NCBI RefSeq assembly: GCF_000235425.2
Contig: NZ_KI912266.1
Span: forward strand, 4,177,581 to 4,241,580
DNA length: 64,000 nt
Direction: 5' to 3'
Source of the DNA: Pseudofrankia saprophytica
GTDB lineage: Bacteria; Actinomycetota; Actinomycetes; Frankiales; Frankiaceae
The notes beneath the pieces are model-generated. The model saw only the letters and a list, made by a program, of their open reading frames with translations, was not told the DNA's origin and did no database searches. This document shows, piece by piece, positions 1 through 64,000 of this stretch (position 1 is its first letter; each line of letters opens with the position of its first letter). The position numbers were made by a program, and so were the translations under genes.

Positions 1-1158
1 CCGGTTGGTCCGCTGCCGGTCCTCGGCCGGCCCGCGGCTCCACTGCCGTCGGCGGGGCCGATGCCGACCGGTGCTCCGCCGCCGACGGGCGTTCCGCCGC
101 AGTCGGCGCCACCCGGACACCCGGGGATGTCGCTGCCGCCGGGGATGCCAGCCGGCGCGCGGGGGCCGCTGGGACCGCCACCGCAGTCGTCCGGCCCGCC
201 GTCATCCCCGCTGGCGCTCGGCCAGGGCGGCCATGGGCCGACCGGTGCTCCTCCCGGGCCGGCCCGCCCGTCGACAGGCGGGCGCGGGCCGGGAGGGCCG
301 CCGGCCCCGGACGACGGCTGGCGACGTCCCCGCCACGGCCCGGTCGGCGCGGGCTTCGTCGCGGTCGTGGCCATCGCGGTGGTGCTGGTGCTGGTCGCCG
401 TCTCCCTGGTGGTGGTCCGGCTCGTCACCCACGGCGACGACGAAGGGGCGCCCGCCTCCACACACACGCAGCCGGCGGCGACGACGCCAGTGGGCACGCA
501 TCCGGTCTCTCCGGGCGGCAGCACGACGCCGCAGACCGGGCCCAAGAGCACGGGCGGCACCGGCGCCGTGGTGAGCGTGGCGGGGCAGTGCCGGTACCTC
601 GCCGCCGAGGCCCGCGGCCCCGTCGCGCCGGCCCCGCCGTCGCTGGAGCGCGTGCCGTCCGGCACCGCGATGATGGTCATCCAGACCAGCGGCGGCGTGA
701 TCACCGCGGAGCTGGACGCGGCACTGGCCCCGTGCGCGGTCTACGCGCTGCGCCACCTCGCCGGCGTCGGCTACTACGACGACAGCCTCTGCCCTCGCCA
801 GACGGACGGGCCGAACGAGGCCTACTACATCCTCCAGTGCGGCGACCCGACGGGAACCGGGTCGGGCGCGCCGGGCTTCGCCTACGAGGCCGAGCACCCG
901 CCCAGCGACTTCCGCCGGGGCGTGATCGCGGTCGTCCGAGGCTCCTCCGGGCGCAACGGTGGCCAGTTCGTCATCAGCTACGCCGACCCGACCAACGAAG
1001 GCCGGGAGGAGATGGCGGACCGCTACACCGTCGTCGGCCACGTCATCGACGGGCTCGACGTCCTCGACGGACTCGTCGCCCCCGGCGTGGAGGGCAGCGG
1101 CGGCGACGGGGCGCCGGCCAGCGATGCCCGCATCCGGTGGATCACCGTCGAGTCGTAG
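1..1158 (+). CDS. membrane-anchored cyclophilin-type peptidyl-prolyl isomerase (5' end outside window)
   Basis: The frame is open from base 1, so the start lies upstream; the first in-window ATG is at 61. The visible protein has a long Pro/Gly-rich N-terminal region, one transmembrane segment (about 346-415), a Thr/Ser/Pro linker and a C-terminal cyclophilin domain (about 660-1155). The domain shows the family pattern of an N-terminal strand (MMVIQTSGGVITAEL), an NGGQFVI segment and YTVVGHVIDGLDVLD near the end. The FFHR-type active-site motif of classical cyclophilins is not seen, so catalytic activity is uncertain. This layout suggests a single-pass protein with an extracytoplasmic folding domain. 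The family assignment is firm; activity and true length are not. Confidence 0.85.
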   Translation, partial: PVGPLPVLGRPAAPLPSAGPMPTGAPPPTGVPPQSAPPGHPGMSLPPGMPAGARGPLGPPPQSSGPPSSPLALGQGGHGPTGAPPGPARPSTGGRGPGGPPAPDDGWRRPRHGPVGAGFVAVVAIAVVLVLVAVSLVVVRLVTHGDDEGAPASTHTQPAATTPVGTHPVSPGGSTTPQTGPKSTGGTGAVVSVAGQCRYLAAEARGPVAPAPPSLERVPSGTAMMVIQTSGGVITAELDAALAPCAVYALRHLAGVGYYDDSLCPRQTDGPNEAYYILQCGDPTGTGSGAPGFAYEAEHPPSDFRRGVIAVVRGSSGRNGGQFVISYADPTNEGREEMADRYTVVGHVIDGLDVLDGLVAPGVEGSGGDGAPASDARIRWITVES

Positions 1159-1251
1159 CTCGGCGTAGCCGCTATGGCGGCGCAGCGACACGGCTGGGAG
1201 CCCCGACGTCCGGCAGCGCGCCGGGGACACAACCGACCGGCAACGCTGACT

Positions 1252-1281
1252 CCCCTTAAGGGGGGATGAGCCGTGCTTAAG
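1252..1281. promoter_or_regulatory. two CTTAAG-centred palindromes upstream of the ABC operon
   Basis: CCCCTTAAGGGG is a perfect 12-bp palindrome at 1252-1263. A second CTTAAG lies at 1276-1281, its centre 21 bp (two helical turns) away. A TAGTGT at 1303-1308 could be a -10 element. Candidate operator for the permease/ATPase operon; no regulator is known. Confidence 0.3.
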
Positions 1282-1400
1282 CCGTCACACAGCCGGCCTT
1301 CCTAGTGTCCCGCTCGGCTCACGCGCCCGACCCGTTCCGCGATCCCCGCGGGTCCGGCCATGACCCGACCCGGACCCTTACCTGGACCGCAGGGAGACCC

Positions 1401-2957
1401 ATGCTGTTGACGTACGTCCGCCGCGAGCTCAGGGGGCGGCTCCGGCAGACCGCGATCGTGGCGGTCGGCCTCGCCCTCGCCGTCGCCCTCATCCTCGCCG
1501 TCACCGCCGCCTCCTCGGGGGTGCGCAGCGCGCAGTCGAGCGTGCTCGGCTCGATCTACGGCGTCGGCACCGACATCACGGTCACCCAGTCCGCGCAGCC
1601 AGGGCAGGGCGGCGGCGAGCAGTTCACGTTCGGGGGGCAGGCCCCTGGCAGCACCTCCTCCGACGCGAACACCAACGTCTCCTCGGACAACCTGCGCCTC
1701 GCCCCCGGCTCGGCCGCGATCAAGGACGCCTCGGTCAACGCCGTGCGCTCCACGCGGGGCGTGGCCGACGTGACCGCGACGCTGATGCTGCGCCAGACCA
1801 ACTTCAGCGGCCAGGTCTCGGGGCAGAACCTCGACGACCTGCGCCAGCAGTTCCGGGCCCAGCGCGGCGGCGGCGTCAGCGGCCCGCAGGGCTTCACCGG
1901 GTTCGGCGGCGGCAACTTCAACGTCAACAGCCTGACCGTCGAGGGCGTCCAGCCCGGAGCCAGTGCCCTCGGGCCGCTTTCCGGCGCCGAGGTCGTCGGC
2001 GGGCGCGCCTTCACCGCCGCGGACGCGAAGGCCGACGTCGCGCTGCTGTCCAAGAGCTACGCGGACACGAACAAGCTCGCCGTGGGTGGCACCGTGACCG
2101 TCAAGGGCACCGCGATGAAGATCGTCGGCCTGCTCGACGCGGGCACGTCCGGCACGTCGCTGTCCAACGTCTACCTGCCCCTCGGCGTCGCCCAGAGCCT
2201 CGCGGACCTGTCCGGCCAGGTGACCAACCTCTACGTTCAGGCGAGCTCCTCCGACTCCGTCGACAGCGCCGCCGCCGCGATCAAGAAGGTGCTGCCGGAC
2301 GCCACCGTCCAGACCCAGTCCGACCTGGCCAACGGCATCTCCGGCTCGCTGTCGAGCGCGTCGTCGCTGGTGAGCAAACTCGGCAAGTGGCTGTCGATCG
2401 CCGTTCTCGCGGCCGCGTTCGTGCTCGCCATCCTGTTCACCATCTCCGGGGTCACCCGGCGCACCCGGGACTTCGGCACCCTGAAGGCGATCGGCTGGAG
2501 CAACGGCCGGATCGTCCGCCAGGTCGGCGTCGAGTCCCTCGTGCAGGGCGCGATCGGCGGCCTCGCCGGCCTCGGCGCCGGCCTGATCGGGATCTGGGCG
2601 ATCAACTCGTCCCACATCAAACTCGCCGGCACGACCAGCTCGGGCGCGTCCGCCGCCCGGGGAGCGGCCTTCCAGGGCGGCGCGCCCGGCGGCGGGGCGG
2701 AGGGCGGCCCGTTCGGCGCCTTCGGCGGCTACGGCGGCGGTGGTGGCGCGGCGGCCGGGGGCAACGCGGGTGGCGGCGGCGGTGCCCAGCGGACCGCGAG
2801 CAGCACCGTCGACGTCCTGCTGCACGCGCCGGTGCACTGGTCGGTCATCGGGCTCGGCATCGGCCTGGCGCTCGTTGGCGGCCTGCTCGCCGGAGTGTTC
2901 GGCGGCTGGCGGGCCGCCCGCCTGCGTCCAGCGGCCGCGTTGCGCAGCCTCGACTGA
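1401..2957 (+). CDS. FtsX/MacB-type ABC transporter permease
   Basis: A 518-residue permease with the MacB topology: one N-terminal membrane helix (about residues 17-38), a large extracytoplasmic domain, then three C-terminal helices and the closing RPAAALRSLD motif typical of this family. The start is set at ATG 1401 because AGGGAGA sits just upstream and the membrane helix follows at once; an in-frame start at 1305 would add 32 uncharged-poor, unlikely residues. A Gly/Ala-rich low-complexity insertion lies between the second and third C-terminal-block helices (about 2650-2800). The gene is followed 99 bp later by its ATPase, so the pair probably forms an exporter or a mechanotransmission-type ABC system. 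The substrate cannot be told from sequence. Confidence 0.9.
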   Translation: MLLTYVRRELRGRLRQTAIVAVGLALAVALILAVTAASSGVRSAQSSVLGSIYGVGTDITVTQSAQPGQGGGEQFTFGGQAPGSTSSDANTNVSSDNLRLAPGSAAIKDASVNAVRSTRGVADVTATLMLRQTNFSGQVSGQNLDDLRQQFRAQRGGGVSGPQGFTGFGGGNFNVNSLTVEGVQPGASALGPLSGAEVVGGRAFTAADAKADVALLSKSYADTNKLAVGGTVTVKGTAMKIVGLLDAGTSGTSLSNVYLPLGVAQSLADLSGQVTNLYVQASSSDSVDSAAAAIKKVLPDATVQTQSDLANGISGSLSSASSLVSKLGKWLSIAVLAAAFVLAILFTISGVTRRTRDFGTLKAIGWSNGRIVRQVGVESLVQGAIGGLAGLGAGLIGIWAINSSHIKLAGTTSSGASAARGAAFQGGAPGGGAEGGPFGAFGGYGGGGGAAAGGNAGGGGGAQRTASSTVDVLLHAPVHWSVIGLGIGLALVGGLLAGVFGGWRAARLRPAAALRSLD

Positions 2958-3056
2958 CGGCGGCCTGACCTGACGACCGCCCCGACCGGCGACGACCTCG
3001 ACCAGCCCGGCCTCGACCACTTCACTCGGCGCGACGGAAGAGACGACCAGACGACC

Positions 3057-3896
3057 ATGTACACGCTCACCGGCGTCACGAAGACGTACTCGAACGGCAA
3101 GAAGGCGGTCAACGCGCTGCAGGGCGTCGACCTGACCATCCCCGACGGGCAGATGGTCGCGATCCAGGGCCCGACGGGCGGCGGCAAGTCGACGCTGCTG
3201 CAGATGCTCGGCGCGCTGGACCGGCCGTCCTCCGGCTCTGTCCTGCTCGGCGACGAGGACCTGGCGAAGGCGTCCGACTCGCGGCTGACGAAGCTGCGGG
3301 CCGGCAACGTGGGCATCGTGTTCCAGAGCTTCAACCTCATCGCGACGCTGACGGCGCTGGAGAACGTCGAGTCCGCGCTGGTACCGCTGGGGGTGCCCAG
3401 GGCCGAGCGCCGCGACCGCGCCACCGCGGCGCTCACCTCGGTGGGACTCGGGGACCGGACCAGTCACCGGCCCGCCGAGCTGTCCGGCGGCCAGCAGCAG
3501 CGGGTGGCGATCGCCCGTGCCCTGGTGAAGGACCCGAAGGTGCTGCTCGCCGACGAGCCGACCGGGAACCTCGACGAGGAGACCCGCGACGAGATCATCG
3601 CACTGCTTGAGGGTCTGTGGCGGGACCAGGGCCTCACCCTGGTGATCGTCACCCACGACTCCCAGGTCGCGGCCCGGGCGCAGCGGCGGCTGCACATCGC
3701 CAAGGGCAAGCTGCGTGACACCACGCCGACGCCGAAGACCGCGCCCCCGGACGAGCCGCGGACGGACGAGCCGCGGACGGACGAGCCGCGGACGGACGAG
3801 CCACCTACACCCACCTGGGCGAAACCCGCCGTGCCATCCGTGTCCGCCGTACCGCCCGCGCCCGTCACACCATCCGCGCCCGCCACCGAGGCCTGA
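3057..3896 (+). CDS. ABC transporter ATP-binding protein (MacB/LolD type)
   Basis: A 279-residue ATPase of the LolD/MacB subfamily. It shows Walker A GPTGGGKST (Gly where most have Ser at the third position), Q-loop VFQSFNLI, signature LSGGQQQRVAIARAL, Walker B VLLADEPTGNLD and the switch VTHD. It pairs with the FtsX-type permease directly upstream. After the nucleotide-binding domain (about residues 1-220) comes a Pro/Thr/Asp-rich tail built partly from DEPRT repeats, which is unusual for a soluble ATPase subunit and may be an unstructured extension. Substrate unknown. Confidence 0.92.
   Translation: MYTLTGVTKTYSNGKKAVNALQGVDLTIPDGQMVAIQGPTGGGKSTLLQMLGALDRPSSGSVLLGDEDLAKASDSRLTKLRAGNVGIVFQSFNLIATLTALENVESALVPLGVPRAERRDRATAALTSVGLGDRTSHRPAELSGGQQQRVAIARALVKDPKVLLADEPTGNLDEETRDEIIALLEGLWRDQGLTLVIVTHDSQVAARAQRRLHIAKGKLRDTTPTPKTAPPDEPRTDEPRTDEPRTDEPPTPTWAKPAVPSVSAVPPAPVTPSAPATEA
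3750..3802 (+). repeat. 15-bp tandem repeat encoding DEPRT units
   Basis: GACGAGCCGCGGACG occurs three times in direct tandem from 3750, with a partial fourth copy. It lies inside the ATPase gene, keeps the frame and encodes its Pro-rich tail. Copy number could vary between strains. Confidence 0.8.
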
Positions 3897-3922
3897 GCAC
3901 CTCTCGCGCCGAACACCGCGAA

Positions 3923-3951
3923 CGCGGCCCGGATACCGACTCCGGGCCGCG
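3923..3951 (+). terminator. stem-loop after the ABC operon
   Basis: CGCGGCCCGGA (3923-3933) and TCCGGGCCGCG (3941-3951) form a perfect 11-bp stem with a 7-nt loop, 26 bp after the ATPase stop. There is no T-tract. It is a plausible actinobacterial-style terminator. Confidence 0.6.
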
Positions 3952-4256
3952 ACTGGCCAGGCCTGGGCACTCACCCCGTCGTTCTCGCCGCCGCGAGATC
4001 AGCGGCCTGAACGTCTCCACGTACCGTGACGGCGAAACGGTTCTCCGCTACCGGACCGGCGCCTGACCTGGATTCCCGCGGCTCGGCCGCCGGCGCCTAT
4101 CGGTGCATTCTGCAACGAACTCGGCGGCGAAGCCGGCGGGTGGTGCGTGCCGGGGAGTCGGATACGGGTGGTGTTGAACCGCTCTGCTACACTTCGCGAC
4201 AAGGCGACGGAGAAGAAGAGGTACTGCCGGGGGGGAGAAAGAACCCGGAGGCCACC
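3952..4256. other. leader region of the redox operon
   Basis: No gene seen. TACACT at 4188-4193 is a reasonable -10 hexamer for the downstream operon, without a clear -35 at standard spacing. GGAGG at 4247-4251 is the SD of the next gene. Confidence 0.3.
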
Positions 4257-4943
4257 TTGCCGCGTGCGACGTTGATGCTCGATGTGGCAGTGCCACATAG
4301 CGTGCGAACTATAACGGTTCATCCAGCCGCGAGCCCGGCGGTCCGGCCAGGCGTCACCACCGATGCGACCCTGGGCCACATCGCTGGCATATTCGGTTAC
4401 ACCGCGTTTTTCTTCATGGCGGCCACCGTCATCTGGGGCCTGTTTCTCATCACCCGGCTGCCGGAGCGGCACATCCGCAGGCAGACGCTGTATGGCGGCC
4501 ACATGATGTTGGCGTTGCTGGCGCTCGCCGCGTCCGTCGTGCACGCCCAGGTGCACTACTTCCGGCACGACGCGTACTACACCGAGAGCAAGATCTGGCT
4601 GGTCTGGGGCGGAGCCAAGGCGGACGTCCTGCCTGGCATCCTCGGCCTGGAGATCCTCCTGCTGGTCGCTTTGTCGATCTGGTTCCAGCGTCGCGTCGGC
4701 TATCGGCGCTGGCACCGGTTCCACTGGTTCGCGTACCCAGGATTCGTGCTGATCACGGTGCACAGCGCCTGGGCGTCGCGGGAGCAGCACTTCAGCATTA
4801 TCTGGGCGGCAATGGCGGCCGCGATGTTCGTTCCCCTGGCGCTGTTCGTGCTGCGCGCGTTGTCGCCAGCCGGGCGTCGGGACGAGCCCGACCCCTGGTT
4901 CGACGTCGTGGAGGCATTCGAAGATGGCATCTATCGTCGGTGA
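4257..4943 (+). CDS. ferric reductase-like transmembrane haem protein
   Basis: A 228-residue membrane protein of the ferric-reductase-like transmembrane family. Membrane helices start at HIAGIFGYTAFFFMAA, and His residues that could bind b-type haem lie in helices two to four (YGGHMML, HAQVH, HRFHWFAYPG, ITVHSAW). The start is TTG 4257, chosen because GGAGG lies 5 bp upstream; longer in-frame starts from 4026 read as non-coding, and ATG 4275 has no SD. It has no cytoplasmic FAD/NADPH domain, unlike full NOX/Fre proteins. Its stop overlaps the next gene by 20 bp, so the ferredoxin and reductase that follow are the likely electron donors. The electron acceptor is unknown. Confidence 0.82.
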   Translation: MPRATLMLDVAVPHSVRTITVHPAASPAVRPGVTTDATLGHIAGIFGYTAFFFMAATVIWGLFLITRLPERHIRRQTLYGGHMMLALLALAASVVHAQVHYFRHDAYYTESKIWLVWGGAKADVLPGILGLEILLLVALSIWFQRRVGYRRWHRFHWFAYPGFVLITVHSAWASREQHFSIIWAAMAAAMFVPLALFVLRALSPAGRRDEPDPWFDVVEAFEDGIYRR

Positions 4944-6024
4944 CGACAGCCAGCCGTACGATTTTCGGCAGCCTGCCTGGGATTCGCCGTCGATGCCGCC
5001 CCAGTACTCCGCCGAGGACGCTCACCGGCCTCGGCCGCGCACACCGCCCGACCCGGGCTTCACGGTGACCGGCCCGGCCTGGTCGACGCCCTCGGTGCCT
5101 CCGCCGGGGGAGTGGCCGGCCGCGTCCTCGCCTGCGCCGGTACCACCGCTGCCGCGGCAGGCCTTGCCGCCGGGGTCCAGGCGGCCGGAGCCGTCGGAGT
5201 CGTCCGGACCGTCCGGGCCGCACTGGGCCTGGCCGCCGACACCGCCGTCGGTGCCGCCGCCGGGGGAGGGGTACGTTCCCTCGGCGCCGCCGGAGGACTG
5301 GCGCATGGTGCCCTCCCCGCCGCCGCCACCCTTCGACGGGTCGCATCCATCCTGGCCGCGCGACGCGATCGCCGCGGTGCCGCCCACCGGTCCGGTTCCC
5401 ATCGCCGGCTCCGGCCCGAGGCCTGCCTCGGCCACCGGTCCGCAGTCTGCCTTCGTGGGCCAGGACCCGCGCGTCGACCCGGCGCAGCTGGCCGGTCCGA
5501 TGCCGACCGGTCCGATGCCCACCAGTCCCATGGCCACCGGCCCGATGCCGACCGTCGGCCCGGCGCCGAGCCTTGGCCCGGCCAGGGCGGAGACCGGGTC
5601 CGGTGTCGTCATGCCGAGCGCCTCGCTCCCGGTGCCCGCGGAGCGCACCGGCCCGCTCGTGGCCAGGTCGGGGACCGGCCCGCGGCCCGCGATGGGCACC
5701 GGTCCGCTGGACGTGGCGCCGCTGGCCCCGCTCGGTGGCTCGGGCCTGAACCGGCAGAGCGGCCGGGCCGCGTTTCAGCCCAGCGTGCGGCGCCGGCCCG
5801 GCGGCCCGCGGCGCCGGTCTGAGCCGGCGGTGGTGAGCGTCGACAACAACCGCTGCCACCTCTACGCCATCTGCCAACAGGAGGCGCCGGCCAGCTTCCT
5901 GCTGGCCGAGGACCACCGGCTTTACTACGACGCGTCGCCGCCGTCGCACCAGATGGCGAGCGTCCGGCAGGCGGCCCGCCTGTGCCCCATGCAGGCGATC
6001 ACCCTCGACGGCGACGCGCGATGA
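4924..6024 (+). CDS. proline-rich protein with C-terminal single-cluster ferredoxin domain
   Basis: A 366-residue protein. Residues 1 to about 295 are Pro/Gly/Ser/Thr-rich and low in complexity, with a repeating GPMPT-like unit near 5500-5560. The last 65 residues form a small ferredoxin with NNRCHLYAICQQEAP and ARLCPMQAI; the spacing (CxxYxxC, then CP) matches the single [3Fe-4S] or [4Fe-4S] ferredoxins that serve actinobacterial P450s. Start ATG 4924 has GGAGG 9 bp upstream and overlaps the membrane protein gene. The long disordered arm is unusual; it could let the ferredoxin shuttle between the membrane haem protein and the downstream FAD reductase. That role is inference; the ferredoxin domain is clear. 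Confidence 0.85.
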   Translation: MASIVGDDSQPYDFRQPAWDSPSMPPQYSAEDAHRPRPRTPPDPGFTVTGPAWSTPSVPPPGEWPAASSPAPVPPLPRQALPPGSRRPEPSESSGPSGPHWAWPPTPPSVPPPGEGYVPSAPPEDWRMVPSPPPPPFDGSHPSWPRDAIAAVPPTGPVPIAGSGPRPASATGPQSAFVGQDPRVDPAQLAGPMPTGPMPTSPMATGPMPTVGPAPSLGPARAETGSGVVMPSASLPVPAERTGPLVARSGTGPRPAMGTGPLDVAPLAPLGGSGLNRQSGRAAFQPSVRRRPGGPRRRSEPAVVSVDNNRCHLYAICQQEAPASFLLAEDHRLYYDASPPSHQMASVRQAARLCPMQAITLDGDAR

Positions 6025-7376
6025 CCCGGCCTCGTCCCAGGCCGGACATCGCGCACGCGCTGGCCCGCGTCGGCTGGGCCAGGATCGAGCACCAACCGCG
6101 GCCCCACGTCGTCGTCATCGCGGGCGCGGGCATCGCCGGTCTGCGCGCCGCGGAACGCCTGCGCGAGCGCGGTTTCGACGGGCAGATCGTGTTCATCGGC
6201 GAGGAGCCGCACAAGCCCTACAACCGAACCCCGCTCTCCAAGCAGCTGCTGGCCAGGACAGGCCGTCTCGGTGACCTGAAGCTGCCCGTCTTCCGAGACC
6301 TGGACGCGGTCTGGCGGCTCGGCACCAGGGCGCTCGGCCTGGACGTCGCCAGCAACCGGCTGCTGCTGGCCCGCGGCGAGGAGGTCGAGTACGACGGCCT
6401 GGTGATCGCCACCGGGGTCGAGGCCCGGCACCTCCCGGGCGCGCCGGTCTGGTCCGACCACGTCTGGACGCTGCGCGACATGGCCGACGCTCGGGGCCTG
6501 AGCCGGCGGCTGGCCGACGGTGCCCGGCACATCGCCGTGATCGGCACCGGCTTCATCGGCTGTGAGATCGCCTCCAGCCTCCGCGGCCGCGGCCTGGACG
6601 TCACCGTCATCGGCAGAGGCAGCGCGCTGATGTCGTCGGCCATCGGCAAGCAGGTCGGCGGCCTGATGACGCGCCTGCACCGGACCAACCAGGTCACCCT
6701 GATGCTCGGGCGCAACCCGGTGCGGTGGGCGACCGCGGACTCGCTGACGGAGCGGCCGCGGTCCGGTGCTGGCGTCAGCATCTGGCTGGACGATGGCGGC
6801 CGCGTCGACGCGGACGTCGCCGTGGTCGCGGTCGGCGCGCTGCCGGCGACGCGCTGGCTGCAGGGATCCGGGCTGGACATCACCGACGGTGTGCTCACCG
6901 GGCCGACCACCCACGCGGTCCTCATGGACGGCACGACCCCGGCGCTCACGCCGTCGGTCGTGGCCGCCGGTGACGTCGCCCGCTGGCCCAACCTGCTGTT
7001 CGACTGGACGCCCCGGCGGGTCGAGCACTGGATCACGGCGTCCGAGCACGGCCAGGCGGCCGCCGACGCGCTGCTGCTCGGCCCCGACCAGGCGGCCGCG
7101 TTCACCCCGACGCCGCGGTTCTGGACCGAGCAGTTCGGCGTCCGCCTGCAGGGCGTCGGGCGCCCCGGCCTGGCCGACGCCTGCTGCCTGGCGGAAGGTT
7201 CGACCAAGGCCCTGGAGTTCGTCGCCGTCTACACCCGCCAGGGCGTGGTCGTCGGCGCGGTCAGCGCCAACGCCGGCGCGCGCCTGCTCGAGTACGCCGA
7301 CCTCATCGGCTGGCCCCTGGACGCCTCGACCCCTGCCGGCATGCCCGTCGCCCGCATGCCGATGGCGACGGTCTGA
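6021..7376 (+). CDS. FAD-dependent ferredoxin reductase (NAD(P)H)
   Basis: A 451-residue enzyme of the putidaredoxin/rubredoxin reductase family. The FAD-binding motif AGAGIAGLRAAERL is near residue 38, the NAD(P)H motif GTGFIGCEIASSL near residue 175, and the second FAD motif VVAAGDVARWP near residue 315, followed by a reductase C-terminal domain. ATG 6021 overlaps the ferredoxin stop as ATGA, which implies translational coupling. Together with the two upstream genes it makes a complete chain: NAD(P)H to FAD to Fe-S to membrane haem. It could also supply P450s elsewhere in the genome. Confidence 0.9.
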   Translation: MTRPRPRPDIAHALARVGWARIEHQPRPHVVVIAGAGIAGLRAAERLRERGFDGQIVFIGEEPHKPYNRTPLSKQLLARTGRLGDLKLPVFRDLDAVWRLGTRALGLDVASNRLLLARGEEVEYDGLVIATGVEARHLPGAPVWSDHVWTLRDMADARGLSRRLADGARHIAVIGTGFIGCEIASSLRGRGLDVTVIGRGSALMSSAIGKQVGGLMTRLHRTNQVTLMLGRNPVRWATADSLTERPRSGAGVSIWLDDGGRVDADVAVVAVGALPATRWLQGSGLDITDGVLTGPTTHAVLMDGTTPALTPSVVAAGDVARWPNLLFDWTPRRVEHWITASEHGQAAADALLLGPDQAAAFTPTPRFWTEQFGVRLQGVGRPGLADACCLAEGSTKALEFVAVYTRQGVVVGAVSANAGARLLEYADLIGWPLDASTPAGMPVARMPMATV

Positions 7377-7398
7377 GCCACCCGCTCGCGCCGTCGCC

Positions 7399-7423
7399 GA
7401 CGGGGACGCCCGGTGTTCCCGTC
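7399..7423. terminator. short stem-loop between convergent genes
   Basis: GACGGG (7399-7404) and CCCGTC (7418-7423) can pair across a 13-nt loop in the 45-bp gap between the reductase and the glutaminase gene. Weak; it could serve both directions. Confidence 0.3.
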
Positions 7424-9302
7424 AGGCCTCCAGGCTCTGGATCTCCTGGGTGGCCTGCCGGAGTCGGGCTGACAGCGAGCGGGCGATCGCGCGGAACAGG
7501 GCGTCGCACAGGGATGGGTCCTGCTGGCGCAGTTTTTCGAAGATCGAGACGGTCAGAACCTGGCACTCCGTCGGTTCGACGGCGACGATCCGCGAGGACC
7601 GGGCGCCGCCGTCGACCAGTGCCAGCTCGCCGAACGCGCTGCCCGCCGGCACGGTGCTGAGGCGAAAGCGACGCCGGCCGCCGGCGGTTCTCGTGTCGAC
7701 GCTCACGAGGCCCCGCGTGACGAAGTAGAGGGCGTCGGCGGGGTCGCCCTCCTTGAACACGATGTCGCCCTTGGCGTAGAGGCGGGTCTGCGTCAGCGCG
7801 CGCAGCCGCGCCCCCTGTTCTCTGCTCACCTCGGCGAGCAGCTCCTGCACCCCGAGCGGCACTCGGACCGACGGCGACAGGGTTTGCATGTCCCGCGCGT
7901 TGAGCAACGCCTCCTCGGCCCACTCCAGCGCGGTCTCGGTGTCGCGGACCCGCTGGGTGTTCCAGCCGTCCCGCAGCAGGCGGTTGGTGCCCGCGAGCCC
8001 GTTCGGGTCCGCGAAGATCGTGGTGACGCGGCGGCCGGTGAGCTCGTCGACGAGCCCGATCAGCAGCGGCATGGCGGTCTCGTCGATGCGTCCCACCCGG
8101 CGCAGGTCGAGGACGACCCAGCGGACGCCGTCGAGGTTCGATCGGACGGTGCGCGCGAGCCGCTCCGCGCTGGCGAACTCCAGCTCGCCCTGAAGCTCGT
8201 GGATGATGATCTCGGCGCCGTGCTCGGCGAGCGCGAGGCGCTCCCGGAGTGAGCGCACGCGTTTCGAGCTGAAGGCATCGGACCGGTAGGTCGACCGCAC
8301 GGGATGGGCCGGCAGGCCGGGTGCGCGCAACAGATGTAGGCCGAACCGTTCGGACAGCTCTTTACAGGCAAGTACGCCGCGAACGCTGTTGCCGGCGGCG
8401 TCGAGCGGCGGGCTGAAGCTGCCGATACCAAGCTGGCCCGGGAGGACGGCGCAGATGCCGCCGGCAACGCCGCTCTTGGCGGGTATTCCGACGCGTAGCA
8501 TCCACATCCCGGCGTTGTCGTACATCCCGCAGGTCGTCATGACGGTCAGAACCCGGCTGACCAGTTCCTCGGCGAGAACGCGGCGGTGAGTGACCGGGTT
8601 CACCCCGCCGTGCGCGAGCGTCGCCGCCATCACCGACAGATCCTCGCAGGTGACGTTGACGGCGCACTGCCGGAAATAGGTGGAGCAGATTTCGTCGACG
8701 TCTCCGGTCAACGCACCGGCGTTGCGCATGAGGTAGGCGATGGCCCGGTTGCGGTCGCCGGTGAGCCGCTCGGAATGAAAGACCTTCTCGTCGACGTCGA
8801 GCTCGCGCCCGGCGAACGCCGACAACCAGGCGCGGATCCGCTCGAATCGTGCGGCCGCGCTCGCGCCGTCGACAAGACTGGAAGCCATGATCGCCCCGGC
8901 GTTGATCATGGGGTTGAGTGGGCGCCCGGTGCCCGGCTCGAGGGTGATCGCGTTGAAGGCGTCGCCGGAGGGCTCTACACCGACTCTGCGCGTCACCTCG
9001 TCCACGCCGCGGTCCGCCAGCGCGAGGGCGTAGACGAACGGCTTGGAGACCGACTGGATGGTGAAGGCCGTCGACGTGGCGCCGGACGTGTATCCGTGCC
9101 CGTCCATCGTCGTGAGCGCGAGCCCGAAGAGGCTGGGATCGGCGCCGGCCAGCTCAGGGATGTAGCTCGCGACCGCGCCATCCGTCGTCGCGCCGAAGCG
9201 GGCGTGGATGTCGTCGAGTATCCGATCGAGCGGCCCGTCGGGGGCGACGATCGGGATGGGCGCGGATCCAAGCAGCCGGGTCGACTCGACGTCGCCGCTC
9301 AC
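7422..9302 (-). CDS. glsA: glutaminase fused to STAS and cyclic-nucleotide-binding domains
   Basis: Three domains in order. First is a serine-dependent beta-lactamase-like glutaminase (about residues 15-320) with the SVSK catalytic motif near residue 85 and NPMINAGAI. Second is a STAS domain (about 355-455, VRWVVLDLRRVGRIDETAM). Third is a cNMP/CRP-type sensor domain (about 495-600, GDIVFKEGDPADALYFVTRG, FGELALVDGGARSS). Plain GlsA is about 310 residues, so two regulatory modules have been added. The start is GTG 9302 (CAGGGG 7 bp upstream); an ATG at 9458 would add 52 Arg-rich residues with no SD. It should hydrolyse glutamine to glutamate and ammonia, perhaps under second-messenger control. 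Confidence 0.9.
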   Translation of the reverse strand: MSGDVESTRLLGSAPIPIVAPDGPLDRILDDIHARFGATTDGAVASYIPELAGADPSLFGLALTTMDGHGYTSGATSTAFTIQSVSKPFVYALALADRGVDEVTRRVGVEPSGDAFNAITLEPGTGRPLNPMINAGAIMASSLVDGASAAARFERIRAWLSAFAGRELDVDEKVFHSERLTGDRNRAIAYLMRNAGALTGDVDEICSTYFRQCAVNVTCEDLSVMAATLAHGGVNPVTHRRVLAEELVSRVLTVMTTCGMYDNAGMWMLRVGIPAKSGVAGGICAVLPGQLGIGSFSPPLDAAGNSVRGVLACKELSERFGLHLLRAPGLPAHPVRSTYRSDAFSSKRVRSLRERLALAEHGAEIIIHELQGELEFASAERLARTVRSNLDGVRWVVLDLRRVGRIDETAMPLLIGLVDELTGRRVTTIFADPNGLAGTNRLLRDGWNTQRVRDTETALEWAEEALLNARDMQTLSPSVRVPLGVQELLAEVSREQGARLRALTQTRLYAKGDIVFKEGDPADALYFVTRGLVSVDTRTAGGRRRFRLSTVPAGSAFGELALVDGGARSSRIVAVEPTECQVLTVSIFEKLRQQDPSLCDALFRAIARSLSARLRQATQEIQSLEA

Positions 9303-9539
9303 CGGACGCCCCTGGCCGGGCGGCCGAGACGCTGGTCGCGCGCGTCGCGCCGATGCCACCCTGCGTCGGCGGTGGCCGCCGTCCGTCGGCCAGGTCCAGA
9401 TGACGTCAGAACGCCTGGTGAACGCCCCTCGCGACTGCGCATCGGGAGAGCAGACCATGATGATGTTACCGGAGCGTAACCTTGTCTGGCGGGTCCGCTT
9501 TGTTCCTGTCGCCGTCGTCGCGGGGCCAGCACGGGCCGT

Positions 9540-12500
9540 TCAGGTGAAAAGGTGGCGAACGTCGTCCTCGGTGAGGCTGGTGCCGAACGCGTCGCCGTCG
9601 TCGATGACGCTGCTGAACAGGTGCGCCTTGCGGGCCGCCAACGCCATCACCTTGTCCTCGATGGTGTCGCGGGCGACCAGCCGGTAGACCATGACGTTGC
9701 GGGTCTGGCCGATGCGGTGCGTGCGGTCGACGGCCTGCGCCTCGGTGGCCGGGTTCCACCACGGGTCGAGCAGGAAGCAGTAGTCGGCCTCGGTGAGGTT
9801 CAGGCCGAAGCCACCGGCCTTGAGGCTGACGAGGAAGACGCTCGCCGACCCGGACTTGAACCGCTCCAGCACCGCTGCCCGGTCGCGGGTCTTGCCGTCG
9901 AGATAGCAGTGTTCGACACCGGCGGCGGCGAGCCGGTCACGGACCTTGCCGAGGAAGCCGGTGAACTGGCTGAACACGAGCGCGCGGTGCCCGCCCCCGA
10001 CGACGTCGGTGAGCTGCTCGAACAGGGTCTCGATCTTGGCGGACGGCAGGTCGGCGTGGTCGTCGTCGACGAGGCCGGCGTGCAGGCTCAGCTGGCGCAG
10101 CAGGGTGAGCGAGCGCAGGATCGTGAACCGGTTGCGGCCCAGGTCGCCGACCAGGCCGAGGACCTTCTGCCGCTCCCGTTGCAGGTGGGTCTGGTAGAGC
10201 CGCCGGTGGCGGGGATGCAGGTCGACCTCGAGCACCTGCTCCTGCTTGGGCGGGAGCTCGGGGGCGGCCTGTTCCTTCGTGCGGCGCAGCATGAGCGGCC
10301 GGATCCGTCCACGCAGCCGGGCGAGCAGCTCCGGGTCGTGCCGGCGCTCGATCGGCTGGGCGTAGTAGTCGCGAAACCGGGCCGGGTTCGGGAACAGGCC
10401 GGGAGCGGCGATCGACAGCAACGACCACAACTCCATGAGGTTGTTCTCCATCGGAGTGCCGGTGATCGCGAGCTTGAAGGGCGCGGGCAGCAGCCGGGCG
10501 CACTGGTAGGCCTTGGACTGGTGGTTCTTCACCATCTGCGCCTCGTCGAGCACCAGGGCGGACCAGTCGAGCGCCGCGTAGTCGTCGATCTCGAGGCGGA
10601 ACAGGGTGTACGACGTGACGACCAGGTCCGCGCCGGCGGCGACGTCGCGCAGCGCGCCGCCGCGGCGCTTCGCCGTGTCGACGATGGTGACGGCCCGCAG
10701 GCTCGGCGCGAACCGGCTGGCCTCCGCCGCCCAGTTGGCGACGACGCTCGTCGGCGCGACGACGAGGAACGGCGCGAACGCCCCGGCCGCCCCGGGGGCG
10801 GTCTCGCGGGCGTGACAGATGAGGGCGAGGGTCTGCAGGGTCTTGCCGAGGCCCATGTCGTCGGCCAGGATCCCGCCCAGCCGGTTCTCCCAGAGGAACG
10901 CCAGCCACCGGAAGCCGTCGAGCTGGTAGGGGCGCAGCGTCGCCGCGAGCGCCGCGGGAGCAGCCAGGTCCGCGCGCGGTGCCGTGGCCGAGAGCAGCCC
11001 GCCGACCTGCTCGCGCCAGGCGGCCGCCTGCCGCTCGACGACGCCGAGCGTGGCCAGCTCCTCCCACAGACCCGCCTGGAAACGGCTGATCCGCGGGCTG
11101 TCGCCCGACCGGTCCCCGAGCGCCCTGGCCTCCTCGATGAGCCGGCGCAGGGCAGCGAGCTCCGGCTTCCGCAGGCTGAAGTAGGCGCCGCCGGGCAGCA
11201 GCAGGTACTCGTCACCCCGGTCCAGCGCGACGAACAGGTCCCGGAAGCCGATCTGGCGGCCTTCGACGGTGACGGTGATGCCCAGGTCGAACCAGTCGTT
11301 GTCACCCTCGACGTCGTCGACGGACAGCGCGATGCGCAGGCTGTCGCCGACCTCGCGGTAGTCGGCCGGCTCGCCGTCGACCTCGACCCGCAGCCCCGGC
11401 CGCCCCGCCAGCAGCGGGAGCAGCTCCGTCGTCACCCGCATCGTCTCGGCCCCGCGAAGCCGCGCGGCCGCTGGCGCCGGCAGCGGTGGCTGGCCGGGCC
11501 CGCCGGGCCCGCCGCCGGCTATGCCGGCCACGGGGGACGCGGCCAGGAACCGTTCCGCCTCGGCGGTCTCCCTGGCCGCGGCCAGCAGCTCGGCGGCGGC
11601 GGGCGGCAGGTCGAGCGCGGCGAGCACCCGCTGCTCGGCCCGGACGTCCCGTGGCCCGGCGAGCGCCCCCGCGGCCAGGTCGCCCCCCGGCGTCCGGCCG
11701 CCGGGCGGGCCACCCGGCAGCAGCGGAGCGCGGACCTGCTCGCCGTCGAGGTCGTACGCCCATTCCCAGGACAGGTCGAGGTCGTGGTCCTCGCTGTAGG
11801 CCGCCCGCAGCACCAACGTGGGCGGGGACACCTCGGGGACGTCGAAGGAGCCGTCGCTGGACACGACGGGCGCCAGCCGGCGCAGCCGCGGGTAGAACTC
11901 GGCGCGGAACCGTCCCTGCCCGGCCGCCGGGACGGCGAGCCGCCGGCCCGTGAGCGTCATCTGCCGTAGCGGCGCGGGGACGGGCTCGGCGAGGCGGGCG
12001 AGGCGGATGTGCCAGTCGCGGCGGTCGGCGGACGCGCCGGTCTCCGCCCGGTCGACACAGACGACCCCGTGCCCGTTCTCGCCGATGAAGGAGAACGGCG
12101 CCAGCTCGGGGGCGAGCTGGCCGTCGAGGCGCAGCACCGGCGCGATCGTCAGCGCCCCCGGCTCACCGCCACCGCCACCTCGACCTCCATCGCGGCCACC
12201 GTCGCCGTCGTTCTCGCCGACGGGCTCGTGGGTGACGTCGAGGACCAGCTCGCCGTGCCGGTAGGGCGCGACGTCGCCCAGCTTCCTGCGGCCATGGACG
12301 AGCCGCAGCCCGACCTTCTCGGCCTCGTCGAGCAGCGCCCACAGCGCCCGGCTGTCGAACGTCGACAGGTCCAGCCGTCTGCCATCGACGTGGTGGTGGC
12401 TGTAGCGGTACGACGACTGCCGCGCTCTGGACAGCGCGAACAGCTCCCGCAGCACCTGGAGGTGGGCCGGGAGGTACTCGGTGACATGGTGCCAGGCGGT

Positions 12501-13232
12501 CAGCTGGTCCCAGCTGACCGCGTTCACCCACCCGGTCCTGCCCTGCTTGACGAGCCGTGCGGTCACCCGAGGTTCCGCGCCGGCGTCCGCGACGAGGCTC
12601 AGCTCGACGGCGAGCGGCGTGGCTCCGCCAAGCGTCGGGGTCGACCCGCCGGGGTGCCATGCGAGGGGATCGTCGTCGGCCTCCAGCTCGAGGAGCTCGC
12701 CGAGCGACTGCTCCCAGGCCGGCTGCGCCGGAGCCCGCCGGGCGGACGTCCCTTTCCTGGCGGTGCCCGGCCGCGCGGCGTTCAGGCCTACGGAGACCGC
12801 ACCCGCCCGCCGCGCGGTCGCGGCCAGCGCCTCCAGCGCCTGCGTGGCCGCCCGCGCCATGGTGGATGCCGACGCGGCCGGTCCGCCATGGGCCCGGTTG
12901 TCGGCCTGGTCGTCGGCGGCGGCCAGAACCAGGGCGACGACGTGCTTGCAGTCGAAACCCACCGGACAGGAGCAGAGACCCGTGCCGAAGCGGCGCGACG
13001 CCCCGTTGCCGCTGAACCGGACGATCGTCGAGTAGGGCTTCGGCTCGGTGCCGTGTACCCGGCCGAGCAGCTCACCGGCGGCCTCGTCCCAGCGGATGTC
13101 GACGACGTTGCCGTGCAGCGCGTACGACGAGCCCCGGGCGTAGGTCGCGCTGGAGACGGCCTCGCGCAGACCGGCGATGGTGGGTCCGAGGGCCGGCCCG
13201 GCGGCGGGGGAGTGCCGTGACGGGGGAGCCAT
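9540..13232 (-). CDS. SWIM zinc-finger SNF2-family helicase
   Basis: A roughly 1230-residue Swi2/Snf2 ATPase. A SWIM zinc-binding motif CSCPVGFDCKH lies near residue 90. A long middle region of unknown fold follows. The SNF2 core has Walker A DDMGLGKT (about residue 797) and LDEAQMVKN (about 896). The helicase C-terminal lobe carries LDGKTRDRAAVLERF, VSLKAGGFGLNLTEAD and DRTHRIGQ. Start ATG 13232 is preferred over an in-frame TTG at 13241. Bacterial homologues are thought to remodel DNA- or RNA-polymerase-bound complexes; the actual target is unknown. It is monocistronic, with 106 bp to the next gene. Confidence 0.93.
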   Translation of the reverse strand: MAPPSRHSPAAGPALGPTIAGLREAVSSATYARGSSYALHGNVVDIRWDEAAGELLGRVHGTEPKPYSTIVRFSGNGASRRFGTGLCSCPVGFDCKHVVALVLAAADDQADNRAHGGPAASASTMARAATQALEALAATARRAGAVSVGLNAARPGTARKGTSARRAPAQPAWEQSLGELLELEADDDPLAWHPGGSTPTLGGATPLAVELSLVADAGAEPRVTARLVKQGRTGWVNAVSWDQLTAWHHVTEYLPAHLQVLRELFALSRARQSSYRYSHHHVDGRRLDLSTFDSRALWALLDEAEKVGLRLVHGRRKLGDVAPYRHGELVLDVTHEPVGENDGDGGRDGGRGGGGGEPGALTIAPVLRLDGQLAPELAPFSFIGENGHGVVCVDRAETGASADRRDWHIRLARLAEPVPAPLRQMTLTGRRLAVPAAGQGRFRAEFYPRLRRLAPVVSSDGSFDVPEVSPPTLVLRAAYSEDHDLDLSWEWAYDLDGEQVRAPLLPGGPPGGRTPGGDLAAGALAGPRDVRAEQRVLAALDLPPAAAELLAAARETAEAERFLAASPVAGIAGGGPGGPGQPPLPAPAAARLRGAETMRVTTELLPLLAGRPGLRVEVDGEPADYREVGDSLRIALSVDDVEGDNDWFDLGITVTVEGRQIGFRDLFVALDRGDEYLLLPGGAYFSLRKPELAALRRLIEEARALGDRSGDSPRISRFQAGLWEELATLGVVERQAAAWREQVGGLLSATAPRADLAAPAALAATLRPYQLDGFRWLAFLWENRLGGILADDMGLGKTLQTLALICHARETAPGAAGAFAPFLVVAPTSVVANWAAEASRFAPSLRAVTIVDTAKRRGGALRDVAAGADLVVTSYTLFRLEIDDYAALDWSALVLDEAQMVKNHQSKAYQCARLLPAPFKLAITGTPMENNLMELWSLLSIAAPGLFPNPARFRDYYAQPIERRHDPELLARLRGRIRPLMLRRTKEQAAPELPPKQEQVLEVDLHPRHRRLYQTHLQRERQKVLGLVGDLGRNRFTILRSLTLLRQLSLHAGLVDDDHADLPSAKIETLFEQLTDVVGGGHRALVFSQFTGFLGKVRDRLAAAGVEHCYLDGKTRDRAAVLERFKSGSASVFLVSLKAGGFGLNLTEADYCFLLDPWWNPATEAQAVDRTHRIGQTRNVMVYRLVARDTIEDKVMALAARKAHLFSSVIDDGDAFGTSLTEDDVRHLFT

Positions 13233-13338
13233 GGTCGGCAACCTAGCAGGGGCGTCCGTTTCCGCCGGCTAGGTGTTTTTGTTCCGCCGGCAATGGCCCA
13301 CCGGGAGCCCACGCCCCCGTGGCCGGCTGCCCGTCGGC

Positions 13339-14583
13339 TCAGGAGAGGAAGGCGGCCGGGTCGGCGCCCCAGGGGTGAGCGGGATGGGGATAGTCGTCAA
13401 AGCCGGGGACTGCCGGGCGTGCCGTCGTGATCCGGCCATGCGTGACCGCGCCCCGCGCCCCGGGCGTGTCGGCCGGCGGAGGGCTCGGGTCGCGGCCAGG
13501 GGCGTCCAGCAGCCAGGTCGCGGTGCGCGCGAGGGCGGCGGAGACCTCGCGGCCCCGGCCGTCCGCGGCCCTCGCCACCAGCGCGTCGATGATCGCCGCC
13601 GCGAGGAGGTAGCCCGTGCCGTGGTCGATCGCCTGCGCGGGAAGCGCCCCTGGCGTGGTGCCGTCCTTGCTCTCGGCCATCGAGATGCCCGACGCCGCCT
13701 GGACGATGGAGTCGAACCCGCGCCGGCCCGCCCACGGCCCGGTGTCGCCCCAGGCGTTGATCCGGGCGCGGATCAGCCCCGGGGGTGTCCGCAGGCCGAA
13801 GGCCTCGATGGCGCCAGGCCGGTAGCCGGTCACCAGCACGTCGGCGCGGTCGAGGAGTTCCTGGGCGCGGGGAAGGTCGGTGCGCAGGTCGAGGAGAGCC
13901 GACCGCTTGCCCTGGCCCGTGTCGAGGTGCTGCCAGCCGATCTCGGCGAGGACCGGTGGGTCGAGGCGCAGGACGTCCGCGCCGAGCAGGGCCAGCGTCC
14001 GGCCGCAGACCGGGCCGGCGAGCACCCGGGTCAGGTCGAGCACCCGCACCCCCGCCAGGGGAAGCGCGCCGCCGGGCAGGGCGAGGGCCGCGGTGTCGTC
14101 GCGTTCCGTCGTGTGCAGGAGCGGTCCCACGGCCGCGGCCGCCCCGGGGGCGCTGGCACGCCATTCGGCCTCGGTCCGGACGCGCACGGCGATCGCGCCG
14201 GCCTCGACCGCCAGGTCCTCGAGCTCGGCGGCGGATCGCGAGGCGATTGCCTTGGCGGCGGTCTCCCGGTCGGCTTCGACCAGACCGAGGATTCGCAGGA
14301 GCCGGTCGCGGTGGTGCGGATAGTTGGCGTGCGTCCGGACGAACCCGTCATCGGCCCGGAAGAAGCCGGAAAGCGGCGCGAAAGCACTGGCGCCCGCCTC
14401 GCCGTCCCGGAAAAGGCGCTCACTGCAAAACGCGGCGGCGACGCGCTCGGGATCGAGCGCGGCGGTGACGATCGGGCCCGTCACCCCGGCGCGGACGGCG
14501 GCCGCCCGAACCGCCTCCACCGAGAGGGTGGCCAGATCGAGAACAGGCAGAGCGGCGGACAGCCAGGCACCGGTCGTCCCCAT
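13339..14583 (-). CDS. CaiB/BaiF (type III) CoA-transferase
   Basis: A 414-residue protein. The family hallmark LAGVRVLDLTRVLAGPVCGRTLALLGADVLRLDPP-type segment, normally near the N-terminus, starts only at about residue 180 and is followed by DTGQGKRSALLDLR and GFDSIVQAASGI. The first 170 residues contain elements normally found late in the family, so it resembles the rearranged two-segment actinobacterial form. It should transfer CoA between carboxylic acids; the substrate is unknown. Its ATG abuts the stop codon of the XRE gene upstream (TAG immediately followed by ATG), with GGGAGG just before, so the two are co-translated. Confidence 0.8.
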   Translation of the reverse strand: MGTTGAWLSAALPVLDLATLSVEAVRAAAVRAGVTGPIVTAALDPERVAAAFCSERLFRDGEAGASAFAPLSGFFRADDGFVRTHANYPHHRDRLLRILGLVEADRETAAKAIASRSAAELEDLAVEAGAIAVRVRTEAEWRASAPGAAAAVGPLLHTTERDDTAALALPGGALPLAGVRVLDLTRVLAGPVCGRTLALLGADVLRLDPPVLAEIGWQHLDTGQGKRSALLDLRTDLPRAQELLDRADVLVTGYRPGAIEAFGLRTPPGLIRARINAWGDTGPWAGRRGFDSIVQAASGISMAESKDGTTPGALPAQAIDHGTGYLLAAAIIDALVARAADGRGREVSAALARTATWLLDAPGRDPSPPPADTPGARGAVTHGRITTARPAVPGFDDYPHPAHPWGADPAAFLS

Positions 14584-15492
14584 CTACCTCCCGTCCTTTC
14601 GCTGGGTAAGCAGTGGCTGCGCATCCACGGTGAGCCGTTGGGTGCCGACGACGCGCAGGAGGGCGAGGGCCTCGGCCTCGGGGGTGCCGGGCGGCGCGGA
14701 GTAGACGACCACGGACTGGTCGACGTCGGGGACGTGCAGGGCGTCGCAGTCCAACGTCAGCGGGCCGAGCGACGGGTGGACGATGGTCTTGCGGTGGCTG
14801 CGCCAGCCGCCGGCCTGGCCGCCGGCCCAGAGACGACGGAACTCGGCCGAGCCGGCGCGCAGCCGCGCGAGCAGCTCCGTCAGGCCCTGATCCCTGGGGT
14901 AGCGGGCGGCGGCGGAGCGCAGCGCGGCGACGGCCTGGGTGGCGGTGGCATCCCGCTCGTCGTCCGTCTCCCCGACCCGGCTGCGGTGGGCGTCGAGGTC
15001 CGGGTCGGGCAGGAACCGCAGAAGGTTGAGGTTGCGCCGTTCCGGCGGGACGGCCGACCAGTCGCCGTGCAGCGCGCTGGACATGGCGTTCCAGGCCAGC
15101 ACGTCACTCTTGGCGCTCAGGAGCACCGCCGGCAGGTCGACGAACCGGTCGATGAGGCGCAACACGCTCGGTCGGACATGCAGCTCGATCGTCCCCGGCG
15201 TGGGTGGTGCCCACCCGGCCAGGTGGAACAGCTGGTCGCGGCCCGCGGTGTCGAGGCGCAGCGCCCGCGCGAGCGCCTGCAGGACCTGCATGGATGGCCG
15301 CGGCCCGCGTCCCTGCTCCAGCCGGACGAGGTAGTCGACGCTGATCCCGGCGAGCAGGGCGAGCTCCTCGCGGCGCAACCCCGCGACCCGCCGGGCCGTG
15401 CGCGGACCGGCGGGCAGCCCGACGTCCTCGGGCCTGATCCGCTCCCTGGCGCGACGGATCGCCTCCGCGAGTCCCACCCGGTCGACAGCCAT
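14584..15492 (-). CDS. XRE-family regulator with MmyB-like ligand-binding domain
   Basis: A 302-residue regulator. Residues 1-80 hold a Cro/C1-type helix-turn-helix (LRREELALLAGISVDYLVRLEQGR), and residues 110-290 match the MmyB-like PAS-type ligand domain (VLAWNAMSSAL, LNLLRFLPDPDLD, VHPSLGPLTLDCDALHVP). ATG 15492 is used; ATG 15513 is an alternative and neither has a strong SD. Members usually repress a divergently transcribed short-chain dehydrogenase gene, and one lies 123 bp away on the other strand. It is followed with no gap by the CoA-transferase gene. Confidence 0.88.
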   Translation of the reverse strand: MAVDRVGLAEAIRRARERIRPEDVGLPAGPRTARRVAGLRREELALLAGISVDYLVRLEQGRGPRPSMQVLQALARALRLDTAGRDQLFHLAGWAPPTPGTIELHVRPSVLRLIDRFVDLPAVLLSAKSDVLAWNAMSSALHGDWSAVPPERRNLNLLRFLPDPDLDAHRSRVGETDDERDATATQAVAALRSAAARYPRDQGLTELLARLRAGSAEFRRLWAGGQAGGWRSHRKTIVHPSLGPLTLDCDALHVPDVDQSVVVYSAPPGTPEAEALALLRVVGTQRLTVDAQPLLTQRKDGR

Positions 15493-15522
15493 GCGTCCAG
15501 CATGCGCCCGCATGAGGTCGAT

Positions 15523-15566
15523 GGTCCCACCCGCGGGCGGGACGAGGGTGGTACCGCGGGTCCCAC
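15523..15566. promoter_or_regulatory. direct repeats in the XRE/SDR divergent region
   Basis: GGTCCCAC occurs at 15523-15530 and again at 15559-15566, with further GGGACC-like inverted pieces nearby. These are candidate operator half-sites for the adjacent MmyB-like regulator. Confidence 0.3.
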
Positions 15567-15615
15567 GACCGCGTGGCCCTCCCGGGACCGCGCGCCGTCG
15601 CCGGATGCTGGGCCC

Positions 15616-16326
15616 ATGACAACCGTGCTGATCACCGGGGCCAACAAGGGCCTCGGCCTGGAGGCCACCAGCCGCCTCGCCGCCCTCGGCTGGACCATCT
15701 GGCTCGGCTCCCGCGACGCCGACCTCGGCGAGAAGGCCGCGGCGTCGATCGCCGCCGAGCATCCTGGCGCCGACCTTCGGGTCGTGCCGCTCGACGTCAC
15801 CAGCGACGACTCCGTGGCCGCAGCCCTCGCGGCCGTCCGTGCCGCGGGTACCGGGCTGGACGTGCTGGTCAACAACGCCGGTATCTCCGGCACCCGCAAG
15901 CAGCCGGCTGACACGGTGGCGGCCGACTTCCTCGCCGTCTTCGGCGTCAACCTGCTCGGCCCGGTCCGGATGACGCACGCGTTCCTGCCGCTGCTGCGCG
16001 AGTCGCCGGCACCCCGGCTGGTCATGGTGTCCAGCGGTATGGGCTCGTTCGGGGTCACGACGGACCCGAACCGGCTCGAGTCGACCCTGCACGGGCTCGT
16101 CTACCCGTCGTCCAAGGCCGCGCTGAACATGGTCGCGACGATGTACGCGAAGTCGCTGCCCGACGTCGACGTCCGCGTCGTCGACCCCGGCTACACCGCG
16201 ACCGCGCTCAACGGTTTCAGCGGTCCCCAGACCGTCACCGAGGGCACCGACGCCATCGTCCAGGCCTGCACTGCGGCGACGGCTCCCGCGCTCTTCTTCG
16301 ACCGGTCTGGTCCCGTCCCCTGGTAG
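15616..16326 (+). CDS. short-chain dehydrogenase/reductase
   Basis: A 236-residue classical SDR. The cofactor motif TGANKGLG is at residues 7-14, NNAG near residue 90, the catalytic Ser in MVSSGMGS and Tyr/Lys in YPSSKAAL. ATG 15616 starts the conserved MTTVLITGA strand. It is divergent from the MmyB-like regulator, its likely controller. Substrate unknown; proteins of this type often reduce small carbonyls. Confidence 0.9.
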   Translation: MTTVLITGANKGLGLEATSRLAALGWTIWLGSRDADLGEKAAASIAAEHPGADLRVVPLDVTSDDSVAAALAAVRAAGTGLDVLVNNAGISGTRKQPADTVAADFLAVFGVNLLGPVRMTHAFLPLLRESPAPRLVMVSSGMGSFGVTTDPNRLESTLHGLVYPSSKAALNMVATMYAKSLPDVDVRVVDPGYTATALNGFSGPQTVTEGTDAIVQACTAATAPALFFDRSGPVPW

Positions 16327-16647
16327 CACCAGCCGGGCCACCGTCCGAGCATGGGCGGGCGCGCCGCGTCGGGCTGGAACCGTGCGAACAGCGTCGCGGC
16401 GCCAGATGGTCAGTCATCGGTGTTGGGTCGGCGCCGAAACGCGAGAAGAGCGCTCGACGAGCGCTCTTCTCGCGTTTTCGAGCGCTCGTCTTCGCTTTTG
16501 AGCGTAAGGGGACAATCATCTCGGGACTTTCTCCCTCTGTGCGGCTGTGAGAGTCTCATCCGGAGAATTTTCGTCGGAAGGTCGTTTGGATCGATGAAAA
16601 CGGCGGCCTATTTGTCGTATCCGGCGGAGTTTCGTACGGTTGGCGGC
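16327..16647. other. intergenic region with long palindrome
   Basis: No gene is supported here. It holds the 16437-16477 palindrome (listed separately), a degenerate second copy of its right arm, and the leader of the downstream nuclease-like gene. Confidence 0.5.
16437..16477. repeat. 20-bp perfect inverted repeat with 1-nt centre
   Basis: The arms 16437-16456 and 16458-16477 are exact reverse complements (core AACGCGAGAAGAGCGCTCG), separated by one A. TTTT follows at 16475-16478. Directly after it, 16479-16499 repeats the right arm imperfectly (CGAGCGCTCGTCTTCGCTTTT). It could be an intrinsic terminator for the SDR gene or a protein-binding palindrome. Confidence 0.85.
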
Positions 16648-17550
16648 ATGCCGAGCGGGGAGCATGAAGCGCCGATCGAGATACTGACGATGGGCCCGGA
16701 GGTGGTGACAAGGCTGCTGCCGAGGCTTGGGCACCCGGCCCCCGAGTTTCGGGACGTCGTCGAGCCGAGTACGGCGATGCGGATGATGGCGCCCCGCACG
16801 TACCACGCCGACGGGGCGCAGCTGTTCCGCCGTGCGGGCGGCCGCGCGGAGCTGGGTGTCGTGCTGGAGGTGCAGCGTCGCTGGGACCCCGAGAAGCAGT
16901 GGACCTGGCTGCTTTACGTGGCACATATGACGGTCAGACTGCGGGTCAGAACCGTACTGCTCGTCTACTGTTCTGACCCCGCGGTGGCCGAGCGTTACCG
17001 GAAGTTGTTCGACCCCGAGGACCGCTTCGTGCCTCTGCGGCCGATTATCTTCTCGCCCCTCGACGTACCGCGGGTCGTCGACGTCGACGACGCCAAGGCG
17101 GACCCGGCATTCGCGGTATTCTCGGTGATCTGCCACGGCCGGGACGCCGACGTCGACGAGATCTTCCCCGCCCTGGTGGCCGCGCTGGGAACGGTCAACC
17201 TCGAGACGGCAATCTCGTATGATGACATTGTCTGCGCCGGGCTGCCCCCGGACGCCCGGGCACGTTGGGAGGCATTCATGGTCAAGACCGTGGGCCACAG
17301 GTTCTACAGCGACCACTACCGCGCACTCGACGCGAAGTTGCGGGCGGAAGGCCGTGCGGAAGGCCGTGCGGAGGGTCGTGTGGAGGAGCGGAGGCGCTCG
17401 GTGCTGACTGGGCTTGCCGAGCGCGGCATGCTCGTTCCTGACGCCGTCCGTGAGCAGATCCTCGCCTGCGAGGATCTGGAGGTGCTCGACCTCTGGCATC
17501 GGCGTGCGTTCACCGCGGCCACCGTTGAGGCCGTCGTGCAGCCTCAGTAG
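16648..17550 (+). CDS. Rpn/PD-(D/E)XK nuclease-like protein
   Basis: A 300-residue protein of the type often annotated as a recombination-promoting nuclease or putative transposase relative. VLEVQRRWDPEKQWTW near residue 72 resembles the E-x-Q...K core of PD-(D/E)XK nucleases in this group. The C-terminal part carries RAEGRAEGRAEGR, the charged repeat common in Rpn-like proteins (12-bp DNA repeats near 17342-17380), followed by a short helical tail. ATG 16648 (MPSGEHEAPIEIL) is preferred because homologues I recall begin similarly; ATG 16594 is an alternative. Function in the cell is unproven. The codon bias is somewhat weaker than in its neighbours. Confidence 0.65.
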   Translation: MPSGEHEAPIEILTMGPEVVTRLLPRLGHPAPEFRDVVEPSTAMRMMAPRTYHADGAQLFRRAGGRAELGVVLEVQRRWDPEKQWTWLLYVAHMTVRLRVRTVLLVYCSDPAVAERYRKLFDPEDRFVPLRPIIFSPLDVPRVVDVDDAKADPAFAVFSVICHGRDADVDEIFPALVAALGTVNLETAISYDDIVCAGLPPDARARWEAFMVKTVGHRFYSDHYRALDAKLRAEGRAEGRAEGRVEERRRSVLTGLAERGMLVPDAVREQILACEDLEVLDLWHRRAFTAATVEAVVQPQ

Positions 17551-17622
17551 GCGGGTCGGCTATCAGCTGTGTCTGATGCCGCACCACGCCGGCATGGCCA
17601 GCCGGTCGGAATCCGGCGCCGC

Positions 17623-19389
17623 TCAGGTCAGCGGGGTGCGCAGGACCTCGTCGAGGCCTCCGGGTTCGCCGTCCGGCTCGGTCTTCTCCAGGAGCAGCGT
17701 CGCCGCGCGGCCATCGAGCAGGAGGGTGGCGAGCTGGCTGTCGAACCACGGCCCCTCGGTCACCGTCCAGCCGAACTCGGGCTTCTCGGCACCCAGCAGG
17801 CGGCCCAGCAGACGGGAGACGCCGGCCGAGACCCTGAGCCGGGACAGCGCGTCCATCCGCCGGATGCCCGGACCGAGCGGGTTGCGGAACGGCGAGCACA
17901 CCGCCTGCCAGACAGGGGACGCCGCGGCTCCGCCCGCCGGATGCGCCCGGGCCAGGTAGGCGTGGTGGACGTCGCCGGACAGGACGACCACGCTCGCCGG
18001 CGCCGGGCCGTGCCCGCCGGTGGCGACCGTGCACAGCAGCCGTGACATCTGCCGGAACGAGTGGCCGAACGCGGCCCAGTGCTCGAGGTCGAGGGCCTGC
18101 CGGGCGCGTTCGGCCCGGGCCGCCAGGACCCGCCCGAACCGGCCGGAGGCCACCCGCTCGCTGGCGGCCTCGACGTTGTGGATCATTGGCGTGAGCAGGT
18201 AGGGCACGGACGTGGCGAGCAGGAGATGGTCGACCTCGCCCGCGTGCCGGGTCTGGCCCTCGACCCAGGCCCACTCGGTGTCGCGCACCATCGCCCGCGT
18301 CCCGTCGGGGGCGACGACCCGGCCCAGCCGGGAGTCGATGACGACGAGCCGGGTGCGGCCCAGATCCCAGCGGTAGCTCCAGCGCGGCGCCGGAAGGCCC
18401 CCCGAGCTCCCGTCCCCGTCGGGGTCGTTCGCCGCCGGCGCGACGAGGTCCGCCATCTGGTCGGCCCGGCGGGCCACGGCGCGCAGCACACCTTCGCCGT
18501 CCACCCGGTCGAGGCCGTCGCCGCTGGTCGGCACCGTCACCGCGCGCCAGGTCGGGTCGGCGGCGCGGGCCTCGGGGCTCAGGTTGCCCACGTGCTGGTA
18601 GAGCCAGTAGGCCATGATCCCGCCGGTGACGCGGGTGTCCCACCACGGCTGGGCCTGGACCCAGGAACGCCAGGCGGCCGAGATGTTCCAGTCGTCCCGG
18701 ATGTCGTGGTCATCGGCGATCATCGCGGTCGGGACGGTCGACAGCAGCCAGCGGATCTCCGGCTGCGACCAGGCCTCCTGGTAGAGCCAGCAGTACTCGG
18801 TGAAGTCGGCGATCTCCTCGCCGGGCGGCGCGGTGACGTCGCGTCGCTCGCGGATGCGTTCGGCCGTCGTCGGCGACACGTGGTCGGCGTAGACCTGATC
18901 GCCGAGCAGCAGGAGCGCGTCCGGCCAGGTTCCTGGATCCGTCTCGGCCATGCGCAGCGCGAGCGCGTGCAGCGCGTCCGTGCCCAGCCCGAGCGGGTCG
19001 TCCGTGGAGTTGAGGGTGTACGGCTTCGCCTGCGGCGCCGTCACCCGGCAGGACCCGAACACCAGCCTGACCGGCCGGCCCTCGCCGACCGGCCGCAGCA
19101 GGCTCGGCGGCCCGGCCGTCCCGGGTTCGGGCCAGACGCGCACCGCCGGGCCGGGCGGCTCCCCGGCCGGAGTGAGCCACACCTCGTAGGGGTAGGCCCG
19201 ACCCGCCTCCAGCCCGTCCACCGTCACGAGCGCGAAATGGTGCCCGCCGACGGTGAAGGTCGGCGTGCTCGCCCTTGGAGCCTCCCCGGCCCGTACCTCG
19301 ACCTCGCAGGGGACATCGGTCTCCACCCACACGGACGCCCGGCTGGCGTCGGCATACCGGTGCAGGGGTCCGAGGAGAAGGCTGGTCAT
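17623..19389 (-). CDS. PhoD-like alkaline phosphatase/metallophosphoesterase
   Basis: A 588-residue protein. An N-terminal fibronectin-like strand domain (about residues 1-110) precedes a PhoD-type metallophosphatase core with VFGSCR, LLLGDQVYAD, MIADDHDIRDDW and VVLSGDVHHAY as metal-binding motifs. No signal peptide or Tat motif is visible at ATG 19389, so it appears cytoplasmic, unlike secreted PhoD. It lies 25 bp after an AlkB-like gene on the same strand and may be co-transcribed with it, possibly in the same SOS-controlled unit. Confidence 0.9.
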   Translation of the reverse strand: MTSLLLGPLHRYADASRASVWVETDVPCEVEVRAGEAPRASTPTFTVGGHHFALVTVDGLEAGRAYPYEVWLTPAGEPPGPAVRVWPEPGTAGPPSLLRPVGEGRPVRLVFGSCRVTAPQAKPYTLNSTDDPLGLGTDALHALALRMAETDPGTWPDALLLLGDQVYADHVSPTTAERIRERRDVTAPPGEEIADFTEYCWLYQEAWSQPEIRWLLSTVPTAMIADDHDIRDDWNISAAWRSWVQAQPWWDTRVTGGIMAYWLYQHVGNLSPEARAADPTWRAVTVPTSGDGLDRVDGEGVLRAVARRADQMADLVAPAANDPDGDGSSGGLPAPRWSYRWDLGRTRLVVIDSRLGRVVAPDGTRAMVRDTEWAWVEGQTRHAGEVDHLLLATSVPYLLTPMIHNVEAASERVASGRFGRVLAARAERARQALDLEHWAAFGHSFRQMSRLLCTVATGGHGPAPASVVVLSGDVHHAYLARAHPAGGAAASPVWQAVCSPFRNPLGPGIRRMDALSRLRVSAGVSRLLGRLLGAEKPEFGWTVTEGPWFDSQLATLLLDGRAATLLLEKTEPDGEPGGLDEVLRTPLT

Positions 19390-19414
19390 GGGGACGATGG
19401 TGCCCCTGGACCGG

Positions 19415-20254
19415 CTAGCGGACGCCGCGGGGGCGGAACTGGACGCTGATGCGGGGGCCGACGGGCCGAGCCGTCTTGGGGACGGCGTGCTCCCAGGTGC
19501 GCTGGCAGCTGCCGCCCATGACGAGCAGGTCGCCGTGGCCGAGCTCGTGCCGGATCGTCGTCGGGCCGCCGGCCCCGACGCTGCCGGCGTGCCCGCCCGC
19601 CGCGGCGTCAGCGCCGACGCGGCCATCGGCACCGGCGAGCGCGCCGCCTGGGTGGGTGGCCCGGCGGGGAGCGGCGGGACCGCCGGCGCGGGGGCGTAGC
19701 ACGAGGGCTCGGGGGGCGCCGAGGACCAGGATCGCGACCATCGTGTCCTCGGTGGCGCTACGGCCGGTCCGGTCGCCGTGCCAGGCGACGCTGTCGCGGC
19801 CGTCGCGGTAGAAGGCCAGCCCGACGGTCGCGAACGGCTCGCCGAGCTCGGCCGCGTAGTGCTCGTCGAGGGCCAGCCTGGCCGCGTCCAGCGCCGGGTC
19901 GGGAAGCGGTTCGCCCTCGCCGTAGAACCTGAGGAGCCGGGGTATGTCGACGGTTCGGTCATACATCGGCCGCCGCTCGGCCCGCCAGGGGACCTCGGCG
20001 CGCAGCCGCTCGAACAGCGAGTCCGCCCCCGCGATCCAGCGCCGCCGCACGTCGACCCACGCCCCGCCGGCGAGCCACTGCCGTCGAAGCCCGGCGCCCA
20101 GTGGTGCGTCCCGCACCGCCGATCCGGCGCCCCGCCCGCCTACGCCGGTGGGGCCGGTGTCGAGCGGGACAGCGTCGAGCGGGGCGGTACCGAGCAGGTC
20201 CGGGTCGAACAGATCCGTGTCGAGCAGTGATGCCTGGAATGGTGCTCCCACCAT
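19415..20254 (-). CDS. AlkB-like 2-oxoglutarate/Fe(II)-dependent dioxygenase
   Basis: A 279-residue protein of the AlkB superfamily. The iron ligands are visible as WHGDR (about residue 160) and WEHAVPKT (about 255), and the 2-oxoglutarate-binding Arg as GPRISVQFRPRG. YDRTVDIPRLLRFY and FATVGLAFYRDGRDSVAWH match the nucleotide-recognition region. An Ala/Gly-rich insertion (about residues 195-230) interrupts the core. Start ATG 20254 has AAGGTGA 4 bp upstream. A LexA-type box (20267-20282) lies 12 bp before the start, so this is probably a DNA-damage-inducible alkylation repair enzyme. Substrate preference cannot be read from sequence. Confidence 0.85.
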   Translation of the reverse strand: MVGAPFQASLLDTDLFDPDLLGTAPLDAVPLDTGPTGVGGRGAGSAVRDAPLGAGLRRQWLAGGAWVDVRRRWIAGADSLFERLRAEVPWRAERRPMYDRTVDIPRLLRFYGEGEPLPDPALDAARLALDEHYAAELGEPFATVGLAFYRDGRDSVAWHGDRTGRSATEDTMVAILVLGAPRALVLRPRAGGPAAPRRATHPGGALAGADGRVGADAAAGGHAGSVGAGGPTTIRHELGHGDLLVMGGSCQRTWEHAVPKTARPVGPRISVQFRPRGVR

Positions 20255-20266
20255 GAGATCACCTTA

Positions 20267-20282
20267 TCAAACAGGTGTTCGA
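20267..20282. promoter_or_regulatory. LexA-type SOS box upstream of the AlkB-like gene
   Basis: TCAAACAGGTGTTCGA matches the actinobacterial consensus TCGAAC-N4-GTTCGA with one mismatch. It ends 12 bp before the AlkB-like ATG on the minus strand. Confidence 0.75.
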
Positions 20283-20590
20283 AGAGCTTGGTGGACATGG
20301 CGGGTGCTCGGGAGACGCGCGCCGAGCTGGCGGCACTGGACAGCGCGGTGCCGAAGCTGCCCTGGCTGGAGATCGCCGAACGGGGCAAGAACAGGCCGGA
20401 CAGATCGTCACGCGGACGATCCTCGGACAGGCCGGTCATAACGCGAACGTGCCGGAGCCCTGCTGGCGCAGCCGGACATTTCGCAGTCGGGGTTTCCTAC
20501 CCAGGCTGTTCCTACGGTGTGCTAAAGCGGTGCAGCGCACCCGTGCGGTGTGGCTGTGGTCGGTGGATCGTGGCGTCCTATCCTGTCCGG
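20283..20590. other. region with a short coding-like stretch, no gene supported
   Basis: From 20298 to about 20400 the plus strand reads with coding-like codon bias (ATG GCG GGT GCT CGG GAG), then loses it; the next frame carries on briefly. I find no recognisable domain. It could be a decayed gene start; otherwise nothing is visible before the MetF-like start. Confidence 0.3.
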
Positions 20591-21397
20591 ATGCAGGAAT
20601 CCACGGCGGGTCACGAACGTCCGGTGCGCAGCTTCGAGCTGATCTGCGAGATCGAGCCGCCGACCCGGCCGGACCTGACCCACGCCCGCCACCAGATCGG
20701 CGTCCTGAGCCCCGTCACCGACGCGTTCCTGATCCCCGACAACCACATCGGACGCGCGACGGTGTCGAGCATCGCCGTCGCCCACGAGGTGCAGACGATG
20801 GGGGGACGCAGCATCGCCTGCGTGAACTCCCGCGACCGTAACCTGCTCGGCTTCCGCCGCGACCTGCTCACCGCCGCGGCCTACGGCGTCGAGGAATTCC
20901 TGTTCGTCCACGGCGACAAACCCACCGCCGGGAACCGGACCAGCGACCTGACCGTGCGCGCGATGATGGACGAGGCCCGCGCGGCCAGCGAGGATCCGGT
21001 CTTCGCGGACATGCCGGCGTTCCGGGTCGGCGCCGCGGCCGGCCTACGTCCACTGCCCACATGGAAACGAGCGGCCGACTTCCTGTTCGTACAGGTCAGC
21101 TACTCGGTGGACGCCCTGCTGCGCTGGCGCGACGCCCATCCGGTCGAACTGCCGATCTACGCCGGCGTCATGGTCCTCGCGAGCGCCGGGATGGCCCGCC
21201 GCCTCGCCGCGACCATCCCCGACATCGACATCCCCGACGACCTCGTCCAAGCAGTCGAACGGGACCAAGCGGCCGGGGTCGAAGCGGCCTGCGACCAGGT
21301 GCTACGGCTGCGCGACAGCGGCGCCTTCGCCGGTGTGCACCTCGTCCCGGTCAGCCGCTACCGCCAGGTCGCCACCCGACTTGAGGACCTTCTCTAA
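20591..21397 (+). CDS. methylenetetrahydrofolate reductase-like protein
   Basis: A 268-residue TIM-barrel protein. SFELICEIEPPTRPDLTHAR at the N-terminus matches the conserved first strand of MetF (E near residue 16), and ITYRNR-like and GD-containing strands (FVHGDKPTAGN, FRVGAAAG, LPIYAGVMVLASAGMARRL) follow in order. It is shorter than E. coli MetF (about 296 residues) and resembles the divergent actinobacterial class. ATG 20591 is used; the SD is weak. If active it would make 5-methyl-THF, the methyl donor of the MetH encoded at 29.7 kb. Its precise activity and cofactor are uncertain. Confidence 0.72.
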   Translation: MQESTAGHERPVRSFELICEIEPPTRPDLTHARHQIGVLSPVTDAFLIPDNHIGRATVSSIAVAHEVQTMGGRSIACVNSRDRNLLGFRRDLLTAAAYGVEEFLFVHGDKPTAGNRTSDLTVRAMMDEARAASEDPVFADMPAFRVGAAAGLRPLPTWKRAADFLFVQVSYSVDALLRWRDAHPVELPIYAGVMVLASAGMARRLAATIPDIDIPDDLVQAVERDQAAGVEAACDQVLRLRDSGAFAGVHLVPVSRYRQVATRLEDLL

Positions 21398-21502
21398 CCG
21401 CCCGGGCCGTTTCTCGCAGGTCCTGGTACCCCCTGCCGGATAGCGCGGCCGTAACTCCCCACTGAAAGCGGTCAGGGAGCGGTAGCGGGCGATCAGCGGA
21501 CC

Positions 21503-21765
21503 ATGGAACCTGTACTGGCCCCAGCGCCGGTGGAGATCCGTCTCGCGCGCGGCGACGATCTTCCGGCCGCCCTGGGTGTCTGGCAGGAAGCCAATACCGC
21601 CCGCGGACGACCTCCTGGCGCTCAGCGGGTCGCCAGAGTGCGGGCCAAGCTCGCCGCCCCCGATGGTCTCCTCCTCATCGCCGTGGCAGGCACGACAGTT
21701 CTCGGCATGGTTTTGGCGGAACCAGGCCGCGCTCAGGACGGCCGGGCGAGCTGGATCATGTGGAT
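21503..21765 (+). pseudogene. N-terminal fragment of a GNAT acetyltransferase
   Basis: The frame reads IRLARGDDLPAALGVWQEAN, then a strand pair LLLIAVAGTTVLGMVLAEPG, which is the first half of a GNAT fold. Homology-like sequence stops at about 21765. The acetyl-CoA-binding half is missing, and the aminoglycoside-kinase-like gene ends at this point on the other strand. It looks truncated by insertion or rearrangement. Confidence 0.65.
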
Positions 21766-22703
21766 AGGGCGTGTGCGATCTCCCAGGCGATCGCTTCGAA
21801 CTGGGTGTCGTGTTGGGCGTGGCCCCAGAGTGCGTCGTCGACGCTGCGGATGAAGGCCCAGGCGTGGGCTTTTGTCCGGTCGAGTCCGGTGGCTTCCACG
21901 AGGGTGTCGATCCTCTGGCGGACTGCCTGGGCGGGCTGGGGGCTGGCGGTGATGTCGTCCCAGCGGTTGCGTAGCAGCGGTAGCAGGTCGTATTCAGGGT
22001 TGCCGGTGAGCGGTTTGGGGTCGATGGCGTTCCAGGGCTGGCGGGTGCCGGCGAGCACGTTGGCGAAGTGAAAGTCGCCGTGTAGCAGGACCGGGGGTGT
22101 GGGGTCGTGCGAGAGGTGGCCGCAGGTCATGGTGGCGGCGTCGATGAGGCGGGCGGGTCCCGGTTCGCCGAGTCGGCGCCATTCGTGGGCGAGCGTGTGG
22201 TGCCACCGCTCGGCGGTCGCGGTGGTCGTCGGCAGGCCCGCCGGTGCAGGGACGTGCAGCTCGCGCAGGACCGACGCCGCGACGTCGAGCGCGCGGGCGA
22301 TCGGCTGTTCTTGCAGGGTCATGGAGGAGTCGAGGCGTTCGAGGAGCATGGCGCCTCGTCGGTGGTCGACAGCCAGAAGCAGGACCGCGCCGTGGCCCGC
22401 CCATGCCTGGAGTGCGGCTGGTTCGTGGCGGGTTTCCTCGTCGGGCCAGGAGACTTTCAGCGTGCAGTTTTCGCCGGTGTGCCGCCGGACGGGCAGCACA
22501 AGGGCGACCTGGCCGTGCATCGGGTCGCCGGCCGGCTCAAGGCGCCAATCTGTGAGCAGGTCGGCGACGAGGGCGGGAAGTTGTTCGAGCCAGCGGCGGC
22601 CCGCGTCGCCCTCGCGGGCGCTGTCAGCGCCGTGAAGGCTGGCGGTATGCGGGTCACGGCCTGAACTAAACCGGAGGTCGGTGTTGCGTCGGCGGGACGC
22701 CAC
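21756..22703 (-). CDS. aminoglycoside/streptomycin 6-kinase-like phosphotransferase
   Basis: A 315-residue kinase of the APH(6)/hydroxyurea-kinase family. LLHGDFHFANVL near residue 208 is the catalytic loop, and AIDPKPLTGNPEYDLLP near 228 the metal-binding segment with the family-specific DPK; LLRNRW follows. GTG 22703 overlaps the upstream gene end by 38 bp; this start fits the family length. It may phosphorylate an aminoglycoside or act in housekeeping; resistance is not shown. It sits among gene fragments, so acquisition by transfer is possible. Confidence 0.8.
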   Translation of the reverse strand: MASRRRNTDLRFSSGRDPHTASLHGADSAREGDAGRRWLEQLPALVADLLTDWRLEPAGDPMHGQVALVLPVRRHTGENCTLKVSWPDEETRHEPAALQAWAGHGAVLLLAVDHRRGAMLLERLDSSMTLQEQPIARALDVAASVLRELHVPAPAGLPTTTATAERWHHTLAHEWRRLGEPGPARLIDAATMTCGHLSHDPTPPVLLHGDFHFANVLAGTRQPWNAIDPKPLTGNPEYDLLPLLRNRWDDITASPQPAQAVRQRIDTLVEATGLDRTKAHAWAFIRSVDDALWGHAQHDTQFEAIAWEIAHALST

Positions 22704-23133
22704 CCTGATCGATCACGCGGCGAGCGCGCTGTGCGTAGGGCTCGAGTAGCGACGTGAGCTTGCGGTAGTGGTGCTTGTCCGGGAATCTGCGCTGATAGAC
22801 GGCTTGCTGGACGTCGAGGGTGAGCATCGTGTCGCCGCTGGTTCTGCGGTCTTCCTGGATGAGTGGTGACAGCTTGTAGTCACCTTCTGTGATCAGCATC
22901 CAGGTGGGCACGGAAGCGGTTCGCCGTTTTCGATCTCCCAAATGGATCTTGTGTGTCGAGTATCGGCGAGCGATGGGCCCGCGCCTGAGGTCGGCGGTCA
23001 GCTCTTCCCAGTCGTCTGCCGGGATGGTCCACGTCGCGAGGGCCTGCTGACGCTGCTCGTAGTTGATCAGGGTGGGAAGGCTGTCGAGTTCGTCCGTGAG
23101 AGGGTCGAGACGGTCGCGGATGGGCTCGGCCAT
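22666..23133 (-). CDS. hypothetical protein
   Basis: A 155-residue protein I do not recognise. It is soluble, charged and without signal peptide or membrane segments (MAEPIRDRLDPLTDELDSL at the start; IHLGDRKRRTASVPTWMLI in the middle). ATG 23133 begins the region with coding-type codon bias; the frame is open further upstream without such bias. It overlaps the kinase-like gene by 38 bp on the same strand, so the two are probably co-expressed. GC at third positions looks lower than in neighbouring genes. Confidence 0.6.
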   Translation of the reverse strand: MAEPIRDRLDPLTDELDSLPTLINYEQRQQALATWTIPADDWEELTADLRRGPIARRYSTHKIHLGDRKRRTASVPTWMLITEGDYKLSPLIQEDRRTSGDTMLTLDVQQAVYQRRFPDKHHYRKLTSLLEPYAQRARRVIDQGGVPPTQHRPPV

Positions 23134-23353
23134 GCCGCGAGACCACCGCGATAGCGGCGTCAGGCGGGGCCGGGCGGTCTCGGACTGTGCGGCAGGGTGT
23201 CGGGTATGCCCACTGATCTGCGTCAGCGGTGGAATCCCAACACACATCACCGTCGTCGATGCTCGCATCGTGGAGCACTCCGCGGCCGGGGAAGGCGCGA
23301 CATCTCGGCGAGGACTGGCAGCGTCGGCGACGTTCAACCGCAACCTGGATGCG

Positions 23354-24621
23354 TCAGGGAGCCGCGGGGGTCTCCCAGATCGTGCGCAGGGTGCGGTCGA
23401 GGGTGGCGTGCGTTTCCCAGTCCGCGCGGACGGCGCGGGTGAGCAGCTTCCGGGAGCTGACGAAGGGCAACTGGGCGAATACGAGACCCCAGACCCGTTC
23501 GCCTACCTGGCGGAGGATCTCCTCGGCTCCGAGACCCGCCAGCGCGCCCAGCGCGACGCCGAGCGGCCCGGACAGTCCGCCGGCGGTGGCGCCGCCACGG
23601 CGCCGAACGCGCGCGGCCCCACCTCGATGAGCATGGCCTTTGCGCCGCCGGAACCATCCTGTTCCACCCGTAGTTCCTGGGCCATCGCCGCCGCGAGCTT
23701 CCTGAGCTCGGCGAGCGCGTCGTCGTCGCCGGACAGAGCGTTCGCCCGGACCGTCCGGTACTCGCGTACTACCCGCCGGTCCCGCAGCTCCAGCGCTTTG
23801 TCGAGGACATCGGTGGGCCGGGTCCGGACAGGATCGACGTTCTGGACCAGCCAGGGCAGGAACGACGGCGTCCACGGCAGATCCCGGTCGCGCCACCCCT
23901 CGCCAGCGAGCTGGAAGCGTCGGCGCAGCTCGTCGAATATCGCGTCTTCGGCGTCGGACCGACCGCGCGGCGCTGCCAGGGCGCTTGCGGCGAAGAGCCT
24001 GCCGCGCTTCGCGGACATGACGTGCGGCGCGCCGGTCTGCTGTGCATAGGTGGAGAACAGGAGCGTACCCAGAAGGAACGAGGCGGCGACCCGCGCCGGT
24101 CCCGCGTACCGGTCAGCCAGGTCGCCGAGGCTCGGGTACCAGCTGTAGTCGATCCGGGACAGTTCCGGCGCCAGGTCGACGGCGAGCGGGGTGGGAAGAA
24201 GCTCGCCGTGCCCGCGGTCCGCCCGCTCCCGCAGGACGTCGAGCGCGGCCGACTTCGAGACCGTGTATGCCGCGAAGCCGACGTTGACCTGGTCGATGAT
24301 CGGGACCCGCCGGTTAACGACGTCGAACACCGGGTCTCCCCGGTCGAAGCCGCCGGGAAACGTCACTGCGTAGTTGAACGCGGGCAGGCGATCGTGCAGC
24401 ACCAGAAGGTCGAAGAAGGAGACGAGCCCGCCGAGGTCCCGGGAGACGTGTTCCCAGATCCAGTCTCCCTGCCCGCCCTGGAGGAAGAGCTCGCCGAGCC
24501 GGTAGATGAGCGGGTCCACGATCACCTCTGGCCGCAGCGCCGCCCAGTCCTCCGGGTTCGCGATCGTGTAATCGGCCACCAGCCCCGCCCCCGTCACCAC
24601 ATCTCGGGTCCTCGTGGGCAC
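23354..24621 (-). pseudogene. hypothetical protein gene with a frameshift
   Basis: The first 345 or so codons (24621 down to about 23595) read well in one frame (MPTRTRDVVTGAGLVADYTI at the start). The frame then turns into Arg/Pro-rich nonsense ending at 23503. A one-base shift in the GC repeat near 23576-23598 restores good codon bias and a natural ending (VWGLVFAQLPFVSSRKLL, stop at 23354). So the gene is either frameshifted or carries a sequencing error. The protein has no domain I recognise and no clear signal peptide. Confidence 0.6.
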
Positions 24622-24912
24622 TATCTCACCGGCCGATCGCCAGCAGTCCCGGTACCGCCGGGGCGGCGGGAGCTCCCGATGGGGGTCCGCAGACCCGCTG
24701 TGACCGGACGTGGAGGCACGACCAGCTATGCCTGTCGAGCGGGCGCATCATCTGCCGGGCATCCTCACCTTTGGCCGTCGCCGCGAGGCGCGGGTTGGTG
24801 TGCGGCAGGCTGGCTTGTTTTGTGGTTGACGGCGTCGATTCGAGATCACGTCGCCCGGGGCGCGCTTCAGATGACCTTCAGATTCGTCTGGCGCCCGACC
24901 TCAAGTCGCCGT
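24622..24912. other. intergenic region without visible features
   Basis: About 290 bp between two minus-strand genes. I see no gene, convincing promoter or repeat. Confidence 0.5.
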
Positions 24913-25362
24913 TCAGGTGGCGGTCGGTATGGTGCGGGCCTGCATGCCTTCGAGGTCTGGGTCGAGCCCCCAGGACAAGATCCGTCGCGGGTGGATCTGG
25001 ATGACCTCGCGGCTCAGCCACGTCTGGGGCGGGTCGATGTCCGTCAGCGCCTCGGCGGTGCCCCGAATCTCGACTCCCCGCACCTTCCACGGGTCGACCG
25101 AAGCGATGTCGTCGACAACCAGCGAGACGACGCCGGTCGCCGCGACATTGCGGAACTTCCGGGAGGCGCCGAGGTTGTAGCCGTAGATCTCGACGATGCC
25201 GTCCGGGCGGACCTGAAAGCCGACCGGCGAGTTCTGCGGGCTGCTGTCGGGCGCGACGGTGGCGAGCCGGCCAAGCCGCTGGCCGGCGAGGTAGCTCAGT
25301 TCGCGGTCGCTGAACACCTCGGAGCCAGGCGCGACGGCGGCGGGGACGTCGGTAGCGGTCAT
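24913..25362 (-). CDS. PPOX-class F420-dependent/pyridoxamine-oxidase-like protein
   Basis: A 149-residue split-barrel flavin-type protein. FSDRELSYLAGQRLGRLATV at the start and SPQNSPVGFQVRPDGIVEIY after it are the hallmark of the actinobacterial PPOX-class F420-dependent enzymes, which usually act on small electrophiles or haem/bilin compounds. SRKFRNV and VDDIASVDPWKVRGVEIRG complete the barrel. Length is typical. Whether it binds F420 or FMN cannot be decided here. Confidence 0.85.
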   Translation of the reverse strand: MTATDVPAAVAPGSEVFSDRELSYLAGQRLGRLATVAPDSSPQNSPVGFQVRPDGIVEIYGYNLGASRKFRNVAATGVVSLVVDDIASVDPWKVRGVEIRGTAEALTDIDPPQTWLSREVIQIHPRRILSWGLDPDLEGMQARTIPTAT

Positions 25363-25422
25363 AGGTCTTAGGTTGCAACCTCAACCGCACTTGAGGTCAA
25401 GCCGATCCGGACTCGCCGGGCG

Positions 25423-25540
25423 CCAGCGTCGACCAGCGTCTCCTTGATGTCGTCCTTGCAGATCCGGGGAAGGTCGAGGCACTGGCCAGCGTGGCCTTCC
25501 CGGCGGCAGGCGCGCCAGACGCGAAGATGATGAGTCGGTT
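25423..25540 (-). pseudogene. fragment of a P-loop AAA/adenylylate-type kinase
   Basis: On the minus strand one frame reads RLIIFASGAPAAGKATLASA (a P-loop), and a neighbouring frame reads DLPRICKDDIKETLVDAG directly after it. Together these are the first 50 or so residues of a small ATP-binding kinase, joined by a frameshift and then cut off. It does not continue downstream, where the PPOX promoter lies. It is a remnant. Confidence 0.6.
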
Positions 25541-25692
25541 GGCCGTAGTCCCAAGATCTTCTGCCGCGACGATGGAGACTCTGCGGGTGACGATCGAGAG
25601 TCTGCGCGCGGTCCCCGGCGTCCTCGACTATCGGACGGCTGTCGTCCCCTGGGCCAGATAGGAGATCCATCCGAGGCTGGTGCGTTCTGTAC

Positions 25693-25739
25693 CTAGCAAT
25701 TGCCAGGGAAGTGCTAGATCGCCGGGAATTGCTAGATCG
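25693..25739. repeat. inverted and direct CTAG-type repeats
   Basis: CTAGCAATT (25693-25701) and AATTGCTAG (25727-25735) are exact reverse complements. GCTAGATCG occurs at 25713-25721 and 25731-25739, 18 bp apart. The region is lower in GC than its surroundings and lies about 45 bp before the SOS box; it may hold another regulator's sites. Confidence 0.55.
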
Positions 25740-25783
25740 ACGAAGGAACCTGCGACGGGCCCCGGCTCCGGAGGGCGACACGG

Positions 25784-25799
25784 TCGAACTAGTGTTCGA
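25784..25799. promoter_or_regulatory. perfect LexA-type SOS box
   Basis: TCGAACTAGTGTTCGA is an exact match to the actinobacterial LexA consensus TCGAAC-N4-GTTCGA. It lies 274 bp before the start of the helicase gene at 26073, with no other gene between. Confidence 0.85.
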
Positions 25800-26072
25800 A
25801 CAATCGCGCGGAGTGACCTAAGCTCACACGCTGATAGCGGATGAGGGCGGCGAGAGGCATCGGTGGGTGCCTCGATGCCGGACCGTGGCGACTCGCTCGG
25901 TGAGACAGGACTCGGTGCAACAGCAACAGAAATGGCGCGAGCCGTACGGATAGCGGCTGAACCGCTCGTATGGTCTCAAGGGGCGCGCCCGGGTCGGCGC
26001 AGGGAGCGATGTCCCGGCATGGCCGAGCCGTTGCCTGGGTGCGCATGGTGTGGGACGGGAGGGGACGCTCCG

Positions 26073-28301
26073 GTGGCTCGGCTGGGTATCGACAAGGACT
26101 TCTTGCGGGACTTCGCACGGCTGGATAAGCCCGTCCAGGAGAAGGTCACCGACACGTTCGCGAAGTTCGAGCACGCCACCCACACCGGCCTGCATCTCGA
26201 GAAGATCAGTAACGCGCGCGACGGTCGGCTGCGCACGATCCGGATCGACCAGTTCTGGCGCGGCGTCGTCCTCGCCCCGGACAGCGGCGACTCCTTCACC
26301 CTGCTCAAGGTCCTGCCCCACGACGAGGCCTACACCTGGGCTCAGCGGCATCGGGTCTCGGTGAACGCGGCCACCGGCCGGATCGAGATCCGCGACAGCG
26401 TCGCGATCGACGCGACCCTGCCGGAGCTGACCCGCTGGGCGAGCCGCGTCGACGGGTACCGGCGGCTGCTCGCGGACGTGGACGACGCGACGCTGCGGCG
26501 GCTGGGCGTCGACGACCAGACGCTCGCCTTCGCCCGCGCCCTGACCGACGTCGCCCAGCTCGAGACGGCCAGGGCGTTCCTGCCGGACAGCCAGTGGTCG
26601 GTGCTCTACGGCCTGGCCGCCGGGATGTCGCCCGAAGAGGTCTGGGCGGACATCGCGGCCGATGCCACCGGCCTTACCGGCGATGCGCCCCGGCCTGTGG
26701 CCGCTGACGGAGTCACGGCAGATCGAGCCCGCTTCGACCCGGACGACGTCACGGCCGCCGTCGAACGCAGCCAGGACCGGGTGGTGCTCGTCTCCGGCCC
26801 CGCCGCGCTACTGGACATGCTGAGCCACCCGTTCAACCTGTGGCGGATCTTCCTGCACCCCGTCCAGAACAAGGTCGCTCTCGGCCACTACCGCGGCCCG
26901 GCCCGGGTCACCGGTGGCCCGGGCACCGGCAAGACCGTCGTCGCGCTGCACCGCGCCCGCCACCTCGCCGCCGGCGGTGAGGGCCCGGTACTGCTGACCA
27001 CCTTCACCAAGACGCTGACCTCGGCGATCGAGGCGAACCTGGCCCTGCTGGAGGAGAAGGCCGAGATCCGCGACCGGATCACGGTCCTCACCGTCGACCA
27101 GGTCGCGAACCGGATCTACCGGACGGCCCACGGCAACCCGCCGCTGCTCGCCGGCTCCGACGAGGCCGTGCTCTGGCAGGAGACCGTCGCCGAGCACGGG
27201 CTGGCGCTGGGCGACCGGTTCGTCGCCGACGAATGGCGCCAGGTCATTCTCGGGCACGGGATCACCGACCTGGCCGGGTACCAGGCAGCGTCCCGCGCCG
27301 GGCGCGGCCGGGCGCTGGCCGCCGCGCAGCGCGCCCGGGTCTGGGCCGCGGTCGAGGCCTTCCAGGCTCGGCTGCGGGAGCTGGGCGCGCTCACCTACGC
27401 GATGGTCTGTGCCGAGGCGACCCGGCTGTTGGAGGCCGGCGCCGTCCCCGCCGACCTGTTCGGCGCGCATGCGCCGGGCGTCCCGGTCCCGGCCGGCGGC
27501 CGCCGGCCGTTCCGCCACGTCGTCATCGACGAGGCGCAGGACCTCAGCCCCGTCCAGTGGCGGCTGCTGCGAGCCGCGGCCGGCCCCGACCAGAACGACC
27601 TGTTCCTCGCCGGCGACGCCCACCAGCGGATCTACGGGCACCGGGTCACTCTTCGGGACCATGGCATCGACGTCGCCGGCCGGGCCAGCCGGCTGACCAT
27701 CAACTACCGCACGACCGCCGAGATCCTCGGGTGGAGCCTCGGCATGCTGCGCGACGAGCGGATCGACGACCTCGACGGTGGGCTCGACCGGATCGCGGGA
27801 TACCGCTCCGAACTGCACGGCCGCCGTCCGGTGCTCGTCGGCGCGCTGACCCCGACCGACGAGCTCAAGGGCCTCGTCGAGGTGATCCGTGGCTGGCTGG
27901 ACGCGGGCGTCGAGCCGGCCGAGATCGGCGTGGCGGCCCGCAGGAACACCCTCGTCGACGAGGTGGTCACGGCGCTGACCGACGCGGGGATCATCGCCAG
28001 GGCGCTCAGCAAGCCGAAGCTGAAGGGCCGCCGGGGCGTCGCCCCGGCAAGCCCCGTCGCCGTCGGGTCGATGCATGGGATGAAAGGACTGGAGTTCCGC
28101 TGCCTGGCCGTGGTCGGCGTGTCCGACGGGCTCGTGCCTGCCCTCGGCTCGGTGGCATCCGTCGACGAGGACCCCTACGCGCACGCCGTGGACCTCCTGC
28201 AGGAACGCTGCGCGCTGTTCGTCGCCTGCACCCGCGCCCGCGAGCAGCTCTACGTGTCCTGGAGCGGCACCCCGAGCCCGTTCCTCACCGCCGTCCGCTG
28301 A
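26073..28301 (+). CDS. UvrD/Rep-type helicase with N-terminal RelE-like domain
   Basis: A 742-residue protein. Residues 1-95 (FLRDFARLDKPVQEKVTDTF, HLEKISNARDGRLRTIRID, FTLLKVLPHDEAYTWA) have the fold pattern of RelE/ParE-type toxins. A superfamily-1 helicase follows, with Walker A TGGPGTGKT (about residue 281), DEAQD (about 486), GDAHQRIYGHR, NYRTT, and GSMHGMKGLEF (about 664). GTG 26073 is chosen because GGGAGGGG lies 8 bp upstream and the RelE-like fold starts there; the in-frame extension to 25863 lacks codon bias. The upstream SOS box suggests a DNA-damage role. The active site of the RelE-like part may be degenerate. Its stop overlaps the convergent PAP2 gene by 52 bp. Confidence 0.9.
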   Translation: MARLGIDKDFLRDFARLDKPVQEKVTDTFAKFEHATHTGLHLEKISNARDGRLRTIRIDQFWRGVVLAPDSGDSFTLLKVLPHDEAYTWAQRHRVSVNAATGRIEIRDSVAIDATLPELTRWASRVDGYRRLLADVDDATLRRLGVDDQTLAFARALTDVAQLETARAFLPDSQWSVLYGLAAGMSPEEVWADIAADATGLTGDAPRPVAADGVTADRARFDPDDVTAAVERSQDRVVLVSGPAALLDMLSHPFNLWRIFLHPVQNKVALGHYRGPARVTGGPGTGKTVVALHRARHLAAGGEGPVLLTTFTKTLTSAIEANLALLEEKAEIRDRITVLTVDQVANRIYRTAHGNPPLLAGSDEAVLWQETVAEHGLALGDRFVADEWRQVILGHGITDLAGYQAASRAGRGRALAAAQRARVWAAVEAFQARLRELGALTYAMVCAEATRLLEAGAVPADLFGAHAPGVPVPAGGRRPFRHVVIDEAQDLSPVQWRLLRAAAGPDQNDLFLAGDAHQRIYGHRVTLRDHGIDVAGRASRLTINYRTTAEILGWSLGMLRDERIDDLDGGLDRIAGYRSELHGRRPVLVGALTPTDELKGLVEVIRGWLDAGVEPAEIGVAARRNTLVDEVVTALTDAGIIARALSKPKLKGRRGVAPASPVAVGSMHGMKGLEFRCLAVVGVSDGLVPALGSVASVDEDPYAHAVDLLQERCALFVACTRAREQLYVSWSGTPSPFLTAVR

Positions 28302-29212
28302 CGGATCTGCTCGCCCGTGTCCTCGGCCCCCGTGGGGGTGGGCCGGCGCCGGCGGGGCAGCGCCCGGCGGACCAGGAGAACGATCGCGACGGCGAGCAGC
28401 AGGTCGACGAAGCCAGCGACGGCGTCGAGCAGATAGTGGTTGCCGGTCGACATGACGACGAGAGTCGTCATGACCGGGTAGCACGCCCCGATCACTCGGA
28501 CGGCCCGGCGGCGGGCGAACCGGGCCAGGAGATAGCCGCACCACAGCGCCCAGCCGCAGTGCAGCGACGGCATCGCCGCGTACTGGTTGGTGAGCCCGCC
28601 CAGCCCGCGCGGCGCGCTCGCGTCGCCTCCCCACCAGCCCCAGCCCGAGACGGCGGCCATGGTGTCGTGGAACCCGGCGCCGACCAGCAGCCGCGGCGGG
28701 GTCGTCGGCAGCAGCCAGAACCCGACCAGCCCGATGACCGTCGTCAGCAGGATCGTGCTGCGCGCGACCCGGTAGTGGCCTGGGTTGCGCCGGTACATCC
28801 AGATCAGCACGGCGGGCGTGAGGACGTAGTGCAGCGTCGCGTAGAAGTAGCAGGCGGGCACCGCCAGCGCCGGCACGTGCGCCAGGAAGTCGTTGAGGCT
28901 GTGCTCGGGGTTGAGGTGCCAGACGTTCTCCAGGCGCAGCACCTCGCGGCCGATGTCGTCCGCCCTGGCGAGGTCGTCGCTCTTGAGGCCCCGCACGCCG
29001 GTGTACGCGCCGTAGAGGAGCGCGATGCCGAGGATCTCCTGCCACCAGCGCGGCAGCCCGTTGCCCGCCGCGCCCGCCGCCGTGGCGCGGGCGGTGGTCG
29101 GGTGGGACTCCGGGCCTGGCTCCCTCTCCGGATCCCTGCCGGGCCCGTGGTCGCGTCCGCGCCGCGGCCCGGGCTGGGCCGGGCCCTGGGCGTCGTTCGT
29201 CGCGACGGCCAC
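28250..29212 (-). CDS. PAP2-superfamily membrane phosphatase/phosphotransferase
   Basis: A 320-residue integral membrane protein. A Pro/Gly/Arg-rich N-terminal 55 residues is followed by six helices, with PSLHCGWA (about residue 214) and GNHYLLDAVAG (about 256) as the second and third phosphatase motifs. This matches the inositol-phosphoceramide-synthase-like (AUR1-type) PAP2 group in actinobacteria. GTG 29212 is supported by GAGGAGG 5 bp upstream; the longer in-frame start at 29368 is not. It may act in lipid or cell-wall lipoglycan synthesis, which is inference. Confidence 0.85.
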   Translation of the reverse strand: MAVATNDAQGPAQPGPRRGRDHGPGRDPEREPGPESHPTTARATAAGAAGNGLPRWWQEILGIALLYGAYTGVRGLKSDDLARADDIGREVLRLENVWHLNPEHSLNDFLAHVPALAVPACYFYATLHYVLTPAVLIWMYRRNPGHYRVARSTILLTTVIGLVGFWLLPTTPPRLLVGAGFHDTMAAVSGWGWWGGDASAPRGLGGLTNQYAAMPSLHCGWALWCGYLLARFARRRAVRVIGACYPVMTTLVVMSTGNHYLLDAVAGFVDLLLAVAIVLLVRRALPRRRRPTPTGAEDTGEQIRQRTAVRNGLGVPLQDT

Positions 29213-29574
29213 CTGGACCTCCTCGGAGCTCGACGACGGGCAGGCGCGGTCGCTCCCACCTGAAGGTGGATTTAAAGGAGCCTTGCCGAGGACAAATCCG
29301 CCCGTCAACTGGTTTAGTCCCAGCAAAGACTGATGTGATGCCAACCACTCATCTGTGACGCCGGCCACTCATTCCCTGTCTCTCAGCGTTCTCCGCCTGT
29401 TCACGCGTGGTCTGGCGAAGGAAGCGACTGAGGGTGTGGTCCGTGCGGCTGGTGGGTGTGGCCCTGACGTTGCCGGCTCCTGGCCCGGGAATCCGTGACA
29501 GGGCGCGGCAGAGCGTCGCGAGGCGGCGAGGCCCACGTGTGACATGGCGGCGCGACTTAGTAAGGTCGTAGGCA
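29213..29574. other. divergent intergenic region PAP2/metH
   Basis: No gene supported. A 6-bp inverted repeat with 2-nt loop (CCACCT-GA-AGGTGG, 29256-29269) lies near the PAP2 start, and CCACTCAT is repeated near 29345 and 29365. The metH promoter should lie here, but I cannot place it. Confidence 0.35.
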
Positions 29575-29702
29575 GGTCGAGAGGCGCTGCGACGGGCCAC
29601 GGATGCTGGATTGCCTGCTGAGTCACTGAGTGGGCCCGCCACGCTCGGCTGGTTTCAGCATCCCCAAGGGCGCCTCCCACAACGTGTGCGGGAGGTAGCC
29701 AG
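29575..29702 (+). promoter_or_regulatory. candidate S-adenosylhomocysteine (SAH) riboswitch controlling metH
   Basis: The core GTCGAGAGGCGCTGC resembles the SAH riboswitch signature (GAGGAGCGCTGC). P1 is GTCGAG (29576-29581) with CTCGGC (29644-29649). P2 is CGGGCC (29593-29598) with GGCCCG (29633-29638). The pseudoknot is AGGCGC (29582-29587) with GCGCCT (29670-29675); compared with the usual GAGCGC/GCGCUC, both sides have changed together. GCGCCT overlaps CCTCC (29673-29677), which can otherwise pair with the SD GGAGG (29691-29695) in a hairpin. So SAH binding would free the SD and switch metH on, as known for this class. The joining segment CCACG differs from the usual CCAGG. Confidence 0.75.
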
Positions 29703-33443
<3,741 letters not shown>

Positions 33444-33451
33444 CCGTTCCT

Positions 33452-33503
33452 CCGCCGGGGCGCCTCCTTCTTGCTTGCGAACAATGCCGGGGCGCTCCGG
33501 CGG
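33452..33503 (+). terminator. stem-loop after metH
   Basis: CCGCCGGGGCGCC (33452-33464) and GGCGCTCCGGCGG (33491-33503) pair at 13 positions with one G-U. The loop is 26 nt and there is no T-tract. It starts 8 bp after the metH stop. Confidence 0.55.
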
Positions 33504-33597
33504 GTAGAACATCGGGGCTGCGGGGGGTGGTAGGTCCGGTACGGTCGGCGATAGGGTGGGCGAACTGGCCGTCCTATACCACGCGGAGACCACCCAC

Positions 33598-34443
33598 ATG
33601 GTCGGAGAACCGTCGGCAACCAGCGCGCAGGGCTCCGACCAGGTCGTCGCCTTGTCGGACTCGATAGACACGTCGGTGCCGCATTCCGCACGTATCTGGA
33701 ACTACTGGCTTGGCGGCAAGGACTGCTATCCAGTCGACCGGACGGCGGGCGAGGAATACCTGAAGGTGTTCCCCGGCATCGGGGAGCTCGCGCGTGCCTC
33801 CCGCGGTTTCCTCGTCCGCTCGGTGCGTTACCTGGCCGGCGAGGCCGGGATCCGCCAGTTCCTCGACATCGGAACCGGCCTGCCCACCGCCGACAACACG
33901 CACGAGGTAGCCCAACGCGTCGCCCCGGAATGCCGGATCGTCTATGTCGACAACGACCCGCTGGTTCTGACGCACGCCCGCGCGCTGCTGGCGACCACTC
34001 CCGAGGGCGTCACCGACTACCTCGACGCCGACCTGCGCGACCCGAAGAGCGTCCTGGCCGCCGCGTCCGGGACCCTGGACTTCACCAGGCCTGTAGCTCT
34101 GATGCTGATGGGTGTCCTCGGTCATATCCCCGACGACGCTGAGCTGCGATCCATCGTGAAGCAGTACCTGGACGCATTGCCTTCGGGCAGCTACCTGGCC
34201 AGCTATGACGGGACCCAGCCGGCCGGCGACAGCGGGTTCGGCGACGCGCAGGACGACTACAACGAGTCGGGGGCGCTTCCCTACATCCTGCGCACGCCGG
34301 AACGGTTCGCCGAACGCTTCGAGGGCCTGGAGCTGGTCGACCCGGGAGTCGTGCCGCACACCCACTGGCGGCCGGACCCCACCCCGGACGGCGCATTGCC
34401 CGCTCCGGTCGACGGCCACTGCGGCGTCGGCCGCAAGCCCTAG
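33598..34443 (+). CDS. SAM-dependent methyltransferase (DUF574/Methyltransf_19 family)
   Basis: A 281-residue protein with the family signature near the N-terminus (PHSARIWNYWLGGKDCYPVDR), SAM-binding FLDIGTGLPTADNTHEVAQ at about residue 88, VYVDNDPLVL and ALMLMGVLGHIPD. Start ATG 33598 has GGAG 10 bp upstream; an earlier in-frame start at 33556 is less likely. This family is greatly expanded in Frankia and Streptomyces, and its substrates are largely unknown. Confidence 0.88.
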   Translation: MVGEPSATSAQGSDQVVALSDSIDTSVPHSARIWNYWLGGKDCYPVDRTAGEEYLKVFPGIGELARASRGFLVRSVRYLAGEAGIRQFLDIGTGLPTADNTHEVAQRVAPECRIVYVDNDPLVLTHARALLATTPEGVTDYLDADLRDPKSVLAAASGTLDFTRPVALMLMGVLGHIPDDAELRSIVKQYLDALPSGSYLASYDGTQPAGDSGFGDAQDDYNESGALPYILRTPERFAERFEGLELVDPGVVPHTHWRPDPTPDGALPAPVDGHCGVGRKP

Positions 34444-34475
34444 CCCAGCTCGGCGCGGCGCGGCGCGGCGTAGCC

Positions 34476-35309
34476 ATGGCTGGGGCGGTTCAGGCGGGCG
34501 GCGGCCTTTCCGGCGGCTCGGGCGGCGATGTCGACTGGGGCGCCAGCGGCCCGGACTTCGTGATCGGCTACGCCCTGACGCTGCTCGCCCTGATGGTCGT
34601 GGCGGCGTTCCTCGTCCGGTGGGCACGTGGGCCGAGGGAGGCCCCGACGGTCAGTCCGAACGCCCTGACCCGGGACGAGGTCGCCTACCTGACGGGCGGC
34701 CCACAGCGGGTCGTGGAGACGGCCGTAGTGCATCTGCACGCGCGGGAACTGGTGGCCACCGGGCCGACGGCGGGCGCGCTGACGCTGACCGGCCTGCCCT
34801 GGCTGCTCAGCCCCGCCGAGTCGGCGGTGCGCGCCAGGATCGGCGCGACGGGCACCGGCCAACCGGCCCGGCTGGCCGGCTACCTGGCGGCGGACCCGGC
34901 GTTGGCGGCGTTGCGTGCGCACCTGGTCCGCCAGCACCTGTCCCCGTCCCCGGAGCAGGTCCGGGCGGTCCGGCTGGCGGCCCTGGTGTTCGTCCCGCTG
35001 TTCGCCGTCGGTCTCCGACGCGTGGTGTCCGGCCACGCGCGGCACTCCTCGCTGGGGTTCCTCATCTTCGAGCTGGTGGTGACGATCGTCGCCGCGCTCG
35101 TCGTGATCGCGGTGTCAAGTCCCCGGACCCCGGCGGGTGACCGGCTCGTGGCGCAGCTGCGCGCGGACCGTGCCGAGCTCAGGACGGGTGGCGGGCCGGA
35201 CGAGAGGGCACTCGCGGTGGCCGTGTTCGGCCCGCCCGCGCTGTTGGCGGCCGCCCCGGACCTCGCCCGCCGCCTCGGCTTTCCCGGGCCGAGCGTGAGA
35301 GGCGGCTGA
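34476..35309 (+). CDS. TIGR04222-domain membrane protein
   Basis: A 277-residue protein. The N-terminal helix spans about residues 28-48, then comes LTRDEVAYLTGGPQRVVETA, the mark of the actinobacterial TIGR04222 family, then a winged-helix-like region and two further helices (about 167-215). It is Gly-rich at the start and has no obvious catalytic motif. Function unknown. It lies 32 bp after the methyltransferase gene and may be co-transcribed. Confidence 0.8.
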   Translation: MAGAVQAGGGLSGGSGGDVDWGASGPDFVIGYALTLLALMVVAAFLVRWARGPREAPTVSPNALTRDEVAYLTGGPQRVVETAVVHLHARELVATGPTAGALTLTGLPWLLSPAESAVRARIGATGTGQPARLAGYLAADPALAALRAHLVRQHLSPSPEQVRAVRLAALVFVPLFAVGLRRVVSGHARHSSLGFLIFELVVTIVAALVVIAVSSPRTPAGDRLVAQLRADRAELRTGGGPDERALAVAVFGPPALLAAAPDLARRLGFPGPSVRGG

Positions 35310-35445
35310 CCTGGCGCCGGGTCCGCGGCCTCGCCCTGCGGCCACTCCTCACCTTTCTCACCTCTCCTCGGTTCTCCTCACCGGTCCTCACCAGCTCGCC
35401 GCAACGGTCGCGGTCGTGGCGATCGCTATCCTCGGCGAAGTGGTG

Positions 35446-36012
35446 ATGTTGGCGGACACGGATCCATTGCCGGGGCGACCGCGGCGGGTGGTGGTGGCGG
35501 GGACGTCGGGGTCGGGAAAGACGACGTTGGCCCGGCGAGTGGGGGAGACGCTGGGAATTCCGCACGTCGACATCGACGGGCTGTTCCACGGTCCCGGCTG
35601 GACGCGCCGGGAGTCGTTCCTGGCGGACGTCGAGGCGTTCAGCGGCGGGTCCGCCTGGGTCACGGAGTGGCAGTACCGGGAAGCGCGCGACCTGCTTGCC
35701 GACCGGGCCGACCTGATGGTCTGGCTCGACCTGCCCCGCCGAACGGTCATGCGCCAGGTCATCCGCCGTACCCTGCGCCGCCGATTGCGCCGCGAGGTCC
35801 TCTGGAACGGCAACATCGAGCCGCCGCTGCGCACGATCCTCACCGACCGCGAGCACATCGTGCGCTGGGCATGGTCGACCCATCACAAGAGCTCGCGACG
35901 GATCGCCGCCCTGCGCGAGCGGCGTCCCGAGCTCCCGATCGTCCGCCTGCGCGGCCGCGCCGACGTCGACCGCTGGTGCGCCGGCCCCCTGCGCGCCGCC
36001 GCCGGTCGGTAG
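35446..36012 (+). CDS. P-loop kinase-like protein (FlaR/adenylate kinase-related)
   Basis: A 188-residue protein with Walker A VAGTSGSGKTTLARRVG near residue 18, an HVDIDGLFHGPGW segment, WLDLPRRTVMRQVIRRTLRR and a lid-like basic region. This is the pattern of topology-modulation/FlaR-type small ATPases related to shikimate and adenylate kinases. ATG 35446 is used because it gives the usual distance to the P-loop; GTG 35416 is also in frame. Substrate unknown. A CT-rich stretch with repeated CTCACC precedes it. Confidence 0.8.
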   Translation: MLADTDPLPGRPRRVVVAGTSGSGKTTLARRVGETLGIPHVDIDGLFHGPGWTRRESFLADVEAFSGGSAWVTEWQYREARDLLADRADLMVWLDLPRRTVMRQVIRRTLRRRLRREVLWNGNIEPPLRTILTDREHIVRWAWSTHHKSSRRIAALRERRPELPIVRLRGRADVDRWCAGPLRAAAGR

Positions 36013-36415
36013 CCGCAGGATGGGAACGACGGGCACCCGCACACCGTCCGTTACCGGACCAAGCGGCCGGTCGCGTCTTCGTTCGTGCCCGGTCAGTGTT
36101 TCGAGCCCGGCAAAGGCGGTCGAAATGTCCGCATCCATCCCACCTTTCGTCGAGCGGCGCCGGCTGGTCGGCCGGACGAGCCGGCGACTACCCGCGCGCC
36201 GGCGGTGGCGGCCGACTTCTGGCTGGTCACCGTCATGCCGAGGCGCCCATCGACCCGCCTACCTCGACGCCGTCCCCACCGGCAGCGAAACGCGATGGAA
36301 ATAGACGAGGAACACCTAGAGTCATCACGACAGTTCACCGGAATAGGTACTTCCACCAGATCACGGCGAGCACCATGCTCCTGGGGAGAACCTTCCCTTT
36401 AGGAGTAGGACACCT
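36013..36415. other. intergenic region upstream of the secreted nuclease
   Basis: About 400 bp with no supported gene. The last 120 bp are less GC-rich and probably carry the promoter. AGGAGTAGGA at 36401-36410 is the SD of the next gene. Confidence 0.4.
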
Positions 36416-38869
36416 GTGCCAAAACTCAGAGCGCGCCGCTGGATCATGGCGGCGAGTCTGCCGTTCGTGGTCGCGGCTACCCTGACGACGATCCCGGCCC
36501 CCGCGAACGCGCTGTCGACCGACGTCGTCATCTCGGCCGTCTACGGCGGCGGCGGCAACTCGGGAGCAGCCTTCAAGAACGACTTCATCGAGCTGGCGAA
36601 CCTCACGGCCAGCCCGATCAGCGTCGAGGGCTGGAGCGTTCAGTACGCCTCGGCGGCGGGTGCCGTCTTCCAGATGACGGCCCTGCACGGCTCGATCCCG
36701 GCGAACGGCCGCTACCTGGTCCAGCAAGCCGCCGGCGCGGCCGGCACGCTCGACCTGCCGGCCCCCGACGCCACGGGCAGTGTCCCGATGTCGGCCACCT
36801 CCGGCGTCGTCGCCCTAAGCACCGCCGCCATCCCGCTGGTCGGCTGCGGCATCTCCTGCTCCACCGCGCCGAACGTCAAGGACCTCGTCGGCTACGGCGC
36901 CACCGCCAACGTCGAGACCCTCGCCGCGCCCGGGCTGACCAACAGTACGGCGGACGCCCGCGGCGGTGCCCTGACCGACACCGACAACAACTCGGTCGAC
37001 TTCACCTCGGGCGTGCCCAAGGCCACCAACACGGCTGGCACCACCGTGACCGCCACCGACAACCCTGGTGGCCCGACCGACCCGACCCCCGGCACCACCC
37101 GGATCCACGACATCCAGGGGGCCGGCCGGATCTCCCCGATCGTCGGTCAGAACGTCACCAACGTGCCGGGCATCGTGACCGCCGTTCGCACCACGGGCAA
37201 CTCCCGCGGTTACTGGATGCAGGACCCGTCGGCCGACGCCGACCCGCTGACCAGCGAAGGCATCTTCGTCTTCACGGGCACGACCAGCCCCGCCGTCGTC
37301 AGCGGCGACTCGGTGCTGACCACCGGCCGGGTCAGCGAGTTCCGCCCCGCCACCGGTGCGCAGTCGCTGACCGAGCTCGGCGGCTCGATCAACACCGTCA
37401 AGCTGACGAGCGGCAACGCGCTGCCCGCGCCGGTCCCCGTCACCTTCGCCGACGCCTTCACCAAGACGGGCAGCCTCGAGGCCCAGCCCCTCGAGCCGAA
37501 CTCGTACGTGCTCGACTGGCTGGAGGTCCACGAGGGCATGCGGGTCGCCGTTGCCCAGGACACCCGCCTCGTCAGCCCGGTCAACACCGAGTTCGGTGAG
37601 CTCTGGGTCACCCTGAAGCCGAACCAGAACCCCACCCCGCGCGGCGGCACGGTGTACTCCTCCTACGCTGATCCCAACAGCGGGCGTCTGATGCTCGCTG
37701 CCCTGAACGGCGCCCCCGCCGCCAACGTCGGCTCCACCCTCGCGGGCGGCTCGATCGGCGTCGTTGACTACCAGTCGTTCGGTGGATACGTCATCCAGAC
37801 CACCGATCTCGGCGCCATCACCGAGGGCGGGCTCAAGCCGCAGAAGGTCAACCCACCGAAGAAGAGTGGCGACCTTTCCATCGTCACCTACAACGTCGAG
37901 AACCTCGCCGCCGGCGACCCCGACACCAAGTTCGCGCGGCTGGCCCAGGCCGTCGTCGTGAACCTCGGCAAGCCGGACATCATCGCCCTGGAGGAAATCC
38001 AGGACAACAACGGCACCGTCGACGACGGCACCGTCGCCGCCGATCAGACCGTCAACAAGTTCATCGCGGCGATCGTGGCGGCCGGTGGCCCGACCTACGC
38101 CTGGCGTTCGATCAACCCCAACAACGGCACCGACGGCGGCGCGCCCGGCGGCAACATCCGCCAGGTGTTCCTGTTCAACCCGGCCCGGGTGACCTTCGTC
38201 GACCGTCCCGGCGGCGACGCCAACACGGCCGTGACCGTGCAGAAGGAGCGCCCGACCAGCAACCAGATCTTCCTGTCGGCCTCTCCCGGCCGCATCAACC
38301 CGACCAGCTCCGCCTGGAACGCCAGCCGCAAGCCCCTGGTCGGCGAGTTCAACTACGACGGCGACAAGCAGCTGTTCGTCATCGCCAACCACTTCAACAG
38401 CAAGGGTGGCGACTACCCGCTCACCGCCGCGGTGCAGCCGCCGAACCGGGTCTCCGAGACCCAGCGCGGTGCCCAGGCGACCGAGGTTCGCAACTTCGTC
38501 GCCGACCTGGCCGCCAAGAGCGGCAACACCGCCCGGGTGGTCGTCCTGGGTGACCTCAACGACTACCAGTTCAGCCCGACCCTGGCGACGCTGACCGACA
38601 ACGGCACGCTGCTGAGGACGCTGATCAACGACCTGCCCGCGAACGAGCAGTACAGCTACGTGTTCGACGGCAACTCGCAGGTGCTGGACCACATCCTGAT
38701 CAGCCCGACCATCAAGGGCTACGGGTACGGCGTGGTGCACATCAACGCCGAGTTCTCCGACCAGACCAGCGACCACGACCCGCAGATCCTTCGAATTCTG
38801 ACGGGGTGTGGGGGTTCGCCGCTGCCCGACCGCTGCCTTCCCGGCAGCCCCGTGGTGGATGTCCCGTAA
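36416..38869 (+). CDS. secreted ExeM-like endonuclease/exonuclease/phosphatase with lamin-tail domain
   Basis: An 817-residue exported protein. A signal peptide (MPKLRARRW, hydrophobic core, PAPANA-LS at about residue 33) leads into a lamin-tail domain (about 35-180, NDFIELANLTASPISVEGWS). A middle OB-fold-like region follows. From about residue 482 comes an EEP nuclease domain with VTYNVENLA, ALEEIQDN, IANHFNSKGGD, LGDLNDYQ and SDHDPQI. GTG 36416 has AGGAG 10 bp upstream. It probably degrades extracellular DNA for phosphate or nucleosides. Its transcription ends at a strong terminator at 38885. Confidence 0.92.
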   Translation: MPKLRARRWIMAASLPFVVAATLTTIPAPANALSTDVVISAVYGGGGNSGAAFKNDFIELANLTASPISVEGWSVQYASAAGAVFQMTALHGSIPANGRYLVQQAAGAAGTLDLPAPDATGSVPMSATSGVVALSTAAIPLVGCGISCSTAPNVKDLVGYGATANVETLAAPGLTNSTADARGGALTDTDNNSVDFTSGVPKATNTAGTTVTATDNPGGPTDPTPGTTRIHDIQGAGRISPIVGQNVTNVPGIVTAVRTTGNSRGYWMQDPSADADPLTSEGIFVFTGTTSPAVVSGDSVLTTGRVSEFRPATGAQSLTELGGSINTVKLTSGNALPAPVPVTFADAFTKTGSLEAQPLEPNSYVLDWLEVHEGMRVAVAQDTRLVSPVNTEFGELWVTLKPNQNPTPRGGTVYSSYADPNSGRLMLAALNGAPAANVGSTLAGGSIGVVDYQSFGGYVIQTTDLGAITEGGLKPQKVNPPKKSGDLSIVTYNVENLAAGDPDTKFARLAQAVVVNLGKPDIIALEEIQDNNGTVDDGTVAADQTVNKFIAAIVAAGGPTYAWRSINPNNGTDGGAPGGNIRQVFLFNPARVTFVDRPGGDANTAVTVQKERPTSNQIFLSASPGRINPTSSAWNASRKPLVGEFNYDGDKQLFVIANHFNSKGGDYPLTAAVQPPNRVSETQRGAQATEVRNFVADLAAKSGNTARVVVLGDLNDYQFSPTLATLTDNGTLLRTLINDLPANEQYSYVFDGNSQVLDHILISPTIKGYGYGVVHINAEFSDQTSDHDPQILRILTGCGGSPLPDRCLPGSPVVDVP

Positions 38870-38884
38870 CACCCTCCCGCGGTA

Positions 38885-38925
38885 AGAAAGCGCCCGTCCC
38901 CTTTCTCGGGGGACGGGCGCTTTCT
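38885..38925 (+). terminator. strong intrinsic-type terminator
   Basis: AGAAAGCGCCCGTCCCC (38885-38901) and its exact reverse complement (38909-38925) form a 17-bp stem with a 7-nt loop, 16 bp after the nuclease stop. Confidence 0.9.
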
Positions 38926-39162
38926 GTTCCACCGCAGGCGGTGCGAACTGGTCTTGATCGCCACCAGCGTCCAGGAGTCGGCCGCGCGCTCAGCCTGCGC
39001 GACGTCACGGGGAATCCTGTCAGACGTCAGGGGCGCGAAACACTGCTGGTCGTGGCCCTGACGTCTGATTCGGGTGGGTGGCAGACCCGGCACGCCCGGG
39101 GCTGACGGACCCCGCCGGCGGCGCGCACGACGCACCCACCACGGTGGCCGGAGTGAAGTACA

Positions 39163-39534
39163 TCAACCGCCGCCGTCGAGCTGTGCGGCTATCCGACACT
39201 CAAGATCGTCCATCGTGCGAGAGAACGCGTCTCCTAGATCCACATGGAGACGATCGGCAAGAATGACAACCGACCAGAGACAGTCGGACAGCTCATGCTC
39301 GATGGCGCCCCGCAGATCTTGGACGTCGCGGGCGCCGTCCTGAGCCATGACCAACTTGGCGAGGTCGCCGACGTCGCCGACGAAGCCCAGCATGTAGTCC
39401 TGCAAGCACCATTCCCGCCGACCCTCATGCCGATTGAGATCGCCGTAGCGGTTACGGACGTCGATGGCGCGGTTCAGAACTTGGTCGAGGTTCAAACGTA
39501 CCTCCCAAACGGGCAACCTAGATGTTTCGACCAT
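39163..39534 (-). CDS. MazG-like nucleotide pyrophosphohydrolase
   Basis: A 123-residue all-alpha protein. GDVGDLAKLVMAQ and HELSDCLWSVVILADRLHVD match the E-x-x-E and E-x-x-D metal-binding helices of the MazG-like superfamily (the first motif reads GDVGDL, so one acidic position is changed). It may hydrolyse non-canonical NTPs. It lies on the same strand as the WapI-like gene and a 54-codon ORF upstream, with a hairpin between. Confidence 0.75.
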   Translation of the reverse strand: MVETSRLPVWEVRLNLDQVLNRAIDVRNRYGDLNRHEGRREWCLQDYMLGFVGDVGDLAKLVMAQDGARDVQDLRGAIEHELSDCLWSVVILADRLHVDLGDAFSRTMDDLECRIAAQLDGGG

Positions 39535-39629
39535 CGTGCGACGACACTGAGCCGATGGCGTGGAGGACTAGCGATCCTCCGGGGCGAGGGGTCCGGCAGG
39601 CAGCCACCCCTGGTTGCCGGCGGCACGGC

Positions 39630-39648
39630 GCGCGGCCGGAGGCCGCGC
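39630..39648 (-). other. GC stem-loop between small ORF and MazG-like gene
   Basis: GCGCGGCC-GGA-GGCCGCGC forms a perfect 8-bp stem with a 3-nt loop. It may be a terminator or a processing site between the two minus-strand genes. Confidence 0.5.
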
Positions 39649-39666
39649 CTTGAAGGTTGTGCAGAT

Positions 39667-39831
39667 TTACGTCGTACAGATTTCCGTGACAGCGATCTCG
39701 AGGTCGACGATCTCGAGGTCGACGCCGCCAGCTGCGGCTGGGTCCGGGGGCTCGAACGCCGCCATTGCGCTGCCAGCCGCATCGAGGAGCTGCTGACCGA
39801 CCTCGGCCCGCCACAACGATCCGACTGACAT
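39667..39831 (-). CDS. possible 54-residue small protein
   Basis: ATG 39831 opens a short frame with reasonable codon bias (starts MSVGSLWRAEVGQQLLDAAG; ends VTEICTT). It lies 21 bp after the WapI-like gene on the same strand and has no clear SD. A 15-bp tandem repeat (GATCTCGAGGTCGAC type, near 39690-39722) encodes DLEIVDLEI. I do not recognise it. It could be a regulatory or precursor peptide, or non-coding. Confidence 0.35.
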   Translation of the reverse strand: MSVGSLWRAEVGQQLLDAAGSAMAAFEPPDPAAAGGVDLEIVDLEIAVTEICTT

Positions 39832-39852
39832 CCCGGAGAAGGGCACCGCTGC

Positions 39853-40335
39853 TCAGCGCGTCGGGAAGGAAGTCAGAGCAAGCTCCCATTGGTCAGCTGC
39901 GTGAAGCAACGCAGCTGCATCCACCCGCACCTCCACGACGTGCTGGTAAATGTCCGCCTCATCATCGTTCTGCCGCCATGGAGGTGCCGCCTCCAGGGAC
40001 AGGTGAAAGCGAATCACCGCCGAACCCCCGCTTCGACCTGCGAGACTGACGGCCAGGACCGGCTCGACGAACCACGTATCCGGAGACAACCGACCTTCGG
40101 CATCAGGTCCGGTTACAACCGCTGCTCCCTCGGCCACTGCGCGCAGCCAGGCGGACACCTCATGGGCTTCATGGGTCAGCAGGCACGGATCGGCAAAGGA
40201 CCAGGTGCCGTCGGGAGTCGTCACCGTTCCACCGACGACTAGCCAGTTGTCGTCGTATGGGTCGCCGCGAACGTCGTCGAACTGATACCGCAGCAGGCGG
40301 AGTTCGGTACTGCTCACACGATCGCTCAAACGCAC
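39853..40335 (-). CDS. WapI-family immunity-like protein
   Basis: A 160-residue protein. [25 protein letters not shown]-type sequence followed by [20 protein letters not shown] matches the WapI-type immunity/antitoxin family, which normally protects against CdiA/WapA-type contact toxins. No toxin gene is adjacent, so it is an orphan here. The MazG-like gene and the small ORF follow on the same strand. Confidence 0.7.
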
Positions 40336-40562
40336 TGTCCCGGGATGTCATGGGCTCTGCGGCTCTGGACAGCGCGAGCGATCACCCACAAGGGGCGCCT
40401 TTGGGCCCGGTCGCCCGCCGAGCTCTCATCGGCCAGCTGAGACGGACTCGACCCCGTTCGACTCGCGAACTCCGAGGCCGACCAACCGTTGTCAGTAACG
40501 CGTAGCGTCTGACTGATCTCCAGAACTCGCGCCGTGGCGGGCCAACGCCGACTGCCGCAGCA

Positions 40563-40817
40563 CTATGCCTCGTCGCCGGACGGGCGACGAGCGCGGCGCC
40601 GGGCGCGCAGCGCGGCGAACCAACCGGCGGTGGCGATGGCCGCACCGACGGCGGGGCCATCGCCCTGGTTGGCGATGAGTCCCGCGGCCGCGCCGGTCAG
40701 CTGGTCGGCGCAGCTGGCACACAACCGCCGGCCGGTCACGGTCGTCGTGCTCGCACCGCTCGATTGCTGGCCGCAGTCGTCGCAGCGGAACGTCGGTCTC
40801 GCCTTTCCAAGGGCCAT
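40563..40817 (-). CDS. small zinc-ribbon protein
   Basis: An 84-residue protein with a CxxC...CxxC ribbon (FRCDDCGQQSS, LCASCADQL), a short Gly/Ala-rich region and a basic tail (RARRRARRPSG). No further domain is visible. Function unknown; such ribbons often bind zinc and nucleic acid or partner proteins. Confidence 0.6.
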   Translation of the reverse strand: MALGKARPTFRCDDCGQQSSGASTTTVTGRRLCASCADQLTGAAAGLIANQGDGPAVGAAIATAGWFAALRARRRARRPSGDEA

Positions 40818-40936
40818 GCCCGCACAACCTACTTATCGGACGGATGCCGGTCGATGCCTGGCCGCTGGAGTGGAATCCAGAACCACCGAGCTGCCGCGTG
40901 GTTTTCGCTCGGTGGTTGTGGCTGTCGGCTCCCTCA

Positions 40937-41896
40937 TCACGGCTTCGCCGGCCGCGTTGCCCACGTCGGGGACCAGGTTCCGGCGTCGTCGGGCTCGGGA
41001 GCGGTGAACCGGGAGCGGAAATAGTCGCGGAACGTGGCGAGCGCGGGGTGCGGATTCTCGTGATGCCAGATCAGTGAATGCGGGTAGACCGGCGTCGGGT
41101 CCTTCAGGTCGACGCGGCGCAGGTCGTAGTAGTCGGGCCAGAGGAACCGGGTCTGCTGGCCGACGAGGCTGGCCAGTTCCGCGGAGTCCGCGAGCACGTC
41201 CAGGAGATGCTCGGTGCCGAAGTGGGGGCCGATCGCGTCGATGGTGAGGCCGAACGCGGCGGCGAGGTCGTCGTAGTAGGTGGCCCACTCGGTCCCGGGG
41301 GCGATTCCGGGTATCCAGATCCGGTGCCCGACGAGCTGGGCGGGCGTGACCGCGTGCGCGGCGGCCAGCTCGTGGCGCGGTCCGGTGAGCAGCTGGTGGG
41401 GCTCGTCGAGGACCCGAGCCGTCCTGATGCCGTCGGGGAGGTGCCGCGCGGGCACGGTGACCGCGCGGAACGACGCGTCGATCATTCCGGACTGGACGGC
41501 GGCGATGGCGGCGTCGGCGTCGAACAGGGTCACGACGTCGAGCTCGGTGCCGGGATGCGCGCGGTGAAAGTCGCGCAGCAGCGCCGCCGGCGCGACCCGC
41601 CGGCTGATCACGTCGACGCGCAGCGCACGACGGCCGGGACGCACCGAGGCGGCCGCCCGCTCCTCGGCCCGGAGAAGGTCACGGGCGTGCGGCAGGAACG
41701 CCTGCCCGTCGATGGTGAGCTGGACGCCACGCGCGGTGCGGGTGAACAGCCGCGCACCGAGGTCCCGCTCCAGCGACGCGACGCGCTTGGACACGGCCTG
41801 CTGCGTGACCGACAGATCCGCGGCGGCCTCCTGGAACTGGCCCGCGTCCGCGGCGGCGACGAAGGTGCGCACGGCCTCGATGTCCACGGCCGTCAA
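40937..41896 (-). CDS. LysR-family transcriptional regulator
   Basis: A 319-residue LysR-type regulator. The winged helix is at residues 1-65 (VRTFVAAADAGQFQEAAADL, VTQQAVSKRVASLERDLGAR), followed by a periplasmic-binding-protein-like effector domain (about 90-300). It is divergent from an MFS exporter 121 bp away. An ACAAC-N5-GTTGT site lies between them, so it probably controls both genes. Effector unknown. Confidence 0.92.
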   Translation of the reverse strand: MTAVDIEAVRTFVAAADAGQFQEAAADLSVTQQAVSKRVASLERDLGARLFTRTARGVQLTIDGQAFLPHARDLLRAEERAAASVRPGRRALRVDVISRRVAPAALLRDFHRAHPGTELDVVTLFDADAAIAAVQSGMIDASFRAVTVPARHLPDGIRTARVLDEPHQLLTGPRHELAAAHAVTPAQLVGHRIWIPGIAPGTEWATYYDDLAAAFGLTIDAIGPHFGTEHLLDVLADSAELASLVGQQTRFLWPDYYDLRRVDLKDPTPVYPHSLIWHHENPHPALATFRDYFRSRFTAPEPDDAGTWSPTWATRPAKP

Positions 41897-41906
41897 CGTT
41901 AGCCGT

Positions 41907-41921
41907 ACAACGCATGGTTGT
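41907..41921. promoter_or_regulatory. LysR-type inverted repeat in divergent promoter
   Basis: ACAACGCATGGTTGT is a perfect 5-bp inverted repeat with a 5-nt centre (T-N11-A type), 11 bp before the LysR start and about 100 bp before the MFS gene. Confidence 0.45.
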
Positions 41922-42017
41922 GGCTCGCCGGCAAAGCAGTTGTTTGATCCGGATTTCCGGCACCCGCTTTGATGGCCCGGTCAACGCCACGTTGTTGGAG
42001 TGCCTTGGAGGGCCGCG

Positions 42018-43364
42018 TTGGGTGTGCGGGGTGGGCGATCGCTGGGCCGGCAGTTCGGATGGCTCTGGGCGGCCTTCACGGTCAGCACGGCGGGCACACG
42101 GCTCGCGTTCGACGCGTTTCCTCTGATCGCGATCCTGGTGCTGCATGCCGGGCCGATCGAGGTCTCGGAGCTGGCGGCGGCCGGGCTGGCGGTGGGGGTG
42201 GCCGTGGCGGTGCCGCTGGGCCCCTGGGTGGAGTTCCGCCGCAAGCGGCCGGTGATGGTGGCGATGGACCTCACGCGGTTCGCCGCGGTGCTGAGCGTCC
42301 CCGCGGCGTTCGCGGTGGGTTCGCTCAGCTTCGCCCAGCTCCTGGTCGTGTCGGTCATCGTCGCGGCGGCCGACATCGCCTTCGTCGCCGCCAGTGGCGC
42401 GTGCCTGAAGGGCATCCTGCGGGGAGACGACCTGCTCGTCGCGAACGCCCGCCTCGAGTCCACGACCTGGACCGCCACCGTGCTCGGACCGCCGCTCGGC
42501 GGAGCCATGATCGGTCTTTTCGGGCCCGTGACGACCGTGGTGGCCGACGCCGTCAGCTACCTGCTCTCGGCGCTGGGTATCCGCGCCATGGGCGGACGGG
42601 AGCCGCAGCCAGCCCAGGCGCGGTCCGACCGGCCTCAGTTGCGAGCCCGCGATCTCCTCGAAGGATGGCGGTACATCCTCACCGATCCCGCGCTGCGCCC
42701 GTTGTTCGCCAATACGATCATGGTCAATGGGCTGATCATGGCGACGTCGCCGCTGCTCGCCGTCCTCATGCTCGGCCGCCTTGGTTTCGAACCCTGGCAG
42801 TACGGCCTCGCGTTTGGGGCGCCCTGCGTCGGTGGTCTCGTCGGCTCCCGCCTTTCGCGACCGTTGGTCGCGCGATACGGATCGCGACGGGTGATGCGCG
42901 TCGCGGGTGCGGCGCGCGCCTGCTGGTCACTCGGACTGGCCTTCGTCTGCCCCGGCACGGCCGGGATCGTGCTCGTCATCGCCGTCCAGCTCGGCCTGGT
43001 CACCTGCGTGGGAGTGTTCAACCCCGTGTTCGCCACCTACCGGCTCGACCACACCGATCCCCAGCGTGTCGCCAGGACCCTGGCGGCCTGGTCGATCACC
43101 AGCAGGGCCGGGACCGCGGCCCTGACCGCCCTGTGGGGCGTGCTCGCCAGCCTCACGGGGGCCCGCGTCGCGATCGCGGCCGCCGGGCTCCTTCTCCTGA
43201 CGACCCCGTTCGCGCTGCCGCGGAACGCCGAGGGGAGTCGGCCAGGGGAGAGGCTGGCGGACTCCCCTCGGGCACGGTCAGTAGGTGCCTTCGGCGATGT
43301 CGTCGACGCCCAGCTCGGCCAGCAGGCAGGAGCGCAGCGCGGCGAACGCGGGGTCGGAGCGTAG
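42018..43364 (+). CDS. MFS transporter (EntS-like exporter)
   Basis: A roughly 448-residue protein with about 10-12 membrane helices (FGWLWAAFTVSTAGTRLAF at the first helix). The motif-A-like loop LGPWVEFRRKRPVM lies after helix two, and DTA/LAT-like repeats follow. Several starts are in frame: GTG 42000, TTG 42018 and GTG 42024. TTG 42018 is chosen because GGAGG lies 6 bp upstream. The last 30 residues are encoded opposite the 3' end of ssuB and look non-conserved. It probably exports a small drug or siderophore-like compound under LysR control. Confidence 0.85.
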   Translation: MGVRGGRSLGRQFGWLWAAFTVSTAGTRLAFDAFPLIAILVLHAGPIEVSELAAAGLAVGVAVAVPLGPWVEFRRKRPVMVAMDLTRFAAVLSVPAAFAVGSLSFAQLLVVSVIVAAADIAFVAASGACLKGILRGDDLLVANARLESTTWTATVLGPPLGGAMIGLFGPVTTVVADAVSYLLSALGIRAMGGREPQPAQARSDRPQLRARDLLEGWRYILTDPALRPLFANTIMVNGLIMATSPLLAVLMLGRLGFEPWQYGLAFGAPCVGGLVGSRLSRPLVARYGSRRVMRVAGAARACWSLGLAFVCPGTAGIVLVIAVQLGLVTCVGVFNPVFATYRLDHTDPQRVARTLAAWSITSRAGTAALTALWGVLASLTGARVAIAAAGLLLLTTPFALPRNAEGSRPGERLADSPRARSVGAFGDVVDAQLGQQAGAQRGERGVGA

Positions 43365-44135
43365 CCGCGGCGGCGCGACGTCCACAGGGACGTCGAGGGA
43401 CAGCCGGCCGTCGGTGAGGACCAGCACGCGGTCAGCCAGCAGGATCGCCTCGTCGACGTCGTGGGTGACGAACAGGACGGCGGGGCGGTGGCGGCGGCAC
43501 AGCTCCCGCAGCAGGGCGTGCATCCGGATGCGGGTCAGGGCGTCGAGCGCGCCGAACGGCTCGTCGAGCATCACCAGGTCCGGCTCGCGCACCAGCGCCC
43601 GGGCGAGTGCCACCCGCTGTGCCTCGCCGCCGGACAGCGTCACCGGCCAGGCCCGTTCCCGGCCCCCGAGCCCGACCTCGGCGAGCGCCGCCCGGCCGCG
43701 GGCCGCGACGTCCTTACCGGGCAGGCCGAGAGTGACGTTGCCGAGCGCCCGGGTCCACGGCAGCAGCCGTGCCTCCTGGAAGACGACCGAGCGTCGCGTC
43801 GCCGCGAGCACGTCGCCCTCGATGGCGGTGTCGAACCCGCCGAGGATGCGCAGCAGCGTGCTCTTGCCCGATCCGCTGCGCCCGAGCAGCGCGACGAACT
43901 CGCCGGCGGCGATCGTCAGGTCCAGGCCGTCGAGCACGACCCGCTCGCCGAAGGCCCGGCGCAGGCCGCGCACCCGCACCGCCACGCCGTCGGTGTCGCC
44001 CCCGGTCGGTCCGGCCGATCCGGCGGCAGAAGCGGTGCGGTCGGTCAGGCCGGTCAGGCCGGGGGCCTGGCTGGCCTCATCCGGGGTGCCAGTGGGCGCC
44101 GGGGTGCTCAGGTGCCGCTGAAGCCGCGTCGCCAT
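43278..44135 (-). CDS. ssuB: sulfonate/taurine ABC transporter ATP-binding protein
   Basis: A 285-residue ATPase. A Thr/Pro-rich start (about 45 residues) precedes Walker A LLGRSGSGKSTLLRILGG, VVFQEARLLPWTRALGNV (typical of SsuB/TauB/NrtD), signature LSGGEAQRVALARAL and Walker B LVMLDEPFGALDALTRI. ATG 44135 overlaps the permease gene by 28 bp. It is last in the roK-tauD-ssuACB order. Its 3' end overlaps the convergent MFS gene by 87 bp. Confidence 0.9.
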   Translation of the reverse strand: MATRLQRHLSTPAPTGTPDEASQAPGLTGLTDRTASAAGSAGPTGGDTDGVAVRVRGLRRAFGERVVLDGLDLTIAAGEFVALLGRSGSGKSTLLRILGGFDTAIEGDVLAATRRSVVFQEARLLPWTRALGNVTLGLPGKDVAARGRAALAEVGLGGRERAWPVTLSGGEAQRVALARALVREPDLVMLDEPFGALDALTRIRMHALLRELCRRHRPAVLFVTHDVDEAILLADRVLVLTDGRLSLDVPVDVAPPRLRSDPAFAALRSCLLAELGVDDIAEGTY

Positions 44136-45049
44136 GACAGCAGACTCCCTTCGAGAACGCGGACGATGCCGTCGCAGAGCAGGCCGAGCACACCGTAGAT
44201 CACCAGGCAGAGAATGATGATGTCGGTGCGGTTCCAGCCCTGGGCGCTGGTGAGCAGGTAGCCGATGCCGCGGTCGGTGTTGACCTGCTCGGCGAAGACC
44301 AGCAGCAGCCAGGCGACGCCGAGCGACCAGCGCAGCCCGATGAGGAATCCGGGCAGTGCGCCGGGAACGATGACGCGGCGGATGAGCCCGAGGCGGCCGA
44401 GCCCGAACGTGCGGCCGGCCTCCACGAGCTTGACGTCGACGCCGCGGATGCCGGCGAACGTGTTCATGTAGACCGGGAAGACGACGCCGGCCGAGATCAG
44501 GAAGATCTTGGCCGACTCGCCGATGCCGATCCAGACAATGATCAGTGGCAGCAGGGCGATGATGGGGATCGTCCGCAGGAAGTTCATCGACGAGTCGACG
44601 ACGTGCTCGCCGGCGCGGAAGAACCCGGCGAGGACGGCGAGGACTAGGCCGGCCGCCACGCCGAACAGCACGCCCCAGCCGACCCGGACGAGCGACACCG
44701 ACAGGTTGTCCCAGAGCTCTCCGTCGCCGGCCAGATCCCCGAAGGCGCGGGCGACGGCCAGTGGCGAGGCGAGTACCCTGCCGCCGACCAGACCCGTACC
44801 GGTGATCGCCCACCAGACCGCGAGCAGCACCGCCGGGCCCGTGAGCCGGCGGATCCAGCCGGGAGCCGACAGCCGGGTCCCGTGGGAGCGCCGGCCGCCG
44901 GTGGGGTCCTCGAGGGTGGGCGTGGTCGCCGCGGGCGCGGCGTTCGCGCGCCTCCCGGCCGCGGCGCCGCCGGCCGGCGACGCGGGAAGGCCGCGGGGAT
45001 CGGCCCCCGGCGGTGGGACGATCGTGGGCAGGTAGCCGACCTCCGTCAT
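44108..45049 (-). CDS. ssuC: sulfonate/taurine ABC transporter permease
   Basis: A 313-residue inner-membrane permease. The first 65 residues are Pro/Ala-rich and cytoplasmic, followed by six helices. The EAA loop reads EAGRTFGLGRLGLIRRVIV. ATG 45049 overlaps the binding-protein stop as ATGA. It matches the SsuC/TauC/NrtB group. Confidence 0.9.
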   Translation of the reverse strand: MTEVGYLPTIVPPPGADPRGLPASPAGGAAAGRRANAAPAATTPTLEDPTGGRRSHGTRLSAPGWIRRLTGPAVLLAVWWAITGTGLVGGRVLASPLAVARAFGDLAGDGELWDNLSVSLVRVGWGVLFGVAAGLVLAVLAGFFRAGEHVVDSSMNFLRTIPIIALLPLIIVWIGIGESAKIFLISAGVVFPVYMNTFAGIRGVDVKLVEAGRTFGLGRLGLIRRVIVPGALPGFLIGLRWSLGVAWLLLVFAEQVNTDRGIGYLLTSAQGWNRTDIIILCLVIYGVLGLLCDGIVRVLEGSLLSWRRGFSGT

Positions 45050-46086
45050 GTCGTCAGCCCGGCGGCGGCGAACTTCCCGGTGAGTTCGGCGTTGAAGGCG
45101 GCGTCGATCTCGTCGCCGACCGTGAGAGTCTTCGGAAGCTGGCCGGCGTCGATCAGCAGGTCGGCCTGCTTCTGCTGGAACTGCGCGAAGTCGTCGGTGA
45201 CCGGTGCGTACTGGGTGGCCGGCAGGCTGTCGAAGAACGTCCGGCTGGTGGCCGGGTCCTGCTTGAGCAGCTGGACGTAGTACGCCTGCACCCACGCGTC
45301 CGGGTGCGCCTTCGGCCAGGTGGAGGCGCGGGAGAGCCGCACGAGGAAGTCCTCGATGGCCGTGCGCCTCGTCGGGTCCTTCAACGCTGACTTCGAGGCG
45401 AGGATGACGGAGTACTGCGGCAGCGGCGCCGTCTCGATCTCCTGGGCGCCGGTACCGGTGAGCGCGGCACCGTACTGGCTGACCCAGACGACGGCGTCCA
45501 CCTGGCCGGACGTGAACGTCGAGACGAGGCTCGTGGCCGGGACGTTCACCAGCGTGACGTCCTTCTCGGTGAGCCCGGCCGAGTCCAGCTGCTGGAGCAG
45601 GTAGCCGTGCAGCGACGTGCCGACGGTGACGGCGACCTTCTTGCCCTTGAGGTCGGCCGGCGTATGGATGCCGGAGTCCTTGCTCACGTAGATCGTCTGC
45701 GAGTTCCTGGTCGACTTGGCGACGGCCACCGCCGTGATGCCGGCGGCCGAGGCGTTGGCGAAAAGCACGGGCGTGTCGCCCATGAAACCGACGTCGAGCC
45801 GGTTCGCGCTGAACGCGGCGTTCATGTGCGGCCCGTCGGCGAACGTGCTGTAGTCGAGGCCGAACGGGGCGCCCTTGTCCTGCCCGGACAGGGTCAGCTG
45901 CAGCTCGAGGGTCTTGCCCTGGTCGCCGACCCGCAGCGTGGTTTTACCGCCGGGGGACGACGGGGACGAGGACGACGATTCCCCACCGCCACCGCAGGCG
46001 GCGACGCCCACCGCCAGCACGGCCGCGATGGCGGCGAGGGAGTACAGCCGTCTACGCGGCCTTCGGTGCTGCATCGGATTCTCCAT
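45046..46086 (-). CDS. ssuA: sulfonate-type ABC transporter substrate-binding lipoprotein
   Basis: A 346-residue lipoprotein. The signal peptide ends in the lipobox VGVAAC (about residue 31), then a Gly/Ser linker. The NMT1/SsuA-like fold shows LRVGDQGKTLELQLTL, LDVGFMGDTPVLFANASAAG and PADLKGKKVAVTVGTSLHGY. ATG 46086 is used; MQHRR at 46074 is an alternative. Pairs with the following ssuC and ssuB and with tauD upstream, which supports sulfonate or taurine as ligand. Confidence 0.88.
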   Translation of the reverse strand: MENPMQHRRPRRRLYSLAAIAAVLAVGVAACGGGGESSSSSPSSPGGKTTLRVGDQGKTLELQLTLSGQDKGAPFGLDYSTFADGPHMNAAFSANRLDVGFMGDTPVLFANASAAGITAVAVAKSTRNSQTIYVSKDSGIHTPADLKGKKVAVTVGTSLHGYLLQQLDSAGLTEKDVTLVNVPATSLVSTFTSGQVDAVVWVSQYGAALTGTGAQEIETAPLPQYSVILASKSALKDPTRRTAIEDFLVRLSRASTWPKAHPDAWVQAYYVQLLKQDPATSRTFFDSLPATQYAPVTDDFAQFQQKQADLLIDAGQLPKTLTVGDEIDAAFNAELTGKFAAAGLTT

Positions 46087-46115
46087 CCACAGGACGACTG
46101 GACAACGGCATGCGG

Positions 46116-46156
46116 CGGCGCCGCGCGCGCCTGAGGAGTGGACGCGCGCGGCGCCG
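46116..46156 (-). other. 14-bp GC stem-loop between tauD and ssuA
   Basis: CGGCGCCGCGCGCG (46116-46129) and CGCGCGCGGCGCCG (46143-46156) are exact reverse complements, with a 13-nt loop. There is no T-run. It lies 30 bp before the ssuA start and may set the ratio of enzyme to transporter, by attenuation or by mRNA protection. Confidence 0.7.
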
Positions 46157-46194
46157 TCTTTCCCGGCCGGGTCACGGCCCGGTCCGGGGAGGCG

Positions 46195-46229
46195 GTTCGA
46201 AGTGTTTGAAGTGGTTCGAAGTGGCTCGG
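46195..46229. repeat. triple GTTCGAAGTG-type direct repeat
   Basis: GTTCGAAGTG, TTTGAAGTG and GTTCGAAGTG follow each other with 9-10-bp period, just after the tauD stop. The role is unknown; it resembles phased operator half-sites. Confidence 0.5.
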
Positions 46230-46252
46230 GAAACGCGGCTACCCGCCGCGGT

Positions 46253-47227
46253 TCAGCCGGCGAGGAACGGCTGGCCGGCGACCAGCTCGGAGGAGCGGCC
46301 GTCGACGCCGACCGGGACGTCGCCCTCGAGCGTCACCCGGTAGAGCACCCGGTCGAACTCGGTGATGTCCACGTCGGACGGGCCGAGGTGGGCGGTCGCC
46401 CGGTTGTCCCAGAACGCGATGTCACCCGGATTCCAGCGGAACCGGACGGTGTACTCCGGGCGGGAGATCTGCTCGTAGAAGAGGTCCAGGATCGCGCGGC
46501 TCTGGCGTGGGCCGAAGCCGATGATCTCGTTGTCGCGGCTGGTGAAGCTCGGGCTGACGAACAGCGCCCGCTCGCCCGTCTCCGGGTGCACCCGCACGAC
46601 CGGGTGGATCGCCACCAGCGGGTTCTCCTTGATCTTCTTGCCGAACTCGCTACCGTCGAAGACCGGCTGGCCGAAGCTGTGCTTCGCGCGCAGCCCGTCG
46701 GCGAGCCGCTGGAGCGGCTCAGGCAGCCCCTCGTAGGCGGCGACGAGGTTGGTCCACTGCGTGTCGCCGCCGTAGGGCGGCACGATCTCGGCGCGCAGGA
46801 TGGAGCCCGCCGGCGGGTTCACCAGCGCCGTGACGTCGGTGTGCCAGCCGTTGTCGTAGGTGACCTTGAACTTCTTCTTCGCGTCCTTGGCGCTCTCGGC
46901 GTCCAGGGAGCCGAACAGCTTGTTGTAGCGGCGGCTGTCGATCGGCAGGATCTCCGGGAAGCCCTCGGGCGGAGCGTCCTCGTGCGGGTGCGCCGGGGTG
47001 AGCTGGCCGAACCGCCGGCCGAACGCGACCTGCTGGGCGTGGTCGATGTGCTGGTCGCGGAAGAACACGACCTTCCAGCGGTGCAGCGCCGCCCGGATCT
47101 CGGCTACGGCGGCGTCGTCGAGATCCTCGCGCAGGTCGACGCCGTGGATCTCGGCACCGATGTTCCCGGCGACCGGCCGGACGTCGATGCCCAGGTCGGT
47201 GGGCGCGCTCGTTGTCGGGCTTGTCAT
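46253..47227 (-). CDS. tauD: TauD/TfdA-type 2-oxoglutarate-dependent dioxygenase
   Basis: A 324-residue Fe(II)/2-oxoglutarate dioxygenase. GWHTDVT near residue 128 holds the H-x-D pair, WDNRATAHLG near 279 the distal His, and RVTLEGD near 297 the 2-oxoglutarate-binding Arg. VFFRDQHIDHAQQVAFGRRF and HPETGERALFVSPSFT match taurine/alkylsulfonate dioxygenases. ATG 47227 has GAAGGGAAG about 15 bp upstream. It would release sulfite from a sulfonate. It is first of the tauD-ssuA-ssuC-ssuB block on the minus strand. Confidence 0.9.
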   Translation of the reverse strand: MTSPTTSAPTDLGIDVRPVAGNIGAEIHGVDLREDLDDAAVAEIRAALHRWKVVFFRDQHIDHAQQVAFGRRFGQLTPAHPHEDAPPEGFPEILPIDSRRYNKLFGSLDAESAKDAKKKFKVTYDNGWHTDVTALVNPPAGSILRAEIVPPYGGDTQWTNLVAAYEGLPEPLQRLADGLRAKHSFGQPVFDGSEFGKKIKENPLVAIHPVVRVHPETGERALFVSPSFTSRDNEIIGFGPRQSRAILDLFYEQISRPEYTVRFRWNPGDIAFWDNRATAHLGPSDVDITEFDRVLYRVTLEGDVPVGVDGRSSELVAGQPFLAG

Positions 47228-47843
47228 GGTCTGCTGGCTTCCCTTCGAGACGATGTGGTGCCACCGGATGGCGGCGCCGGGACAGCCGGCGAGAGGTCTC
47301 GCCGGCGGAGATGTCGCCCGCGTTCCCCAATGAGAAAGAAACGCACACGGATGGTCGCTTTGTGAAAAGACGTCCGACCGCGGGCGGGAAGGCGCGCGAG
47401 AATTGGCTACGCGACGGCGCGCCAGACAGGAGTGCCCTGCCTGGAGAAAATACGGCCGGCACCGTCCGCGGGCGGCCCAGGGCTCGGGGCAATCGGCGTG
47501 CCCGCCTGGTGCAGGGTTTCAGTGGCGCCGCTGGTCACGGCCGCGCACCACAGCCCGAGACCGGGGATTCTGGCTGGCGACCGTCAGGCGTCAGGCCGCG
47601 AACGGCCTGGGACAACATCGTGGCGGCCGCTGGGCGCACCCGGTCGTCCGTGCTGCCGCCGCCGGGCGGAGGAACGATTCCGGCCGGAGACCGGCCATGG
47701 GAACCACCGCCATTCTAATAGCCCTGTGAACTCTCGCGGTCGTCGTGACCGGCGGATTAATCGTCCCGCGCGGCGGGTGAGTGGGTCAATGTTTTCCGAC
47801 TAGATGGAAGAAATACCGCCGCTGTGGCCGTCGCCTTTGCGCG
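47228..47843. other. intergenic region between ROK regulator and tauD
   Basis: About 616 bp with no supported gene. It holds the 47285-47306 inverted repeat and a lower-GC stretch near 47700-47810. Minus-strand read-through from the ROK gene, or a separate tauD promoter, could both occur. Confidence 0.4.
47285..47306. promoter_or_regulatory. 10-bp inverted repeat in the tauD leader
   Basis: GCCGGCGAGA-GG-TCTCGCCGGC is a perfect 22-bp palindrome, 58 bp before the tauD start. Candidate operator for the ROK regulator, or an mRNA hairpin. Confidence 0.5.
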
Positions 47844-49274
47844 TCACCGGCCGGCCGCGACGACGGACAGCGCGCCTCTCGTCGGGCGGGCCGGCGCGCC
47901 GTGGCCCAGGCCGGCGTCCACGCCCTGCGTCGGGGCCGTTCGCGCCAGCGGCGCGCGTACGCTGCGCGGGCTGCGGTGCACCGCGCCGAGGATGCCGGCG
48001 GCCGCGGCGACGGCGAGGACACCCGGCCCGAAGCTGCTCGGCCGCACCACCCGCTCCGGCGCGCAGCGGGCTCGCGAGTGGGCCGCGACCTCGGCGTGCA
48101 CGTCGGCGATCAGCTCCGGCCACTGCAGCGTCGCGAGCTCCGTGACGACGAGCACCTCCGGGTCGATCATGTCGATCAACAGCGCCGCGAGCCGGCCGAT
48201 GAGGCGCAGCCGGGCGCGCACCAGCGTCAGGGCGGCGGGCTCCCGCGCGGCGACGGCCGCGGCCAGCAGGCGGATGTCGGGCCGGGAGATCATCCCTTCG
48301 GCGACCGCCCTCGCCAGCCACACCCGCTCGGACAGCGTGGCCTGGGCGCATCCCGTCCCGCCGCAGGCGCACCGCTCGGTGGCGCCGGGGATGCGCAGGT
48401 GCGCCACCCCGCCGGCCGCCGAGCGCTGACCGCGCAGCACGGTGCCCTCGAGCGCGATCGCGGCATCGACGACATGGCCCGCGAACAGGTGGACGAGGCC
48501 GAGGCGCGCCCGCGGGTCGCCGAAGAGGATCTCGGCCTGGGCGAGCGCGCGGGCGTGGCCCTCGACGTGCACCGGCAGGCCGGTCGCCGCGCGCAGCTGG
48601 GCGGCGACCGGCACGTCGCGCCAGCCGAGCGGCGCGTGCTCGAGAATGGTCCCGCCGCGTGCGTCGACCAGGCCGCCGCTGACGACGCCCACGCCCAGCA
48701 GACCGCCACCGCCGCCCTGCCGCGCCGCGCCGCCGGTGGCACGGGTGCCGGCACCCGGGTGAGCCGCCTGGTGGCGGCGGACGAAGTCCGGCAGGTGCCG
48801 GCTGATCAGGGCGAGCACCCGAGCAGGGTCGCCGTCATGGTCGACCTCCTCCTGGGCCACCACCCGGCCGCGCAGGTCGACCAGGCCGAAGGTCAGCATC
48901 GGCACCGCGATGTGCACGCCGCAGACGAGGTGGCTCGCGGTGTCGACGTCGACCGGGACGTGCGGGCGTCCGGCCCTGGGCGCGGCCTGCTGGGCGCCGG
49001 GCAGCTCCCGCAGCAGGCCCAGCGAGATCAGGTCGGCGGTCTGGCGGGACACGGCGGCCGAGCTGAGCCCGGTCGCCTGCCCGATGGTGGCGCGGGCGAG
49101 CGGGCCGTGGTCTAGGACGGCGCGCAGTACGGCCGCCGCCGAGCCACCGGAGCGTGCCGGGTCGGCCTCGGCTAGCGCGGTGGCGTCCACCGTCGAGACC
49201 CGGACGGCCTCACGGCGGGGATCGGGTCGATGCTGACCCGCGGGCGACAGGCGAGCCGGGGAATGCGTGGGCAC
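47844..49274 (-). CDS. ROK-family transcriptional regulator of the sulfonate locus
   Basis: A 476-residue ROK repressor. An N-terminal winged helix (about residues 40-90, ARATIGQATGLSSAAVSRQT) is followed by a sugar-kinase-like ROK fold with VGVVSGGLVDARGGTI, DARARLGLVHLFAG and a zinc site CACGGTGCAQA near residue 303. GTG 49274 has AGGAGG 7 bp upstream, itself part of the palindrome AGGAGGTCCT; the ATG at 49340 has none. It is preceded by a leader peptide and followed on the same strand by the tauD-ssu genes. The ligand, perhaps sulfur-related rather than a sugar, is inferred. Confidence 0.88.
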   Translation of the reverse strand: MPTHSPARLSPAGQHRPDPRREAVRVSTVDATALAEADPARSGGSAAAVLRAVLDHGPLARATIGQATGLSSAAVSRQTADLISLGLLRELPGAQQAAPRAGRPHVPVDVDTASHLVCGVHIAVPMLTFGLVDLRGRVVAQEEVDHDGDPARVLALISRHLPDFVRRHQAAHPGAGTRATGGAARQGGGGGLLGVGVVSGGLVDARGGTILEHAPLGWRDVPVAAQLRAATGLPVHVEGHARALAQAEILFGDPRARLGLVHLFAGHVVDAAIALEGTVLRGQRSAAGGVAHLRIPGATERCACGGTGCAQATLSERVWLARAVAEGMISRPDIRLLAAAVAAREPAALTLVRARLRLIGRLAALLIDMIDPEVLVVTELATLQWPELIADVHAEVAAHSRARCAPERVVRPSSFGPGVLAVAAAAGILGAVHRSPRSVRAPLARTAPTQGVDAGLGHGAPARPTRGALSVVAAGR

Positions 49275-49451
49275 GGGAGGACCTCCTGGGCGGCGGGAGT
49301 CGCGGGGTTCCGCGTAGGTCGCGCGGTCAGGCGGGCCCATCGGCTGGCGGGAGTCGACACGCGGGGGAGGGGCGTGTCGGGGTTTCCTCGCCGTCGTGGC
49401 CGGTCGGCGCGAGGCCAGGGAGGCACTCGCGCGGATGGGGACGCCGGGCCG
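49275..49451. other. attenuator-like leader between leader peptide and ROK gene
   Basis: CGACACGC (49355-49362) and GCGTGTCG (49372-49379) form an 8-bp stem with a 9-nt CT-rich loop on the minus strand. The loop could pair with the AGGAGG SD of the ROK gene. No other gene is seen. Confidence 0.45.
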
Positions 49452-49538
49452 TCAGCGGCCGGGCCGACACAGTGCGCTGGCGACGCGCCGCAGGTCGATG
49501 TGGGCGCGGCTCACCAACAGTGGGAGGCGGGCGGGCAT
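49452..49538 (-). CDS. 28-residue leader peptide, probable cysteine attenuator
   Basis: ATG 49538 opens a 28-codon frame containing SRAHIDLRRVASALCR and ending PGR. This matches, from memory, the actinobacterial putative leader peptides (R-x-HIDL-x-R-V-x-SA-x-C) found before cysteine and sulfonate genes, in which translation of the Cys codon reports Cys-tRNA level. A TAGCGT -10 lies only 7 nt before the ATG, so the transcript is probably leaderless. It is followed by the ROK gene and then the sulfonate block on the same strand. Confidence 0.75.
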   Translation of the reverse strand: MPARLPLLVSRAHIDLRRVASALCRPGR

Positions 49539-49545
49539 GTTGGCG

Positions 49546-49574
49546 ACGCTAGGGACCGCCACCAGCATTGTCAA
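49546..49574 (-). promoter_or_regulatory. sigma-70-type promoter of the leader peptide/ROK operon
   Basis: On the minus strand, TTGACA (49574-49569) and TAGCGT (49551-49546) are spaced 17 bp. Transcription should start at about 49539, at the leader-peptide ATG. Confidence 0.75.
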
Positions 49575-49695
49575 CTAAGTCGGTGAAGATATGGGAATGC
49601 GACGGTGATGTGGCCCGGTTGTGACGCGAGGGTCGCAGAGATGTGGCCTTTGCTCGTGCGGCGCTGGCGTTGACCTGCCAGGGCCAGGCCTGGCG

Positions 49696-50655
49696 CTAGC
49701 CGGCGCTCGCGGCCAGGCCGGTCGCGTCGAGGAGCTCGGTGCGCAGCTCGTGCGCCCCGTCGGGCCGGCTCGCCTCGTAGTAGATCCGGTGGGAGCCGTC
49801 GGGCAGGTCGACGACGGTGAGGTAGCGCAGCGCCCCGTCGCCGTGCGGGGCGCTCGCGTGCGCCGCCGCCCCGACCGCGTCGAACCGGGCGAAGCCGGCC
49901 TCCGCCGGGGCGGCGGTGGCGACGCCGGTGCGCTCGTACCAGTTCTCGGCGGCGCTCGCCCGACCGTCGTAGAAGGCGACGGGCGGGGTGTGTCCGGCCA
50001 GCACCGCGGTGATGCGCACGCCGCGGGCGTCCCAGCGGCCGGGCCGGGGCGCGAGGGCGACGCCATGCCACGTCCAGGTCACGCCGTCCGCGCTGGTCGC
50101 GTACCGGCTCTCCATCCGGTCGGTGGCGCCTGGGTCGTCGAGGAAGTGGCAGGAGGCCCACAGGTGCCAGCGACCGTCGTGCCAGAGCACCACCGGGTCC
50201 TTGACGGCGGTGTGCTCGTCGCCGGGCAGCACGGTGCGCCGCTCGGTCGGGTCGAAACGGGCTGGATCGTCGGCCTCCAGCAGGTCCACCCACCAGTGCG
50301 GGCTGCCGGGGGTGGCACAACTGACGTACAGGCGCCAGCGACCCTCGGGCGTGTGGACGAGGGCGGGGCGTTCCAGCGACTCGGCACCGAACGGTTCGCG
50401 GCTGATGCGCGCGATCTCGGTGAACCGCTCACCATCCGCGGATGAGGCGATCACGACGCCGAAGCCGCGCCCCTCGCCCACCGGGCGGCGCAGCCGGTAG
50501 GCCAGGTAGTACGTGCCATCCACGAGCAGCGCGCTCGGCGCGCCCGCCCAGTTTCCCGGCCCGCCCCCTTCGGGGGCCACCACGGTGACCGCCGGCTCCC
50601 AGTGGGGAAGCGGGAGCGTCGGCGTCTGGTCGCGAACCGGGGAGGTGATCGACAC
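49696..50655 (-). CDS. five-bladed beta-propeller glycoside hydrolase-like protein
   Basis: A 319-residue protein of the GH43/GH117/GH130-like propeller fold. Visible blades include [60 protein letters not shown] and [20 protein letters not shown]; acidic residues at DG and KDP positions are candidate catalytic sites. No signal peptide is seen. Substrate unknown; transcribed towards, but separately from, the sulfonate leader. Confidence 0.7.
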
Positions 50656-50863
50656 CCGTCGTACTCTACCGGCGTGTTACCTGTTCATTAGCTTCCCGGT
50701 CGGGAAAGTGCCCTGGCGGCTATCCTGCGGCTACACCGCATCCGTCCGGCCGGCACCCACCGTCCCGGCCAGCGATGCGGGCGCACCGGTCGCCACCGTC
50801 CTCGCCGGCCGGGTCCGCCGCGACTCGCCGTCGCCCGGCACCGCGTCAGGAGCGAGACCGACC

Positions 50864-51808
50864 ATGCCCCTTCCCGACTTCCTCGTGATCGGCGTGCCCA
50901 AGGCCGGGACCACCGCGCTGCACGCGGCACTGGCCCAGCACCCCGACCTGTTCCTGCCCGCGGTGAAGGAGCCGAAGTTCTTCCTCTCGGCCGGCCCGCC
51001 GCCGGCGCGGGGCGGCCCGGGTGACGCCCAGACCTACCAGGAGCACGTCTGGCGGCCCGCCGACTACGAGGCGCTGTTCGACCCCGCGCCGGCGCACGCG
51101 CTGCGCGGCGAGGCGACACCCTTCTACCTGTACGACCTGGACGCCCAGAACCGGATCAAGCGGCTGTTGCCGAAGGCCCGCCTGGTCGTGCTGCTGCGCA
51201 ACCCGGTAGACCGGGCGCACTCGAACTGGACTCATCTGTGGGCCGCCGGCCTCGAGCCCGAGCACGACTTCGTCCGTGCCTGCGCGCTGGAGGAGTCCCG
51301 GCGCGAGGCCGGCTGGGCGCACTTCTGGCACTACGTCTCCCAGGGCCTCTACGGAGCGCAGCTCGCCCACCTGTTCGGCCTGTTCTCCCGCGATCGGGTG
51401 CTGCTGCTGCGCTATCGCGACCTGCGCGAGGACCCAGTCCCCACACTGGACCGGGTCTGCGACTTCCTCGGGGTGCGGACCGGGCTGCTTGACGCGGTGC
51501 CGTCGCAGAACGTCACCCCGTTCGTCGCCGACACGCCGGTGAACGCGGCGCTGCGGGCGGCCCTGCGCACCGGCGGACAGATCGGCCACCATTTCCCCGC
51601 CCCGGTCCGGCAGGTGTTCCGCGGCCCGCTGCTCACCGCGCTGCAGCGCCAGAAGGGCGGGCGCCGCCCGCTGACCCCCACCGAGCGCAAGGCGGTGCTG
51701 CCCTACTTCGTCGACGACATCGCGTTGCTCGAGGAGGTCACCGGGCTGCCCTACGACGACTGGCTCACCGCCGGCCTCGAACCGGACCACATCGACGACG
51801 GCAGCTGA
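50864..51808 (+). CDS. PAPS-dependent sulfotransferase
   Basis: A 314-residue sulfotransferase. The 5'-phosphosulfate loop VIGVPKAGTTALHAALAQHP lies at residues 7-26 and the 3'-phosphate site LRNPVDRAHSNW near residue 111. ATG 50864 fits the loop position; AGGAG lies 12 bp upstream. It should transfer sulfate from PAPS to a hydroxyl, possibly of a lipid or sugar. Acceptor unknown. Next to sulfonate genes, but on the opposite strand. Confidence 0.9.
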   Translation: MPLPDFLVIGVPKAGTTALHAALAQHPDLFLPAVKEPKFFLSAGPPPARGGPGDAQTYQEHVWRPADYEALFDPAPAHALRGEATPFYLYDLDAQNRIKRLLPKARLVVLLRNPVDRAHSNWTHLWAAGLEPEHDFVRACALEESRREAGWAHFWHYVSQGLYGAQLAHLFGLFSRDRVLLLRYRDLREDPVPTLDRVCDFLGVRTGLLDAVPSQNVTPFVADTPVNAALRAALRTGGQIGHHFPAPVRQVFRGPLLTALQRQKGGRRPLTPTERKAVLPYFVDDIALLEEVTGLPYDDWLTAGLEPDHIDDGS

Positions 51809-51867
51809 CGGTCAGCCGCCGACGGCGGGCGCCACCGTTCGCCGATCCGGCGGAGCAGACTGGGCAT

Positions 51868-52371
51868 ATGGACGTCACGGACGGCACCGGGGTCCTGTCG
51901 GTAGAACGGTTCGGGCCGGTGTGGAATCCCGGCCCGTTCGAGCTGGGCACCGACGGGCCGGGCACCGTGGTGGTCGGCGTCGACGGGTCGCGGACCGCGC
52001 TGCGGGCGGCCTCGTACGCGGCCGGGGTCGCCCGCCGCCAGCGAGCCCGGCTGGTCGTCGTCTACGTCGAGACGACGCCCGCGTGGGAGGCGATGGCCCC
52101 GATGGCGGTCGGCGCGGTCCAGCAGGCGTCCGCCGACGTCGCCGCCGAGATCCGCGACGTCGTCGCGCGCCGTGCCGAGGAGCTGGGCCTGTCGACGACC
52201 TTCGTCGTCCGGTACGGCGACCCGCTCGTCGCCCTGCGTCGCACCGCGGACGAGGTACGGGCCGACATGGTCGTCGTCGGCGCCTCGGAGAGCGCCGGCC
52301 ACCGCATCGTCGGCTCCCTCGCCACCCGCCTCGTCCGTACCGGCAACTGGCCGGTGACCGTCGTCCCCTGA
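51868..52371 (+). CDS. universal stress protein (UspA family)
   Basis: A 167-residue single UspA domain. VVVGVDGSRTALRAASYAA at the N-terminal strand and GASESAGHRIVGSLATRLVR with the G-2x-G-9x-G(S) ATP-binding pattern near the end. The first 28 residues are a variable extension. Likely nucleotide-binding stress protein. Confidence 0.92.
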   Translation: MDVTDGTGVLSVERFGPVWNPGPFELGTDGPGTVVVGVDGSRTALRAASYAAGVARRQRARLVVVYVETTPAWEAMAPMAVGAVQQASADVAAEIRDVVARRAEELGLSTTFVVRYGDPLVALRRTADEVRADMVVVGASESAGHRIVGSLATRLVRTGNWPVTVVP

Positions 52372-52552
52372 TCCCGCGCGGCGGTCCGTCCCGGCGGAAC
52401 TCCGCTACCAATTCGCCGCATCCCGTGTACAACGCCTGGTTGCCGTATCGGCACGCTTTGCGACGACCCGGCGGTCGCGCGACCCTGTAAGGCGAGTGGC
52501 GCGGAGCGGTGCCCACCGGTGACACCGGCGAGCGCCAGGGGAGGAGCGTCTC

Positions 52553-53989
52553 ATGTCGACACATCTGCTCACTCTGGGCGGAGAGCGGCAGACACTCTCT
52601 GACGAAACGGTCGAGGAGATACGCGCGGTCTTCCGTGGACAGGTTCTGACCTCGGCCGACGCCGGGTACGACGAGGTACGAGTCATCCAGAACGCCATGC
52701 TCGACCGTCGACCGGGTCTGATCATTCGGTGCAGCGGAACCGCGGACGTCGTCGACGCCGTCAACCTCGCCAGCGGGCGAGACCTGCTCGTCGCCGTCCG
52801 GGGCGGGGGCCACAGCATCGCCGGGACCTCCACGACCGACGACGGCCTGATGATCGACCTGTCGGCGATGCGGAGCGTCTGGGTGGACCCGGAACACCGG
52901 CGCGTGCGGGTGGCGGGCGGGGCGACCTGGGGGGACGTCGATCGTGAGGCGCAGGTCCACGGGCTCGCGGTACCTGGTGGGGTGGTGTCGACCACAGGTG
53001 TGGCTGGCCTGACGCTCGGCGGCGGAATCGGCTGGCTGCACCGCAAGTACGGGCTGGCCTGCGACGCGCTGCGCGCGGCCGAGGTCGTCACGGCTCGTGG
53101 CGAGATCGTGCGGTGCAGCGCGTCCGAGAACGAGGACCTGTTCTGGGCGTTGCGCGGCGGCGGCGGCAACTTCGGCGTGGTGGTGTCCTTCGAGTTCGAG
53201 GCCTATCCGGTCGGTCCGGTGGTCTGGAACAGCCTGGTCGTCTACCCGATCGACGCCGCCGGCGATGTGCTCCCCCGGTGGCGGGACTGGACGTCCACCG
53301 TCCCCGACGAGGTCACCAGCCGCGCCATGCTGTGGTCGCTGCCGGCGGCGCCGGCATTCCCGCCCGCCGTGCACAACCGTGACGTGCTCATCACGGCTGC
53401 CGTGTATGCCGGTGACCCGGACGAGGGGCAGCGGGCGTGCCGCGCGCTCGCCCAGTTCGGCGAGCCGCTCGCCGACATGAGCCAGGCCCTGCCGTTCCGG
53501 GCCGCGCAGTCCGCCATCGATCCCCTGTTCCCCAAGGGTGAGCTGCAGAGCTACTGGAAGTCCGTCTACCTGGACCAGTTCGACGACGAGGCGGTCACGT
53601 TCGTGACTGGTGTCGGGCAGCGGCGCCCACACCCGCGGACCTTGGTGCACGTGCCTCTTCTCGGCGGCGCCATGTCGCGCGTCGGGGCGGCGGAGACCGC
53701 GTTCGGTGATCGCAGCGCCGGGTACATGCTGAGCCTTGACGGTAACTGGCCGGACAAGGCCGACGACGAGGCGAACATCCGCTGGGTGCGCGGTGCCTAC
53801 GACAAGGCCGTGGCGCTCCGGGCCGCGTCGGGCACCTACCTCAACTTCGGCGGTGACGCCGATCTTGACGACGCCGACCGGGCGCGGGCCTGGGGACGCA
53901 ACGTCGAACGCCTCCGGCGGATCAAGCGCAGCTATGACCCGGAGAACCGTTTCCGGCTCAACCCCAACATTCCGCCCGCCGAGAGCTGA
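52553..53989 (+). CDS. BBE-type FAD-dependent oxidase
   Basis: A 478-residue protein of the berberine-bridge-enzyme/PCMH family. VRGGGHSIAGTSTTDDGL near residue 82 has the His that binds FAD covalently; GWLHRKYGLACDAL near 169 supplies the Cys of the second bond in bicovalent members. The C-terminal BBE motif reads YLNFGGDADL and RRIKRSYDPENRF. ATG 52553 has GGGAGGAG 6 bp upstream. Substrate unknown; relatives act in secondary metabolism or sugar oxidation. Confidence 0.92.
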   Translation: MSTHLLTLGGERQTLSDETVEEIRAVFRGQVLTSADAGYDEVRVIQNAMLDRRPGLIIRCSGTADVVDAVNLASGRDLLVAVRGGGHSIAGTSTTDDGLMIDLSAMRSVWVDPEHRRVRVAGGATWGDVDREAQVHGLAVPGGVVSTTGVAGLTLGGGIGWLHRKYGLACDALRAAEVVTARGEIVRCSASENEDLFWALRGGGGNFGVVVSFEFEAYPVGPVVWNSLVVYPIDAAGDVLPRWRDWTSTVPDEVTSRAMLWSLPAAPAFPPAVHNRDVLITAAVYAGDPDEGQRACRALAQFGEPLADMSQALPFRAAQSAIDPLFPKGELQSYWKSVYLDQFDDEAVTFVTGVGQRRPHPRTLVHVPLLGGAMSRVGAAETAFGDRSAGYMLSLDGNWPDKADDEANIRWVRGAYDKAVALRAASGTYLNFGGDADLDDADRARAWGRNVERLRRIKRSYDPENRFRLNPNIPPAES

Positions 53990-54153
53990 GCCGACGATCC
54001 GGGGCCGACGGTGGCTCCTGCTCGACGACGTCCGCGGCCGCGAGTCAGACCTGTCGCTGACCGAGCCAGCATCCTCGACCTCGTGAGCGTGGCCGGTCTT
54101 GAAACCGTCCCGAACCAACCCATGCCCTGTGGTCCGGGACGGGTTGCGGTGGT

Positions 54154-54432
54154 TCACGATGTTCGTGGTGAGCCCAGCAGGCGCTGGCGTCGTTCGTTGG
54201 TCATGATGGGCCCGAGTTCTCGGTCCCAGAGAAGGCCCATCGGTGCCACGTGGAGCGACGAGAGCGGTTTCCACAGCGGGAGCGCGGCGAGGATCTCCGC
54301 GAACGCCTCGTCGTGGCGGCCTGCCCGAATGAATGTCCGGGCGCGATCCACGCCTGCGGCGAAGCCCGCGGCGTAGGAGAAGTCGGCGTCCAGGCCGCCC
54401 GTGTTCTGATGCTCGCGAGACCGGGAAATCTT
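54154..54432 (-). pseudogene. C-terminal remnant of a hypothetical protein
   Basis: The minus strand reads EHQNTGGLDADFSYAAGFAA and AFAEILAALPLWKPLSSLHV in one frame to a stop at 54154, with good codon bias. Upstream the frame is closed by a TGA at 54433 and no start with SD is present. The family is unknown to me. It looks like the end of a gene whose front is lost. Confidence 0.5.
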
Positions 54433-54498
54433 TCAGGCGGAGGCCGTCGTCGCCCGACTAATCGCCTTCGGATCGCTGAGTGTCTGGCGAGGCACCTC

Positions 54499-55641
54499 CT
54501 ACCGCTCAGGCAGACCCGCTTCCGGTCCCGCCAGGTCCGGCAGGTCGGCGACGTCGAGGGCGTTGGCGAGTGCCCGGCGGCGGATGCGGTCGCCCAGGGC
54601 GTCGGTGTTGTCGACGACTTGGTCCAGGGCGCCGGTGAGCGGACGGGCGCGGAGCCTGGGATCGGTGATCGTGCCGGCCAGGGCGGTGGCGAAGCGGTCA
54701 GCATCGAGGACCTGGAACGGCCGGTCGTGGAAGGGCCGAACCGTGGGATCGACCCAGTCGGTGAGGCCGAGCTCGTTGTGCAGGTCGGCGATGGTCTCGT
54801 AGGCGCGGGTGAGGTGGTGCTCGCGGTCGTGCCAGTCGGTAGCTACCAGGGCCGCGGTCAGTACCGGGGTCAGGACGGCGGCGCGAGGCAGGCGGGCGAA
54901 CGCGCTGCCGAGCCACTTGCTGTACGGGGGATAGACCCGGTTCATCAGCAGGCATAGGCGGACCAGGTCGCGGGTCAGCCGGGCGGTGACGATCGCCGAG
55001 CCGAGGTCGTCACCCACCTCGCCGCAGCGGCCGACGAACGCCTCCTCCTGGCTGATCCGCCGCCACTGGCAGGCCAGCACATGGCGCCATACGTCGTCCG
55101 GGTACCAGGCCAGCGCCTGGCGGGCCTGCTGCAGCTGGCGGAGCCCGTCGTGGAAGACCGCCCCGCTGGTGACCTCGGTCAGGGTCTGCGTCGGCGTGGC
55201 CAGCCAGTCGAGCGTCGTGACGCCGGTCAGCGGGTCGAACCCGAGGTGGCCGGTCAGCCACTCCGTGAGCCCGGCGACGACGACCCCGTGACGGACCGGC
55301 CCGCGGGTCGGCCGCATATGCCGCGTGCCGCGTGCCGCGTTTCCGGCCGGCTCCAGGTTCGTCGGAAAGCCGGCAACCATGGCGGGCAGCCGCTCGGCGA
55401 GCAGCCGGTCCACCGCGCCGCCGTGCGCGGCCAGGTCGTCGGTACGCACGAAGATCTGCAGCCGTGGTCCCCAGTCGTGATCCATCGACCGGGCCGTGTC
55501 GAACCCGAGCACCTCCGATCCCGAACCGATGAGGGCCGCACTGTGCGTCAGCCGTGGGAACTGCCCGCGTAGCAACGGATTCACGGCCTCTTCGTAGAAC
55601 CGCCGGGCCAGCTCCACGCCCGGCAGGAACCCGCTTTCCAT
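54499..55641 (-). CDS. DUF4037-domain protein
   Basis: A 380-residue protein. ALIGSGSEVLGFDTARSMDH and WGPRLQIFVRTDDL match DUF4037, which has a nucleotidyltransferase-like start (GS...D-x-D) followed by an all-helical part. ATG 55641 begins this block; an in-frame extension to 55836 lacks bias. Function unknown. Confidence 0.85.
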   Translation of the reverse strand: MESGFLPGVELARRFYEEAVNPLLRGQFPRLTHSAALIGSGSEVLGFDTARSMDHDWGPRLQIFVRTDDLAAHGGAVDRLLAERLPAMVAGFPTNLEPAGNAARGTRHMRPTRGPVRHGVVVAGLTEWLTGHLGFDPLTGVTTLDWLATPTQTLTEVTSGAVFHDGLRQLQQARQALAWYPDDVWRHVLACQWRRISQEEAFVGRCGEVGDDLGSAIVTARLTRDLVRLCLLMNRVYPPYSKWLGSAFARLPRAAVLTPVLTAALVATDWHDREHHLTRAYETIADLHNELGLTDWVDPTVRPFHDRPFQVLDADRFATALAGTITDPRLRARPLTGALDQVVDNTDALGDRIRRRALANALDVADLPDLAGPEAGLPER

Positions 55642-55720
55642 GGCGGCATCCTGCGCACGGCCGCCGCCGGCCGGCGAGCCAGTTTCTGGCGTCGTCCGAC
55701 CGGCCCTGGCCTGTGTGCCC

Positions 55721-56437
55721 TCAACGGCAGGCCTGTCGTCCGTGCGTCGACGCATCCGCGACGCATTCGCCGAGCAGTAGTGCGGCGACCGCCTCCGGAG
55801 CCTCATGCATCGCGTCGTGGCCGGTCGGGAGGTCATGGACCTGCCACTCGGGATCGGCTTGGAGTCGGGTGCGCAGTTCAGCGAACGGCGTCCGGTCCTC
55901 CCATCCCGAGCAGTAGATGAACTCCCGACGGGGAATGTGGGCGAGCGTGCCTGTGAGCCGGATCGTCTGCAGGAACGAGGCGAGGGGATGGGGGCGGCGG
56001 CGGGGATCGCCGCTGCCGCCGTCCGGCGGTCGGACGGCGTAGCCGGTGGTCGCGGCGCCGGCAGCGAACACTTCCCGGAAGTGCTCGTTCGTTGACGACC
56101 AGCACGACTCGCCGTCGCGCGGTACGTAGGCGTCGAGATGCACCAGTCGTGAGATCCGGCCGTCGGCGCGATCGGCGGCGGCGGCGATCACCATCCCGCC
56201 GTAGCTGTGGCCGACCAGCGTCGCGTTGGTGAGGTGGGTGCGATCAAGGAGCCGCAGTACGTCGTCGGCGTGCGTGGCGAGGTTGGCGGTCGCGACCGTC
56301 GCGTCGTCGTCGTCTGGCCGCAGACCGGTCAGGGTCAGGGCGTGAACGGCATGGCCGGCACGCTCCAGCAGCGGAACCACCGCCTCGAACGACCAGGAGC
56401 CCTTCCAGCCGCCGGGTACGAGGACGAACGTCGCCAT
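55721..56437 (-). CDS. alpha/beta hydrolase
   Basis: A 238-residue hydrolase. FVLVPGGWKGSWSFEAVVP at the start, the nucleophile elbow GHSYGG (Ser78), HLDAYVPRDG and TGHDAMHEAPE (His) match the methylesterase/salicylate-binding-like group. It is divergent from an AraC regulator, with a 23-bp palindrome between. Substrate unknown. Confidence 0.9.
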   Translation of the reverse strand: MATFVLVPGGWKGSWSFEAVVPLLERAGHAVHALTLTGLRPDDDDATVATANLATHADDVLRLLDRTHLTNATLVGHSYGGMVIAAAADRADGRISRLVHLDAYVPRDGESCWSSTNEHFREVFAAGAATTGYAVRPPDGGSGDPRRRPHPLASFLQTIRLTGTLAHIPRREFIYCSGWEDRTPFAELRTRLQADPEWQVHDLPTGHDAMHEAPEAVAALLLGECVADASTHGRQACR

Positions 56438-56464
56438 GCGCTTCTCCCTCTTTCAGGCTTGCGG

Positions 56465-56487
56465 CATCGAGGCACGCTGCCTCGATG
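56465..56487. promoter_or_regulatory. palindrome in the hydrolase/AraC divergent region
   Basis: CATCGAGGCA-CGC-TGCCTCGATG is a perfect 10-bp inverted repeat, 28 bp before the hydrolase start. Candidate operator. Confidence 0.55.
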
Positions 56488-56588
56488 ACAGGTGGTTCAG
56501 CCAGGCGCTCTGCGCGGCTGCGGACCACTCCGCATGAGGCAGTCTCACCAGCTCGAGGTGTGGCTTGCTACCGGTAGGATGCCAATCG

Positions 56589-57434
56589 ATGCCTGTTCGC
56601 CGCCAACCTTCCCTGGTCGCCGGCGTGACGTCGCATGTGTGGCCGTCTGGCGGTCGCCACCTCCGGCCATCCGGCGAAACAAGCGCGGTGCAGTCGCATG
56701 CCAGGGGACACCTGGTGTACGCCGCCAGCGGCGTCCTGGCGGTGCACACCGAGCGCGGAACGTCGATCGTTCCCGCCAACCGGGTCGCCTGGACCCCCGC
56801 CGAGTTCACGCACTATCACCGCGCCCACGGCGACACCGATATGCGGATCGTCTTTCTCTCGCCAGCCCTCGCCCGGCTCATACCAGGCCATCCAGCCGTG
56901 TTCCTGGCCTCCAACCTCGCCCGCGAGGTCCTGCTCGCCCTGACCGGCCCCCGCAACTACGACGCCGCCGCGCCTCACTACAACCGCGCAGCACGCGCTC
57001 GCCTTCTGCGAGTCCTCGTCGATGAACTCCGCGAAGCACACGAACAGCCACTGCACCTGCCGGAGCCACGGGACGACCGACTGCAGGCCATCGCCCGGAT
57101 GCTGCACGAGACGCCGGCGGACAACGCCACGCTGGCCGAACTCGGGAAGGCGGTCGGAGCCAGCACCCGCACCCTCAGCCGACTGTTCCGCGACGAACTC
57201 GGCATGACCTTCTATGAATGGCGCACGCAGCTACGCATCTACCACGCGCTCGTGCTGCTCGCCGACGGCCACGACACCACCCACACCGCCTACGCCTGCG
57301 GATGGGCCAGCCCCAGCGGCTTCATCGCGGCGTTCACCAACATCATCGGAACGACCCCGGGCCGTTACCGAGCCAGTCGCCAGACCACCGCTCAGGCATC
57401 GCAACTCCCGACGGTGGCGAAGTCCTCGGGGTGA
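56589..57434 (+). CDS. AraC-family transcriptional regulator
   Basis: A 281-residue regulator with an N-terminal cupin-type effector domain and two C-terminal helix-turn-helix units (ATLAELGKAVGASTRTLSRL, then GWASPSGFIAAFTNIIGTTP). ATG 56589 has AGGA 9 bp upstream; TTG 56565 is also in frame. It is divergent from the hydrolase. Its 3' end overlaps the convergent monooxygenase by 92 bp. Confidence 0.9.
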   Translation: MPVRRQPSLVAGVTSHVWPSGGRHLRPSGETSAVQSHARGHLVYAASGVLAVHTERGTSIVPANRVAWTPAEFTHYHRAHGDTDMRIVFLSPALARLIPGHPAVFLASNLAREVLLALTGPRNYDAAAPHYNRAARARLLRVLVDELREAHEQPLHLPEPRDDRLQAIARMLHETPADNATLAELGKAVGASTRTLSRLFRDELGMTFYEWRTQLRIYHALVLLADGHDTTHTAYACGWASPSGFIAAFTNIIGTTPGRYRASRQTTAQASQLPTVAKSSG

Positions 57435-58764
57435 TTCGTCTGGCCCCTGAGCGGGCCGCCACCGGGTGGCCGGCCGGCAGCGGCGGGAGGGCGAGCAGGG
57501 TCTCGGCCCCGGCGCTCATGGCGACGTTGAGGGCGCGCAGTGTCGGGCGCAGCGATGTCCCGTCCCAGGCGTGGGAGGCGAGCCTGTCCGTAGCGGCCAG
57601 CAGCGGCAGCGCCAGGCGGTCGCGGGCTCGCTGGTAGCGGGCCAGGGCCGCGTCGAGGTCCGGCCCGGGCGCGGGGCCCGCATCGAGGACGGCGCGGGCG
57701 AGCAGCTCCGCGTCCCGTAGCGCGTCGGAGATCCCGTGGGCGCTCAGCGGGTCGTGGAAGAACCCGGCGTCGCCGGCGAGGGCCCAGCCGGGTCCGAAGG
57801 GGTGGCGCAGGTGGCCGCGGTGGCCGCCGAACCCGGTCAGGCGCCCGGCGAGCTCGGCGGCGGCCAGGCGGTCCGGCAGGTTCGGGGCGGCCGCGGCGAG
57901 CACCGCGTCGAACGCGGCGCGGGCGTCACGAGTCCCGGCACGGACGGAGCGCATCCGCCTGGGTGCGTGCCCGACGAACGCGCAGGTCAGACCATCGTTG
58001 GTCGGGATCAGCCCCGCCGACGCGCCCGGCCCGAAGAACCACTCGTAGCCATCGGTGGGCAGCCCGCGCCAGTAGCCGTACAGGTAGGACCCGGCGGACC
58101 GGCCGACCTGGGCGACCGGCGCGGCCACCGCGCGGGCGACCGTCGAGCCGAGCCCGTCCGCGCCGACCGTCAGCGCGGCCCGCACCAGCACCTCCCGCCC
58201 GGCCCCGCCGCCCGATGTGGGTTGGGCGGCGACGCCGACGACCCGCCCGGAGCCGTCGGTCAGTAGCCGGGTGACCGGCGTCCCGAAGCGGACCTCGGCG
58301 CCGGCACGGCGGGCGGCGTCGACCAGGACCGCGTCGAGCACCGTCCGGCGCGGCGCGTACAGCGCGTCGAGCTCGGCCGCGCCAGGCACCGGCCGCAACG
58401 CCACCCGCACCGTCTCGTCGGGGTGGTGGAGGACGGTGGAACGCACCGGCGGGGTGCCGGCCGCGACGATCGCCTCCAGCAGTCCCCAGCGGTGCAGCTG
58501 CAGCACGCCGCCGCGCATCAGGGCATGGGTGGAGACCGTGTCCGCGCCTTCGGCGGCGCGGTCGAGCAGCAGGACGCGCAGGCCGGCGCGCGCGAGCAGC
58601 ATCGCCGTCGCCGCCCCCGCGCAACGGGCTCCCACCACCACGACGTCACATGGCCGCTTGGCCGCCAGGTGGGATCGTTGTTCGCGGCCGGCCACCCGGG
58701 TCGCCGTCGTCGCCGCTGGCGTCGGTGGCGACGGTAATGACGACGGCGCCGCCAACGCTGTCAT
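57343..58764 (-). CDS. FAD-dependent monooxygenase (geranylgeranyl-reductase-like)
   Basis: A 473-residue flavoprotein. VVVGARCAGAATAMLLARAG near residue 41 is the FAD site, VTVGADGLGSTVAR-type sequence the DG motif, and WALAGDAGFFHDPLSAHGIS the GD motif. ATG 58764 overlaps the stop of the upstream monooxygenase as ATGA. Function in secondary or lipid metabolism is likely; substrate unknown. Confidence 0.88.
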   Translation of the reverse strand: MTALAAPSSLPSPPTPAATTATRVAGREQRSHLAAKRPCDVVVVGARCAGAATAMLLARAGLRVLLLDRAAEGADTVSTHALMRGGVLQLHRWGLLEAIVAAGTPPVRSTVLHHPDETVRVALRPVPGAAELDALYAPRRTVLDAVLVDAARRAGAEVRFGTPVTRLLTDGSGRVVGVAAQPTSGGGAGREVLVRAALTVGADGLGSTVARAVAAPVAQVGRSAGSYLYGYWRGLPTDGYEWFFGPGASAGLIPTNDGLTCAFVGHAPRRMRSVRAGTRDARAAFDAVLAAAAPNLPDRLAAAELAGRLTGFGGHRGHLRHPFGPGWALAGDAGFFHDPLSAHGISDALRDAELLARAVLDAGPAPGPDLDAALARYQRARDRLALPLLAATDRLASHAWDGTSLRPTLRALNVAMSAGAETLLALPPLPAGHPVAARSGARRITPRTSPPSGVAMPERWSGDWLGNGPGSFR

Positions 58765-60137
58765 CGACGGGTCGCCCCGTCGACGGATCTGCCCGCGCGC
58801 GGCCAGGGGATCTGGCCGAGGCAGAGGTGGGTCACCACCGCGCGGGCGTCGTGGCGGACGCCGTCGAGGAAATGCGAGTTGCGTCGGGTCAGGAACGGCA
58901 GGCCGACGACGTAGAGCCCGGGCCGGGCCGTGACGCCGCCGCTCTGGCGGATCCGCCCCGTCGCATCGCGCACGCCCGGGACCTGGAGCCACGGATAGGT
59001 GTGGCGGTAGCCGGTGGCCCAGACGACGGTGCCGATGCCGGCCGCCTTCAGGTCGAGGTGCGTCGGCGCCGGCGCCGCGTCGACCGGGCGGAACGGCTCC
59101 GGGTCGTCGAGCTCGGCGGCGAAACCGCTGCCACGCACGTTCGCCTCGATCCGGTCGAGGATCCGGCGCATCCGCGCGTCGGCGGCCCGGGTCGTGCCCG
59201 CGAGGTCGTCGCAGAACTCGACGCGGTAACCGCTCGCCGCGCGCAGCCGCCCGACCAGGCGAACGCCGGCGTCGGCGAGCAGAGCCAGGTCGAGGTCACG
59301 CCCGGCGACGAGCTGCAGCGACGGCTCGCGGTGTCCCTGCTCGTCGGGCGGCAGGTCCTCCACGCTCCGGTCGAGGATGCCGAGCCTGTCCAGCCACCAC
59401 CAGATGTCCATGCCGCGGTAGGCGCGGGGCAGTCGGCGGTGCTCGCCGACGCTGATCGTGACCGGCCGGCCGGCCCGGACCGCGTCCTCGGCGACCTGCA
59501 GCCCGGACGACGAAGCGCCCACGACGAGCACCCCGCCAGCGGGTAGGCCGCTCGCGCCGCGGTAGTCGGCGGCGTGGAGCTGATGGACGCCGCGGAGCGC
59601 GCCGGCGAGCCCCGCCGGTATCACGGGCTCGTCGCACGCACCCGCCGCGACGACGACGTTGCGGGCCTGGAAGCCGCCCTGGTCGGTGGACACCACGAAC
59701 CGGGAGGGCGGTCCGGGCCGCGCCGCGCCAGCGCCGCCTCGGCCTCCGCGGCGAGCACGGGCCGCGCGGTGGGCGCCGGCCGTACCGGCTGTGTGGCGGG
59801 CGGGCGCGCCGGGCGCGAGGGTGACGGACTCGACGGCCGTGCCCGCCTGGACGGGCGCGTCGAACGACGCCGCGTAGTCCTCGAGGTAGCCGACGAGCTC
59901 GGGGAAGCCCCGGAAACCGTCCGGGTCGTCGCCCTGGTAGGACCAGAACGGCAGCCGGCTCATCCAGTTCGGGGTGAGCAGCCGCTGGGCCTGCCACCGG
60001 TCCCGCCAGCGCTGGCCGACCGCTCCCCGGTCCAGCACGAGGTGCTCCCGACCGGCGGAGGTGAGGCACCTGCTGACGGCGAGGCCGGCCTGCCCTGCGC
60101 CGATCACCACCGTGTCGATGGTCTCCATGGGGCTCAT
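58761..60137 (-). CDS. flavin-containing monooxygenase
   Basis: A 458-residue FMO/Baeyer-Villiger-like enzyme. VVIGAGQAGLAVSRCL at about residue 9 binds FAD, VVGASSSGLQVAEDA binds NADPH, and VWATGYRHTYPWL is the ATGY motif. An Arg/Gly/Ala-rich insertion (about 130-150) is unusual. ATG 60137 has GGAG 7 bp upstream; ATG 60128 is also possible. Coupled to the following flavoprotein gene. Confidence 0.9.
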   Translation of the reverse strand: MSPMETIDTVVIGAGQAGLAVSRCLTSAGREHLVLDRGAVGQRWRDRWQAQRLLTPNWMSRLPFWSYQGDDPDGFRGFPELVGYLEDYAASFDAPVQAGTAVESVTLAPGAPARHTAGTAGAHRAARARRGGRGGAGAARPGPPSRFVVSTDQGGFQARNVVVAAGACDEPVIPAGLAGALRGVHQLHAADYRGASGLPAGGVLVVGASSSGLQVAEDAVRAGRPVTISVGEHRRLPRAYRGMDIWWWLDRLGILDRSVEDLPPDEQGHREPSLQLVAGRDLDLALLADAGVRLVGRLRAASGYRVEFCDDLAGTTRAADARMRRILDRIEANVRGSGFAAELDDPEPFRPVDAAPAPTHLDLKAAGIGTVVWATGYRHTYPWLQVPGVRDATGRIRQSGGVTARPGLYVVGLPFLTRRNSHFLDGVRHDARAVVTHLCLGQIPWPRAGRSVDGATRR

Positions 60138-60673
60138 GTCCTTTCTCCACCGACTCGGATCTCCACCGCCTCGGACGGACGCCGTGTCGGGGCGGCGCCG
60201 GTCAGGCCCCCGGCCGGGGGGCGGCGTCATGCACGGGGGCCTGACCGGCGCCAGGGCGGCCACGCCGGGAGGCAAGCGGCGCGGCCGGGTCTGGTGGTTC
60301 GTTGACGCGGTGGGAGCACGTGGGCCGGAGGCCTCGGCCGGGCCGGCCGGTGTGCTCGTGATGAGGAAGAAGCTAGGAACGGCGCCTTCCCCGGACCTTC
60401 CACCCGTGGGTCGCCCACCTGACACCGCGTCAGGCCCGCGGGAACCGCCCGACCGGCGGGTCCGGCGGGTCCGGCGGGCATGCGGCCGCGCTGGACCCGC
60501 GGGATCCGTCGGGCAGGGCCGCCGCGGTCGGGTCGGCGCGGTGCTATCGGCTGCGTGCCGGACGGTTCGTCTGGTAGGCACGTCCTCGTGGGCGTCCCGG
60601 TCGACCGCCGCGCCCGGGCGTGGCGGCGCGGGCGACCGGCGACCGGCGCGGATGCCGGGAAGGGCGGACGGGC
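60138..60673. other. divergent intergenic region FMO/SDR
   Basis: No gene supported in 536 bp. GGCGGGTCC is repeated near 60455-60480. No promoter is clear. Confidence 0.35.
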
Positions 60674-61408
60674 GTGGGAGTGCTGGACGGCAAGGTCGCC
60701 ATCGTCACCGGGGCGGCGCGCGGGCAGGGGCTCGCGGAGGCGACCCGGTTCGTCGCCGAGGGGGCGAGCGTCGTGCTCGTCGACCGGCTCGACGAGCAGG
60801 GGAAGGCCGCCGCGGACGGGCTCGGCCCCGCCGCCCGCTTCGTGTCCGGCGACGTCGCGTCCGAGCAGACCTGGGCACAGGCCGTGGACACCGCCACCGG
60901 CGAGTTCGGCGGCCTCGACATCCTGGTGAACAACGCGGGTGTCATGGTCAGCCGCGGCCTGGTCGACACCGACGAGGCGACCTTCCGCGACGTGCTGGAC
61001 ACGAACCTGGTCGGCGCCTTCCTGGGGATCCGCGCGGTGGTACCGGCGATGCGGGCCCGCGGCGGCGGCGCGATCGTCAACACCGCGTCCGCCGCGGGGC
61101 TCAAGGCGATGCCGAACGGCTCGGCCTACGTCGCGTCCAAGTTCGGCCTGCGCGGCCTGTCCCGGGCGGCCGCGCTGGAGCTCGGGCGGGACCAGATCCG
61201 GGTCAACTGCGTGTGCCCCGGCCTGGTCCGCACCGAGATGTCCGCCGACCTGCTGCGCTACCACGAGCGGGAGGCGCTCTCCCACATCCCGCTCGGCTTC
61301 GCCGCCGAGCCGACGGACGTGGCGGACCTCGTCCTGTTCCTGGTCAGTGACGCGTCCCGCGCCATCACCGGCGGCGAGTACCTCATCGACGGCGGCTCGA
61401 TCGCCTGA
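60674..61408 (+). CDS. short-chain dehydrogenase/reductase
   Basis: A 244-residue classical SDR with TGAARGQG near residue 12, NNAGVMV near 88, TASAAG and YVASKFG as the catalytic Ser and Tyr/Lys, and CPGLVRTEM. GTG 60674 is used, with GGAAGGG 10 bp upstream; GTG 60680 also fits. It probably oxidises a secondary alcohol with NAD(P). Confidence 0.92.
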   Translation: MGVLDGKVAIVTGAARGQGLAEATRFVAEGASVVLVDRLDEQGKAAADGLGPAARFVSGDVASEQTWAQAVDTATGEFGGLDILVNNAGVMVSRGLVDTDEATFRDVLDTNLVGAFLGIRAVVPAMRARGGGAIVNTASAAGLKAMPNGSAYVASKFGLRGLSRAAALELGRDQIRVNCVCPGLVRTEMSADLLRYHEREALSHIPLGFAAEPTDVADLVLFLVSDASRAITGGEYLIDGGSIA

Positions 61409-61481
61409 CCGTCGCCGTCGCGGCCGTCGCCGCCCGCCCGCCAGCTGGCCCCGCTTCGCCGCCGTGCGCGGCCGGGCCCGG

Positions 61482-62279
61482 TTACTCGGGGTGGTCGGCC
61501 TGGATCTGGTCGCGGCGCTGGGCCATGCGGTCGCGGACGCCGTCGGCACCGTCGCCGGTGAGCAGGGCCAGGTAGCGGGCCGACTCGCCGGTGATGTAGT
61601 CGCCGAGGGGGAGGCGCTCGGCCTCGACGAGGTTGCGCTTCATCTCGCGGATCGCCTCGGGCCGCCGGCCCGCGAGCTGGGTGACCAGGCCGTCCAGCTC
61701 CCGCCGGAACTCGTGGGCCGGCCAGACGCGGCTGACGAAGCCATACTCCCGAGCCTGCTCCGCGTCGATCTTCGGGGCGAGGAACAGCAGCTCCCGGGCG
61801 CGCGCCGCGCCGACGCTGCGCGGCAGCGTCCAGGCCAGGCCCAGCTCGCCCGGCAGCCCGACCGCCAGGAACGCCGTGGCGAACCGGGCCGACGCCGACG
61901 CGACCCGCACGTCACAGGCCGCCGCCCAGGCGAACCCGGCTCCCGCGCAGGCACCGTTGATGGCGGCGACCGTCAGCGCCGGCATCTCGTGCAGCAGCCG
62001 CGCCGAGTGGTACGTCTCCGGGTCGGGCAGCCGGCGCGCGGCTTCGGCGTCCTCGGCGGCGGCACGCAGGTCCGCGCCGGGGCAGAACGCGTCCCCGTTG
62101 CCGGTCAGCACCAGCACGCTGACCGTGTCCAGCGCCGCGAGCTCCGACAGTGCCCCGTACATCTCGACCGCCATGGCGGTGGTGACACCGTTACGCCGGT
62201 CGGGCCGGTTGAACCGCACCCAGGCGACGCGTCCGTCGACCGAGACGTCCAGCGTCTCCCACCGGGTCACGTCACTCAT
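61482..62279 (-). CDS. enoyl-CoA hydratase/isomerase-family protein
   Basis: A 265-residue crotonase-fold protein. The oxyanion hole is at FCPGADLRAA and ACAGAGFAWAAACDVRVAS, and the catalytic Glu at VGLPGELGLAWTLPR. ATG 62279 (MSDVTRWETLDVS) is preferred over 62309. Acts on an acyl-CoA; reaction not decided. Confidence 0.9.
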   Translation of the reverse strand: MSDVTRWETLDVSVDGRVAWVRFNRPDRRNGVTTAMAVEMYGALSELAALDTVSVLVLTGNGDAFCPGADLRAAAEDAEAARRLPDPETYHSARLLHEMPALTVAAINGACAGAGFAWAAACDVRVASASARFATAFLAVGLPGELGLAWTLPRSVGAARARELLFLAPKIDAEQAREYGFVSRVWPAHEFRRELDGLVTQLAGRRPEAIREMKRNLVEAERLPLGDYITGESARYLALLTGDGADGVRDRMAQRRDQIQADHPE

Positions 62280-62484
62280 CGCGTCCCACAACACACCACG
62301 TCCCAGCACCCACAGAGCACCGCCTCAGCCGCGTCACCGATATCCGCCCGGCGAGAACGTGCTTATCAGACGCCCTCACTGACGGGCACCCGAAAGCGGA
62401 CCACGCGGCGGGACCCAGCGGGCGCGGCCGGGACCACCAGGACCACCGGGATCGCCGGGCGCTCCGGGACGGACGGGGCTGAGG

Positions 62485-63918
62485 TCAGCGGTGGTGGAAC
62501 GAGATCGCGTCCTTGCGGACGGCGCCGGTCACGGGGAAGCCGCCGAGGACCAGGGTGCTCCTGGCCCGTTCGGCGAGCTCCGAGTCGACGAGCAGGTCGT
62601 AGCTGTCCGCCCGGTAGACGTGGCTATGCGTCACCCGTTGTCGGCGTCCGCCGGCGAGCGCGCGCGACAGCAGGCCGGCGAAGAGGCCGAGAACGGCGCC
62701 GAACAGCAGGCCCCACAGCGCCAGCGAGAAGGCCGTCCGCAGCGGTGAGACCCAGTCCAGCAGCCCGAAGATCCAGCCGACCAGAGCGCCGGCCACCGCC
62801 CAGCCCCCGACCAGGCGCAGCGTGGAGTCCCACCACGACATCCGCCCGATCGTCTCCACGTTGGTCAGGTTGCGGCCGACGATCGCCGACCGTTCGACCG
62901 GGAAGCGCGCGTCGGCCAGGTAGTCGACCGCGCGCTCGGCCTGGTCGTGGGTCTGGTACGACGCGACCACCTGCTGGGGCGGGAACCGCCAGCTCAGCTC
63001 CTGACCCGGCTTCGCCCCGAACGCGCCGTCGTCAGGGTGGCTGGCGGGGCTGCCGCCACCACTGGCTAACCGGGCCTGGCCGTCGCCCTCCCGGCCGACG
63101 TCGCGGGCGGACCGCGCGTCGCGGCGATCTGTGGGGGTGGGGCCTTGGCCGGCGGCGGGCCGGGGCTCCCGGCGCTTGCCGGCCGGCTTGGCGCCGGGAG
63201 CTGGCCGGGCCGGCCGCGCGGCGGGGCTGGCGGGCCGGCTCGCCTCGGCGCGGGCCGCCTCCTCACGTTCCGCCTCGGCCGCCAGGAACTCCTGGTACCG
63301 GTCCCGGTGGACCGCGTACCGCTCGCCGCGCTCCCGCCCCAGGTCGCTGGCCCGGCCGGCCAGGCCGGCAGGCGGCTGGTCGCCGGTGGGCCACTGGTCG
63401 ACCGCCTGCTCGGCGTTCCCGACGCCGATGACGCTGACCTCAGAGTCGCTGACCTCGGTGGCTCTGACCTCGGTGTCGCTGACCTGGTCGGCGCCGCCGA
63501 AGTCGCCGAGGCGTTCGACGGGAGCCTCGAACACCTCGAAGCCAGCCGGAAGGTCCTGCCCGGACTCCAGGGGTCGCGTGCGCGGGAACTCGACATCCGT
63601 CGCGTTCTCGAGTCCGCGTTGGTCCTGAAACCCGCGTTCGTCCTGGAGTTCGCGTTCGTCCCGGTACTCGAGTTCGCCCAGATGTTCGCGTTCGCCCGGG
63701 TATTCACTGTCCTCGACGCGGACATCGCGCCCGGGCACGCGGACATCGTTCTCCGAGTAACCGCCTCCTCCCTCATGGGCGGGCTCCTCCGGCGGGGCGT
63801 GGTCCTCGCGGCGGCCGCGGTCGTCATCGGACCGCTCCCGTCCGCGGTCGTGCTGGTCGTAGTCCTGTTCGTGCGGGTGCCGCGGCTCGCGCAGTCCCAG
63901 GAACTCGCGCCAACCCAT
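62485..63918 (-). CDS. low-complexity membrane protein with general-stress-protein 17M-like domain
   Basis: A 477-residue protein. The first 300 residues are Asp/Glu/Arg-rich low complexity, with repeats such as DERELQDERG and VSDTEVRATEVSDSEV. From about residue 310, VVASYQTHDQAERAVDYLAD and FPVERSAIVGRNLTNVE match the general stress 17M/YflT-like domain, then two membrane helices and a charged end. ATG 63918 has AGGTGG 6 bp upstream; an earlier in-frame start at 63996 is less likely. Function unknown. Confidence 0.75.
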   Translation of the reverse strand: MGWREFLGLREPRHPHEQDYDQHDRGRERSDDDRGRREDHAPPEEPAHEGGGGYSENDVRVPGRDVRVEDSEYPGEREHLGELEYRDERELQDERGFQDQRGLENATDVEFPRTRPLESGQDLPAGFEVFEAPVERLGDFGGADQVSDTEVRATEVSDSEVSVIGVGNAEQAVDQWPTGDQPPAGLAGRASDLGRERGERYAVHRDRYQEFLAAEAEREEAARAEASRPASPAARPARPAPGAKPAGKRREPRPAAGQGPTPTDRRDARSARDVGREGDGQARLASGGGSPASHPDDGAFGAKPGQELSWRFPPQQVVASYQTHDQAERAVDYLADARFPVERSAIVGRNLTNVETIGRMSWWDSTLRLVGGWAVAGALVGWIFGLLDWVSPLRTAFSLALWGLLFGAVLGLFAGLLSRALAGGRRQRVTHSHVYRADSYDLLVDSELAERARSTLVLGGFPVTGAVRKDAISFHHR

Positions 63919-64000
63919 GGCCACCACCTCTCCTCGGGCCGCCACTGCCGCCGCGCTGAGGGCTGGTCGGTCCGTCGCTCCGATGGGTGCGGTCACTCGT
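63919..64000. other. window end, no feature seen
   Basis: 82 bp upstream of the stress-type gene; nothing further can be assigned. Confidence 0.4.

Follow-up and report, generated by a model that had tools for sequence, protein, structure and literature searches.

We identified a 28-codon leader peptide ahead of a ROK-family regulator gene and the sulfonate genes tauD-ssuACB in Pseudofrankia saprophytica. The single cysteine codon of this leader is UGU, as is the corresponding codon in all members of its family that were read. Our best overall explanation, with a probability of roughly 0.7, is that a cysteine-responsive, ribosome-mediated leader sets the dose of the sulfonate-operon regulator. 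The element is of a known kind, has a conserved architecture and follows a codon rule that is apparently unreported. Positions refer to the window, the whole 64,000-nucleotide stretch of DNA that was analysed, and its relevant features are as follows.

49574-49569, minus strand: -35 hexamer TTGACA of the leader-ROK promoter, a perfect consensus
49551-49546, minus strand: -10 hexamer TAGCGT, 17-nt spacer from the -35 and 7 nt to the ATG
49538-49452, minus strand: leader ORF MPARLPLLVSRAHIDLRRVASALCRPGR, 28 codons plus stop, ATG at 49538; member of family NF042934
49467-49469, minus strand: UGU cysteine codon (codon 24), the proposed sensor codon
49464-49443, minus strand: hairpin P1 (GCC.GGCCG-CUGA-CGGCC.GGC), predicted by folding; begins immediately 3' of the UGU and holds the leader stop codon in the loop
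49379-49355, minus strand: 8-bp hairpin CGACACGC/GCGUGUCG, noted earlier and limited to near relatives
49287-49282, minus strand: Shine-Dalgarno sequence AGGAGG of the ROK gene
47844-49274, minus strand: ROK-family regulator with ROK domain, probable winged HTH and CxCGxxGC motif
47813-47792, minus strand: imperfect inverted repeat TTTCTTCCATCTAGTCGGAAAA, operator-like, conserved, 2 nt upstream of the tauD -35
47789-47760, minus strand: separate tauD promoter TTGACC-18-GACGAT, conserved beside the ROK stop
47698-47591, minus strand: candidate 35-codon, Shine-Dalgarno-led small ORF with cysteine codons in the tauD 5' UTR (by eye, at four loci of the genus)
46253-47227, minus strand: tauD, taurine dioxygenase family (family scan)
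45046-46086, minus strand: ssuA-like sulfonate-binding protein (family scan)
44108-45049, minus strand: ssuC-like permease, 313 aa, trimmed to an MTEV start, named from position and sequence alone
43278-44135, minus strand: ssuB-like ATPase, 285 aa, trimmed to an MATR start, named from position and sequence alone

Leader, promoter and regulator gene

The earlier note had read this locus as a TTGACA-17-TAGCGT promoter ending 7 nt before the ATG of a 28-codon frame, followed by a ROK gene and then tauD-ssuACB; these positions and this gene order are borne out on the minus strand. A leader-family search with the 28 residues, which the note had proposed, matched NCBIfam NF042934 (cis_reg_atten, 'putative leader peptide') at 35.1 bits, above the cut-off of 27 (E 7.1e-9), with the peptide aligned to the full profile (positions 1-19). 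Together with conserved -10 spacing, this match upholds the assignment to the actinobacterial cysteine-type leaders with a leaderless-type promoter. Rfam returned nothing on the window at gathering thresholds.

The leader -10 hexamer shares three of six letters with TATAAT, and an automatic search for sigma-70 promoters detected none in 49240-49640. The promoter is nonetheless supported, because its layout is conserved: TAnnnT lies 5-9 nt ahead of an in-frame start in 60 of 61 ROK leaders (from the best 80 of 225 ROK relatives), and the background of a strict -10 ahead of start codons is 0.8% (121/15,390). Among Frankiaceae-type leaders, those ahead of ROK orthologues with at least 57% BLAST identity, 17 of 18 have TTGACA, and one (L055) has TTGAAA (by eye). 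Across the whole family set, 39 of 98 loci passed the strict -10 test; by this test, the leaderless layout has strong support in ROK leaders and partial support in the family as a whole. In the window, the -10 is placed such that transcription would begin at or beside the leader ATG. The -35 lies 121 nt from the end of an upstream ORF (49696-50655, minus strand), which weakly resembles glycosyl hydrolase family 43 (25.6 bits, cut-off 32.2).

The ROK gene likely starts at GTG 49274 behind AGGAGG, rather than at ATG 49340 of the 498-aa longest ORF. The Shine-Dalgarno sequence had been described as palindromic. Of 19 Frankiaceae-type loci, 17 have AGGAGG, L066 has GGAGG and L072 has none that was found; the CCTCC partner is not generally conserved. 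The encoded protein contains a ROK domain (Pfam accession PF00480, E 4.5e-22, 79.4 bits, cut-off 22.9), and its N-terminus matches MarR_2 at 26.5 bits, just below the cut-off of 27. It also aligns with the Mlc and NagC models from near its N-terminus, below their equivalog cut-offs. Many Streptomyces-type loci (L196-L248) have a strongly conserved block like GACGGCGCAGTGTCGGACC in the leader-ROK spacer, directly upstream of the ROK Shine-Dalgarno sequence.

Distribution of the leader family and its pairing with ROK genes

We searched 117 genomes, including that of P. saprophytica, and identified NF042934 matches at E≤0.01 in 104, with a match above the cut-off in 93. No match at E≤0.01 was found in 14 control genomes; at E≤10, matches appeared in 10 of the 14, none above the cut-off. 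The P. saprophytica genome (9.98 Mb) has eight matches at E≤0.01, six of them above the cut-off. Their neighbours include genes for sulfite reductase, ROK, rhodanese, ABC permease, SBP_bac_5 and winged-helix regulator proteins, as well as MoaD-like/cysM-like and ssu-like genes that were recognised by eye only.

Sulfur genes are frequent behind leaders of this family. Pfam searches of 97 downstream ORFs, which were chosen by a length and composition rule and are not always the first gene after the leader, identified 20 rhodanese, 16 sulfite/nitrite reductase, 9 SBP_bac_5, 7 PALP, 7 ROK, 7 Trans_reg_C, 6 luciferase-like monooxygenase and 4 cysteine dioxygenase proteins. The Trans_reg_C winged-helix proteins, one of which is encoded in the P. 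saprophytica genome (L009, G000:C1:1262497 region), constitute a second regulator type behind an NF042934 leader. Since both ROK and winged-helix proteins occur in this position, a regulator behind such a leader is not rare.

The single-cysteine leaders overlap with polycysteine leaders. Against NF042936 and NF042933, which describe the cysteine-rich leaders Ms4527A and Ms5788A, the window peptide scores 28.0 and 15.1 bits, below the cut-offs of 45; its 28 codons hold one cysteine codon and thus no contiguous cysteine codons. The polycysteine leader L139, however, scores above both cut-offs, with 45.6 bits for NF042934 and 55.6 bits for the Ms5788A model NF042933, so the two groups overlap as families.

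The earlier note had called the placement of such a leader ahead of a ROK gene unusual. We find instead that the pair occurs from Frankiaceae to Streptomyces. Relatives of the ROK protein were identified at E≤1e-40 in 23 of the 117 genomes. All 18 Frankiaceae-type loci with enough upstream DNA, the window counted, have a leader ahead of ROK; L072 ends at a contig edge. We also scanned the best 80 of 225 ROK relatives in named genomes (Pseudofrankia, Frankia, Parafrankia, Protofrankia, Streptomyces, Kitasatospora, Amycolatopsis and others) and identified a leader within 1 kb upstream of ROK in 61 of the 80 loci. A looser scan added two (L192 and L231), and the upstream DNA of one locus (L180) ends at a contig edge. 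No recognisable leader was found in the other 16 of these best 80, which have ample upstream DNA and comprise all Kitasatospora and Amycolatopsis loci and some from Streptomyces and Actinacidiphila. Sixteen of the 80 loci (15 with a leader) are the same records as in the Frankiaceae-type set.

The conserved cysteine codon is UGU in all members read

We read the codon of the conserved cysteine (NF042934 profile position 19) in 98 loci, drawn from 168 matches at E≤0.01 in the P. saprophytica genome and 26 relatives (8, 43, 44 and 73 matches per search, with at most 30 loci taken from each). Two loci (L005 and L165), in which the profile match ends before the cysteine, were set aside. The codon is TGT in 96 of the 96 remaining members; the other cysteine codons between match start and stop are 73 TGC and 21 TGT. 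Twenty further members from 20 other genomes, hand-picked from the high-scoring end of the list, have TGT in 20 of 20 cases and, at other cysteines, 24 TGC and 5 TGT. The conserved cysteine is therefore encoded by TGT in 116 of 116 profile-found members read. The same holds for 61 of 61 ROK leaders among the best 80 of 225 relatives, a set that partly overlaps the first.

TGT is a minority codon at these loci. In the ROK, TauD and Ssu genes it encodes 17 of 200 cysteines (25 loci, mostly Frankiaceae) and 33 of 445 (non-Frankia), and TGC accounts for more than 90% of cysteines in the ROK-locus genes. The other invariant residues behave differently from the cysteine. Among 89 distinct members, Arg(-13) is encoded by five codons, Asp(-9) by GAC (68) or GAT (21), and Arg(-6) by five codons. 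Because the codons of the motif residues vary while the cysteine codon is fixed, the motif seems to be under selection for its amino acids and the cysteine for its codon. We considered a fixed DNA or RNA motif around UGU and think it unlikely, as the flanking bases vary, leaning to C (after TGT in 67 of 89, before it in 62 of 89). The codon rule cannot be part of NF042934, which is a protein model.

Bacterial tRNA-Cys decodes UGU through a G-U wobble pair, and we infer that UGU is decoded more slowly, or is more prone to starvation, than UGC. The UGU rule is apparently new: we found no statement of it in the open-licence literature searched, where most subscription papers are missing. The Streptomyces-type leaders show two further features. 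Arg(-13) is CGT in all 46 of those inspected (L196-L248), which is not a family-wide rule, and many contain complementary segments, GCGTCGC and GCGACGC (codons -14 to -6).

A separate tauD promoter and a second leader

The gene order is that of one leader-ROK-tauD-ssu operon, as the earlier note had described it. This is not a single plain operon, however, because a separate, conserved promoter next to the end of the ROK gene precedes tauD-ssuACB. We identified TTGAC[CG]-17/18-xAxxxT in 17 of the 17 Frankiaceae-type ROK-tauD gaps examined; it lies no more than 60 nt past the ROK stop in 15 of these, at +104 in L057 and within the ROK end in L067. The Streptomyces-type loci inspected (n=17) carry a related block ending in TTGACA beside the ROK stop. 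Read-through from the leader promoter into tauD-ssuACB may also occur. The operator-like repeat just upstream of the tauD -35 is a single site in its own genome at up to three mismatches.

We further identified a second, leaderless-type leader in relatives, a short ORF that ends Cys-Cys-stop in 45 of 66 non-Frankia loci (32 distinct), mostly from Streptomyces. Its distance from the first base of TTGAC is exactly 37 nt; examples are MSPLTSCRTLCC and MSCRTLCC, each followed by a stop codon. The penultimate cysteine is TGT in 45 of these 45 loci, and the last cysteine is TGC in 42. In a broader scan, 57 of 89 loci had a cysteine-containing short ORF at such a place; in some Frankia this is MNN...RRCRRC and a stop codon. 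That scan had no shuffled control, and its strength is the fixed offset combined with the shared peptide. The genus of the window does not have the Cys-Cys form and has instead the 35-codon Shine-Dalgarno-led ORF in the tauD 5' UTR, a possible counterpart of the relatives' second leader. In these relatives, regulator and target operon would thus each carry a leader, an arrangement that looks new; the open-licence literature searched, where most subscription papers are missing, showed no mention of an additional leader ahead of the ssu genes.

Proposed mechanism and alternatives

The scheme that we infer links a cysteine signal, a ribosome stall, an output step, contact between the ROK protein and an operator, and an activator role. 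Transcription would start at or beside the ATG, so ribosomes would load straight onto the leader. When Cys-tRNA is plentiful, the single UGU at codon 24 would be read through, and the ribosome would stop four codons on and leave. The RNA around the stop codon could then fold into structures such as P1, and ROK output would stay low. When Cys-tRNA is scarce, the ribosome would wait at the UGU and should cover part of P1 with the downstream side of its footprint, and more ROK protein would be made. This protein would then bind the inverted repeat that lies directly ahead of the tauD -35, switching on tauD-ssuACB.

By analogy, the ROK protein is probably an SsuR-like activator, a role suggested by the position of the repeat, which resembles that of a CysR site upstream of a -35. 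An activator would give a coherent logic, in which low cysteine leads to more activator and more sulfonate uptake; a repressor would make the arrangement paradoxical. Several points stand against this best explanation: the leader has one cysteine codon, versus the polycysteine tracts of mycobacterial leaders; 16 of the best 80 ROK loci have ample upstream DNA but no recognisable leader; and the folding, spacer and terminator results given below do not favour it.

A single UGU would suffice if the nascent chain contributed to the stall. The conserved R-x-H-[IV]-D-L-x-R-V-A-S-A-x chain could slow the ribosome in the tunnel, making the leader an arrest peptide that is read at the cysteine codon. 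The invariance of R(-13), D(-9) and R(-6) in spite of their five, two and five codons argues for selection on the peptide, and single-cysteine tails are common among members. A pure arrest peptide, however, leaves the invariant UGU unexplained, and short second leaders such as MSCRTLCC lack the motif. We regard such a peptide-assisted stall as possible, at well under even odds.

The output step has several candidate forms. P1 places the leader stop codon in a predicted hairpin loop, and leader-stop windows generally fold better than shuffled sequences, with a mean z of -1.60±0.18 in 45 Streptomyces-type ROK loci (offset -10), -0.67±0.30 in 19 Frankia-type ROK loci (offset -10) and -0.57±0.12 in 88 other loci (offset 0). 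The stop-codon window is not special in the Frankia-type set, where the +60 and +70 windows are equally low (-0.71). RNAalifold, applied to 34 of the 46 Streptomyces-type spacers, identified no shared pairs, probably because of indels. By eye, a post-stop stem in Streptomyces-type loci changes on both sides (GAGGCG/CGCCTC, GAGTCG/CGACTC, GAGCCG/CGGCTC).

Folding gave no support to unmasking of the ROK Shine-Dalgarno sequence by a ribosome at the UGU. Among the 35 of 66 ROK leaders with a clear Shine-Dalgarno sequence and short enough RNA, masking the UGU changed its accessibility by a mean of -0.024 (8 up, 10 down). When a control mask was placed upstream, at the stop or downstream instead, the mean changes were +0.050 (9 up, 3 down), +0.013 and -0.012, respectively.

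This result bears on two further alternatives. One is that output depends on Rho-dependent or coupling-dependent termination in the spacer instead of Shine-Dalgarno unmasking. No intrinsic terminator (hairpin plus U-tract) was found in 49240-49640, and the leader-to-ROK spacer varies widely, from 63 to 425 nt among the 35 folded loci, which a dedicated Shine-Dalgarno-pairing structure would not easily allow. The structure at the stop codon, on the other hand, suggests that RNA folding matters, and we hold spacer termination only tentatively, as an option with clearly less than an even chance.

The other is translational attenuation, in which a ribosome at the UGU would block a pairing that hides the ROK Shine-Dalgarno sequence, as proposed for mycobacterial polycysteine leaders. 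This mechanism is reported for the M. smegmatis relatives, with general statements in the accessible portions of PMC9031893 and PMC13236596, and the window offers a candidate pairing: leader GUGUCGG (49470-49464) is complementary to CCGACAC (49380-49374) at the 5' arm of the 8-bp hairpin. The lack of a net gain in accessibility across the 35 loci makes it unlikely, as does the pairing itself, which by eye is not kept beyond near relatives. The 8-bp hairpin that the earlier note had described is present in the window (CGACACGC/GCGTGTCG) but is not a conserved part; by eye, L056 retains an altered form of it, and the other orthologues have it broken or lack it. We dropped both the hairpin and the alternative pairing as general parts of the system, since most orthologues lack them (by eye).

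Finally, the ORF might be translated merely to deliver ribosomes or protect the mRNA, with no sensing of cysteine; the cysteine effect proposed here is a prediction from sequence, yet an invariant cysteine with an invariant minority codon and the repeated placement ahead of sulfur genes make this very improbable.

Returning to the cysteine-responsive leader, we can extend it to a more specific and more speculative proposal. Leaders of this class would sense cysteine through one obligatory, wobble-read UGU together with a conserved nascent peptide. In sulfonate loci, the system would be two-tiered, with the leader dosing the ROK activator and a second leaderless cysteine leader gating its operon, and ribosome stalls would form a coherent feed-forward circuit. 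We consider this fuller circuit conceivable, but would not bet on it.

Relation to known systems and significance

Canestrari et al. 2020 reportedly described Ms5788A and Ms4527A, polycysteine leaderless short ORFs of mycobacteria with cysteine-responsive control. The available portions of several articles likewise describe mycobacterial leaderless polycysteine leaders with such control (PMC9094748, PMC9031893, PMC13236596), and the first proposal of these leaders appears in the accessible text of PMC4633059. Like Ms5788A and Ms4527A, the window leader has a leaderless-type start, an RxxxDLxRVxxxxC motif and a place ahead of sulfur genes. Unlike them, it has one cysteine and no cysteine tract, heads a regulator gene and scores below both of their cut-offs. 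No published mechanism was found for single-cysteine NF042934 members.

The accessible part of a study of Corynebacterium glutamicum describes CysR and SsuR as ROK-type activators of sulfur and sulfonate genes, places an inverted repeat at CysR-activated promoters, 3 bp ahead of the -35, and reports control of ssuR, which has a leaderless transcript, by McbR and CysR (PMC2580772). The window repeat, 2 nt upstream of the tauD -35, is like the CysR sites in its position as that text describes it. Unlike C. glutamicum ssuR as presented there, the window ROK gene is preceded by a leader peptide.

A cysS attenuator of Rhodobacterales, uORFC-8-2, is described in the available text as having two tandem cysteine codons, with UGC dominant, and a U run consistent with an intrinsic terminator (PMC8632094). 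The window leader is like this element in having a cysteine codon in a short upstream ORF, and differs in its single UGU. None of the eight leader peptides listed in the accessible part of a Streptomyces lividans annotation is assigned to cysteine (PMC8079986), and a review of Streptomyces sulfur metabolism makes no mention of a leader peptide in its available portion (PMC11356490).

If our reading is correct, one synonymous codon would decide how well a widespread actinobacterial leader senses cysteine. The ribosome would feed sulfur status into a transcription factor, in contrast to the repressor-activator cascade of Corynebacterium, and the UGU rule would help to find and annotate such leaders by their codon signature.
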